Assembly (NCBI RefSeq): GCF_009711085.1
Contig: NZ_WMKA01000018.1
Span: forward strand, 1 to 41,590
Reading direction: 5' to 3'
Source of the DNA: Cellulosimicrobium composti
Lineage (GTDB): Bacteria > Actinomycetota > Actinomycetes > Actinomycetales > Cellulomonadaceae
Length of the DNA stretch: 41,590 bases
Numbering within the stretch: position 1 is the stretch's first letter; each line of letters opens with the position of its first letter. The position numbers and the translations under genes are program-made. Shown piece after piece: positions 1-41,590 of this stretch. Under the pieces are notes generated by a model. That model searched no databases and had not been told where the DNA came from. It worked only from the letters and a program-made list of their open reading frames with translations.

Positions 1-1
1 G

Positions 2-745
2 GCGCGCGTGCACGCGGACACGCTGCTCGGCGGCGCGGACGGCCTGCTGCGGTGGCTCGACGACGAGCCGGGCGGGCGAGCGCCCGCGACCGCGCGCGCC
101 GCGGCCCGGCTGCGCGCGTGGGACCGGCGCATGGACGCGGGCAGCACCGACGCGGCGCTGTTCGCCGCATGGAGGTCGGCCCTCGTGCGCCGGGTCACGG
201 CGCACCCGGCGATCGCACCCCTGCACGCGCCGCACGGCCTCGACGAGGTGTTCGCGCCGTGGATGTCCGTCCCGGGGCGCGTCGCCGACGCCCTGCCCGC
301 GCTGCTCGGCGCAGCGTGGCTCGGGATCGACTGCGCCGCCGAGGCGTGGGCCGCGCTGGCCGAGGTGGCCCACGCCGACGACGGCCGCACCGGACCGGCG
401 CCGACGTGGGGCGACACGCACCGCGTGCTCGGACTGCACGTGCTCCTCGACGTCCCGGGCGCCCCCGCGCCGCGCGTTCCGGCCGTGCCGCTCGGCGGCG
501 ACACCGACACCGTGCGATGCACAGCGAGCACACCCGGCACCACCGACACGTGCGTGCGCGGATCGGTCGCGCGGTGGGTGTGGGACCTCGCCGACCGGGA
601 CGCGAGCCGCTGGGGCGTCCCGTTCGGCGCGAGCGGCGACCCGCGCTCGCCCCACTTCGCGGACCAGCTCGACGCGTGGGCCCACGCCGCGACCGTGCCC
701 GTCGTGACCGACTGGACCCGGCTGACCCTGGAGGAGTCCCGATGA
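2..745 (+). CDS. Penicillin-acylase family hydrolase, C-terminal part (5' end outside window)
   Basis: The reading frame is open from the window edge, so only the last ~247 residues are seen. They resemble the end of the beta subunit of penicillin amidases (Ntn hydrolases): a GDTDTV segment, then a tryptophan-rich stretch (RWVWDL) and the closing pattern WGVPFGASGDPRSPHFADQL. The precursor, signal peptide and catalytic serine would lie upstream and cannot be checked. The stop codon overlaps the start of the next gene (ATGA), so the two are translationally coupled. Next to a siderophore-type acyltransferase it may act on acylated siderophore building blocks or phenylacetyl groups rather than on beta-lactams; that is inference from context. 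Family assignment is fairly sure, substrate unknown. Confidence 0.75.
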   Translation, partial: ARVHADTLLGGADGLLRWLDDEPGGRAPATARAAARLRAWDRRMDAGSTDAALFAAWRSALVRRVTAHPAIAPLHAPHGLDEVFAPWMSVPGRVADALPALLGAAWLGIDCAAEAWAALAEVAHADDGRTGPAPTWGDTHRVLGLHVLLDVPGAPAPRVPAVPLGGDTDTVRCTASTPGTTDTCVRGSVARWVWDLADRDASRWGVPFGASGDPRSPHFADQLDAWAHAATVPVVTDWTRLTLEESR

Positions 746-1407
746 CCGCGCCCACCACGCGCGCCCCCGACCCGGCGCGCGGCCTGCCCGGCCCGGGGGA
801 GGGCCCCCTGCGCACGGGCACGCCCGGCGAGCTCCTGCGCACCCACACCGCGCCCGACGGCGGCGAGCTCACGCTGCGCGTCCTCGACCCGGACGCCGAC
901 CTCGACGTGCTGCACGCGTGGGTGAGCCGGCCGTGGGCACGGTTCTGGGGCCTCGGCGGACTGACGCGGTCCGCGCTGCGCGACCTCTACGCGCACGTCG
1001 GGTCGCTGCCCACCCACCACGCGTTCCTCGTGCGCTGGGACGCGGAGCCCGTCGCGCTCCTGCAGACGTACGAGCCCGCGCACGACCCCGTCGCCGACGC
1101 CTACGTCGTGCGGCCGGGCGACGTCGGCGCGCACTTCCTCCTCGGCGGTCGCGGCCCGCGCGGGACGCGCCTGTGGGACGCGCTCGGCCCGCTCGTCGTC
1201 GGGTTCTGCCTCGACGACCCGCGCGCCGACCGGGTCGTCGTCGAGCCCGACACGGCGAACGACCGCGCCCACGCCCGCATGCGCACGCTCGGGTTCGAGG
1301 TCGCCGCGCCCGTGCGCGTCGGCGACAAGGACGCGCTGCTCGCGTTCCTCACGCGCGAGCGCGCCCGCCCCCTCCTCGACGCCGCCGCGGCCGCCGTGCG
1401 CCGCTGA
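742..1407 (+). CDS. GNAT acyltransferase of the siderophore-biosynthesis type (Acetyltransf_8-like)
   Basis: A 221-residue protein. The first ~45 residues are proline-rich and low in complexity. The rest follows the IucB/DesC-like GNAT pattern: HAWVSRPWARFWGLGG near residue 60, a HHAFLVRW strand, an LLQTYEP strand, the D-x-GAHFLLGG acyl-CoA loop, and the closing VEPDTANDRAHARMRTLGFE helix-strand. Such enzymes transfer an acyl group from acyl-CoA to an N-hydroxylated amine in hydroxamate siderophore assembly. It is coupled by ATGA to the penicillin-amidase gene. As I recall, Streptomyces desferrioxamine loci carry a comparable amidase plus acyltransferase pair (desG, desH); the core siderophore genes would have to lie left of the window. 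The start is fixed by the 4-bp overlap. Confidence 0.75.
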   Translation: MTAPTTRAPDPARGLPGPGEGPLRTGTPGELLRTHTAPDGGELTLRVLDPDADLDVLHAWVSRPWARFWGLGGLTRSALRDLYAHVGSLPTHHAFLVRWDAEPVALLQTYEPAHDPVADAYVVRPGDVGAHFLLGGRGPRGTRLWDALGPLVVGFCLDDPRADRVVVEPDTANDRAHARMRTLGFEVAAPVRVGDKDALLAFLTRERARPLLDAAAAAVRR

Positions 1408-1423
1408 GCGACGCCGGGGTCCC

Positions 1424-1452
1424 GGCGCCCGCCCCCGACCCGACCGGGCGCC
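1424..1452. terminator. Hairpin between convergent genes
   Basis: A perfect 8-bp inverted repeat (GGCGCCCG / CGGGCGCC, 13-nt loop) lies between the acyltransferase stop and the 3' end of the ACT-domain gene. There is no T-run, as usual in very GC-rich actinobacteria. It could serve both strands. Confidence 0.45.
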
Positions 1453-1477
1453 TCGCGCCGCGCGGACCTCAGGGACC

Positions 1478-1840
1478 TCAGCGCGCGCCGGCGACCGCGT
1501 GCCCGGCGTCGCGCAGCGCGCGGGTCGCAGCCGCCAGCCGCCCTTCCGGGACGAGCACCAGGTCCGCGTGGAACGTGGACGCGACGAACACCGGCACCCC
1601 GGCCTCGGCGAGCGGCCCGACGACGGACGCGAGCACCCCCGTCGTCTCCAGCCCGTGCGCCGACCCGTAGAACCCCGCCCACCGCTCGGCCTCGTCGAAC
1701 GGCGACGCGTGCCGCACCACCGTCAGCCCCTCGGGCGCGCGCACGAGGGCGACCCACTCGTCGTCCTCGGGGAACGTGGCGCCCGGGACGTGGGCGAGCA
1801 GGAATCGGTCGGGGACGACGTGCAGGTCCAGCGAGGTCAT
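1478..1840 (-). CDS. ACT-domain protein (CASTOR/ACT_7-like)
   Basis: A 120-residue protein. It starts with a beta strand (LDLHVVPDRFLLAHV), has an FPEDDEWVALVRAPEGLTVV segment, and ends with a second ACT-like half (GVLASVVGPLAEAGVPVFVASTFHADLVLVP). This is the pattern of stand-alone ACT proteins that bind amino acids; the ligand cannot be read from the sequence. The ATG at 1840 is preferred over an upstream in-frame one because a TACGGT box (minus strand, 1848-1853) sits 7 nt before it, which fits a leaderless mRNA. It is convergent with the acyltransferase and lies just past the 3' end of the type III PKS operon, probably as an independent unit. Confidence 0.75.
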   Translation of the reverse strand: MTSLDLHVVPDRFLLAHVPGATFPEDDEWVALVRAPEGLTVVRHASPFDEAERWAGFYGSAHGLETTGVLASVVGPLAEAGVPVFVASTFHADLVLVPEGRLAAATRALRDAGHAVAGAR

Positions 1841-1847
1841 GCGCCGC

Positions 1848-1853
1848 ACCGTA
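1848..1853 (-). promoter_or_regulatory. -10 box of leaderless promoter for the ACT-domain gene
   Basis: On the minus strand TACGGT lies 7 nt upstream of the ATG at 1840 and there is no Shine-Dalgarno sequence. This spacing places the transcript start at or next to the start codon. Confidence 0.45.
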
Positions 1854-1900
1854 GCGGTCCGCGCCCACACCCCGCCCGCGCCGTCGGGCGCGGAGGTCGC

Positions 1901-2989
1901 TCACCGCGCCAGGCGCTCGACGACCGCCCCGTACAGCCACGGCGCGGCGCTCGCGGCGGGCACGATCGCGCGGCGCGCGGGGCTGCCCGCCCAGGCCAGG
2001 AGCCCTGCGGTGAGCACGCGGTAGTCGCGCGTGGCGCGCGCCCACGCGCGCTCGTACGCCGCCGCGTCGTCGAGGTGGCGCACCGCGGCCTGCGCCTGCG
2101 CGAGCCCGACGCGCACGCCCTCGCCCGTGAGCGCGTCGACGTACCCCGACGCGTCGCCGACGAGCCGTACGCGCCCGGCGGTGCGGCGCCGGGCGCGCTG
2201 GCGCAGCGGCCCGGCGCCGCGCACGCGCCCGAGGACGGGCACGTCCCGCACGCGGTCGGCGAGCTCGGGGAACGCGTCGAGGCCGGCCCGTGCGTCGCGC
2301 CCGCCGGCGCGCGAGGTGTCGCGGTGGGTGAGGACGGCGATGCCGACGACGTCGGGCGCGACCGGCGTCACGTACGCCTCGGCGTGCGGCGCCCAGTGCA
2401 CCTCGACGAGGTCGGTCCAGGGCGCGACGCGGTAGTGGGTGCGCAGCCCGAACCGGGCGCGACCGCGTGCGGGGGCCTCGAGACCGGCGAGGCGCCGCAC
2501 GGTCGAGTGCAGCCCGTCGCACCCCAGGAGCCAGTCGGCCCGGACGACGCGCGAACCGTCGCCCTGGTCGGAGGGCGCGTCGTCGTGCGGGTCGAGGGTG
2601 ACGTCGACGCCGCGGGCGTCCTGCGTGAGCGTGCGCAGCGTCGCGTGCTCGACGACCACGCCCTCGGCGAGCGCGCGCTCGCGCAGCGCCGCGTGCAGCG
2701 CGGTGCGGCGCACGCCCCGGCCCGGTCCCGCGGCGAACGGGTGGTCGGCGTGGCGCGTGGCGTCGCGGTAGCTGATGCCGGCGAGCGGGTGCCCGGGCGG
2801 GTCGACGCCCAGGTCGAGGACGGCGGCGAGCGCGCCGGGCAGCAGGCCCTCGCCGCACGCCTTGTCGATGACGCCCGCGCGGCGGTCGACGACGACGACG
2901 TCGTGCCCGGCGCGGCGCGCGTGCAGCGCGGCGGCGAGCCCGACGGGCCCGCCCCCGACGACGAGCACGTCGGTGCGCGCGCGGGTCAC
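1901..2989 (-). CDS. FAD-dependent monooxygenase of a phenolic-lipid/quinone cluster (SrsC/AgqC-like)
   Basis: A 362-residue flavoprotein with the PHBH/geranylgeranyl-reductase fold. It shows the N-terminal dinucleotide motif VGGGPVG (residues 11-17), the family signature ACGEGLLP near residue 44, the DG motif GCDGLHSTVR around residue 170, and the second FAD motif VRLVGDASGYVDALTGEG near residue 280. In srs/agq-type clusters the homologous enzyme hydroxylates the alkylresorcinol ring so that it oxidises to a hydroquinone or quinone; that role is inferred from the neighbours. The GTG start overlaps the stop of the methyltransferase gene (GTGA), making this the last gene of a three-gene operon. 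Confidence 0.8.
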   Translation of the reverse strand: MTRARTDVLVVGGGPVGLAAALHARRAGHDVVVVDRRAGVIDKACGEGLLPGALAAVLDLGVDPPGHPLAGISYRDATRHADHPFAAGPGRGVRRTALHAALRERALAEGVVVEHATLRTLTQDARGVDVTLDPHDDAPSDQGDGSRVVRADWLLGCDGLHSTVRRLAGLEAPARGRARFGLRTHYRVAPWTDLVEVHWAPHAEAYVTPVAPDVVGIAVLTHRDTSRAGGRDARAGLDAFPELADRVRDVPVLGRVRGAGPLRQRARRRTAGRVRLVGDASGYVDALTGEGVRVGLAQAQAAVRHLDDAAAYERAWARATRDYRVLTAGLLAWAGSPARRAIVPAASAAPWLYGAVVERLAR

Positions 2990-3549
2990 GGCGTGCCCGC
3001 TCCGGGTGCGTCGGCGCCGGGGCGGGTCGCGGTGGTCGCGAGCGTGAGGGCGCGCTCCTCGGCGGGGATGCGGAACCGGGCCAGCAGGACGGCGTTGAGC
3101 ACGGTGAACGCGACCGCCGTCACCCAGCACGAGTGCACGAGCGGCAGGGCGAACCCCTCGACGACGACGGCGACGTAGTTGGGGTGGCGCAGCCACCGGT
3201 ACGGCCCGCGCGCCACGAGCGGCAGGCCGGGCACGACGATGACGCGCGTGTTCCAGCGCGGACCGAGCGTCGCGATGCACCACCAGCGCAGGCCCTGGCT
3301 CGCGAGCACGAGGACGAGCATGGGCCACCCGAGCCACGGCAGGAACGGGCGGTCGGCGAGCCACGCCTCGGCGACGCACGCGAGGAGCAGCCCCGTGTGC
3401 AGGGCGACCATGGCGGGGAAGTGCCCGCGCCCGGACTCGACGCCGCCGCGCGCGAACGACCAGCGCGCGTTGCGGGCCGAGACGACGAGCTCGGCGAGCC
3501 GCTCGAGCGCGGTCGCGCCGACGAGCGCGACGTACCACGCGAGGCTCAT
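2986..3549 (-). CDS. Isoprenylcysteine carboxyl methyltransferase-like membrane protein (phenolic-lipid O-methyltransferase)
   Basis: A 187-residue integral membrane protein with about five hydrophobic segments. The ICMT-family core is clear: TLGPRWNTRVIVVPGLPLVARGPY followed by the RWLRHPNY motif and a final hydrophobic helix ending near RFRIPAEE. Proteins of this family next to type III polyketide synthases (BpsB, SrsB, AgqB) methylate alkylpyrones or alkylresorcinols at a hydroxyl group with SAM. Its ATG overlaps the stop of the PKS gene by ATGA and its stop overlaps the next GTG start, so all three genes are coupled. The short acidic/proline tail (residues ~175-187) is variable and probably cytoplasmic. 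Confidence 0.8.
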   Translation of the reverse strand: MSLAWYVALVGATALERLAELVVSARNARWSFARGGVESGRGHFPAMVALHTGLLLACVAEAWLADRPFLPWLGWPMLVLVLASQGLRWWCIATLGPRWNTRVIVVPGLPLVARGPYRWLRHPNYVAVVVEGFALPLVHSCWVTAVAFTVLNAVLLARFRIPAEERALTLATTATRPGADAPGAGTP

Positions 3550-4685
3550 GCGCGTGCCCCCTGCCGGGTCGCGGCCGCGCTCCGGGGCGCACGGCCCTCG
3601 AGGCGCAGCAGCACGAGCTCGGTGCTCACGCCCGGGCCGAACGCCAGGAGGACCGCGGGGACGCCGGGCGGGGCGTCGGTGCGCGCGAGCGTCGCGGCGA
3701 GCACGTGGAGCACGGACGCCGACGACAGGTTGCCGGTCGTGCGCAGGGCGTCCCGGCTGGTCGCGAGGTCCTCGTCGTCGAGGCCGAGCGCGTCGCGCAC
3801 CGCGTCGAGGACGCGCGGGCCGCCCGCGTGGACGACCCACGCCCCGACGTCGGCCGGCTCGAGGTCGTGCTCGGCGAGCAGCGCCTTGACGTCGCCCAGC
3901 AGGTGCGCGCCGATGAGCTCCGGCAGGCGCGCGGACAGCACGATCTCGAACCCGGTGTCGCCGACGCGCCAGCCCAGGTCGCCCGTGGTGCCCGGGTGCA
4001 GGTGGGAGCGCGACTCGACGACGCGGGCGCCGGGGCGGCGGCGCGGCGCGCCGTACGCGCCGGGGCGCCGCGCGAGGCGGTGCTCGTCGCCCACGAGGAC
4101 GGCCGCGGCGGCGCCGTCGCCGAACAGGCCGGAGGCGACGAGGTTCGCCGTGGACGGGTCGCCGCGCTGCAGCGTGAGGGAGCACAGCTCGACCGCGACG
4201 AGGAGCGCGACGTCGCGCGGTCGCCCGCGCAGCAGGTCGTCGGCGCGCGCGAGCCCGGCCGCGCCGCCCGCGCACCCCCACCCGAACGAGGGCGTGCGCC
4301 GCACGTCGGCGCGCAGCCCGAGCCGGGCGGCGAGGAGCACGTCGAGCGTGGGCGCGCCCACCCCGGTGACGGTCGTCAGGACGACGTGGTCCACCTCGTC
4401 GGCGCGCAGCCCGGCGTCGTCCAGCGCGGCGCGGCACGCGCGCTCGGCGAGGTCGGTGCCGTGGGCGAGGAACGCGTCGTTGGCGGACCCGAACGACAGC
4501 CCGCCGTAGTCGGCGAGGGGCAGGGCGAGGTGACGGGTCTCGACGCCCGCGTGGGCGTGCAGGCGGCGCGTGAGCGCGCGGCGCACCGGGTCGTCCGTGA
4601 GCAGCTCGCTCGTGACCCGGGAGATCTCGTCCTGACGGTACGCGTGCTCGGGAAGCGAGGTCCCGACGGCGACGACTCGCGACAT
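3546..4685 (-). CDS. Type III polyketide synthase (alkylresorcinol/alkylpyrone synthase-like)
   Basis: A 379-residue thiolase-fold synthase of normal length for the family. The catalytic triad is intact: Cys138 in FGWGCAGGAAG, His286 in VVHAGGPRVLD, and Asn319 in TTGNLSSASV; the C-terminal GPG loop (FGPGVSTELVLLRL) is also present. Such enzymes extend a fatty acyl starter with malonyl-CoA to give alkylresorcinols or pyrones. The following methyltransferase and FAD monooxygenase genes match the srsABC and agqABC order, and the divergent UbiA gene completes an agq-like set. The likely product is therefore a methylated, possibly prenylated, hydroquinone lipid for the membrane. The ATG at 4685 is the first plausible start, in a 97-bp divergent gap. 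Confidence 0.85.
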   Translation of the reverse strand: MSRVVAVGTSLPEHAYRQDEISRVTSELLTDDPVRRALTRRLHAHAGVETRHLALPLADYGGLSFGSANDAFLAHGTDLAERACRAALDDAGLRADEVDHVVLTTVTGVGAPTLDVLLAARLGLRADVRRTPSFGWGCAGGAAGLARADDLLRGRPRDVALLVAVELCSLTLQRGDPSTANLVASGLFGDGAAAAVLVGDEHRLARRPGAYGAPRRRPGARVVESRSHLHPGTTGDLGWRVGDTGFEIVLSARLPELIGAHLLGDVKALLAEHDLEPADVGAWVVHAGGPRVLDAVRDALGLDDEDLATSRDALRTTGNLSSASVLHVLAATLARTDAPPGVPAVLLAFGPGVSTELVLLRLEGRAPRSAAATRQGARA

Positions 4686-4770
4686 GCCCGCATCGTCGCA
4701 CCGGCCCGGCCCGCCCGCGCGGGGTGCGGCGGGTCGCGCCGGCAGGCGCGCGCGCGGCGCCCGGTCGGGC

Positions 4771-4776
4771 TAGGTT
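4771..4776 (+). promoter_or_regulatory. -10 box of leaderless promoter for the UbiA gene
   Basis: TAGGTT ends 6 nt before the ATG at 4783 and no Shine-Dalgarno sequence is present, so the mRNA probably begins at the start codon. The 97-bp gap also has to hold the promoter for the divergent PKS operon, where only a weaker GACGAT box is found 6 nt before its ATG. Confidence 0.45.
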
Positions 4777-4782
4777 GCGCCC

Positions 4783-5637
4783 ATGGTGACCGGTCGCCCG
4801 GGCGGGCTCGTGCGGGCCCTCGTCGTCGCGAGCCACTTCCCGCCCACGGTGATGGTCACCGCGTTCGCGCTCGTGCTGAGCGCCGGCATCGGGGCCGGGG
4901 CGCGCACGACGACGCTCGTCGCCCTCGCCGTGCTCGCCGGCCAGCTCTCGGTCGGGTGGTGCAACGACTGGCTCGACGCGCGCCGCGACCTCGCCGTCGG
5001 GCGCGCGGACAAGCCGGTCGTGGCGGGCCTCGTGACGCCCGGGGTGCTGCGGGCCGCGGCGTTCGTCGCCCTCGGGGCGTGCGTGGTGCTGTCGTTCGCG
5101 ACGGGCGTCGTGCCGGGGGCCGTGCACGTCGTCGCGGTCGCGAGCGCGTGGTCGTACAACGCGGTGCTCAAGGCGACGTGGTGGTCGTGGGCGCCGTACG
5201 CGCTGTCCTTCGGGCTGCTCGCGGTGTTCGTCGTGCTCGCGGCGCCCGGCGACGGGCGGCCCGCGCCGTGGGCGGTCGCGGCGGCCGCGCTGCTCGGCGT
5301 CGGTGCGCACGTCGCGAACACGCTGCCGGACCTCGAGGACGACGCGGCCACGGGGGTGCGGGGGCTGCCGCACCGCCTCGGCCGCCGGGCGAGCACGGTC
5401 CTCGCGCCCGTGCTGCTCGGCGCGGCGTCGGTGCTCGTCGTGCTCGCGCCGCCGGGCCCGCCCGGGCCGGCGGGCTGGGCGCTGGGGGCGGTCGCCGTCG
5501 TGCTGGCCGTCACGGCCGGGGGGAGCGGGGTCGCGCGCCCGCGCAGCCGCGCCCCGTTCGCGCTGTCGATGGCGGTGGCCGGCGTGTGCGTCGTGCTGCT
5601 CGTGCTCGCCGCGCCCGCCGTCGTCCTCGCGGGCTGA
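4783..5637 (+). CDS. UbiA-family prenyltransferase
   Basis: A 284-residue membrane protein with 8-9 hydrophobic helices. Both aspartate-rich motifs of the family are present: NDWLDARRD (residues 61-69) and NTLPDLEDD (179-187), which bind the Mg2+-pyrophosphate of an isoprenyl donor. It is divergent from the type III PKS operon, and in agq-type clusters the equivalent enzyme prenylates the polyketide-derived hydroquinone. UbiA proteins of menaquinone synthesis are an alternative, but no men gene is nearby. The start ATG follows a TAGGTT box directly. It converges on the encapsulin gene with only 13 bp between stops. Confidence 0.8.
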   Translation: MVTGRPGGLVRALVVASHFPPTVMVTAFALVLSAGIGAGARTTTLVALAVLAGQLSVGWCNDWLDARRDLAVGRADKPVVAGLVTPGVLRAAAFVALGACVVLSFATGVVPGAVHVVAVASAWSYNAVLKATWWSWAPYALSFGLLAVFVVLAAPGDGRPAPWAVAAAALLGVGAHVANTLPDLEDDAATGVRGLPHRLGRRASTVLAPVLLGAASVLVVLAPPGPPGPAGWALGAVAVVLAVTAGGSGVARPRSRAPFALSMAVAGVCVVLLVLAAPAVVLAG

Positions 5638-5650
5638 CCGGCCCTGCGGG

Positions 5651-6511
5651 TCAGCGCGTGAGGTGGACGGACGCCTCGGCGGTGTACGTCTGGAAGGTGA
5701 GCGACGCGAGCAGGTAGAGGCGGACCTCGTCGGCGGTGTGGTCGAGGTACCCGATCGACACGTCCTGCCCGATCGTCAGCTCGTGGTCCCCGCCGCGCGT
5801 GGTGAGCAGGTAGCCGCCGCGCAGGGCGGGCGCCCAGACGATGTCGCGCTGCACCATGCGCTCGAGCTGCTCGCGGATCGGGTAGCCGTGGTCGCGCGTC
5901 TCGGACACGGCCGTGTACAGGTCGGCGTCGAGCACGAGCGCGTACGGGCCCTCGACGCCCGCGAGGCGCAGCTCGGTCTGCGCGGCGGCGACGGCGTCGG
6001 GCAGGTCGCGCGGGTCGCTCGGTACGGCGACCGGCGGGTTGTCCGACCCGGGCCCGATGCCGGTGATCCCGGCGGCGGCGTACCCCTCGAACACGGCGCG
6101 GTCCTCGGCGCGGGCGAGCGCCGTCGCGGCGTCCTTGACCGGCTGCCAGTCCGAGTCCTTCGAGCCGCGCGCGACGTCGTCGACCGCCTGGCGCGAGAGG
6201 GTGAACGGCACCTGGAGCTCGACGAGCGGGACGACGCCGCGCAGGCGCGCGCGGATGCCGTCGTGGGGCGCCTCGACGTCGGTGACGTGGCCCGTGCGGG
6301 CCGCGGCGGTGCCGAAGCCGAGCGGCCCCGTCACGTCGACGACGCGCCGCCCCGCGACGTTGCGCACGAACGTGCGCCGCGCCTCGTCGGCGATCTCGGC
6401 CCACGCGGCGTCCGTGACGGGCGCGAGCCAGCGGTGCAGCGTCGAGTCACCCGGCGCACCCGCGCCGCTCGTGGGGGCGACCGAGCCCGGGTCCGGTTCC
6501 GTGACGCTCAC
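5651..6511 (-). CDS. Family 1 encapsulin shell protein
   Basis: A 286-residue protein with the HK97-like encapsulin pattern: RWLAPVTDAAWAEIADEA at the N terminus, a GPLGFG segment, PLVELQVPFTLSRQAVDDVARGS, the E-loop/A-domain part DLPDAVAAAQTELR and YALVLDADLYTAVSET, and the end IGYLDHTADEVRLYLLASLTFQTYTAEA. It is slightly longer than the typical ~265 residues because of an N-terminal extension of about 20 residues. It assembles into a protein nanocompartment. Its GTG start overlaps the stop of the upstream DyP peroxidase gene (GTGA), so cargo and shell are co-translated. No other cargo gene is adjacent. Confidence 0.9.
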   Translation of the reverse strand: MSVTEPDPGSVAPTSGAGAPGDSTLHRWLAPVTDAAWAEIADEARRTFVRNVAGRRVVDVTGPLGFGTAAARTGHVTDVEAPHDGIRARLRGVVPLVELQVPFTLSRQAVDDVARGSKDSDWQPVKDAATALARAEDRAVFEGYAAAGITGIGPGSDNPPVAVPSDPRDLPDAVAAAQTELRLAGVEGPYALVLDADLYTAVSETRDHGYPIREQLERMVQRDIVWAPALRGGYLLTTRGGDHELTIGQDVSIGYLDHTADEVRLYLLASLTFQTYTAEASVHLTR

Positions 6512-7638
6512 GACGGTTCTCCTCTCAGCGACCCGATCGCGAGCGACCCGACGGGCGCGGCGGTGGCGGGTGAGGCGGTGGGTGCGGCGGCGGACGGGGG
6601 CGTCGCGTCGGCCGGCGGGGGGCCGGGGTCGGCCGCGTCGAGCACGTCCGGGGCGTCGTCGGCGAGCGACTCGAGCAGGTCGAGCGACGGGACGAAGAAC
6701 GACGTGCCCGTCAGGGGTGTCGACACGTCGAGGATGCGGTCGTAGCGGCCGGGCGGGCTGCCGACGAACATGCGGTCGAGCATGCGCTCGACGACGCCCA
6801 CGTCGGCCGCGTACGCGATGTAGTACGTGCCGAGCACGCCCGCGGCGGGGTCGCCGAACGCCATGTTGTCGCGCAGCACGTCCCGCTCGGTGCCGTCCTC
6901 CTCGACGATCGTGTTGAGCGAGACGTGCGAGTCCGGGGGCTGCACGTCGTCGGGCAGCTCGACGTCGTCGAGCTTCGTGCGCCCGATGATGCGCTCCTGC
7001 GCCTCGACGGGCAGCGCGCCCCACGCCGCGAGGTCGTGCACGTACTTCTGCACCACGACGTGGCTGCCCCCGGCGAACGGGCCGTCCGGGATGATCGCGG
7101 CGCCCACGGCGGCCCGGCCCGTGGGGTTCTCCGTGCCGTCGACGAACCCGAGCAGGTCGCGGGAGTCGAAGTAGCGGAAGCCCGTGACGTGGTCCTCGAC
7201 GCGCACCGCGTCGCCGAGCGCCGCCATGAGCTGGCGCGTGAGCTCGAACGTCAGGTCCGCACGGTCGGCGCGCACGTGGAACAGGACGTCGCCCGGGGTC
7301 GACGGGGCGTCGTGCACCGCGCCGTGCACCGCGCGGAACGGGTGCAGCCCCTCGGGCCGCGGCGCGCCCGGAGGGCGGACCGCGTCCCAGAACGAGGACC
7401 CGAGGCCGACGACGCACGTCAGGCCCGCCGCGGCCTGGCGGAAGCCGACCGCGCGCACGAGGTCGTTCACGGACGACGCGACGTCGAGCAGCCGGGCGCG
7501 CGACCCGGGCACGCCCGACGCGGACACGACGAGGAACACCGCCGACTCGGTCAGGCCGCCCAGCACCGCCTGGGGCTCGGGCACGCCCGCCGGGACGGCG
7601 ACGCTCGCACCGGTTCCCTGGGTCGTGTTCTGCGGCAC
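6508..7638 (-). CDS. DyP-type heme peroxidase, encapsulin cargo
   Basis: A 376-residue dye-decolorising peroxidase. The distal heme motif GFVDGTENP is at 164-172 (catalytic Asp167), and a candidate proximal heme histidine lies in DSHVSLN (His238). The catalytic domain ends near residue 320 at FFVPSLDLLESL. A ~50-residue proline/alanine-rich linker then leads to a C-terminal encapsulin targeting peptide, GSLAIGSLR, close to the known GSLxIGSLK/R consensus. The enzyme is therefore expected inside the shell encoded by the next gene, where DyPs use H2O2 to oxidise bulky substrates. The GTG start at 7638 gives an N terminus (PQNTTQ) of usual length. It has no twin-arginine signal, consistent with a cytoplasmic cargo. 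Confidence 0.9.
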   Translation of the reverse strand: MPQNTTQGTGASVAVPAGVPEPQAVLGGLTESAVFLVVSASGVPGSRARLLDVASSVNDLVRAVGFRQAAAGLTCVVGLGSSFWDAVRPPGAPRPEGLHPFRAVHGAVHDAPSTPGDVLFHVRADRADLTFELTRQLMAALGDAVRVEDHVTGFRYFDSRDLLGFVDGTENPTGRAAVGAAIIPDGPFAGGSHVVVQKYVHDLAAWGALPVEAQERIIGRTKLDDVELPDDVQPPDSHVSLNTIVEEDGTERDVLRDNMAFGDPAAGVLGTYYIAYAADVGVVERMLDRMFVGSPPGRYDRILDVSTPLTGTSFFVPSLDLLESLADDAPDVLDAADPGPPPADATPPSAAAPTASPATAAPVGSLAIGSLRGEPS

Positions 7639-7687
7639 GAGGCGAGCGTCCCACGCAGGCCCGCCGAGCGCACGCGCTCCGCGACGC

Positions 7688-8620
7688 TCAGCGCGCAGCC
7701 GCGACGAGCCCGTCCACGACGGCCGCCGCGCCCGGGGCCGGTCGCTCCCCGTACGTGACGGCGAGCACGCGGCGCGCCGCGCCCGGCAGCGCGTGCGCGA
7801 CCACGCGCGGGTCCCGGTGCGCGCGCAGCGCCAGGGCCGGCAGGAGCGAGACGCCGACCCCCGACGCCACGAGCGCCTGCACCGCGACGTAGTCGTCCGT
7901 CTCGAACGCGACGCGCGGCGTGAACCCGGCACGCTCGCACCGCCCCACGAGGTCGGCCCGGCAGCGCTCGCACCCGGCGATCCACGCGGTGTCGGCGAGC
8001 GGCTCGAGGTCCACGGGTGCGTCGTCCGGGTCGCGGCCCGGCGCCGCGTCGTCCCCGGCACCCGGGCGGTCGTCCGTGCCGGCGTCCCCTGGGCCCGCCG
8101 GGCGCACGAGGAACAGCTCCTCGGCCAGCACCGGCACGGCGCGCAGGCCCTCGACGTCGACGGGGGAGCGGTCGTGCTCGAACACCAGCGCCACGTCCAC
8201 CGCGCCGCGCCGCAGCGCGTCGAGCGCCTCCGGCGGCTCCGCCTCGACCAGCCCCACGCCCAGGCCCGGGTGGTCGCGCGCGAGCCGCCCCACGACGTCG
8301 GGCACGAGCGTCGCCAGCGCCGACGGGAACGCCGCGAGCCGCACCCGCCCTGCCGAGAGCGACACGAGCGCGTCCAGCTCCTCGCGCGCCGCGCCCACGC
8401 GCCCCAGGATCTCCTCCGCGCGTGCCGCGAGCAGCCGGCCCGCCGCCGTCAGGCGCACGCCCCGCCCGTGCCGCTCCAGCAGCGGCACCCCCACCTCCGC
8501 CTCCAGGCGCGCCAGGTGGTGGCTCACCGACGGCTGGGCGTAGTGCAGCGATCGCGCCGCCGCCGTCACCGAGCCCTCGCGCGCGACCGCCGCCAGCACC
8601 CGCAGCCGCGTCAGGTCCAC
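7688..8620 (-). CDS. LysR-family transcriptional regulator
   Basis: A 310-residue regulator. The N-terminal winged helix (RLRVLAAVAREGSVTAAARSLHYAQPSVSHHLARLEAEVG) is typical, followed by the linker helix and a substrate-binding domain from about residue 90. That domain carries a 20-30-residue Asp/Pro/Gly-rich insertion before a cysteine-containing loop (AGCERCRADLVGRCERAG). The GTG start at 8620 is chosen because it places the HTH at the usual distance from the N terminus and has GGGCGGGG just upstream. It is divergent from the dehydratase gene, with a perfect 9-bp inverted repeat between them, and 49 bp upstream of the DyP gene on the same strand. It may control either neighbour; the dehydratase is the more conventional target. 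Confidence 0.85.
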   Translation of the reverse strand: MDLTRLRVLAAVAREGSVTAAARSLHYAQPSVSHHLARLEAEVGVPLLERHGRGVRLTAAGRLLAARAEEILGRVGAAREELDALVSLSAGRVRLAAFPSALATLVPDVVGRLARDHPGLGVGLVEAEPPEALDALRRGAVDVALVFEHDRSPVDVEGLRAVPVLAEELFLVRPAGPGDAGTDDRPGAGDDAAPGRDPDDAPVDLEPLADTAWIAGCERCRADLVGRCERAGFTPRVAFETDDYVAVQALVASGVGVSLLPALALRAHRDPRVVAHALPGAARRVLAVTYGERPAPGAAAVVDGLVAAAR

Positions 8621-8657
8621 GTCCCCGCCCTCATGGGACGAATCATAGGCCGCGTCG

Positions 8658-8689
8658 ATCGGTCCAGTCGGAACAGGCATTGGACCGAT
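8658..8689. promoter_or_regulatory. Inverted repeat, candidate LysR operator
   Basis: ATCGGTCCA (8658-8666) and TGGACCGAT (8681-8689) are a perfect 9-bp inverted repeat with a 14-nt spacer. It lies in the 95-bp gap between the divergent LysR gene and the dehydratase gene, the classic place for a LysR binding site. Confidence 0.5.
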
Positions 8690-8715
8690 GAGTCGGCGCG
8701 CGGCACCGTGGACAC

Positions 8716-9696
8716 ATGGCCCCCGCAGACCTCGCCCCGCCCACGATGCGCGACGTCCTCGACGCCCGCCGGCTCCTCGCGCCGCACCTCGACCTCACGC
8801 CCGCACGCACCTACCCGGCGCTCGACCGCGCCACCGGGGCGCGCGTCGTCGTCAAGCACGAGAACCTCCAGCCCACCGGCGCGTTCAAGGTCCGCGGCGC
8901 CCTCAACCTCCTGCTGCGCCTCACCCCCGAGGACCGCGCCCGCGGCGTCACCGCATTCTCCACCGGCAACCACGCCCAGGCCGTCGCGCACGCCGCCCGC
9001 GCCGCCCGCGCCGCGTGCACCGTCGTCATGCCCACCGACCCCAACCCCACCAAGGCCGCCGCCGTGCGCGACCTCGGCGCCCGCCTCGTCCTCGCCGGCA
9101 CCACGTTCGACGACGCGCGCGAGCACGCCACCGCGCTCGCCGCCGACGACGGGTCGCGCCTCGTCAGCGCCGCGAACGAGCCGCTCCTCGTCGCGGGCGT
9201 CGCCACCGCGTACGTCGAGCTGCTCGAGCACGCCCCCGACCTCGACGTCCTCGTCGTCCCCGTGGGCGGCGGCAGCGGCGCCGCGGCCGCGTGCCTCGTC
9301 GCCCGCGCGGTCGCCCCCGGCCTCGAGGTCGTCGCCGTCCAGTCCTCCGCGTCACCCGCCGCGCACGACTCGTGGCGCGCCGGGCAGCCCGTGTCCCGCC
9401 CGAACACGTCCCGCGCCGAGGGCCTGGCCACCGGCACCGGGTTCGACCTCACCCAGGCCGTGCTGCGCGAGCACCTCGACGACTTCGTCCTCGTCGACGA
9501 CGACGCGATCGACCGCGCCGCCGCCCTCTACCTCACCGCGGCCCGCACCGTCGCCGAGGGCGCGGGCGCCGCAGCGCTCGCCGCCGTCCTGGCCGACCCC
9601 GCCCGGTTCGCCGGGCGGCGCGTCGGCGTCGTGTGCTCGGGCGGCAACGCGAGCCCTGCGGAGCTGCGGCGCGTGTGCGCGCACCTGCCGCGCTGA
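8716..9696 (+). CDS. PLP-dependent threonine/serine dehydratase-like protein
   Basis: A 326-residue fold-type II PLP enzyme. The Schiff-base lysine is Lys58 in PTGAFKVRGA, where most family members have SFK, so the residue before Phe is Ala instead of Ser. Also present are the STGNHAQA substrate loop (82-89), the PVGGGSG phosphate-binding loop (182-188) and a late CSGGNAS segment. No C-terminal ACT domain is present, so it is a short catabolic-type rather than a regulated biosynthetic dehydratase. Family relatives deaminate threonine or serine, or 3-hydroxyaspartate, or act as racemases; the exact reaction cannot be decided here. It is divergent from the LysR gene that probably regulates it. 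Confidence 0.8.
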   Translation: MAPADLAPPTMRDVLDARRLLAPHLDLTPARTYPALDRATGARVVVKHENLQPTGAFKVRGALNLLLRLTPEDRARGVTAFSTGNHAQAVAHAARAARAACTVVMPTDPNPTKAAAVRDLGARLVLAGTTFDDAREHATALAADDGSRLVSAANEPLLVAGVATAYVELLEHAPDLDVLVVPVGGGSGAAAACLVARAVAPGLEVVAVQSSASPAAHDSWRAGQPVSRPNTSRAEGLATGTGFDLTQAVLREHLDDFVLVDDDAIDRAAALYLTAARTVAEGAGAAALAAVLADPARFAGRRVGVVCSGGNASPAELRRVCAHLPR

Positions 9697-9774
9697 GCGC
9701 ACCCACCGCCGCCGCGAGGTCGGGGCGCACGGGCGCGGCGCGCCGCACCACCTGCCCGCAGCGGCGGCCGGGCC

Positions 9775-9780
9775 TAGGCT
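9775..9780 (+). promoter_or_regulatory. -10 box of leaderless promoter for the YciO-like gene
   Basis: TAGGCT ends 6 nt before the ATG at 9787 with no Shine-Dalgarno sequence, as expected for a leaderless mRNA. Confidence 0.45.
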
Positions 9781-9786
9781 CGGGCC

Positions 9787-10407
9787 ATGGCCCGCTACCT
9801 CGACGTGCACCCCGACAACCCGCAGCCGCGCGCGATCGCGCAGGTCGTCGCGCTCCTCGAGGACGACGGCCTCGTCGTCTACCCGACCGACTCCGGGTAC
9901 GCGCTCGGGTGCCGCATGGACGCGCGCGACGCCGCCGAGCGCATCCGCCGCATCCGCCACCTCGACGACCGCCACCACTTCACGCTCGTGTGCGCCGACT
10001 TCGCCCAGCTCGGCCACTTCGTCATGGTCGACAACGCGGTGTTCCGCTCCATCAAGGCCGCCACACCCGGCCCCTACACGTTCATCCTGCGCGCCACCTC
10101 CGAGGTGCCGCGCCGACTCGCCCACCCCAAGAAGAAGACCGTCGGCGTCCGCATCCCCGACGACACCGTCGCGCAAGCCATCGTCGCCGCGCTCGGCGAG
10201 CCGATCCTGTCGAGCTCGCTCATCCTCCCCGGCTCCACCGAGGCGCTCACCGACGGGTGGGCCATCAAGGAGGAGCTCGACCACGTCGTCGACGCCGTCG
10301 TCGACGGCGGCGAGCGCGGCAGCGAGCCCACGACCGTCGTCGACGTGTCCGACGGCGTCCCCGAGGTCGTGCGCGTCGGCGCGGGCGACCCCGCGCGCTT
10401 CGAGTAG
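9787..10407 (+). CDS. YciO/Sua5/YrdC-family protein (threonylcarbamoyl-AMP synthase-like)
   Basis: A 206-residue single-domain YrdC-fold protein. It shows the nucleotide-binding start VVYPTDSGYALGC, the RHHFTLVC strand, the TPGPYTFIL motif and the KKKTVGVRIPDDT segment. The length and the RIRRIRHLDDRHHFT sequence resemble the YciO subfamily more than full Sua5 (~320 residues). Sua5/TsaC makes threonylcarbamoyl-AMP for the t6A modification of tRNA; YciO relatives have weaker or unclear activity. Stand-alone gene: it follows its own TAGGCT box and ends before a palindromic element. Confidence 0.8.
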   Translation: MARYLDVHPDNPQPRAIAQVVALLEDDGLVVYPTDSGYALGCRMDARDAAERIRRIRHLDDRHHFTLVCADFAQLGHFVMVDNAVFRSIKAATPGPYTFILRATSEVPRRLAHPKKKTVGVRIPDDTVAQAIVAALGEPILSSSLILPGSTEALTDGWAIKEELDHVVDAVVDGGERGSEPTTVVDVSDGVPEVVRVGAGDPARFE

Positions 10408-10500
10408 CCAACCGCGCACCTCGCTCTCACCGGAACCGGCCCACCCCGTCCCGAACGGCTGCGCCCGGCGACGTGCGCCGAGAACGACCCCGCTCGCCGT

Positions 10501-10555
10501 CGAGCACGAGGTTGCTGCCGGAAAGCGCCCGATGACGACAGCAACCCCGTGCTCG
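10501..10555. repeat. Palindromic intergenic repeat, copy 1 (also possible terminator)
   Basis: The arms 10501-10517 and 10539-10555 pair over 17 nt with one mismatch around a 21-nt loop. The left arm contains GAGCACGAGGTTGCTG; a related sequence starts copy 2 near 13626. It sits between the convergent yciO-like and lipase-maturation-factor-like genes. Confidence 0.55.
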
Positions 10556-10559
10556 GCGC

Positions 10560-12098
10560 TCACCCGGGCGGGCCCAGCAGACGACGCAGGCGCACCAGGT
10601 CCACCGGGTCGACGAGCGTCCCGCGCTCCTCGCGCACCCACCAGTCGCCCGAGCGCCGCCGCTCCGCGCGCGTCGTGAACCGGTACCGGAACACGCGCGC
10701 CCGCACCCACCGCGGCGCCGGGCCCTCCGGGTCGTGCGCGAACGGGTCCGCCCCGAGCAGGCGCAACGTCGGCCCGTCCGCCTCGAGCAGCCGCAGCAGC
10801 AGCACCTCGAACCAGCGCGTGCCCGGCGACCCCAACGCCAGGAACCACATCTGCCAGTCCAGCCGCAGGTGGTACGGCGCCACCTGCGGCGGACGCCGCG
10901 ACACGTCACCCGGCTTGCCGCGGAACGCGTACTCCACCCAGTCGTCCGGACCCGGCGACCGCGCCGTCGACCCCTCCACCACCACCTCGTCCCGACGCCG
11001 CGACACCGACCCGAACGCCCCGTACGCGTTGACCAGCCGGAACGGCTCGAAGCTCGCGTTCATCAGCTGGCGACGCGACACCAGGTTCCGCGCCGGGCGC
11101 ACGCTCAGCACGGCCAGCAGCACCGACACCGCCACCACCGCCACCACCAGCGCGACCGGACCGCCCACGCCCGACCCGCCGCCGTCCGGCACCGACCCCG
11201 CACCCAGCGCCGGCACCAGCCACGACCCCAGCGCCGCCCACACGCCGTCGCTCACCACGCCCAGCCCCAGCACGACCGTCAACCAGTTCAGCCACGCGAA
11301 GTTCCCCGTCACCAGCAACCACGCCTGCGTCAGCACCACCACCCCGCCCGCCACGCTCGCCACCGGCTGCGGCGCGAACAGCGCGAACGGCACCACCAGC
11401 TGCGTCACGTGGTTGCCCGCCACCTCCACCCGGTGCCACCACCGCGGCAGGTGGTGCGCGTGCCACGAGAACGGGCCCGGCAGCGGCTGCGTCTCGTGGT
11501 GATAGTCCAGCGCCGTCAGGTCCCGCCACGCCCGGTCCCCACGCAGCTTGATCAGCCCCGCGCCCAGCTCCACCCGGAACAGGCACCACCGCGCCGCCAG
11601 CAGCACCAGCACCGGGGGAGCGGCACCCCCGCCCGACGAGCCCAACCACCCCACGAGGAACGTCACCTCGCACAGCAACGACTCCCAGCCGAACCCGTAG
11701 AACCGCTGCCCCACGTTCACCACCGACAGGTACGCCGCCCACAGCAGCAGGAACGCGAGCGTCGTCACCCACCACGGCCCCCGCTGCGGCACCCCCACCA
11801 CCAGCAGCGTCGCCAGCACCGCCCCGCACCACCCGAGCCCCACGACGAACCCGTCCGAGCACCGCCACCGCAGCACGCTCGGCCCGACCCGCCACGACGT
11901 GCGCGCCACGAACCCCGCCACCGGCAGCAGCCCCCGCTCACCCAGCAACGGACGCCACTGCCGCACCACCACCACGAACGCCACCACCAGCACCGCCGCC
12001 GTACCCCGCTGCAGCACCTCGCGCGCCACGTCGTAGTCCGCCCCCCAGAACCACGACCCCCACCAGCCCGCCTCACCCGGCGACCACCCGCCCGTCAT
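10560..12098 (-). CDS. Lipase maturation factor family membrane protein
   Basis: A 512-residue protein. The N-terminal two thirds hold 8-10 hydrophobic segments and the family signatures FYGFGWESLLCEVTFL, RWCLFRVELGAGLIKLRGDRAW, LDYHHETQPLPGPFSWH, and NHVTQLVVPF followed by a membrane helix. The soluble C-terminal part contains RLVNAYGAFGSV, VEYAFRGKPGD, QVAPYHLRLDWQMWF and a Trp/Arg-rich end. In animals LMF1 helps fold lipases in the ER; the role of bacterial members is not established. The ATG at 12098 follows a TACCGT box (minus strand, 12105-12110) by 6 nt, so an upstream in-frame start is not needed. Codons are strongly G-ending, i.e. the plus strand is C-rich here. Confidence 0.8.
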   Translation of the reverse strand: MTGGWSPGEAGWWGSWFWGADYDVAREVLQRGTAAVLVVAFVVVVRQWRPLLGERGLLPVAGFVARTSWRVGPSVLRWRCSDGFVVGLGWCGAVLATLLVVGVPQRGPWWVTTLAFLLLWAAYLSVVNVGQRFYGFGWESLLCEVTFLVGWLGSSGGGAAPPVLVLLAARWCLFRVELGAGLIKLRGDRAWRDLTALDYHHETQPLPGPFSWHAHHLPRWWHRVEVAGNHVTQLVVPFALFAPQPVASVAGGVVVLTQAWLLVTGNFAWLNWLTVVLGLGVVSDGVWAALGSWLVPALGAGSVPDGGGSGVGGPVALVVAVVAVSVLLAVLSVRPARNLVSRRQLMNASFEPFRLVNAYGAFGSVSRRRDEVVVEGSTARSPGPDDWVEYAFRGKPGDVSRRPPQVAPYHLRLDWQMWFLALGSPGTRWFEVLLLRLLEADGPTLRLLGADPFAHDPEGPAPRWVRARVFRYRFTTRAERRRSGDWWVREERGTLVDPVDLVRLRRLLGPPG

Positions 12099-12104
12099 CC
12101 CCTC

Positions 12105-12110
12105 ACGGTA
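12105..12110 (-). promoter_or_regulatory. -10 box of leaderless promoter for the lipase-maturation-factor-like gene
   Basis: On the minus strand TACCGT is 6 nt upstream of the ATG at 12098. The divergent uridylyltransferase gene has its own box at 12181-12186 in the same 94-bp gap. Confidence 0.45.
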
Positions 12111-12180
12111 GGCACGTGATCCGCGTCTCACCCGCGCGCCGCCCACCCCCGCCACCAGGCCACCCGCCACACCCCGCCCC

Positions 12181-12186
12181 TACCAT
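12181..12186 (+). promoter_or_regulatory. -10 box of leaderless promoter for the uridylyltransferase gene
   Basis: TACCAT ends 6 nt before the ATG at 12193, with no Shine-Dalgarno sequence in the gap. Confidence 0.45.
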
Positions 12187-12192
12187 CAGGGC

Positions 12193-13614
12193 ATGAGCAG
12201 CCAGGGCCTCGCCCAGTCCACCGACCGCATGCGCGACGCCGGCGTCGCACCCGCCGCCGTCGACGTCTTCGCCCGCTTCTACCGGCTCCTCGAGTCCGGC
12301 GCGACCGGCATGATCCCCGAGGCCGACGTCGAACCCCTCACCGACGTCACCCACCGCGACGACCTCCACGTCCCCGACGACACCGCACGCGACGCCCTGC
12401 GACGCACCGCCGTCATCAAGCTCAACGGCGGCCTCGGCACCTCCATGGGCATGGACCGCGCCAAGTCCCTCCTCACCGTCCGCGACACCGACCCCCAACG
12501 CCCCGACAGCGGCCCCCTCACCTTCCTCGACGTCATCGTCGCCCAGGTCCGCGCCGCCCGGCACACCACCGGAGCACCCCTGCCCCTGCTCCTCATGAAC
12601 TCCTTCCGCACCCAGGCCGACACCCTCGCCGCCCTCACCCCCCACGACGACCTCCCCGTCACCGGCCTCCCGCTCGACTTCCTCCAGAACCGCGAGCCCA
12701 AGCTCCTCGCCACCGACCTCACCCCCGTCGACTGGCCCGCCGACCCCGAGCTCGAATGGTGCCCGCCCGGCCACGGAGACCTCTACACCGCCCTCCACGC
12801 CTCCGGCGCCCTCCGCGCCCTCCTCGACGCCGGCTACCGCTACGCCAGCGTCTCCAACTCCGACAACCTCGGCGCCGCCCCCGACGCCACCATGGCCGGC
12901 TGGTTCGCCACCAGCGGCGCCCCCTTCGCCGCCGAGGTCGCCCGCCGCACCCCCGCCGACCGCAAGGGCGGACACCTCGTCGTCCGCCGCAGCGACGGCC
13001 GCCTCGTCCTGCGCGAGACCGCCCAGACCCCGAAGGACGACCAGGACGCCGCCGCCGACATCTCCCGGCACCGGTACTTCAACACCAACAACCTCTGGCT
13101 CGACCTCGAGGCGCTCGCGGCCGAGCTCGACCGCACCGGTGGCGTGCTCGAGCTCCCGCTCATCAAGAACACGAAGACCGTGGACCCGACCGACCCGTCG
13201 TCGCCCGAGGTCGTGCAGATCGAGTCCGCCATGGGCGCGGCGGTCGAGGTGTTCGACGGCGCCGTCGCGATCGAGGTGGGCCGCGACCGGTTCCTGCCGG
13301 TCAAGACGACGAACGACCTGCTGGTGCTGCGCTCCGACGTCTACGACCTCGACGACGCCTACCGGTTCGTCGCGCGCACCGACGCGCCGCTCGTCGACCT
13401 CGACCCTGCGCACTACAAGACCATCGCCGCGTTCGACGCCCGGTTCGACGACGGCACGCCCTCCCTGTGCGCCGCGCGGTCGCTCACGGTCCGCGGGGAC
13501 TGGGCCTTCGGCTCCGGCGTCACCGTCACGGGCGACGCCGTGCTGGCCGACCCAGGCGGCTCCGCCCGCGTGCCCGACGGCGCCGTCGTGGGCCCGGACG
13601 GCGTCAGCGACTGA
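12193..13614 (+). CDS. UTP--glucose-1-phosphate uridylyltransferase (UDPGP family)
   Basis: A 473-residue enzyme of the long, eukaryote-like UDPGP family rather than the short GalU type. The nucleotide loop LNGGLGTSMG is at residues 77-86, with the following D-R-A-KSLL, then FLQNREPKLL, WCPPGHGDLY, the NSDNLGA motif, HLVVRR, YFNTNNLW and the LIKNTKTVDP lysine motif. It makes UDP-glucose for envelope polysaccharides and trehalose or glycogen metabolism. Codon use changes sharply near position 13,090: before it, codons mostly end in C; after it, GCG, GTG, CCG and ACG become common. This marks the edge of a composition domain. It is leaderless, divergent from the lipase-maturation-factor-like gene. 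Confidence 0.9.
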   Translation: MSSQGLAQSTDRMRDAGVAPAAVDVFARFYRLLESGATGMIPEADVEPLTDVTHRDDLHVPDDTARDALRRTAVIKLNGGLGTSMGMDRAKSLLTVRDTDPQRPDSGPLTFLDVIVAQVRAARHTTGAPLPLLLMNSFRTQADTLAALTPHDDLPVTGLPLDFLQNREPKLLATDLTPVDWPADPELEWCPPGHGDLYTALHASGALRALLDAGYRYASVSNSDNLGAAPDATMAGWFATSGAPFAAEVARRTPADRKGGHLVVRRSDGRLVLRETAQTPKDDQDAAADISRHRYFNTNNLWLDLEALAAELDRTGGVLELPLIKNTKTVDPTDPSSPEVVQIESAMGAAVEVFDGAVAIEVGRDRFLPVKTTNDLLVLRSDVYDLDDAYRFVARTDAPLVDLDPAHYKTIAAFDARFDDGTPSLCAARSLTVRGDWAFGSGVTVTGDAVLADPGGSARVPDGAVVGPDGVSD

Positions 13615-13620
13615 CCCTCC

Positions 13621-13684
13621 CCGCCGAGCATGCGGTTGCTGCCCAGGAGCGGCCCCGCACGGGGCAGGACCGCATGGTCGGCGG
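13621..13684. repeat. Palindromic intergenic repeat, copy 2 with inner hairpin (bidirectional terminator candidate)
   Basis: Arms 13621-13636 and 13669-13684 pair over 16 nt with one mismatch, and an inner GCCCC-GCAC-GGGGC hairpin sits at 13652-13665. The left arm has GAGCATGCGGTTGCTG, matching copy 1 (10502-10517) except at a few positions. It lies between convergent genes. Confidence 0.55.
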
Positions 13685-13690
13685 GTGGGG

Positions 13691-14347
13691 TCAGGCCGGG
13701 AGGTCGACGACGCGGCTGTCGCCCCGGCGCGCGGTGAGGGCGCCGGACGACGCCGCGGCGAGGTCGGCGTCGAACCGGTCGAGCGCGGCGGGCGGGACGA
13801 GCACGGTGAACGCGGCGACGGCGCCGTACGCGACGTCGTCGAGCGTGCCGTCGTGGTGGGTGCACCAGTCGCGCAGGACGCCGTGCAGGCGACCCGCGTC
13901 GGCGTGCGGGACGTCGACGTGCACGGCGGTGAGCACGGCGCGACGCACCGGGCGGGCCCGGTCGAGGGCCTCGCTCACGGCGGTCGAGTACGCGCGCACC
14001 AGGCCGCCCGCGCCGAGCAGCACCCCGCCGAAGTACCGCGTGACGACGGCGACGACGTCCGTGACCCGGCGGTGGCGCAGCACCTCGAGCATGGGGATCC
14101 CCGCCGTGCCCGAGGGCTCGCCGTCGTCCGTGGAGCGCTGCTGGTCGGCGTGCGCGCCGACGACGAGCGCGACGCAGTGGTGCCGGGCGTCCCAGTGCTC
14201 CTTGCGCAGCCGCGCGACGACGGCGTCGGCCTCGGCGACGGTCGCGACGGGGGAGAGGTGCGCGAGGAACCGCGACTTCTTGACGACGAGCTCGTGGTCG
14301 ACCGGACGGGCGATCGTGCCCCACAGCTCGCCGGTACCCGTGCTCAT
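13691..14347 (-). CDS. YigZ/IMPACT (UPF0029) family protein
   Basis: A 218-residue protein of normal length for the family. The N-terminal domain shows KKSRFLAHLSPV, HHCVALVVG, the signature DDGEPSGTAGIPMLEVL (about 75-91) and VVTRYFGGVLLGAGGLVRAYSTAV. The C-terminal domain has a ferredoxin-like EF-G-IV-type fold in relatives. Bacterial members are thought to act on ribosomes or RNA, in analogy to eukaryotic IMPACT, but the function is not settled. The ATG at 14347 follows TAGGCT (minus strand 14355-14360) by 7 nt, so it is probably leaderless. It is convergent with the uridylyltransferase gene and separated from it by the palindromic repeat. Confidence 0.88.
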   Translation of the reverse strand: MSTGTGELWGTIARPVDHELVVKKSRFLAHLSPVATVAEADAVVARLRKEHWDARHHCVALVVGAHADQQRSTDDGEPSGTAGIPMLEVLRHRRVTDVVAVVTRYFGGVLLGAGGLVRAYSTAVSEALDRARPVRRAVLTAVHVDVPHADAGRLHGVLRDWCTHHDGTLDDVAYGAVAAFTVLVPPAALDRFDADLAAASSGALTARRGDSRVVDLPA

Positions 14348-14354
14348 GCGAGCG

Positions 14355-14360
14355 AGCCTA
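14355..14360 (-). promoter_or_regulatory. -10 box of leaderless promoter for the YigZ gene
   Basis: On the minus strand TAGGCT is 7 nt upstream of the ATG at 14347. Directly upstream of it is a GGGGCCCC-GTCC-GGGGCCCC hairpin sequence near 14377-14396. Confidence 0.45.
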
Positions 14361-14428
14361 GCGGCGCGAGGAGGGGGCCCCGTCCGGGGCCCCGCCCGCG
14401 GGCGCGACAGAGCGCCACGGCGCGAACC

Positions 14429-14468
14429 GCACCGGTCCGGAGAGCACCGGTCCGGAGAGCACCGGTCC
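14429..14468. repeat. Short tandem repeat, 15-bp unit
   Basis: GCACCGGTCCGGAGA is present twice in perfect tandem (14429-14443, 14444-14458) followed by a 10-nt partial third copy. It lies in the 225-bp non-coding gap between argG and yigZ; the function is unknown. Confidence 0.7.
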
Positions 14469-14520
14469 TGATGCTCCGGTCCCGGACGAAGCCGTCCGGG
14501 CGTGCTGGCCCGGACGCAGC

Positions 14521-14553
14521 GGTGCCCGGGTCGAGGGCTCCGACCCGGGCACC
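14521..14553. terminator. Terminator hairpin downstream of argG
   Basis: A perfect 13-bp stem (GGTGCCCGGGTCG / CGACCCGGGCACC) with a 7-nt loop begins 20 bp past the argG stop on the minus strand. No T-run follows. Confidence 0.65.
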
Positions 14554-14572
14554 GGCGCGCGAGGAGAGACGG

Positions 14573-16135
<1,563 letters not shown>

Positions 16136-16140
16136 TCACC

Positions 16141-16959
16141 ATGCGCACCGACGATGTCGTCCCACCCGCCGGCCCCGACGGCCCGCCGCCGGACGGCGCG
16201 CCCCGCGAGGCCCCGGTGTCACCGGGCGGTGCCGACGCCGAGCCCGGGACGACGCGCGCCGTCGCGCCGGGCGCGCAGGGGAGGGCGTCCCGCTACCCGC
16301 GCCCGACGGTCACGCTCGCCGAGGCGGAGTGGGTGTGGCGCCTGCTCGCGACGGAGGCCATGGTCGAGTCGGCGAAGCCCGAGACGGTGCGCCTGGCCGT
16401 CGTCGCGGGGCTCACGCGCGCCACCGGCGCCCGGTACGGCGACCTCCTGCGCTGCACGACCGACGCGATCGACCTCGGCCCGTCGACGGCGCGGGCGGGG
16501 GAGGGGAGGGTCGTGCTGACGCACGGCAAGCACCGCACGGTCCGCGAGCACGTGCTCAGCGCGAGCGTCGTCGTCGTGCTGCGCCGCTGGATGGCCGTGC
16601 GCGAGGTGCTCGCAGCCGACCTGGAGGGCTCGGTGCCGCGCGCGCTGCTGCTCACGGTGCACCACACGCACGACAACGGCGTCACCGTGTCGAGCGGCCT
16701 GCCGATCACGAAGCAGGGTCTCGTGCTGTCGTGGCGGCGGTTCGTGCACCGGACGAACGCGCGCTACGGCGCGGTGCGCGCGCCGCTGCCGACGCGCTTC
16801 GAGCAGGTGCGGCGCGCGTGGGTCGAGGCGTCAGCCCCGGCGGGCAGCGGGATCGTCGCCGGCCCCGGACTCGGTGACGACGCCGGGCGGGACGCCCTCC
16901 TCGCCGTCGAGCTCCTGGAACAGCGTGACGTGGAGGCCCGCGGGGGCGTCGAGGCGTGA
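16141..16959 (+). CDS. Tyrosine-recombinase-like protein lacking the catalytic C terminus
   Basis: A 272-residue frame. The first ~60 residues are Pro/Gly/Ala-rich. From about 65 it resembles the catalytic domain of tyrosine recombinases: AVVAGLTRATGARYGDLLRC corresponds to the TGLRxSEL arginine motif, VVLTHGKHRTVREHVLS to the lysine beta-hairpin, and LPITKQGLVLSWRRFVHR to the following helices. The expected H-x-x-R, second histidine and nucleophilic tyrosine are not seen; the last ~45 residues are instead read antisense through the 3' end of the glyoxalase gene. It is thus a remnant or a non-catalytic relative. A TACGGT box (16128-16133) 7 nt before the ATG supports this start. The function is not known, and the tail may be spurious. 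Confidence 0.5.
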   Translation: MRTDDVVPPAGPDGPPPDGAPREAPVSPGGADAEPGTTRAVAPGAQGRASRYPRPTVTLAEAEWVWRLLATEAMVESAKPETVRLAVVAGLTRATGARYGDLLRCTTDAIDLGPSTARAGEGRVVLTHGKHRTVREHVLSASVVVVLRRWMAVREVLAADLEGSVPRALLLTVHHTHDNGVTVSSGLPITKQGLVLSWRRFVHRTNARYGAVRAPLPTRFEQVRRAWVEASAPAGSGIVAGPGLGDDAGRDALLAVELLEQRDVEARGGVEA

Positions 16960-17319
16960 GTTGAGCGAGCGCCAGGGCGTGGTCGTCGGGGGAGCGACGA
17001 GCTCCGCCCCGGCCTCGACCGCGCGTCGCGTCGCCTCCTGGGCGTCGTCGACCTCGAACGCGACGCGTAGGTGCCCGGCCACCTGGCGCCCGACCTCCAG
17101 GTCGTCGATCGCCCGCTTGTGCGCGGGGTTCGCGATCTCGAGCGTCGCGCGCCCGACGTCGAGGATCGCCACGCGGTCGTCCTCGCCGTCGGCGTAGGCG
17201 ATGCGCTCGGGGAGGCCCAGGACGTCGCGGTAGAAGGCGAGGGCGGCGTCGTAGTCCTCGGCCTCGACGACGAGGCGGAGCTGGCGGACGGCGGGCGGCG
17301 GGGTGGTCTCGTCGGTCAT
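16831..17319 (-). CDS. Glyoxalase/VOC-fold protein
   Basis: A 162-residue protein with one VOC domain. It shows the opening RQLRLVVEAEDYDAALAFYRDVLGLPER, a VAILDVGRATLEIA strand, HLRVAFEVDDAQEATRRAVEAGAEL, and the end WRSLNSRLDAPAGLHVTLFQEL (to residue ~137). Relatives include glyoxalase I, dioxygenases and antibiotic-binding proteins; no specific function can be given. The ATG at 17319 follows TAGAGT (minus strand 17327-17332) by 7 nt, suggesting a leaderless mRNA. The last ~25 residues overlap the recombinase-like frame tail to tail by 129 bp, a long overlap that suggests one frame has run into the other after a rearrangement. Confidence 0.8.
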   Translation of the reverse strand: MTDETTPPPAVRQLRLVVEAEDYDAALAFYRDVLGLPERIAYADGEDDRVAILDVGRATLEIANPAHKRAIDDLEVGRQVAGHLRVAFEVDDAQEATRRAVEAGAELVAPPTTTPWRSLNSRLDAPAGLHVTLFQELDGEEGVPPGVVTESGAGDDPAARRG

Positions 17320-17326
17320 GCCCCCG

Positions 17327-17332
17327 ACTCTA
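17327..17332 (-). promoter_or_regulatory. -10 box of leaderless promoter for the glyoxalase gene
   Basis: On the minus strand TAGAGT is 7 nt upstream of the ATG at 17319. Confidence 0.4.
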
Positions 17333-17351
17333 GTGGCCTTGCGGAAAAAAT

Positions 17352-17363
17352 AGTGTGCCAAGC
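17352..17363 (+). repeat. 12-bp direct repeat, right copy (AGTGTGCCAAGC)
   Basis: Identical to 16114-16125 and also preceded by an A-tract. Here it continues into AAGCGCTT flanked by GTGTG and CACAC, an extra local symmetry. The remaining gap up to the Dps gene end (17364-17491) holds only a weak GAGGGG/CCCCTC hairpin at 17417-17450. Confidence 0.6.
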
Positions 17364-17491
17364 GCTTCATTCACACCATCACCACCGCGGACACCTCACC
17401 ACCCAGCACAGACGAGGAGGGGTCGCCACGGCGGTGCGTGACGGCCCCTCGTGACCCTGCCCGCGCTGGGGCGGCAGGGGAGCGCCTCGTG

Positions 17492-18067
17492 TCAGGGCTG
17501 GCCGGTGGCGGCTTCCTCGGCCTTGCGCGCGGCGCCCTTCTCGGTGCTCGCGCCCTCGGTGGACAGGTCGCCGCGCGTCGACTCGAGGTGCGCACGGACG
17601 AACCAGTGGAAGAGCTCGAGCTCGTGGAGGTGGCCGACGAGGAGGTCGTTCGTGACGTCGTCGAGCTCCTCGGTGGCGGTCGCGGCCTCGCGGTGCGCGG
17701 TGATGACGCCGACGTACACCTCGTCGAGCGCGCCGAGGTGCGCGATCGTCGACGCGCGGCCCAGCGAGTAGTCCTCCCAGCTGCGCGCGGCGACGAGCGC
17801 CCCGGGGGTGCCCTGCGGCGAGACGCCGAGGGTCGCGATGCGCTCGGCGGTCGCGTCGACCATCGCGCGCACGGCGTCGACCTGCGGGTCGAGCATCTCG
17901 TGCACCGCGATGAAGTGCGGTCCGACGACGTTCCAGTGGATGTGCTTGAGCGTCAGCTGGAGGTCGTTGAGCGCGTGGAGACGCTCCTGGAGGATGCCGG
18001 CCACCTTCGCCCCTTCCTCCGGGGTGAGCGACGGGACCGTGTACTTGGGCAGGGGACGAGCGGCCAT
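17492..18067 (-). CDS. Dps-family DNA-binding ferritin-like protein
   Basis: A 191-residue ferritin-like protein. The Dps ferroxidase region is clear: LQLTLKHIHWNVVGPHFIAVHEMLDPQVD (about residues 37-65, with the conserved His, His, Asp and Glu). The rest is the four-helix bundle, with ELFHWFVRAHLES near the end and a ~20-residue charged tail that may contact DNA. Dps proteins oxidise and store iron and protect DNA during oxidative stress. A strong GAGGAGG Shine-Dalgarno sequence lies 5 nt before the ATG, unlike the leaderless genes around it. It stands alone; no encapsulin targeting peptide is present. Confidence 0.9.
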   Translation of the reverse strand: MAARPLPKYTVPSLTPEEGAKVAGILQERLHALNDLQLTLKHIHWNVVGPHFIAVHEMLDPQVDAVRAMVDATAERIATLGVSPQGTPGALVAARSWEDYSLGRASTIAHLGALDEVYVGVITAHREAATATEELDDVTNDLLVGHLHELELFHWFVRAHLESTRGDLSTEGASTEKGAARKAEEAATGQP

Positions 18068-18149
18068 GGGTGCCTCCTCGGGTCGGGTGCGCGCGCCGCG
18101 TCGCGGCGGGGACGGCCGGCGGTGCCGTCCTGGCCCATCGTGGGGCGCC

Positions 18150-18177
18150 CGGGCGCTCCTCGCAGGACGAGCGCCCG
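18150..18177. terminator. Hairpin in the gap between DUF3866 gene and Dps gene
   Basis: A perfect 9-bp stem CGGGCGCTC / GAGCGCCCG with a 10-nt loop lies in the 190-bp gap, downstream of the DUF3866 stop; a smaller CGACGG/CCGTCG stem is at 18222-18240. The sequence CCTCGCAGG recurs three times in this gap (from about 18157, 18198 and 18211). Confidence 0.45.
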
Positions 18178-18257
18178 ACGCCGGGGACGCGGGCCGACCT
18201 CGCAGGAGGACCTCGCAGGGGCGACGGCGAGGAACCGTCGGCGCCCGTGCGGCCCGG

Positions 18258-19427
18258 TCAGGCGTGCCGCGACGCCTCGGCGTGCACCCCGGCGACGGCC
18301 GCCGCGACGAACGCGGCCGGGTCGGCGTCGAGTCCGCGCCCCATCGTCGAGAGGCGGACGGGGGTCGCGCGCAGGGCGTCGACGAGGTCGGTCCCGGCGG
18401 GGACGTCGACGAGGTGATGACGCCCGTCCGGGGCTGCGAGCGACGCGGCCTGCCGGGCGACGCGGTGCGTGAGGTCCTGCCCCCACCCGGGGAGCGCCTC
18501 GACCTCGGGCGCGGGCACCGGCACGGGGATCTCGCTCGGGGCGAGCGCGACGCGGCCGTACGCGGTGAGCGAGTGGTGGGAGACGCCGAGGTGGCGGTCA
18601 CGTGCGTCGGCGCCCGAGACGCGCAGCGAGGCGACGGGACGCCCGCCGAGCGCGACGACCGCGTTGAGGGCCTCGCCCGCGGCGACGCCCGAGAAGCCCC
18701 AGCGCGTGCCGGTCCCGAGGTTGCCGGGCCCCTGGGCGACGACGACGAGGTCGGCGCCGACGACGTGGTGCGCGGCGAGCAGGCCGGTGTGCACCGTGAC
18801 GGCCTCGAGGTCGCCGCCGAACGCCTGGCCGACGGTGACGCACGCGTCGATCCACCCCGCGTCGCGCAGCGTCGCGACGGTGCGGGAGAACGCGGCCGGG
18901 AGCGCGCCGCCGTCGGTCATGACGTACGCGACGCGCGGGGCCGGACGGTCCGCGAGCGCCGCGGCGTGCCGGGCGCCGGCGACGACGGCGGGCAGGGCGG
19001 AGTGGAGGTCGGCGACGACGACGGGGGTGCGGGCGAGGTCGTCGGCGTCGCGGAGGGTGTCGTGGTGGGGGGACTCCTGCTCGTCGACGCCGAGGACGAG
19101 GGCCTGCAGGGGCGTGTAGCGGGCCTTGACGAGGTGGCCGGGTCCGGGCGTGGGGTCGGGCGGGAGGGGGGTGCCGGGTCTGGCGGGGCCGACGACGAGG
19201 GCGTAGCCGCCGGTGCCGAGGCCGCGGGCGAGCGCGGAGACGTTGAGGAGCACGTGGTCGCCGGGGGCGGGGGTGCCGACGAGGTGGGTGTAGGCGAGGG
19301 CGCGCACGGTGGCGTCGGGGTCGTCGTCGCGCCCGGGGAGGGGTGCGTGGAGCCGGACGTGCAGCTCCTGGGCTCCGGTCCAGGCCTTCGCGTGCGACAC
19401 CACGGTCGCGGTCCGCCACGTGATCAC
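18258..19427 (-). CDS. DUF3866 family protein
   Basis: A 389-residue protein recognised as DUF3866, an actinobacterial family often found beside pafB/pafC and tat genes. Visible features are the N-terminal VITWRTATVVSHAKAWTGAQ, GDHVLLNVSALARGLGTGGYALVV, GHLVKARYTPLQALVLGVDEQESPHH, RVAYVMTDGGALPAAFS, and DLVVVAQGPGNLGTGTRWGFSG. The fold and activity are not established. The GTG at 19427 is chosen because TAGGGT (minus strand 19435-19440) lies 7 nt before it. Its promoter region overlaps that of the divergent pafB gene: the two start codons are only 36 bp apart. Confidence 0.8.
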   Translation of the reverse strand: MITWRTATVVSHAKAWTGAQELHVRLHAPLPGRDDDPDATVRALAYTHLVGTPAPGDHVLLNVSALARGLGTGGYALVVGPARPGTPLPPDPTPGPGHLVKARYTPLQALVLGVDEQESPHHDTLRDADDLARTPVVVADLHSALPAVVAGARHAAALADRPAPRVAYVMTDGGALPAAFSRTVATLRDAGWIDACVTVGQAFGGDLEAVTVHTGLLAAHHVVGADLVVVAQGPGNLGTGTRWGFSGVAAGEALNAVVALGGRPVASLRVSGADARDRHLGVSHHSLTAYGRVALAPSEIPVPVPAPEVEALPGWGQDLTHRVARQAASLAAPDGRHHLVDVPAGTDLVDALRATPVRLSTMGRGLDADPAAFVAAAVAGVHAEASRHA

Positions 19428-19434
19428 GCGGCAC

Positions 19435-19455
19435 ACCCTATCGACCGACTAGCGT
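19435..19455. promoter_or_regulatory. Overlapping divergent leaderless promoters (DUF3866 gene / pafB)
   Basis: The -10 box for the DUF3866 gene (TAGGGT on the minus strand, 19435-19440) and that for pafB (TAGCGT, 19450-19455) are 9 bp apart and point outward. Each -35 region must lie inside the other gene's promoter or start, so RNA polymerase probably cannot occupy both at once. Confidence 0.45.
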
Positions 19456-19463
19456 GGTGCCCG

Positions 19464-20537
19464 ATGTCCGCTCCCTCGCCCTCGTCCTCGTCGTCGTCCG
19501 CCGTGCCCGCGTCGGCGGGGTCGCCGACGAACCCGGCGGCGCGTCTGCTGAACCTGGTGATCGCGTTGGTGAACACGAACGCGTCGATGACGAAGCAGCA
19601 GATCCGGGCGAGCGTGGCGGGGTACGGGGATGCGCCGTCGCCGGACGCGTTCGAGCGGATGTTCGAGCGGGACAAGGACACGTTGCGCGAGCTGGGGATC
19701 CCGATCGTCACGGTGGACGCGGGTGGGCACGCGGACGAGGTGGGGTACCGGATCGACCAGGACGCGTACGCGCTGCCGGCGGTGGACCTGACGCCGGCGG
19801 AGCTGGGGGTGCTGGCGCTGGCGGCGCAGTTCTGGCAGGACAAGACGTTGCGGACGGACATCTCGCGGGCGTTGACGAAGCTGCGGGCGGCGGGTGCGGG
19901 TGAGACGGCGATGGACGTCGTGGCGGGTCTGGCGCCGCGGGTGCGTCCGGTGGGGGACGCGTACGGGACGTTGATGGACGCGATCTCGGCGCGGCGGGCG
20001 GTGTCGTTCACGTACCGGGCGGCGAGCACGGGCGAGGTGCGGTCGCGGCGGGTGCAGCCGTGGCGGATCGCGGCGCGGCGGGGCGGCTGGTACCTGGTGG
20101 GTTTCGACCTGGACCGGGGTGCGCCGCGGTCGTACCGGTTGAGCCGGGTGGAGGGGCGTGTGCGGGCGACGGGGCCGCGGGACGCGTTCGAGGTGCCGGT
20201 GGACGTGGACGTGGACGCGGCGCTGGGGTCGCGGGACGCGGGGGGTGTGGCGCGGCTGGCGGTGGTGCCGGAGCGTGCGGGGGCGTTGCGGGCGCGGGGG
20301 ACGGTCGTGGGGTCGGTGCCGGACGCGCGGGCGGGTGACGGCGCGGGCCGGGACGTGCTGGAGGTGCCGTACGACGTGCGGTACGCGATGGCGGACGAGG
20401 TCGTGGGGTACGGGGATGCGGTGCTGGTGCTGGGGCCGCCGGACCTGCGGGAGGCGGTGGTGCGCCGGTTGCGGGCCGCGGCGGCGCTCGTGCTGCCTGC
20501 GGGGTCGGGCTCGGCGGAGGTGGGGGAGCGTGGCTGA
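19464..20537 (+). CDS. pafB: WYL-domain transcriptional regulator PafB
   Basis: A 357-residue regulator. After a low-complexity Ser/Pro/Ala leader comes an N-terminal HTH region (RLLNLVIALVNTNASMTKQQIRASVAGYG ... FERMFERDKDTLRELGIPI), then the WYL domain around residues 165-250 (AISARRAVSFTYRAAST ... VQPWRIAARRGGWYLVGFDLDRGAPRSYRLSRVEG) and a WCX-like end. In mycobacteria PafB and PafC form a heterodimer that activates the LexA-independent DNA-damage response, with WYL sensing a damage-related signal. It overlaps pafC by 8 bp. No proteasome or pupylation gene is adjacent here. Confidence 0.88.
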   Translation: MSAPSPSSSSSSAVPASAGSPTNPAARLLNLVIALVNTNASMTKQQIRASVAGYGDAPSPDAFERMFERDKDTLRELGIPIVTVDAGGHADEVGYRIDQDAYALPAVDLTPAELGVLALAAQFWQDKTLRTDISRALTKLRAAGAGETAMDVVAGLAPRVRPVGDAYGTLMDAISARRAVSFTYRAASTGEVRSRRVQPWRIAARRGGWYLVGFDLDRGAPRSYRLSRVEGRVRATGPRDAFEVPVDVDVDAALGSRDAGGVARLAVVPERAGALRARGTVVGSVPDARAGDGAGRDVLEVPYDVRYAMADEVVGYGDAVLVLGPPDLREAVVRRLRAAAALVLPAGSGSAEVGERG

Positions 20538-21534
20538 GCGCGCGGACGACCGGTTGGTGCGGCTGCTGGGCATCGTGGCGTACCTGGACGGTGCGGGGCC
20601 GGTGCCGGTGGGGGAGCTGGCGCGGCACTTCGGCGTGAGCGAGCGGCAGGTGCTGGACGACGTGGACGCCCTGTGGGTGTCGGGGACGCCGGGGTACTGG
20701 CCGGACGACCTCATCGACTTCGACGCGGACTCGTTCGAGCGTGGCGTGGTGCGGTTGACGGAGGCGCGCGGGATGACGCGCCCGTTGCGGTTGGGGACGC
20801 GTGAGGCGGTGGCGCTCATCGCGGCGTTGCGGGCGATGCGTGAGACGGCGGCGGTGCAGGCGGACCCGGAGCGTGCGGGCGTGGTGGAGTCGGTGCTGCG
20901 CAAGCTGACGGACGCGACGGGGGAGGCGGCGGCGGCGCTCGACGTGCAGCTCGCGCCGGAGGGGGACCGGCGGGTGGTGGCGGCGGTCACGAGCGCGCTC
21001 GTCGCGGGTCATCGCCTGCGGATCCGGTACGTCACGGCGGCGGACGAGGAGTCGGAGCGCGAGATCGACCCGGTGTCGCTGCACACGCAGGACGAGCACG
21101 CGTACCTCCTGGCGTGGTGCCACCGTGCGCGCGGGCGCCGCACGTTCCGCGTCGACCGCATCCTCGCCGCGACCGAGCTGGACCAGCCCGTGGAGGGGCA
21201 CGACGTCGATCCCGACGTGGACTTCACCCCGACCGGCGACGCGCCGCTCGCGACGATCACGTTCGCGAGCCCGGCGCGTGCGGTGGCGGAGCAGGTGCCG
21301 GTGGAGTCGGTGCGGAACCTGCCGGACGGCGCGTTCGAGGTGCGGCTGCGCGTGACGAACCCGGTGTGGTTGCGTCAGCTGCTCACGGAGCGGGCGCGGC
21401 ACGTGCTGGCGGTCGAGCCGGCGGCGGTCGCGCAGGACGTGCGCGAGGCCGCGAGCGCGGCGCTGGCGGCGTACGCGCACCTGCCGGCGGACCCCGTCGA
21501 CGGGCCGGGCGCCGGTGCGCGGGCTGCTGGCTAG
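20530..21534 (+). CDS. pafC: WYL-domain transcriptional regulator PafC
   Basis: A 334-residue partner of PafB. An HTH region (RLVRLLGIVAYLDGAGPVPVGELARHFGVSERQVLDDVDALW) is followed by a linker and a WYL domain (LRIRYVTAADEESEREIDPVSLHTQDEHAYLLAWCHRARGRRTFRVDRI, about residues 155-210) and a WCX-like C-terminal domain. The GTG start lies inside the end of pafB (8-bp overlap), preceded by GGGGGAG acting as Shine-Dalgarno sequence. The plus strand is strongly G-rich across both genes. The role is inferred from the mycobacterial PafBC DNA-damage regulator. Confidence 0.88.
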   Translation: MAERADDRLVRLLGIVAYLDGAGPVPVGELARHFGVSERQVLDDVDALWVSGTPGYWPDDLIDFDADSFERGVVRLTEARGMTRPLRLGTREAVALIAALRAMRETAAVQADPERAGVVESVLRKLTDATGEAAAALDVQLAPEGDRRVVAAVTSALVAGHRLRIRYVTAADEESEREIDPVSLHTQDEHAYLLAWCHRARGRRTFRVDRILAATELDQPVEGHDVDPDVDFTPTGDAPLATITFASPARAVAEQVPVESVRNLPDGAFEVRLRVTNPVWLRQLLTERARHVLAVEPAAVAQDVREAASAALAAYAHLPADPVDGPGAGARAAG

Positions 21535-21537
21535 GGT
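21532..21537 (+). promoter_or_regulatory. -10 box of leaderless promoter upstream of the small membrane protein gene
   Basis: TAGGGT overlaps the pafC stop codon and ends 7 nt before the ATG at 21545. Confidence 0.4.
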
Positions 21538-21544
21538 GGGCGGC

Positions 21545-21871
21545 ATGTGGTTCTGGGTCTGGACGGTGCTCGTGGTGGGCACGCTCGTGGGCGCGTTCTT
21601 CCTGGCCCGCCGGTTGTGGCGGTCGGTGAGGGGGCTGGGTCGCGAGCTGTCGCGTGCGTCGGAGGTGGCGGCGCAGATGGGCGCGCGCGCGGACGAGCTG
21701 TCGCGGGCGCTGCAGGAGGCGCAGCCGTCGACGGCGCCGACGCTGTTCGAGGACCCGGTGGTGCTGCAGGAGCGGGTGGACGTGCTGCGTGCGCGGCGCG
21801 TGGACCGCAGGGCGGACCGGCGTCGGCGCGACGAGCTGGTGTGGTCCCGCTGGCGCCGTTTCAACGCGTAG
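21545..21871 (+). CDS. Small membrane-anchored protein between pafC and tatA
   Basis: A 108-residue protein with one N-terminal transmembrane helix (WTVLVVGTLVGAFFLARRLW), a predicted helical, possibly coiled-coil middle (LGRELSRASEVAAQMGARADELSRALQEA), and an Arg-rich tail. I do not recognise a named family. Position between pafC and tatA is a familiar place for such small actinobacterial proteins. The ATG is supported by a TAGGGT box 7 nt upstream. Confidence 0.7.
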   Translation: MWFWVWTVLVVGTLVGAFFLARRLWRSVRGLGRELSRASEVAAQMGARADELSRALQEAQPSTAPTLFEDPVVLQERVDVLRARRVDRRADRRRRDELVWSRWRRFNA

Positions 21872-21874
21872 ACT
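21869..21874 (+). promoter_or_regulatory. Candidate -10 box upstream of tatA
   Basis: TAGACT overlaps the stop codon of the preceding gene. A start ~7 nt further would give a short leader containing the GAGGAGG Shine-Dalgarno sequence found near 21900. Confidence 0.35.
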
Positions 21875-21915
21875 GCCGCGCGTAGCGCCGTCCCCCCCTG
21901 AGGAGGAGTTAGCCC

Positions 21916-22179
21916 ATGGGCATGCTCAAGCCCTGGCACATCATCGTGCTGGTCGTCGTCATCCTGCTCCTCTTCGGCGCGCGCCGTCTGCCGGACCTGG
22001 CCCGGAGCGTCGGGCAGTCGCTGAAGATCTTCAAGAGCGAGGTCAAGGACCTGCGCGACGACGACGCGACGCCCCCCGCCTCCGGTGCCGCGGGCACGGG
22101 CTCGTCGACCTCGACCGGCTCGTCGACCGCCACCGGTGGGACGACCGCGCCCGTGCAGGACGACCCCCCGAAGGCGTAG
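21916..22179 (+). CDS. tatA: Sec-independent protein translocase TatA
   Basis: An 87-residue protein of typical TatA design: one N-terminal membrane helix (HIIVLVVVILLLFGARRLPD) with the FGARRLPDLARSVGQSLKIFKSE hinge and amphipathic helix, then a Ser/Thr/Gly/Ala-rich tail. It forms the pore-like oligomer for export of folded proteins with twin-arginine signals. A strong GAGGAGG Shine-Dalgarno sequence lies upstream. tatC follows after 3 bp, so they are one operon. A tatB gene is not in the window. Confidence 0.95.
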   Translation: MGMLKPWHIIVLVVVILLLFGARRLPDLARSVGQSLKIFKSEVKDLRDDDATPPASGAAGTGSSTSTGSSTATGGTTAPVQDDPPKA

Positions 22180-22182
22180 GCG

Positions 22183-22959
22183 GTGTCACGTACGTCCCGT
22201 GACCCCGAGGGGCGGATGCCGCTCCGTGAGCACCTGCTGGAGCTGCGCAAGCGCCTGTTCCTCTCGGCGTGCGGTCTCGTCGTGGGCGCGGTCGTGGGGT
22301 GGTTCCTCTACGAGCCGCTGCTCGAGGCGTTGCAGGCCCCGCTGCTGAAGGCGGCTGAGGAGCAGGGGAAGGTCATCAGCCTGAACTTCTCGGGTCTGGC
22401 CTCGGCGCTCGACATGAAGGTGAAGGTCGCGCTGTTCCTCGGTGTGATCGTCACGTGCCCGTGGTGGTTGTACCAGCTGTGGGCGTTCATCACGCCGGGT
22501 CTGACGACGCGGGAGAAGCGGTACGCGTTCGCGTTCCTCGGTGCGTCGGTGCCGTTGTTCCTCGGTGGGGCGCTGCTCGCGTGGTGGGTGCTGCCGCACG
22601 CGGTGGACATCCTGGCGGGCTTCGTGCCGGAGGGGGCGACGAACCTGGCGGACGCGCAGGGGTACCTGAGCTTCGTCATGCGTCTCGTGCTGGCGTTCGG
22701 CCTGGCGTTCGTGCTGCCTGTCGTGCTGGTGGCGCTCAACGCGGCGGGCATGCTGCGTGCGTCGAGCATGGCGAAGGGCTGGCGGTGGGCGGTGCTCATC
22801 GCGTTCGTGTTCGCGGCCGTGATGACGCCGACGCCGGACGCGCTGACGATGATCTTCGTGGCGCTGCCGATCTGCGGCCTGTACTTCGCGGCGCTCGGCA
22901 TCAGCTACCTCCACGACCGGCGCGTCGACAAGCGCGACGCCGCGCGGCTCGCCCTGTGA
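22183..22959 (+). CDS. tatC: Sec-independent protein translocase TatC
   Basis: A 258-residue six-helix membrane protein. The N-terminal signature MPLREHLLELRKRLF is at about residues 12-26, followed by FSGLASALDMKVKVALFLGVIVTCPWWLYQLWAFITPGLTTREKRY (helix 2-3 region) and the end MTPTPDALTMIFVALPICGLYFAAL. TatC recognises the twin-arginine signal peptide. GTG start, 3 bp behind tatA. The C-terminal tail is short and basic. Confidence 0.95.
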   Translation: MSRTSRDPEGRMPLREHLLELRKRLFLSACGLVVGAVVGWFLYEPLLEALQAPLLKAAEEQGKVISLNFSGLASALDMKVKVALFLGVIVTCPWWLYQLWAFITPGLTTREKRYAFAFLGASVPLFLGGALLAWWVLPHAVDILAGFVPEGATNLADAQGYLSFVMRLVLAFGLAFVLPVVLVALNAAGMLRASSMAKGWRWAVLIAFVFAAVMTPTPDALTMIFVALPICGLYFAALGISYLHDRRVDKRDAARLAL

Positions 22960-23002
22960 CCGGTCGGGTCCGTCCGCGCCCTGCCGGGCGCGGCGCGCGG
23001 GC

Positions 23003-24076
23003 ATGAGCACGGTCGCGCTCGTCGTCAACCCGACGGCGGGCCGGGGGCGCGGCCGTGCCGCGGGCGAGAGCACGGCACGCGCCCTGCGCGACGCCGGGCA
23101 CGACGTCGTCGACCTGAGCGCCCCGAGCCTGCCCCTCGCGCAGGAGTCCGCGGACGCCGCCGTGCGCGGCGGCACGGGTGGCGGTTCCGCGGTCGGCGCG
23201 CTCGTCGTCGTCGGCGGGGACGGCATGGTGCACCTCGGGGTGAACGCGACCGCCGGGACCGGCGTGCCCCTCGGCGTCGTCGCGGTTGGCACGGGCAACG
23301 ACTTCGCGCACGCCGTCGGCCTGCCGACCGGGCGCGCCGACCGGTGCGTGGACACGCTCCTCGCGGCCCTCGGCGGTGCGGGCGCCGACCCGGCCGTGCG
23401 CGCCGTCGACGCGGGCCGGGTCACGGGCGAGCACCTCGGCGCGCCGCGCTGGTACGCGGGCGTGCTGTCCGCCGGGATCGACGCCGCCGTGAACGCGCAC
23501 GCGAACGCTGCCACGTGGCCGCGGGGCCGGGCCCGGTACGCGCGCTCCGCCCTCGCCGAGCTCTCCCGCTACCGCCCGTACGGGTACCGGGTCACGGTGC
23601 GCGGCGTCCCCGTGGGCGACGACGTGCCGGACGTCCTCGCGGGCGCTCCCCTCCTGCGCGACGGCCACCGCACCGGGGCGGGCGCCGACGCGCACGACGG
23701 CGGCACGCTCGTGTGGGAGTCGCCGGGCGCGCTCGTGTCGGTCGCGAACGGCCCGCGCTTCGGCGGCGGGGTGCGCATCGCGCCGGACGCCGCGCTCGAC
23801 GACGGGCTCCTGGACGTCGTCGTCGCGGGCGCGTTCGGGCGGTGGGGTGCCACGCGCGTCTTCCCCGGCATGTACGCGGGGCGTCACCTCGCTCACCCGG
23901 CGGTCGGGACGCTGCGCGCGACGTCGGTGACGATCGCCCCGACGGCCGCCGGCGCGCCCCCGCCGCACGCGTTCGCCGACGGGGAGCACCTCGGCCCGCT
24001 GCCCGTGCGCGTGGACGTCGCGCCCGGCGCGGTGCGCGTGCTGCACGCGACCGGCACCGCGTCGCCCCGTCCCTGA
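23003..24076 (+). CDS. Diacylglycerol/lipid kinase family protein
   Basis: A 357-residue protein with the DAGK catalytic domain: VALVVNPTAGRGRGR at the N terminus, the VVVGGDGMVH motif (about residues 70-79; most family members have GGDGT), GVVAVGTGNDFAHAVGLP (about 90-107), and a beta-sandwich C-terminal half (YAGVLSAGIDAAVN; VSVANGPRFGGGVRIAPDA; ALDDGLLDVVVAGAFG). Relatives phosphorylate diacylglycerol or other lipids. The Thr-to-Met change in GGDG(T/M) is a small deviation at a nucleotide-binding loop. It lies 43 bp behind tatC and is probably co-transcribed with it. Confidence 0.85.
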   Translation: MSTVALVVNPTAGRGRGRAAGESTARALRDAGHDVVDLSAPSLPLAQESADAAVRGGTGGGSAVGALVVVGGDGMVHLGVNATAGTGVPLGVVAVGTGNDFAHAVGLPTGRADRCVDTLLAALGGAGADPAVRAVDAGRVTGEHLGAPRWYAGVLSAGIDAAVNAHANAATWPRGRARYARSALAELSRYRPYGYRVTVRGVPVGDDVPDVLAGAPLLRDGHRTGAGADAHDGGTLVWESPGALVSVANGPRFGGGVRIAPDAALDDGLLDVVVAGAFGRWGATRVFPGMYAGRHLAHPAVGTLRATSVTIAPTAAGAPPPHAFADGEHLGPLPVRVDVAPGAVRVLHATGTASPRP

Positions 24077-24126
24077 CCTGCCGGCGACGGACGGTCGCCG
24101 CGACCTGCGAGGGCGCCGCCGGACCG

Positions 24127-24132
24127 TAGGCT
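24127..24132 (+). promoter_or_regulatory. -10 box of leaderless promoter for the helicase gene
   Basis: TAGGCT ends 6 nt before the ATG at 24139; there is no Shine-Dalgarno sequence. Confidence 0.45.
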
Positions 24133-24138
24133 GGCCCC

Positions 24139-27093
24139 ATGACGGCCGCCGACTCGCCCGCCGCCCGCTACGCCGCGTCCCGGGCCCGCCAGGCGGCGTC
24201 CCGCACGCGGCTCGCGGAGTTCCGCGCCATCCTCGACTTCCCGCTCGACGACTTCCAGGAGCGCGCGTGCGAGGCGCTCGAGGAGGGCCGCGGCGTGCTC
24301 GTCGCCGCCCCCACCGGCGCCGGCAAGACCGTCGTGGGGGAGTTCGCCGTCCACCTCGCCCTCGCCGGCGGTCGCAAGGCGTTCTACACCACGCCCATCA
24401 AGGCGCTGTCCAACCAGAAGTACGGCGACCTCGTGCGCCGTTACGGCGCGGACTCCGTGGGGCTGCTCACGGGCGACACCACCATCAACGGCAACGCGCC
24501 CGTCGTCGTCATGACGACCGAGGTGCTGCGCAACATGCTGTACGCGGGGTCGAGCACGCTCGACGGTCTCGCGTTCGTCGTCATGGACGAGGTGCACTAC
24601 CTCGCCGACCGGTTCCGCGGGCCGGTGTGGGAAGAGGTCATCATCCACCTGCCCGACGACGTGCAGCTCGTCTCCCTGTCCGCGACCGTGTCCAACGCGG
24701 AGGAGTTCGGCGACTGGCTCGAGATGGTGCGCGGCGACACGACCGTCGTCGTCAGCGAGCGCCGACCCGTCCCGTTGTGGCAGCACGTGCTCGTCGCGTC
24801 GGCGAACCCGGCGACGGGCGTCGCGCACGCGGGGGGCGGGCGCGCGCTCGGCGCGGACCTGCTCGACCTGTACGCGGGGCACGTGGACCCGACCGACCCG
24901 GGCGTGAACCCGCCGATCAACCCGGACCTGCTGGCCGCGTTCCGCGCGGCCCCGCGCACGAGCGCGTCGGGCCCGGGCGGGCGGCGCGGCCCCGGGGACC
25001 GCGGGTACCGGGGGCGCGGTGGGCGACGCCCCGGCCCGGACCGTGCCGTCGGGACGCGGCGCACCCCGGCGCGGTTCGCGGTCGTGGACGCCCTCGACGC
25101 GGACGGGCTGCTGCCCGCGATCTACTTCATCTTCTCCCGCGCGGGGTGCGAGGGCGCCGTGCAGCAGTGCCTCGCGGCGGGTCTGCGCCTGACGTCGCCC
25201 GCGGAGGAGGCCGAGATCCGGCGCGTCGCGGAGGAGCGGACGCAGACCATCCCGGCGGAGGACCTCGAGGTGCTCGGCTACTGGACGTGGACGGAGTCGC
25301 TCGCGCGCGGGATCGCGGCCCACCACGCGGGGATGCTGCCGGTGTTCAAGGAGACCGTGGAGGAGCTGTTCAGCCGTGGGCTGGTGAAGGTCGTGTTCGC
25401 GACCGAGACGCTCGCGCTCGGCATCAACATGCCTGCGCGCTCGGTCGCGCTGGAGAAGCTCGTCAAGTGGGACGGGACGGCGCACGTGGACGTCACTCCC
25501 GGCGAGTACACACAGCTCACCGGGCGCGCGGGGCGGCGCGGCATCGACGTCGAGGGGCACGCCGTCGTCGTCGACCACGCGGGCCTGGACCCCGTGCACC
25601 TCGCGGGCCTGGCGTCCAAGCGCCTGTACCCGCTGCGGTCGAGCTTCCGGCCCACGTACAACATGGCGGTCAACCTCGTCGCGCAGGTGGGGCGGGACCG
25701 GGCGCGGGAGGTGCTGGAGACGTCGTTCGCGCAGTTCCAGGCCGACCGCGGCGTCGTCGGGCTCGCGAAGCAGGCGCAGGCGCACGCGGAGGCCCTCGAC
25801 GGGTACGCGCGCGCGATGACGTGCGACCGGGGCGACTTCGCCCAGTACGCGGCGCTGCGGCGGCGCATCACCGCGCGCGAGGGCGACCTGTCGCGTGCCG
25901 CGAGCCGGGCGCGGCGCGCCGAGGTCGTGGCCGCGTTCGAGCGGCTGCGTCCCGGGGACGTCGTGGAGGTGCCGTCGGGGCGGCGCGCGGGCTTCGTCGT
26001 CGTGCTCGACCCGGGGGAGGGGGCCGGGTTCGACGGGCCGCGCCCCACCGTGCTCACGCAGGACCGGCAGGTGAAGAAGCTCACCGTCGCCGACGCCCCG
26101 GGCGGCATCCGCACCGTGGCGAAGGTCCGCATCCCCAAGGCGTTCAACCCGCGCGTCCCCGCGCAGCGGCGCGACCTCGCGTCCACGCTGCGCAACGCGC
26201 TCGGGGCGCTCGACGAGCCCGGGGCCCGGCCCGGGCGCACGACCCGCGCCCGCTCGGGCGCGGCGGACGACGCCGAGCTGTCGCGCCTGCGCGCCCAGCT
26301 GCGCGCGCACCCCTGCCACGACTGCCCCGACCGGGAGGACCACGCCCGCTGGGCGGAGCGGTGGGCGCGGCTGAAGAAGGAGCACGACCAGCTCGTGCGC
26401 CGCGTCGAGGGTCGCACGGGCTCGATCGCGCGCGTGTTCGACCGCATCTGCGACGTCCTCCTCACCCTCGGGTACCTCGCCCCCGGCGACGTCGAGGACG
26501 ACCCGGCCGCGCCGCTCGAGGACGCGCTCGACGCCGAGCAGCCCACGGACGACGCCCGGGCGTCGCGCGGCGGGCTGCGCGTCACCCGCGACGGGCGGTG
26601 GCTGCGCCGCCTGTACGCGGAGAACGACCTGCTGCTCGCCGAGTGCCTGCGCCGCGGCGTGTGGGAGGACCTCGACGCGCCCGCCCTCGCCGCCGTCGTG
26701 TCCACGTGCGTGTACGCGGGGCGGCGCGACGACCACCACGGCGAGCCCGACGTGCCCGGCGGCCCGCACGGGAAGCTGGCCCGCGCGCTCGAGGCGACGA
26801 CGCGCGTGTGGTCCGAGGTGGACGATCTCGAGGAGGAGCACGACATCGACGCGACGGGGCCGCTCGACGAGGGTCTCGTGACCGCCGTGCACCGGTGGGC
26901 CGTGGGCCGCAGCCTCGACGCGGTGCTGCGCGGCTCGGAGATCGCCGCGGGCGACTTCGTGCGCTGGTGCAAGCAGGTCATCGACGTGCTCGACCAGGTC
27001 GCGGGCGCCGCCCCCACGCCCGAGGTGCGGCGCACCGCCCGCCAGGCGATCGACCGGCTGCGCCGCGGCGTCGTCGCGTACTCCAGCGTGTGA
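24139..27093 (+). CDS. helY: Ski2/Mtr4-like DEVH-box helicase (HelY-type)
   Basis: A 984-residue superfamily 2 helicase. Domain 1 carries the Q-motif region (FPLDDFQERACEAL), Walker A APTGAGKT (57-64), TTPIKALSNQK, the DEVH box (150-153) and SLSATVSNAEEFGDWL. Domain 2 has an inserted basic, Gly/Arg-rich stretch around residues 275-305, AAHHAGMLPVFKETVEELF, VVFATETLALGINMPA and the QLTGRAGRRGID motif. The C-terminal third (CHDCPDREDH onward, ending VAGAAPTPEVRRTARQAIDRLRRGVVAYSSV) corresponds to a DSHCT-type helical domain. HelY of mycobacteria is the closest named relative; the role is presumed to be RNA unwinding or turnover. Its place after the tat genes is conserved. Confidence 0.9.
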   Translation: MTAADSPAARYAASRARQAASRTRLAEFRAILDFPLDDFQERACEALEEGRGVLVAAPTGAGKTVVGEFAVHLALAGGRKAFYTTPIKALSNQKYGDLVRRYGADSVGLLTGDTTINGNAPVVVMTTEVLRNMLYAGSSTLDGLAFVVMDEVHYLADRFRGPVWEEVIIHLPDDVQLVSLSATVSNAEEFGDWLEMVRGDTTVVVSERRPVPLWQHVLVASANPATGVAHAGGGRALGADLLDLYAGHVDPTDPGVNPPINPDLLAAFRAAPRTSASGPGGRRGPGDRGYRGRGGRRPGPDRAVGTRRTPARFAVVDALDADGLLPAIYFIFSRAGCEGAVQQCLAAGLRLTSPAEEAEIRRVAEERTQTIPAEDLEVLGYWTWTESLARGIAAHHAGMLPVFKETVEELFSRGLVKVVFATETLALGINMPARSVALEKLVKWDGTAHVDVTPGEYTQLTGRAGRRGIDVEGHAVVVDHAGLDPVHLAGLASKRLYPLRSSFRPTYNMAVNLVAQVGRDRAREVLETSFAQFQADRGVVGLAKQAQAHAEALDGYARAMTCDRGDFAQYAALRRRITAREGDLSRAASRARRAEVVAAFERLRPGDVVEVPSGRRAGFVVVLDPGEGAGFDGPRPTVLTQDRQVKKLTVADAPGGIRTVAKVRIPKAFNPRVPAQRRDLASTLRNALGALDEPGARPGRTTRARSGAADDAELSRLRAQLRAHPCHDCPDREDHARWAERWARLKKEHDQLVRRVEGRTGSIARVFDRICDVLLTLGYLAPGDVEDDPAAPLEDALDAEQPTDDARASRGGLRVTRDGRWLRRLYAENDLLLAECLRRGVWEDLDAPALAAVVSTCVYAGRRDDHHGEPDVPGGPHGKLARALEATTRVWSEVDDLEEEHDIDATGPLDEGLVTAVHRWAVGRSLDAVLRGSEIAAGDFVRWCKQVIDVLDQVAGAAPTPEVRRTARQAIDRLRRGVVAYSSV

Positions 27094-27177
27094 GCCGCCG
27101 CGCGTGACGTGCGCGACACCCGCCGCGACCTGCGCGGACGCCGGGCCGGGAGGATGAGTTTCGTGCGGTTGTGGCGG

Positions 27178-27183
27178 TATCGT
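27178..27183 (+). promoter_or_regulatory. Candidate -10 box upstream of the amidohydrolase gene
   Basis: TATCGT lies 8 nt before the GTG at 27192. GAAGGA between them could also serve as a short-spaced Shine-Dalgarno sequence, so leaderless or short-leader initiation are both possible. Confidence 0.35.
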
Positions 27184-27191
27184 GAAGGATT

Positions 27192-28832
27192 GTGGCCTCA
27201 ACCCTGTACCGCGGTGGCGTGATCCACTCCTCGGCCGACCCGTTCGCCGAGGCCCTCCTCGTCGACGACGGCGTGATCGCCTGGATCGGCGCCGACGACA
27301 CGGCCGACGGGCTCGCCGCCCGCGCCGACCGCGTGATCGACCTCGACGGCGCGCTCGTCGCGCCCGGCTTCGTCGATGCCCACGTCCACCTGTTCGAGGT
27401 CGGGCTCGCCCTCGCGGGCGTCGACCTGTCCGCGAGCGCCGGCGTCACGTCGCTCGCGGCCGCGCTGGAGGCGGTCGCGAAGGCGGCGGCCGCGTCCGGG
27501 GACGACGACGTGGTGCTCGCGTTCGGGTGGGACGAGCGCGCGTGGCCGGAGGGGCGCCCGCCGACGCGCGAGGAGCTGGACGCGGCCGCGGGCGGGCGTG
27601 CGGTGTACGCGGCGCGCGTGGACGTGCACTCGGCGGTGGTGTCGAGCGAGCTCGCGCGTCGGTGCGGACTGGAGGGGCGCGCGGGCTGGGACGCGTCGGG
27701 CTGGGTGTCCGGGGAGGCGCACCACGTGGCGCGGGACGTGGCGCGCGACGTGTCGCCGGCGCGGCGCACGGAGCTGTACCGGTCGGCGCTGCGCGCGGCG
27801 GCGGAGCAGGGCGTGGTGTCGGTGCACGAGATGAGCGCCCCGTACATCGACACGCGTGCGGGGCTGCGCGAGCTGCTGGAGCTCACGGCGGACGCGGCCT
27901 CGGGGCTGGCGCACGTCGTGGGGTACCGGGGCGAGCTGTGCACGACGGTCGACGACGCGCGCGCGCTGCTCGCGGACGTGCCGGGCCTGACGGGGATCGC
28001 GGGCGACCTCAACGTGGACGGGTCGATCGGGTCGCGGACGGCGGCGATGCGCCTGCCGTACCAGGACGGGCCGGACCGGTCCGCCCGGGGGTCGCTCTAC
28101 CTGAGCGCGGAGCAGATCGCGAACCACCTGTCCGCGGTCGGGGCGGCGGGCACGCAGGGCGGGTTCCACGTCATCGGGGACCGGGCCATGGACGAGCTGG
28201 TGCTGGGCCTGAAGGTCGCGGCGGAGGTGCACGGGCAGGGCGCGGTGCGTGCGGCGCACCACCGGGTGGAGCACGCGCTGTTCGTGGACGCGACGGCGCT
28301 GGCGACGCTGCTGCTGTTCGGGGTGAGCCTGAGCATCCAGCCGGCGTTCGACGCGGCGTGGGGCGGCCCGGACGGCATGTACGCGGCGCGCGTGGGCGCG
28401 ATGCGCGCGCAGGGGCTGAGCCCGTTCGCGGACCTCGCGGGCGCGGGCGTGCCGCTCGCGTTCGGGTCGGACGCTCCGGTGACGCGGATCGACCCGTGGG
28501 CGGGGGTGCTGGCGGCGATGTCGCACGTGGACCCGGACCAGCAGATCTCGGCGCGGGCGGCGTTCCGGGCGCACACGCGCGGCGGGTGGCGCATCGCGGG
28601 GCTGGACCACACGGGTGCGGGGCAGCTGCGGGTGGGGGCGCCGGCGCACCTGGCGGTGTGGCAGGGCGAGCACCTGGTGGTGCAGGGCGCGCTCGGGCGT
28701 CAGACGTCGTCGTGGAGCACGGACGCGCGTGCGGGACAGCCGCTGCTGCCCGAGCTCGGGCCGGACGTGCCGCGGCCCCGGTGCCTGCAGACGGTGCGGG
28801 CGGGCGTGCCGCTGTACGACACGTTCGTCTGA
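27192..28832 (+). CDS. Amidohydrolase family protein (YtcJ/amidohydrolase 3-like)
   Basis: A 546-residue metal-dependent hydrolase. The metal motif VDAHVHL (His64, His66) follows the N-terminal beta-sandwich. Later come GDLNVDGSIGSRTAAM, GGFHVIGDRAMDELV, AAHHRVEHALFVD and the catalytic aspartate in FGSDAPVTRIDPWAG. The end (APAHLAVWQGEHLVVQG) restores the sandwich domain. Substrates of YtcJ-like proteins are mostly unknown. It starts with GTG. It sits between helY and the lnt-ppm unit. Codons are markedly G-ending. Confidence 0.85.
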   Translation: MASTLYRGGVIHSSADPFAEALLVDDGVIAWIGADDTADGLAARADRVIDLDGALVAPGFVDAHVHLFEVGLALAGVDLSASAGVTSLAAALEAVAKAAAASGDDDVVLAFGWDERAWPEGRPPTREELDAAAGGRAVYAARVDVHSAVVSSELARRCGLEGRAGWDASGWVSGEAHHVARDVARDVSPARRTELYRSALRAAAEQGVVSVHEMSAPYIDTRAGLRELLELTADAASGLAHVVGYRGELCTTVDDARALLADVPGLTGIAGDLNVDGSIGSRTAAMRLPYQDGPDRSARGSLYLSAEQIANHLSAVGAAGTQGGFHVIGDRAMDELVLGLKVAAEVHGQGAVRAAHHRVEHALFVDATALATLLLFGVSLSIQPAFDAAWGGPDGMYAARVGAMRAQGLSPFADLAGAGVPLAFGSDAPVTRIDPWAGVLAAMSHVDPDQQISARAAFRAHTRGGWRIAGLDHTGAGQLRVGAPAHLAVWQGEHLVVQGALGRQTSSWSTDARAGQPLLPELGPDVPRPRCLQTVRAGVPLYDTFV

Positions 28833-28842
28833 GCGCCACCGC

Positions 28843-28870
28843 TTGACAGGGGCGTGAGCCGGAGTAGTTT
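28843..28870 (+). promoter_or_regulatory. Sigma-70-type promoter in the gap before lnt
   Basis: A perfect -35 box TTGACA (28843-28848) and TAGTTT (28865-28870) are separated by 16 bp, just after the amidohydrolase stop codon. Transcription would start near 28877, over 200 nt upstream of the lnt start codon, giving a long leader or a separate RNA. Confidence 0.65.
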
Positions 28871-28876
28871 CGTGGG

Positions 28877-29027
28877 GGTGTTCCGGCCCCCGCGGCCGCA
28901 GGGGGATCAGCCACCGACGACGACCCCTCGGCGTGCCGCGCCGGGTACCTGGCCGGGCTCGCGCGCTCAGTAGAAAACGTGCTGCGTCGGTGGCGGCGTC
29001 GTACGGGCCGAAGGGCGCGCGAGCCCG
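28877..29027 (+). ncRNA. Candidate structured RNA or leader upstream of lnt
   Basis: The ~150 nt after the promoter hold a small GGGGG-N8-CCCCC hairpin (28873-28890), a perfect 10-bp complement 28910-28919 / 28985-28994 (GCCACCGACG with CGTCGGTGGC), and a 15-bp stem 28954-28968 / 29013-29027 with one G-U pair. The second and third are interleaved, so together they would form a pseudoknot, or else exclude each other as a switch. No open frame with a family match covers the region. I could not match it to tmRNA, RNase P RNA, SRP RNA or the 6C RNA. lnt seems to have an additional leaderless promoter after it, which fits an independent small RNA as well as a leader. Confidence 0.4.
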
Positions 29028-29067
29028 CACGCACCGCCCGACCCGGGTCGTGTGCAGGTGCGTGGCG

Positions 29068-29073
29068 TAAGGT
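29068..29073 (+). promoter_or_regulatory. -10 box of leaderless promoter for lnt
   Basis: TAAGGT ends 6 nt before the GTG at 29080 and no Shine-Dalgarno sequence is present. It would give lnt-ppm transcription independent of the upstream promoter at 28843. Confidence 0.45.
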
Positions 29074-29079
29074 GCACCC

Positions 29080-30792
29080 GTGCACGCCCCCGAGCCCACG
29101 GCCGCCCCGGCCGGGAGGTCCCGCCCCTCGGCGCCGGGCGCTCCCGACCCGGCCCCCGCCGCGTCCGACCGTCACGACCCCGGCGCCGCGGGCTCCCGCA
29201 CCCCCGCCTCGCCCCCGTCGCTCCCGCTCGCGCTGCTGCTCGCGGCCGCGGGCGGCCTCGTCACCGACGCGGCGTTCCCCGACCGCGGCTGGTGGCCGCT
29301 CGCGTTCGTGGGCGTGGCCGCGCCGTTCGTGGCCCTCCGTGCCGGGGGCGCGCGGCGCGGGTTCCTCGTCGGGCTCGTGTGGGGCCTCGCGTTCTTCCTG
29401 CCGCACCTGTGGTGGGCCCGGTACGCGACGGAGACCGTGCCGTGGGTCGCGCTGTCCGTGATGGAGGCGTGCTTCGTCGGCGTGGTGGGCGCGGCGTGGG
29501 CCCTGGTGCGGCGCCGGTCCTGGCTGGCGGACCGCCCGGGCCGGCAGGCCGTGGCGTTCGCGGTCCTGTTCGTCGCGGCCGAGCAGGCGCGCAGCGAGGT
29601 CCCGTTCGGCGGGTTCCCGTGGGGGCGGCTCGCGTTCTCCCAGGCCGGCTCCCCGCTCGGGCGTGCCGCATGGCTGGGCGGGGAGGTCCTCGTGTCCCTC
29701 CTCGTCGCGCTGGGCGGCTCCCTCCTCGCGGTCGCGGTGCTCGCGCTCGCGGCACGTCGCGACGTCGTGCGGCGGGCCGTCGTGCCCGTCGCGGTCGCGG
29801 GCGCGCTCGTCGCGGCGCCCCTCCTCGTGCCGCTCGACACGCGCGCGCAGGCGGGCACGCTCGCGGTGGGGGCCGTGCAGGGCAACGTAGGCGAACCGGG
29901 CCTGGGGTCGTTCGCGAACCGGGCCGAGGTGCTCGACAACCACCTGCAGGGCACGCTCGCGCTCCTGGACCAGGTCGAGCCGGGCGACCTCGACGTCGTG
30001 CTGTGGCCCGAGAACGGGTCCGACCTCGACCCGCAGACCGCTCCCGACGTGAGCCGCGCGATCGACGACGCCGCACGGGAGGTCGGGGCGCCGATCCTCG
30101 TCGGCGCGCAGGAGTACCCCGAGACCGGCGGCCGCTACAACGTCGCGCTGCTGTGGGAGCCGGGCGCGGGCGTCGTGGACCGGTACGCCAAGCAGCACCC
30201 CGCCCCGTTCGGGGAGTACATCCCGCTGCGGTCGCTGCTGCGCGTGTTCTCCGACCAGGTGGACCGCGTGACGATCGACATGATCCCGGGCGTCGGGACG
30301 GGCGTCGTCGACCTCGCGTCGGACCGGCTCGGGCGCACCGTGCCGCTCGGCGTCGTCATCTGCTTCGAGGTCGCGTACGCCGGGCTCGTCGACGACGCCG
30401 TCGCCGCGGGCGCCGAGGTGCTCGTCGTGCCCACGAACAACGCGTCCTTCGGGTACACCGCCGAGTCGACGCAGCAGCTCGCGATGTCGCGCCTGCGCGC
30501 GATCTCCACGGGGCGCGCGACCGTGCAGGTCTCGACCGTCGGCGTGAGCGGCGTCATCGCGCCCGACGGCACGCTGCTGCAGAGCACGGGGCTGTTCACC
30601 GCCGACCAGGTGGTCGCCGACCTGCCGCTGCGCACGAGCCTCACCCCGGCCGTGCGGGCCGGGGCGTGGCCGGGGCGCGTCGTCGAGCTCCTCGCGCTCG
30701 GGGCGCTGGCCGCCGCCGCGGTGGCCGCGGTCCGCGAGCGCCGCGCGTCGCGCACGGACGGCGGCGACGCGCCCCGGGGCGGGGCCGCGTGA
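29080..30792 (+). CDS. lnt: Apolipoprotein N-acyltransferase
   Basis: A 570-residue membrane enzyme. After a ~45-residue Pro/Ala-rich cytoplasmic leader come five to six transmembrane helices (residues ~48-245, with [14 protein letters not shown]), then the periplasmic nitrilase-like domain with the catalytic triad Glu311 (WPENGSD), Lys371 ([14 protein letters not shown]) and Cys429 (VVICFEVAY), and a final membrane helix near 540. It adds the third acyl chain to lipoproteins. Its stop overlaps the start of the polyprenol-phosphomannose synthase gene (GTGA); in M. tuberculosis the two activities are fused in one protein, Ppm1, so this is the split form. Confidence 0.93.
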
Positions 30793-31598
30793 GCGCGCAC
30801 CCCGAGGGGATGCCCGGCCGGGTGCTCGTCGTCGTGCCCACGTACGACGAGGCGCTGACGCTGCCGGGCACGCTCGCGCGGCTGCGCGCCGCGGTGCCGG
30901 ACGCGGACGTGCTCGTGGTCGACGACGCGAGCCCCGACGGGACGGGCGACCTCGCCGACGCCGCGGCCGCCGCGGACCCGGGGGTGCACGTGCTGCACCG
31001 TGCGGGCAAGGAGGGGCTCGGCGCGGCGTACGTCGCGGGGTTCGGGTGGGGACTGGCCGCCGGGTACGACGTGCTCGTGGAGATGGACGCCGACGGGTCG
31101 CACCGGCCGGAGCAGCTGCCGTCGCTGCTCGCCGCGCTGGGCCCGGTGGGCGACGCCGCGGGGGAGCGCGGGGGAGCGGACCTCGTCATCGGGTCACGCT
31201 GGGTGCCGGGGGGCCGGGTGGAGAACTGGCCGCGGCACCGTGAGCTGCTCTCGCGGGCGGGCAACGCGTACGTGCGGCTCGCGCTGGGGCTGCGCCTGGG
31301 CGACGCGACGGCGGGGTTCCGCGCCTACCGGGCGGCGGCGCTGCGGGCGGTGGACCTCGCGAGCGTCGAGTCGCACGGGTACTGCTTCCAGGTCGACATG
31401 GCGTGGCGCGTCGCGCGCGGGGGCGGGCGCGTCGTGGAGGTGCCGATCACGTTCGTCGAGCGGACGGCGGGGCGGTCGAAGATGAGCCGCGCGATCGTCA
31501 CCGAGGCGCTGTGGAAGGTCACGGCGTGGGGGGTGCGCCGGCGCGCGGACGCGGTCGTCGCGGCGCTGCGGCCCCGCGCCCGGCGGGGCGTGCGCTGA
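30789..31598 (+). CDS. Polyprenol monophosphomannose synthase (GT2 family)
   Basis: A 269-residue GT-A glycosyltransferase without membrane helices. It has [32 protein letters not shown], the metal-binding DAD (100-102) in [15 protein letters not shown], the [16 protein letters not shown] motif and the [10 protein letters not shown] / [11 protein letters not shown] / EVPITFVER acceptor-region motifs typical of dolichol-phosphate-mannose synthases. It transfers mannose from GDP-mannose to polyprenyl phosphate, the donor for outer-side mannosylation. The GTG start overlaps the lnt stop, so coupling to Lnt is direct. A basic C-terminal tail ([18 protein letters not shown]) may aid membrane association. 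Confidence 0.9.
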
Positions 31599-31665
31599 CG
31601 CGGGCGACCGGCGGGCACCGCCTCTGCGGGCCGCGTGGTCGCGAGCGGAGCGGTCCGGACGTGCG

Positions 31666-31700
31666 AGAGGCCCGGAACCCCTTCGGGGGTCCGGGCCTCT
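31666..31700. terminator. Bidirectional terminator between ppm and rbpA
   Basis: A 15-bp stem with one bulged A and a TTCG tetraloop (AGAGGCCCGGAACCCC - TTCG - GGGGTCCGGGCCTCT) lies between the convergent genes. It is the strongest hairpin terminator candidate in the window. Confidence 0.8.
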
Positions 31701-31722
31701 GGCGCGTCTCGCGGCGGGCGGC

Positions 31723-32067
31723 TCAGGCGCTGCGGCGCAGCTTGCCGGCGCGCAGCAGGCCGAGGCGCTCGTCGAGCAGCTCCTCGAGCTCGGAGATGGT
31801 GCGGCGCTCGAGCAGCATGTCCCAGTGGGTGCGGGCGGGCTTGCCGGCCTTGGGCTCGGGGCGCTCGGCGTCGCGCAGCAGCGCCTCGGCGCCGCAGCGG
31901 CACTCCCACACCGGGGGGACCTCGGCGTCGGTGGAGAACGGCAGGATGATGGTGTGCCCGTTGGGGCAGTCGTAGTGCGCCTGGAAGCGGGGGGCGAAGT
32001 CGACGCCCTCGTCCGACTCCATGCTCTTGGCACCGATGCTCATCCCGCGCAGCGAACGGTCGGCCAT
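31723..32067 (-). CDS. rbpA: RNA polymerase-binding protein RbpA
   Basis: A 114-residue protein of typical length. It starts MADRSLRGMSIGAKSMESDEGV (the N-terminal tail and zinc-domain entry), continues with the zinc-binding pair in YDCPNGH and WECRCGAEA, and ends with the basic linker and sigma-interaction domain (KPARTHWDMLLERRTISELEELLDERLGLLR). RbpA stabilises the open complex of actinobacterial RNA polymerase with group I/II sigma factors and is linked to rifampicin tolerance. A strong AGGAGG Shine-Dalgarno sequence precedes the ATG. The promoter further upstream fits sigma-R. Confidence 0.95.
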   Translation of the reverse strand: MADRSLRGMSIGAKSMESDEGVDFAPRFQAHYDCPNGHTIILPFSTDAEVPPVWECRCGAEALLRDAERPEPKAGKPARTHWDMLLERRTISELEELLDERLGLLRAGKLRRSA

Positions 32068-32145
32068 GGTGTCCTCCTGAGGGGGTCTTCGGGGGTGGGT
32101 GGGCGCGCCCGGTGGGGTGCCGGCGGCGGCCCGGTCTACGGAAGG

Positions 32146-32172
32146 CAACGCCTTACCGTCGGTCGGTGTTCC
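32146..32172 (-). promoter_or_regulatory. SigR-type promoter of rbpA
   Basis: On the minus strand GGAAC - 18 nt - GTTG matches the sigma-R consensus GGAAT-N18-GTTG with one change. It lies about 79 nt upstream of the rbpA start. In Streptomyces coelicolor rbpA is a known member of the disulfide-stress regulon, which supports this reading. Confidence 0.65.
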
Positions 32173-32370
32173 GACGTGCCGTGAAGGTCCGGTGAACGTC
32201 GCAGGGGTGGTCGTCGCCCCCGCGGCGCCGGGCCGGGCCGCCTCGGCGCGTCGCCGTCCCAGGCTCCCGGGTTTCGATGCCCGACGCAACTCGTCGGGCC
32301 CCTCGCGGGGGCAGACGTGCGCACGCTCACACCCGGGCGGGAACAAACGGCCGGGGAGCCGGGTTGAGCG

Positions 32371-32382
32371 GCATGTACATGC
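32371..32382. promoter_or_regulatory. Palindrome GCATGTACATGC upstream of the LLM gene
   Basis: A perfect 12-bp palindrome 34 bp before the start codon, inside an unusually AT-containing stretch. Its core ATGTACAT is shared with the palindrome at 40759-40772. Probable operator for a dimeric repressor; no regulator gene is adjacent. The remainder of the 349-bp gap (32068-32416) holds the rbpA promoter and nothing else I recognise. Confidence 0.45.
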
Positions 32383-32416
32383 AAACGCATCGACCCAGGA
32401 CCCACGGGAGCGCACC

Positions 32417-33604
32417 ATGCAGTTCGGCATCTTCACCGTCGGCGACGTGACGACGGACCCCACGACGGGCCGGACCCCGGACGACACCGAGCGGGTCCGG
32501 GCCATGCTCACCATCGCCCGGCACGCCGACGAGGCGGGCCTCGACGTCTTCGCGACGGGCGAGCACCACAACCCGCCGTTCGTGCCGTCGTCCCCGACGA
32601 CGATGCTCGGCTACCTCACGGGCGTGACGAAGAACATCGTGCTGTCGACGTCGACGACGCTCATCACGACGAACGACCCGGTGCGCCTCGCCGAGGAGTA
32701 CGCGATGCTCCAGGTCATCTCCGACGGGCGCATGGACCTCATGATGGGCCGCGGCAACACCGGCCCGGTGTACCCGTGGTTCGGGCAGGACATCCGCAAC
32801 GGCATCCCGCTCGCGATCGAGAACTACGCGCTCCTGCGCCGCCTCTGGACCGAGGACGTCGTGGACTGGGAAGGCAAGTTCCGCACCCCGCTGCAGGGGT
32901 TCACGTCCACCCCGCGCCCGCTGGACGGGGTGCCGCCGTTCGTGTGGCACGGGTCGATCCGCAGCCCCGAGATCGCGGAGCAGGCCGCCTACTACGGCGA
33001 CGGGTTCTTCCACAACAACATCTTCTGGCCGATGAGCCACACGCGGCAGATGGTGCAGTTCTACCGGCAGCGCTGGGAGCACCACGGGCACGGGCCCGCG
33101 GACACCGCGATCGTCGGTCTCGGCGGTCAGGTCTTCATGCGCAAGGACTCCCAGAAGGCGTGGGACGAGTTCCGCCCCTACTTCGACAACGCGCCCGTCT
33201 ACGGGCACGGCCCGTCGATGGAGGACTTCACGCGCGAGACCCCGCTCACCGTGGGCTCGCCGCAGCAGGTGATCGACCGGTACGCCACGATGCGCGAGCA
33301 CGTGGGCGACTACCAGCGCCAGCTGTTCCTCATCGACCACGCCGGCCTGCCGCTGAAGACGGTGCTCGAGCAGATCGACCTCCTCGCGGGCGAGGTCGTG
33401 CCCGTGCTCCGCCAGGAGATGGAGTCCGTGCGCCCCGCGCACGTCCCGGCGAACCCGCCGAGCCACGCCGAGCGCGTCGCCGCCGCCCGGGCCGCCGGGA
33501 CCGACGGCGCCGCGCACGTCGGCGGCAGCGAGGACCGCTGGACCGGGCGCACCGCCGAGGACGACCCGCAGCCCGCGCCGGCGGGCGCCGCGTTCGGGCT
33601 GTAG
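32417..33604 (+). CDS. LLM-class flavin-dependent monooxygenase (CE1758-like)
   Basis: A 395-residue luciferase-like monooxygenase. It shows the TIM-barrel start MQFGIFTVGDVT, HADEAGLDVFATGEHH, NIVLSTSTTLITTNDPVRLAEEYAMLQVISDGRMDLMMGRGN (flavin-binding region), PPFVWHGSIRSPEIAEQAAYYGDGFF, and a C-terminal ~55-residue Ala/Pro-rich tail without known motifs. Such enzymes use reduced FMN and O2. The next gene encodes an NAD(P)H:FMN reductase of the kind known to pair with CE1758-type LLM enzymes, so the two form a two-component monooxygenase of unknown substrate. GGGAG precedes the ATG. Confidence 0.85.
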   Translation: MQFGIFTVGDVTTDPTTGRTPDDTERVRAMLTIARHADEAGLDVFATGEHHNPPFVPSSPTTMLGYLTGVTKNIVLSTSTTLITTNDPVRLAEEYAMLQVISDGRMDLMMGRGNTGPVYPWFGQDIRNGIPLAIENYALLRRLWTEDVVDWEGKFRTPLQGFTSTPRPLDGVPPFVWHGSIRSPEIAEQAAYYGDGFFHNNIFWPMSHTRQMVQFYRQRWEHHGHGPADTAIVGLGGQVFMRKDSQKAWDEFRPYFDNAPVYGHGPSMEDFTRETPLTVGSPQQVIDRYATMREHVGDYQRQLFLIDHAGLPLKTVLEQIDLLAGEVVPVLRQEMESVRPAHVPANPPSHAERVAAARAAGTDGAAHVGGSEDRWTGRTAEDDPQPAPAGAAFGL

Positions 33605-33653
33605 CCCGCGACGCGCCCACCGCACCGCACACCAGGAGCACCAGGAGCACCGC

Positions 33654-34292
33654 ATGACCACCAGCACCCCCGCCCCGGACCGCCGCCTCGTCGTGGTGTC
33701 CGCCGGGCTGTCCAAGCCGTCCTCCACGCGCCTGCTCGCCGACCGGCTCGGCGACGCCGCGGTGCGCGAGCTGCAGGGCCTCGGCCTGACCGCCGAGGTC
33801 GAGACCGTCGAGCTGCGCGACCACGCGCACGCCGTCGTCGACGCCATGCTCACCGGGTTCCCCTCGGGCGAGCTCGCCGGCGTCCTCGAGCGGCTCACCG
33901 CCGCGGACGGGATCGTCGTGGCCACCCCGCTGTTCACCACCACGTACTCGGGGCTGCTCAAGTCGTTCGTCGACGTCCTCGACAAGGACTCGCTCACCGG
34001 CACGCCGGTGCTGCTCGGCGCGACCGGCGGCACCGCCCGCCACTCGCTCGCGCTCGAGTACTCCCTGCGCCCGCTGTTCACCTACCTGCGGGCCGACGTC
34101 ACCACGACGTCCGTGTTCGCGGCCACGGACGACTGGGCCGCCGCGGAGGGCGAGGACGGCGGCGGGCTGCCCGCGCGCATCACCCGGGCGGGCCGCGAGC
34201 TCGCGGAGAAGGTCGCGCTGCGCCGCAACGAGGGCCCCGCGGACCCGTTCGCCGGGACCCCGGACTTCACGGCCCTGCTCGGCGGGCTCTGA
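33654..34292 (+). CDS. LLM-partnered NAD(P)H-dependent FMN reductase (CE1759-like)
   Basis: A 212-residue flavodoxin-fold reductase. Motifs: VVVSAGLSKPSSTRLLADRL for FMN phosphate binding, ADGIVVATPLFTTTYSGLLKSFVDVLD (about residues 83-109), and PVLLGATGGTARHSLALEYSLRPLFTYL. It would supply FMNH2 to the LLM monooxygenase 49 bp upstream. The AGGAG Shine-Dalgarno sequence is duplicated as part of a 9-bp tandem (ACCAGGAGC twice, 33631-33648); the downstream copy has the correct spacing to the ATG. Confidence 0.85.
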   Translation: MTTSTPAPDRRLVVVSAGLSKPSSTRLLADRLGDAAVRELQGLGLTAEVETVELRDHAHAVVDAMLTGFPSGELAGVLERLTAADGIVVATPLFTTTYSGLLKSFVDVLDKDSLTGTPVLLGATGGTARHSLALEYSLRPLFTYLRADVTTTSVFAATDDWAAAEGEDGGGLPARITRAGRELAEKVALRRNEGPADPFAGTPDFTALLGGL

Positions 34293-34306
34293 CCCGCCGC
34301 CCCCGC

Positions 34307-34339
34307 ACGCCCCGGCCGCCGGTGCTCCGGCCGGGGCGT
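34307..34339. terminator. Terminator after the LLM/FMN-reductase operon
   Basis: A 12-bp perfect stem (ACGCCCCGGCCG / CGGCCGGGGCGT) with a 9-nt loop starts 14 bp behind the reductase stop codon. Confidence 0.65.
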
Positions 34340-34435
34340 CGCCGTGCCCTGACCTGCGCCGACGCCCACGGCGAGGCTTGCCCCGGGCGGCGACGCGCGG
34401 CAGGATCGGGGGACCGATGACGACGGGGGAGCACG

Positions 34436-35176
34436 ATGGGCACGAGCGCGACCGAGCACCACGCGGCGACCTCCTCGACGGGGGCCGTCGCGACCGGGGC
34501 GGTCGCCCCCGAGACCCTCGCGGTGCCCGTCGTCGAGGCCCTCGCCGAGCGTCGACCCGCGGCGCCGCCCGAGCGGCGTCCCGTCGGCGTCGTCACGGTG
34601 CCCGGCCGCGCCCCGGACACGTCCCGCTTCGCCGCCGCGCCGCGCTACCCCGCCATGTTCCACGTCGCGGGCGGGCGCCTCGTGTGGGACGGCGCGCGGC
34701 TGCGCCTCGCGCGCGGGGACGGGACCGTCCTCGAGCCCGCCGGCGTGCCCGTCGTGACCGTCAGCGGGGACGGGCCGACCGTCGTCGTGACGTGGCGCGA
34801 CGAGCGGCACCCGACCGCCCGCACGACCCGCGCCGTCCTCCTCGACGGGTCGTCGGCGCGCTTCGCCCGGTTCGCCCGGTCGCTCGCCGCCACCCGCCCC
34901 GGGAGCGTCGTCCTCGACGACCGCACCGTCCCGTCGCCGCGCGTGCCGCGCCTGCGACCCGGCCGGGCGGGCACCGCACGCCGGCCCGGCGTCTTCGCGC
35001 GCACCCTGTGGCGCGTCGTCGGGCGCGCCACGCCCGCCACGCCAGCCGCGAGCGCCACGACGGGCGACGGGGGAGCCGAGCTCGTCGCGCGCCTCGAGCG
35101 GCTCGCCGCCCTGCACCGCGCGGGCGACCTCACCGACGCCGAGTACGCGCGCGCCAAGCAGGCCCTGCTCGGCTGA
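34436..35176 (+). CDS. SHOCT-domain protein of unknown function
   Basis: A 246-residue protein. Residues ~1-65 are low complexity. A middle region (~70-165) alternates short strands (MFHVAGGRLVWDGARLRLARGDG; VTVSGDGPTVVVTWRDE; VLLDGSSARFARFARSL) and resembles a PH-like beta domain. A basic linker follows, and the last ~30 residues form a SHOCT motif (LVARLERLAALHRAGDLTDAEYARAKQALLG), common at protein C termini and thought to mediate binding. No enzyme motif. The ATG at 34436 has GGGGGAG just upstream. Confidence 0.7.
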   Translation: MGTSATEHHAATSSTGAVATGAVAPETLAVPVVEALAERRPAAPPERRPVGVVTVPGRAPDTSRFAAAPRYPAMFHVAGGRLVWDGARLRLARGDGTVLEPAGVPVVTVSGDGPTVVVTWRDERHPTARTTRAVLLDGSSARFARFARSLAATRPGSVVLDDRTVPSPRVPRLRPGRAGTARRPGVFARTLWRVVGRATPATPAASATTGDGGAELVARLERLAALHRAGDLTDAEYARAKQALLG

Positions 35177-35191
35177 GCACCCGCACCCGGG

Positions 35192-36103
35192 TCACGGGGT
35201 GGTGCGGTCCTCGTCCGCGACGGGGTCACGCACGTCGCGCAGCACCGGCAGGGACGTGTCGCCCGACGCGGGGACGAGACGCGGCGCCCACCACGCCAGC
35301 AGCGCCCCGCCGGTCAGCACGAGCGCGGCCGCGGCCGCCGTCGCGACGAGCCGCTCCTCACCGACGACGAGCCCCGTCCCGCCCGGGTCGAGCACGAGCA
35401 TGAGGGTCACGGTGGTCGCCGCGGCGTTCGCCCACACCGGCCGCGTCACCGCGACCGTGACGGCGGCGGCCACGACCGCCAGGCCCAGCCGCACCGGGGT
35501 GGGCAGCACGAGCAGGAACACGGTCGCAGGGAGCCAGTACGCGAGCCGCGCGCCCCACTGCTGCGCCAGCACCGCGGCGAGCGCGACGACCGCACCGAGC
35601 AGCAGTGCGCCCGCGGTCGCGACCCGGCCCGGGACCCGGACGCCCTCGACCACGGCGGGCAGCCCCAGCAGACGCGCGACGACCACCGCGTACGCCGCCG
35701 CGCCCGCGACCCACGCGAACCGCAGCACCACGGACGCGTCGGTCGGCAGCGGGGGAGCGGACGCCGCGGCCGCCCCCACGAGCGCCAGGACCGGCAACAA
35801 GCCCCACCGTGCCGACCACCCGGCCGCGAGCCCGAGGGCTCCGAGCACCACGACCCACCACGCCGACCCGGCGGACAGCGCCGCCGCGACCGACACGACG
35901 ACGAGGACCGGGACCACCGCGAGCGCCCGGCGCCACCCCGCGCGTAGCGCGAGCAGCACCCCGTAGACCGCGCCCACGGCCGTGACCGACGCCGTCGCCG
36001 CGTCCCCGAGCACCAGCCCCGCGGCCATGGGCACGGCGACCACCACGAGGAGCAGCACCACCGCCTGCCCCAGCGCGCGCACCGCCCCGCCGCCGGCTGT
36101 CAC
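35192..36103 (-). CDS. Polytopic membrane protein, FUSC/aromatic-acid-exporter-like topology
   Basis: A 303-residue protein with about ten hydrophobic segments in two similar halves (the first starting LGQAVVLLLVVVAVPMAAGLVLG, the second GALLLGAVVALAAVLAQQWG), reminiscent of FUSC-type membrane domains, and a short acidic tail. No soluble domain is attached, so the assignment rests on topology and remains weak. The GTG at 36103 follows TACGCT (minus strand 36110-36115) by 6 nt. It converges on the SHOCT gene with a 15-bp gap and is divergent from the lipoprotein gene. Confidence 0.65.
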   Translation of the reverse strand: MTAGGGAVRALGQAVVLLLVVVAVPMAAGLVLGDAATASVTAVGAVYGVLLALRAGWRRALAVVPVLVVVSVAAALSAGSAWWVVVLGALGLAAGWSARWGLLPVLALVGAAAASAPPLPTDASVVLRFAWVAGAAAYAVVVARLLGLPAVVEGVRVPGRVATAGALLLGAVVALAAVLAQQWGARLAYWLPATVFLLVLPTPVRLGLAVVAAAVTVAVTRPVWANAAATTVTLMLVLDPGGTGLVVGEERLVATAAAAALVLTGGALLAWWAPRLVPASGDTSLPVLRDVRDPVADEDRTTP

Positions 36104-36109
36104 ATCTCG

Positions 36110-36115
36110 AGCGTA
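36110..36115 (-). promoter_or_regulatory. -10 box of leaderless promoter for the membrane protein gene
   Basis: On the minus strand TACGCT is 6 nt upstream of the GTG at 36103. Confidence 0.4.
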
Positions 36116-36181
36116 CGCACTCGACGTGCCGACGGCCGGGCACGCCCCCGGACGCGCACCGCGCCGTGATATCCATCGTCG

Positions 36182-36655
36182 ATGGACCACCGCCACCGCC
36201 AGGCCCGGACCGTCACCTGCGCCGTCGCCGCGCTCGCCGCGCTCGCCGCCTGCGCCGGGCCCGTGACGCCACCTGACCTCGTGACGCGTCTCGCCGACGA
36301 GCCCACGTCCGCGGACTCCCTGCCCGGGACGCTGGTCCCCGCCGAGATGGACCCCGGCTCGGCGCGACGCCTGGGCGAGCTCGACGGCGTCGTCTTCTAC
36401 GCCGGCTCCGGCACGCGTGACGGGGAGGATCTCGTCTGTCTCGTCGTCGCCCTCCCGGGGGCCACCCCGACGGGCGACTCCGGCGCGTCGACGTGCGGCC
36501 CGGTCACCGGCCTCGACGGCTCCGACCTCCCCGTCGACGTGCAGATGTCGGGGGTGCGGGTGACCGCGGCACTCGTCCCCGACGGGCTCCCCACGGACGG
36601 CGACCTCACCCGGGTGACGCCCAACCTCGCCGCCACGGTCGACCGCACCCCCTGA
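36182..36655 (+). CDS. Putative lipoprotein
   Basis: A 157-residue protein with a lipoprotein signal peptide: basic N terminus (MDHRHRQAR), hydrophobic core, and a lipobox ending LAAC with Cys24 as the modified residue. The mature part has two further cysteines (VCLVVALPG and ASTCGP) that could form a disulfide. I do not recognise a family. Lnt in this window would N-acylate such lipoproteins. TATCCA lies 6 nt before the ATG and may be its -10 box. Confidence 0.7.
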   Translation: MDHRHRQARTVTCAVAALAALAACAGPVTPPDLVTRLADEPTSADSLPGTLVPAEMDPGSARRLGELDGVVFYAGSGTRDGEDLVCLVVALPGATPTGDSGASTCGPVTGLDGSDLPVDVQMSGVRVTAALVPDGLPTDGDLTRVTPNLAATVDRTP

Positions 36656-36673
36656 CCCTCGCCCCGCCCGGGC

Positions 36674-37432
36674 TCACGCCCCGGACGCGCGCTCGATCGT
36701 GTCGAGGTCACGCACCGCGAACCGGTGGTGCTCCCACTCCTCCTCGAGAATCACGTGCAGGCACGACAGCGTCGTCTCCGGGTACTGCGGCGACCACGGG
36801 TTGGACCGCACCGCGGCGAGCTCCCCCTCCGTCACCCGCGCGAGGACGTCCCGCACCATCGCGACCCGGCCCGCCCGCGCGTCGAGCACGTCGCCGAACG
36901 CGGGCGTGCCCGTGACGAACAGCGACAGGTCCAGGCCGTCGTCCGCCGCCTGGGGGCCCGCCTGCCCGAGCGGGTGGAACGGGTGCTCCAGCCCCAGGAC
37001 CGCGCGCCCCAGCCACGCGTCCGTCGCGAGCACCAGGTGCCGCAGCGTCTGCGCGAACGACCACTCGCCGTCGACCGACACGTCGACCGTGCCGGGCGGC
37101 ATCGCCACCGCGCGCTCCACGGTCGCCGCCCACGTCGACTCGAGCGCCGCCCACGCCGCGCGCAGCCCCTCGGGGTCCGCCGCCCGGCGCAGCCCGCGCC
37201 CCGGGAACCGGCGGTCCAGCTCCGCCTCCACGAAACCCACCACGTCGACGCCGTTGACGCGCAACGGCACGTCGCCGTCCGGCAGCCACGGCGCGTCGAC
37301 GTCCATGCCCTCCACCTGGACGCCGCGCATCACCACGCCCGCAAGATCCGCGTCCACGAACCGCGCACCCCGCAGGTCCGCACCCTCGAACGTCGCACCC
37401 CGCAGGTCGTCGGAGCGGGAGAACCGTGCCAC
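36674..37432 (-). CDS. Pentapeptide-repeat / DinB-like fusion protein
   Basis: A 252-residue protein. The first ~45 residues contain pentapeptide-type repeats (DDLRGATFEGADLRGARFVDADLAGV). The rest is a DinB-like four-helix bundle: LESTWAATVERAVAM, EWSFAQTLRHLVLATDAWLGRAVLG with a conserved histidine, and the closing LHVILEEEWEHHRFAVRDLD with the metal-site histidine pair. DinB-like proteins are metal-binding, some being thiol transferases; the substrate here is unknown. The GTG at 37432 is chosen because AGGAGG lies 5 nt upstream. Confidence 0.75.
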   Translation of the reverse strand: MARFSRSDDLRGATFEGADLRGARFVDADLAGVVMRGVQVEGMDVDAPWLPDGDVPLRVNGVDVVGFVEAELDRRFPGRGLRRAADPEGLRAAWAALESTWAATVERAVAMPPGTVDVSVDGEWSFAQTLRHLVLATDAWLGRAVLGLEHPFHPLGQAGPQAADDGLDLSLFVTGTPAFGDVLDARAGRVAMVRDVLARVTEGELAAVRSNPWSPQYPETTLSCLHVILEEEWEHHRFAVRDLDTIERASGA

Positions 37433-37490
37433 GCGCACCTCCTCGCCTCGCGTCCGCCCCGCGCACCCCCAGCGGAGTGGGGGAGCGGCA

Positions 37491-37515
37491 CCGGTGCGGC
37501 GACCGGCCGCACCGG
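37491..37515. terminator. Hairpin in the gap upstream of the Imm-5-like gene
   Basis: A perfect 10-bp stem CCGGTGCGGC / GCCGCACCGG with a 5-nt loop in the 296-bp gap between divergent genes, where no terminator is needed; a smaller CCCCC/GGGGG stem precedes it (37466-37483). It could act in a leader. Nothing else is recognised in the gap. Confidence 0.3.
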
Positions 37516-37728
37516 CCCGGACCGGGACCGCTCCGTGCGGAGCCCCGGACCGGGTGACGGGACGCCTCGCACCGTACGCCCGCCCGAGCCCGCGCACCAG
37601 CACCCTGCCGGACGACCGCACGACGCACACGACCGGCCACACTTGGGGGAGCGACGCACCCGACACCGGGACCGTGGCACGACCGGAACGACTCGCCCGC
37701 GCACCGGCGCGTGCGGGACCATCGGGGC

Positions 37729-38253
37729 ATGCCGATCCTGCCCGCCGACCGCGACCCCCGCCTCGTCACCGTCCGCCGCGGCGGCACCCTCACCGACGAG
37801 CACCACCACGACCTCGCCCGTTGGGCCGTCGCCTGCGCCGAGCACGTCCTGCCCCTGTTCGAGCAGGCCCGGCCCGACGACACCCGGCCCCGCGACGCGC
37901 TCGACGTCGCCCGCGCCTGGATCCGCGGCGACGTCCCCATGAAGACCGCCCACCGCACCGCGTTCACCGCGAACGCCGCAGGCCGCGACCAGCCCCCGCC
38001 CGTGAAGTACGCGGCGCTCGCGGCCGGCCAGGCGGTCGCCGTCGCGCACGTCGCCGCGCACGACCTCGGCGCCGCCGCCTACGCGATCCGCGCCGCCACG
38101 GCCGACGCCGCCGCACGCGGCGAGGACCCGGAGGCGGCGCGCCTCGCCGAGCGCGACTGGCAGCGCACCCGCGTCCCGGCGGCCCTGCGCGAGCTCGTGC
38201 TCGACGACCAGAGGCGACGCAGCGCCCTCTGCTGGCACGTGTTCGACGACTGA
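37729..38253 (+). CDS. Imm-5-like putative immunity protein
   Basis: A 174-residue mainly helical protein. The pattern LARWAVACAEHVLPLFEQARPDDTRPRDALDVARAWIRGDVPM, AALAAGQAVAVAHVAAHDLGAAAYAIRAA and LRELVLDDQRRRSALCWHVF matches proteins annotated as Imm-5-like or putative immunity proteins. No polymorphic toxin gene is next to it, so it is an orphan or has another role. Before the ATG a GACCAT sequence takes the place of a -10 box at the leaderless distance. Confidence 0.65.
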   Translation: MPILPADRDPRLVTVRRGGTLTDEHHHDLARWAVACAEHVLPLFEQARPDDTRPRDALDVARAWIRGDVPMKTAHRTAFTANAAGRDQPPPVKYAALAAGQAVAVAHVAAHDLGAAAYAIRAATADAAARGEDPEAARLAERDWQRTRVPAALRELVLDDQRRRSALCWHVFDD

Positions 38254-38272
38254 CACCCCGCGGTGCGGGCGG

Positions 38273-38695
38273 TCAGCGCAGCAGGTCCTCGTACGCGACG
38301 AGCGGCACCCGGCCCTCCGCCGCGGCCGCCACGCCCGCGTCGCCCGCCACGAGCACGTCCGCCTGCAGCATCGCGACCGCCACGTACTCCGCGACCGCGG
38401 TGTCCGGCGCGTCGAGCTCGCGCGCGACCCGCCACGCCACCGCCCGGGACACGCGGTCACCGAGCAGACGCACCTTCAGCGTCGCCACACCGTCCAGGTG
38501 GGCGCGCGCCGTCGCCTCGTCCAGCACACCCCGGCGCACGTCGCCGTAAAGGATCGACAGCGCATGGCTGCGCAGCACCGACGGCCCCACGAGCGGGCGC
38601 CGCCCACCCAGACCCGGGTCCTCCCGCACGAGACGCAGCGCCGTCACCGCGTCGATCGCCCAGCGCGTCCCAGGGCCCAGCACCGGAGAGCTCAT
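38273..38695 (-). CDS. PIN-like domain protein (orphan VapC-type)
   Basis: A 140-residue protein with PIN-like features: the first acidic residue in WAIDAVTALRLV, a helical middle (HALSILYGDVRRGVLDEATARAHLDGVATLKVRLLGDRVSR), and a later acidic pair in LDAPDTAVAEYVAVAMLQADVLVAGDAGVAAAA. The classic NADD/TxD end is replaced by AGDAG. PIN domains are RNases, often VapC toxins. There is no antitoxin-like frame directly upstream or downstream, so it is either a solitary toxin-like protein or a housekeeping PIN protein. It ends 20 bp past the stop of the convergent Imm-5-like gene. Confidence 0.6.
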   Translation of the reverse strand: MSSPVLGPGTRWAIDAVTALRLVREDPGLGGRRPLVGPSVLRSHALSILYGDVRRGVLDEATARAHLDGVATLKVRLLGDRVSRAVAWRVARELDAPDTAVAEYVAVAMLQADVLVAGDAGVAAAAEGRVPLVAYEDLLR

Positions 38696-38743
38696 GGGAC
38701 CTAGTAGACACCCCGCGACCGCAGCCGACGACCCCGCCACCCC

Positions 38744-39712
38744 CTACGCCGTGCCCGCCCCGCCCGCAGCGGCCAGCAGCGCCCGGCCCGCGTCCGTGAG
38801 CTCGTGCGTGACCGTGCGCCCCGCACGCGTGCTGTCCACCAGGCCCGCGTCACGCAGCACCGCCAGGTGCTCGCTCGCCGTCGACGCCGCCACCCCCAGC
38901 AGGCCCGCCACCGCCGTCGTCTGCAGGGGAGTGGCGAGCGACGCGAGGATCCGCGCCCGGCTCGCCCCCACCAACCGGTCCAACGACCGCGGCGCCGGCG
39001 GCGGCGACCACAGGTAACGCCCCGACGCCGGGTAGAACACCGCGGGCGACCAGTGGTCCGACGTCGCGCACTGCACCCGGTCCGTGATGAACAACGACGG
39101 CACCAGGACCAACCCGCCGCGCCCCGCGACCTCGACGTCCACCGCCGAGCGCACCGCGACCGTTCCCTCCGCGAACGTCAACGACCCGTGCAGCCGCGGC
39201 AGCACCGCCCCCAGCCCCTCACGACCCACCTGCAGCGCCCGGTCCACCAGCTCCGCACGCAACGCACGACGCATCGACACCCACTCCGGCTCCACCGCCG
39301 CCTCCCACAACCGGCGCACCGCGTCCGCAGCCGCCGACCGCGCACCCTCCGGGTCACCCAGCAGCCGAGCCCGCACCGCCGGCGCGCACCGCCGCGTCGC
39401 GTCCACCAGCTCCGCACGCACCTGCTCCACCGGCGCCGCCAGCACCGCCGCCAACCCGTCCTCGAACGACGGCTCGTCCGACGCCGGCGGCGGGTCCAGG
39501 AAGTCCGGCCGGTACGCGCCGTCCGCCATGAACACCGTCAACGCCGACAGGTCCAGACCCGCCCACCGCTCCCGACGCCGCCGCAACCACGGACCGAACC
39601 CCGCGTGCCGCCCCGGCTGCGTCAGCACCCGCGCCAGGCTCACCACCTCGTGCACCGGCGACATCGCCCACCGCACACCCGACGCACCAGGCCCCAGCCG
39701 ATACCGGATCAC
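38744..39712 (-). CDS. ArsR-type HTH regulator with N-terminal DUF5937-like domain
   Basis: A 322-residue protein. The first ~210 residues (starting VIRYRLGPGASGVRWAMSPVHEVVSLARVL) match the DUF5937-like domain of actinobacterial regulators. A conserved VPSLFITDRVQCATS ... PAVFYPASGRYLW stretch follows, then a C-terminal winged helix (RARILASLATPLQTTAVAGLLGVAASTASEHLAVLRDAGLV ... GRTVTHELTDAGRALL). The GTG at 39712 gives the expected N terminus; a second GTG two codons upstream is possible. A perfect palindrome touches the start codon, suggesting autoregulation together with the divergent cupin gene. Confidence 0.8.
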   Translation of the reverse strand: MIRYRLGPGASGVRWAMSPVHEVVSLARVLTQPGRHAGFGPWLRRRRERWAGLDLSALTVFMADGAYRPDFLDPPPASDEPSFEDGLAAVLAAPVEQVRAELVDATRRCAPAVRARLLGDPEGARSAAADAVRRLWEAAVEPEWVSMRRALRAELVDRALQVGREGLGAVLPRLHGSLTFAEGTVAVRSAVDVEVAGRGGLVLVPSLFITDRVQCATSDHWSPAVFYPASGRYLWSPPPAPRSLDRLVGASRARILASLATPLQTTAVAGLLGVAASTASEHLAVLRDAGLVDSTRAGRTVTHELTDAGRALLAAAGGAGTA

Positions 39713-39727
39713 CCGCACATTGTGCGG
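39713..39727. promoter_or_regulatory. Palindrome CCGCACA-T-TGTGCGG, candidate operator
   Basis: A perfect 7-bp inverted repeat around one central base, directly upstream of the regulator start codon and 51 bp before the divergent cupin gene. The best candidate for the ArsR-type protein's own binding site. Confidence 0.5.
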
Positions 39728-39778
39728 CCACGACCGAAACGAGCACCAGCACCCGCGCCGCACGCGAAGACTCCCACC

Positions 39779-40225
39779 ATGACCCACACCGACACCCGCA
39801 CCATCGCCCTCGGAGCCAACGGCTCCACCGTCGAGATCCTCGCCCGACCCACCCAGACCGGCGGCGCCGCCAGCCTCTACCGGTGGCGCCTCGCACCCAC
39901 CAGCCGCGGCCCCGCACCCCACCGGCACACCACCTTCGACGAGACGTTCGTCGTCGAGACGGGGGAGATCGACTACTACGACGGCACCACCTGGCGCACC
40001 CTGCGACCCGGCGACACCGCCCACGCACCACGCGGGGGAGTGCACGCCCTGCGCAAGACCCGCCCCGAACCCGCCACGGTCCTCATGCTCCTCACACCCG
40101 GAGTCCCGCGCGAGGACTACTTCGCCGCGCTCGCCACCACCGACGAGCACGACCTCCCGCAGCTCCACGCACGCCACGACAACCACCCGGCTGACGAGCA
40201 CCCGGCCGACGAGCACCACCGATGA
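39779..40225 (+). CDS. Cupin-domain protein
   Basis: A 148-residue single-domain cupin. Motif 1 is GPAPHRHTTFDETFVVETGEIDYYDG (two histidines and a glutamate as metal ligands) and motif 2 is LRPGDTAHAPRGGVHAL with a histidine. The tail is His/Asp/Glu-rich (ARHDNHPADEHPADEHHR) with a tandem HPADE element that may bind metal or be unstructured. The function could be isomerase, dioxygenase or binding protein. It is divergent from the ArsR-type regulator and overlaps the next gene by ATGA, so both downstream genes are probably under that regulator. Confidence 0.8.
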   Translation: MTHTDTRTIALGANGSTVEILARPTQTGGAASLYRWRLAPTSRGPAPHRHTTFDETFVVETGEIDYYDGTTWRTLRPGDTAHAPRGGVHALRKTRPEPATVLMLLTPGVPREDYFAALATTDEHDLPQLHARHDNHPADEHPADEHHR

Positions 40226-40598
40226 CCGGCACCACGACGCTCGTCCACGTCGCGACGGCGCTCGCGGGCCTGGTCGCCCTCGGCGTCGTCGCGCTGGGCG
40301 TGCACGGGTGGCGCGCGCCCCGCACGGCGGCCGGCTTCGGCATCCCCGGCACGACGACCGACGACCCCGCCGTGCGTGCCTGGCTGCGCGTCAAGGCCGT
40401 CCGGGACGTCGGCAGCGGCCTGCTCCTGCTCGTCGTCCTGGCCGCCGGGTCACCCGGCCTGCTCGGCGCGTGCCTCCTCGTCGCCGCGGCGATACCCGCC
40501 GGTGACGCGGTCGTCGTCGTGCACTCCGGTGGACCCCGGCGCACGGCAGCACCGCGGCGGTCATGGCCGCCGCGGCCGTGCCGCTGCTCGCCGCCTGA
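40222..40598 (+). pseudogene. DUF4267-like small membrane protein, frameshifted
   Basis: The frame starts well (TTLVHVATALAGLVALGVVALGVHGWRAP, then TDDPAVRAWLRVKAVRDVGSGLLLLVVLAAG) and resembles four-helix DUF4267 proteins. After HSGGP it becomes an Arg/Pro-rich run without membrane character. Shifting the frame by one base at the CCCC tract 40534-40537 restores a family-like end (AHGSTAAVMAAAAVPLLAA, stop at 40596-40598). One missing base, probably a C, explains both. It could be a real null mutation, slippage, or a sequence error. It is coupled to the cupin gene by ATGA. Confidence 0.65.
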
Positions 40599-40758
40599 CG
40601 CGCCGGGGAGGCGACGGGCGACGCCGCCGGTCGAGCAGGCGGACCCGGTGCGTGAGCACGGACGGACGAACCACGACCATCTGCTCGACACGAGAGAGGC
40701 CCGAGAGGGGCTCGTGGAGCGCTGCACCTGTTCTGACGAACCCTTCCGCGTTGCGCCG

Positions 40759-40772
40759 ATAATGTACATTAT
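40759..40772. promoter_or_regulatory. Perfect 14-bp palindrome ATAATGTACATTAT
   Basis: An AT-rich perfect palindrome nested between TGCGCCG (40752-40758) and its complement CGGCGCA (40780-40786). It lies 67 bp upstream of the small membrane protein gene in a 241-bp non-coding gap; a TetR- or MarR-type dimer site is likely. The rest of the gap holds nothing recognised. Confidence 0.55.
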
Positions 40773-40839
40773 GTCATTTCGGCGCATCGAGAGCCCTCGG
40801 AGCGCATCAGGCAGGCGGCTCGCGCGCTCCCCTTCAGGC

Positions 40840-41268
40840 ATGAGCACGACGACCTCCGTACCTCGGCTCCCCGGCCTCGCGTCCCCGCGGGATCGCCGCT
40901 GGGCGACGCCCGGACGGCCGGTCCGGGCGTCGCTGGGCGCACCGTTCGCCACGTCGACCGTGACGGCGCCGTTCGCCAGGCTCGCTCCGGACGGCCGGCG
41001 GCGCCCGCGAGGCGTCGTCGTCACGGTGCTCGCGACGCTCGGATGGCTCCCGGTGCTCGCGCTGACCGTCGTGGCGTTCCTCGTCGTCGGGGTCGTCGCG
41101 GGCGTCGCGGCGGCGTCCGTGTGGGCCTGGCGCTCGGTGTCCCCCGGGCAGGCGCGACCTGCCGCGCCCGAGGGTGACGCACCGCGCCCGGCCTCCGCGC
41201 CGAACGGCTCGCAGGACCGCCCGCGGCGGCGCCTGGTGCGCGACCGCACCCTCGGCTACGATGCCTAG
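40840..41268 (+). CDS. Small membrane protein of unknown function
   Basis: A 142-residue protein. Residues 1-55 are Arg/Pro/Ala-rich, then one long or two short hydrophobic segments (VVVTVLATLGWLPVLALTVV and AFLVVGVVAGVAAASVWAW), then an Ala/Pro/Arg-rich tail. No family recognised. It is in frame with the upstream frameshifted gene and was separated from it because the ATG at 40840 begins a protein with clear membrane character and follows the palindromic operator. Confidence 0.5.
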   Translation: MSTTTSVPRLPGLASPRDRRWATPGRPVRASLGAPFATSTVTAPFARLAPDGRRRPRGVVVTVLATLGWLPVLALTVVAFLVVGVVAGVAAASVWAWRSVSPGQARPAAPEGDAPRPASAPNGSQDRPRRRLVRDRTLGYDA

Positions 41269-41496
41269 AATCGGACATACAGTTCAAACCATTGTGTTTA
41301 GGTCAACAGCGTGGTGACACGTAGGTCGTGACCGGTCGTGCTGCGAGACGGCGCAGCCCCCACGACGTGTCGACGTCTGACCGCCCACCGGCGCGGGCTC
41401 ACCCACCAGGCTGGGCTCGCCCGTCACGCCGGGCTCGCACCGCGCCACCAGGTCACTCCCCGCGCACGTGCCGCAGGTGCGCCGTCCGCCCACCGG
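41269..41496. other. Non-coding interval with an AT-richer patch
   Basis: The first ~45 bp are unusually AT-rich for this window (for example TTCAAACCATTGTGTTTAGG at 41283-41302) and could hold a promoter, but no clear -35/-10 pair is visible. A minus-strand frame through it has no recognisable family or start context. Otherwise I see nothing in it. Confidence 0.4.
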
Positions 41497-41590
41497 TCCC
41501 CCTCGGCTCCGTCCCCCTCGGCTCCGTCCCCCTCGGCTCCGTCCCCCTCGGCTCCGTCCCCCTCGGCTCCGTCCCCCTCGGCTCCGACCC
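41453..41590 (-). CDS. Possible C terminus of a repeat-containing protein (edge, doubtful)
   Basis: On the minus strand a frame is open from the window edge through all six 15-bp repeats, reading (T)EPRG-type pentapeptides, and ends TGGRTAHLRHVRGE before a stop at 41453-41455. A repeat length of 15 bp keeps the frame, which fits coding, but other frames across the repeat are also open. No family can be recognised. Confidence 0.2.
   Translation of the reverse strand, partial: GSEPRGTEPRGTEPRGTEPRGTEPRGTEPRGTGGRTAHLRHVRGE
41497..41586. repeat. Six tandem copies of a 15-bp unit
   Basis: TCCCCCTCGGCTCCG is repeated six times without a mismatch (41497-41586), then the window ends after ACCC. Perfect identity suggests recent expansion; the copy number could vary between strains. 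Confidence 0.9.

Follow-up and report, generated by a model that had tools for sequence, protein, structure and literature searches.

A conserved structured RNA family next to lnt in actinobacteria, probably encoded by a gene of its own

The analysed stretch of DNA, hereafter the window, comprises 41,590 bases and holds, between an amidohydrolase gene and lnt, a promoter followed by a predicted structured RNA. The lnt reading frame overlaps that of ppm (30789-31598; Pfam Glycos_transf_2), and rbpA lies beyond both on the opposite strand. Coordinates refer to the window, and the covariance models cited were built from 20 non-redundant cores (R1), 74 loci (R2) and 99 class-wide sequences (R3, for which 100 loci were offered and one, L290, was unmatched).

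27192..28832, + strand: upstream neighbour, amidohydrolase (Amidohydro_3; Pfam PF07969, E 2.4e-68)
28843..28870, + strand: predicted promoter of the RNA gene, TTGACA (28843-28848), 16-nt spacer, TAGTTT (28865-28870)
28877..29030, + strand: structured RNA of about 154 nt, both ends predicted, the 5' end by the -10 box and the 3' end by the closing stem
28910..28919, + strand: 5' arm of a proposed pseudoknot (unsupported), GCCACCGACG, exact complement of 28985-28994, no covariation
28952..29030, + strand: conserved RNA core, matched at 94.7 bits by R1 and 72.8 bits by R3, scores to be read with the core's own membership of both training sets in mind
28954..28968, + strand: long stem, 5' strand, pairing with 29013-29027 through 14 Watson-Crick pairs and one G-U pair
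28969..28978, + strand: conserved internal loop, 5' side, AGUA-G-AAAAC
28979..29004, + strand: variable apical hairpin, GUGC (28979-28982) with GUAC (29001-29004) and further pairs
28985..28994, + strand: 3' arm of the proposed pseudoknot (unsupported), within the apical hairpin
29005..29012, + strand: conserved internal loop, 3' side, GGGCC-GAA; consensus GGNNCGAA
29013..29027, + strand: long stem, 3' strand, partner of 28954-28968
29068..29073, + strand: -10 box of lnt (leaderless start), TAAGGT, with the GTG start at 29080; separate from the RNA
29080..30792, + strand: downstream neighbour, lnt (LNT_N, CN_hydrolase; Pfam PF20154 and PF00795)

The promoter is as the original prediction had described it. 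The pattern TTGACA-N15-20-TANNNT matches the window once, at 28843, with 0.01 matches expected; among 75 related loci, 57 have a similar promoter 5' of the RNA, as compared to 0.5% in shuffles. The fold energy of the stretch is ordinary (z -1.28; 21 of 200 shuffles fold equally well), as expected at 76.3% GC, and since it does not exceed that of shuffled sequence, the whole case for the RNA rests on comparison between genomes. The element had earlier been matched to none of tmRNA, RNase P RNA, SRP RNA and 6C RNA, in agreement with a search of Rfam 15 (4227 families) in which no family reached its gathering threshold in the window or in 18 related loci; at E ≤ 10, three core regions returned only sub-threshold, unrelated names. 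Among the matches listed in the published literature the RNA is not described, a catalogued but undescribed transcript in the supplements of sRNA surveys being possible.

The stretch is conserved in all 17 genomes of the genus (blastn), and 171 of 200 family genomes show some match at E ≤ 0.01, many of these being short matches elsewhere in GC-rich DNA; 30 family loci were taken forward from these matches. R1 detects the RNA in 76 of the 396 order genomes scanned (33 of 108 genera). R2 detects it in 92 of 150 family genomes (16 of 25 genera) and in 157 of 393 class genomes, among them Streptomyces (57 of 125 genera). Of 396 phylum genomes, 33 are positive with R3, and 13 of these 33 belong to other classes. 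Wherever a scan covered more than 40 genomes, its filters were strict enough to let copies slip, as happened with L290 and G391, and the counts are hence lower bounds. One copy per genome is usual, with two matches in 7 of 157 class genomes; the second match in these (G569, G606, G619, G631, G658, G667 and G668) is a possible paralogue. Several lineages have no detected copy, and the RNA is thus dispensable. Because a renewed search of 24 no-hit genomes with laxer filters gave a single borderline match, in G639 (E 0.0018), besides two others at E 0.66-0.71, absence from such genomes is mostly real, with the reservation that a divergent copy such as L290 can be missed. Eleven genomes of group f22 and seven of f19 gave no convincing match with laxer filters, and both groups may have lost the RNA. 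Carriage by phages was considered and rejected, as a strict-pattern scan of viral sequences returned three stretches of identical sequence that lack the fold and are unmatched by R3.

The predicted 15-bp stem is present in the window, and the compensatory changes that would be expected of a real helix are found among relatives. Across 99 aligned sequences of the class, both partners vary in 20 of the 22 core pairs, and pairing holds in 93.9% of alignment cells; none of 500 shuffles reaches this result, and versions of the model slid along the alignment pair 28.5-54.2% of cells. The order-wide set of 74 sequences behaves likewise, with changes on both sides in 18 of 22 pairs, 94.0% of cells pairing, none of 500 shuffles reaching that result and 29.8-44.6% pairing in slid controls. 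Taken separately, the long-stem helix has 12 of its 13 modelled pairs changed on both sides (99 sequences), and the apical-hairpin helix all eight, with 86.8% of cells pairing. When mapped onto an Lnt protein tree (70 sequences), the 22 pairs together require a minimum of 126 changes from one Watson-Crick pair to another, a count that rests on alignment A3 and one quick Lnt tree with support values left out of consideration; both alignments used, A3 and A4, were made with the structure of the model as their guide and are biased towards it. The helices are thus preserved by compensatory changes in the manner of a structured non-coding RNA, and G-U pairs occur on one strand only (for example UG in 52 and CG in 43 sequences at one pair), which points to the + strand. 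The covariation and the tree count together mark both helices, long stem and apical hairpin alike, as real and kept by compensatory change.

These data also bear on whether the element is RNA at all or merely a palindromic DNA element or a terminator in GC-rich DNA. Its high GC content and unremarkable energy would suit such a reading, and 16 of 94 loci give a weak score on the other strand, too. However, the strand-specific G-U pairs, the far higher score on that same strand, the fixed letters of the loop and the promoter of its own leave this reading with a negligible share of our belief. We consider it very well supported by sequence comparison that the RNA constitutes a new family with a conserved structure.

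A further element of the original prediction, namely a pseudoknot or two mutually exclusive folds, fared differently. Its starting observation stands: in the window the 10-bp match between 28910-28919 and 28985-28994 is exact, interleaves with the 15-bp stem and has a p value of 0.010 against 200 shuffles. Conservation of the pairing did not follow. Among 24 relatives with a related loop, none of the ten pairs shows changes in both partners, and the share of paired cells is 79.9%, as compared to 79.8% in shuffles and 78.2% when the arms are slid by three columns. The arms vary little, so that the power of this comparison is low and its outcome denotes a lack of support, not a disproof; where variation does occur, pairs break (47 of 234 cells). 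Inspection by eye shows an A-C mismatch that leaves 7+2 pairs in the nearest relatives and 5-7 pairs in more distant ones, and a single compensated pair in L031, which was left uncounted, rows L031-L033 being badly aligned in the 5' arm. Extending the comparison to matches between apical loop and upstream sequence in 98 loci (108 offered, ten dropped for a short loop or flank) gave p ≤ 0.05 in four, the window included, which is about chance. The pseudoknot is therefore rejected as a conserved feature on the grounds of the 0 of 10 covarying pairs and the 4 of 98 loci, and within the genus of the window the two arms may still touch locally. A different pseudoknot in L303, between GGGGAAGG and CCUUCCCC, was likewise rejected, as sister sequences lack the full 5' arm.

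How the RNA relates to the genes behind it bears on whether it is a leader or a gene in its own right. In the order set, lnt lies downstream on the strand of the RNA in 71 of 75 oriented loci, and was not found beside it in L086, L093, L104 and L106; ppm adjoins the RNA with no lnt found in L093, L106, L130 and L202, the last a named Streptomyces locus. In L086, neither the amidohydrolase gene nor lnt was matched alongside the RNA copy. The gene order of the class reads helicase, (amidohydrolase), RNA, (lnt), ppm, rbpA, individual members being absent in places, and the RNA shares its strand with lnt or ppm wherever either was found. This constant orientation, along with an internal loop of riboswitch-like conservation, speaks for a cis-acting leader of lnt/ppm, i.e. 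a riboswitch or attenuator. Against this, the -10 box of lnt that had been noted behind the element (TAAGGT) proves to be a general feature: TANNNT precedes the in-frame start by 5-8 nt in 50 of 52 lnt genes as compared to 1.5% in shuffles, the 52 being those of the 71 in which an in-frame start follows the RNA ahead of the first aligned residue. A box so near the start implies a leaderless mRNA from which the RNA would be absent, read-through being possible. Moreover, lnt persists where the RNA is not found. In eight family genera lacking the RNA by R2, 62-183 nt separate the end of the amidohydrolase match from the first aligned Lnt residue (no. 38-50), a gap that could hardly accommodate the RNA; these genera do have lnt. 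These loci (L280-L286 and L288), with amidohydrolase and lnt close together, are possible natural empty sites. Conversely, tblastn with the window's proteins matched none of lnt, ppm and amidohydrolase in nine of ten loci of other classes within up to 1.5 kb on each side (less in L310, L316 and L317, where the flanks are shorter). In three other-class loci (L303, L313 and L318), a reading frame for an ABC-type ATPase faces the RNA from the other strand, as judged by eye. Because lnt has a leaderless promoter of its own and the RNA occurs without lnt, the RNA is probably a separate gene, and a leader function appears rather unlikely. Of the two options first offered for the upstream promoter, a small RNA or a regulated leader, a structured RNA with its own promoter and apparent independence of lnt thus stands, and the leader recedes.

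The most constant part of the RNA is the asymmetric internal loop between long stem and apical hairpin, which is almost invariant and can be written 5'-C-ASUA-GAMAAC / 5'-GGNNC-GAA-G. On its 5' side GANAAC is found in 99 of 99 sequences, preceded by AGUA in 69 and ACUA in 16 of the 99; on its 3' side GGNNCGAA is found in 93 of 99, and the pair G28973-C29009 is G-C in all 99. The arrangement AGUA/GAA presumably resembles the bulged-G (sarcin-ricin) motif, since in most members of the family C-AGUA-G faces C-GAA-G. However, as AGUA is confined to 69 of 99 sequences and variants including ACUA, AACA, CGUA and CAUA occur, the strict motif is not universal. This distribution of conservation also weighs on the reading as a trans-acting antisense sRNA that would pair with mRNAs via its apical loop or its 5' domain. 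In its favour are a separate, apparently regulated promoter, the motif ANCCRG in the apical region of 28 of 99 sequences and AGCCAG motifs in Streptomyces; yet the best conserved part lies within the long stem and is not an open seed, and the apical hairpin differs between clades. We regard antisense action as unlikely, albeit worth keeping in view.

Regulation of the promoter is suggested by a short sequence upstream of it. TGACCTGC or its complement occurs at -260 to -40 relative to the core in 45 of 74 loci, with 0.9 expected (one of 75 loci was dropped for a short flank). Among the 34 loci with both a site and a matched promoter, the end of the last forward TGACCTGC lies 12-13 nt upstream of the -35 box in 16 and 31-32 nt upstream in 17, leaving one exception. 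In L064, half-sites lie 108 and 89 nt before the core; such half-sites are often paired 19 nt apart among the loci. The tandem arrangement TGACCTGC-N11-TGACCTGC occurs exactly once per genome in all 18 carriers chosen for having it, always at the RNA by position, and is absent from two genomes included as a contrast, the window's genome and one of the Streptomyces group; no TGACCTGC sites are present in the window's own genus. Across 317 genomes of the order, 30 tandem pairs were found in 29 genomes and none for the reversed control, with 22 of the pairs at RNAs known from the R1 order scan, one at an RNA found afterwards and seven elsewhere. The one found afterwards is that of G391, where the tandem pair led to an RNA (45.5 bits) that the R1 order scan had missed. 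An exact tandem pair at the RNA is present in 22 of 66 RNA carriers of the draw, two thirds being without. The seven pairs away from a detected RNA (G338, G103:C13, G462:C343, G294, G320, G307 and G366) may be chance or may mark further targets of the same regulator. We consider the TGACCTGC half-sites a candidate operator of a putative regulator.

For the Streptomyces-type loci, a strict-pattern scan returned at least 119 stretches, and among the matches listed (n=80) 77 are from Streptomyces, one from a Streptomycetaceae bacterium and two from Actinotalea; group f35 g135 of our genome set presumably is Streptomyces. Flanks were long enough in 78 of these 80 named loci; a promoter was matched in 70 of the 78 (a proportion given without a shuffle control), and 43 non-redundant ones were aligned, including one Actinotalea (L176). 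The promoter lies 174-193 nt before the core in 36 of 40 printed loci and 110-128 nt in the others, so that the RNA would be longer there; its predicted length is roughly 115-270 nt depending on the clade. The consensus fold of the 43 aligned Streptomyces-type loci has the 5' part of the RNA closed by a helix GUCCACC/GGUGNGAC. GCAGGT or ACCTGC occurs within 60 nt before the -35 box in 57 of 70 loci, with 2.5 expected from mononucleotide shuffles, and GCAGGT ends 10 nt before that box in 44 loci. The full texts searched contained no paper on such an RNA under scr1422-scr1425 or the presumed numbers SCO1423 and SCO1424.

Based on the conservation of helices, loop, promoter and upstream sites, we propose that the element is a standalone, regulated gene for a structured non-coding RNA with a partner-docking internal loop, and not an lnt leader, a reading to which we assign a probability of about 0.6. 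The RNA would be transcribed from its own promoter under the control of a DNA-binding regulator, largely dedicated to it, at the TGACCTGC sites, and would act in trans, the internal loop docking a protein (or a ligand or another RNA) and the helices serving as its frame. The loop is favoured as the docking site because its sequence is fixed, in contrast to that of the helices. A regulated non-coding RNA with a docking site in its internal loop is thus the best fit of the conservation pattern, as opposed to a result. More tentatively, at a little below even odds, we would go further and regard it as an ancient actinobacterial gene, older than the class Actinomycetes and comparable in rank to 6S/Ms1, i.e. 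a regulated ribonucleoprotein with a largely dedicated transcription factor whose TGACCTGC site serves almost only that RNA.

A structured RNA family that spans a phylum and is missing from Rfam is unusual. As the RNA is present in Streptomyces and in many relatives that can be grown and mutated, the RNA, its partner and its regulator can be sought in one organism, a search made feasible by the fixed locus, the almost fixed loop and, in many groups, the near single-use upstream site. The covariance model in turn allows the gene to be marked in many genomes.

Among known systems, three invite comparison. The strand GGUCCGAAGG presumably resembles the Ro-binding strand of vertebrate Y RNAs, a likeness that would extend to YrlA and suggest a Y RNA of bacteria that associates with a Ro (TROVE) protein. 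Yet no Ro gene was found in the window's genome (G000) or in 25 of 30 RNA-bearing genomes tested, TROVE being detected in five of these 30 and in two of 30 RNA-lacking genomes, and Rfam gave no Y or YrlA match; this identity is highly improbable and is rejected for the window's genome, barring a further Ro-like protein there. 6S RNA shares a rod with an internal loop between GC stems, and a decoy of the 6S/Ms1 type that binds RNA polymerase would also fit the near neighbour rbpA; in contrast to 6S, the loop here is small, asymmetric and almost fixed in sequence, and there is no Rfam match. Ms1 (MTS2823, scr3559), described in the excerpted text of PMC9130861 as an actinobacterial relative of 6S, is likewise a structured non-coding RNA that occurs across the same phylum at an intergenic locus of its own. 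It differs, as far as the excerpts of PMC9130861 and PMC11077062 go, in a locus adjoining the HAD-IB hydrolase gene, a 6S-like fold and RNA polymerase as its partner, no sign of which is seen here, the neighbours of our RNA being amidohydrolase, lnt, ppm and rbpA and not a HAD-IB hydrolase; in addition, the excerpted S. coelicolor RIP-seq report names only scr3559 and scr0792 on polymerase (PMC11077062). With a different locus and no Rfam match, identity with 6S or Ms1 is rejected, and we hold a polymerase decoy to be very unlikely. The RNA described here is new at the level of the family, standalone bacterial non-coding RNAs being already known as a kind. Families such as 6S and tmRNA have often pointed to a general cellular function.
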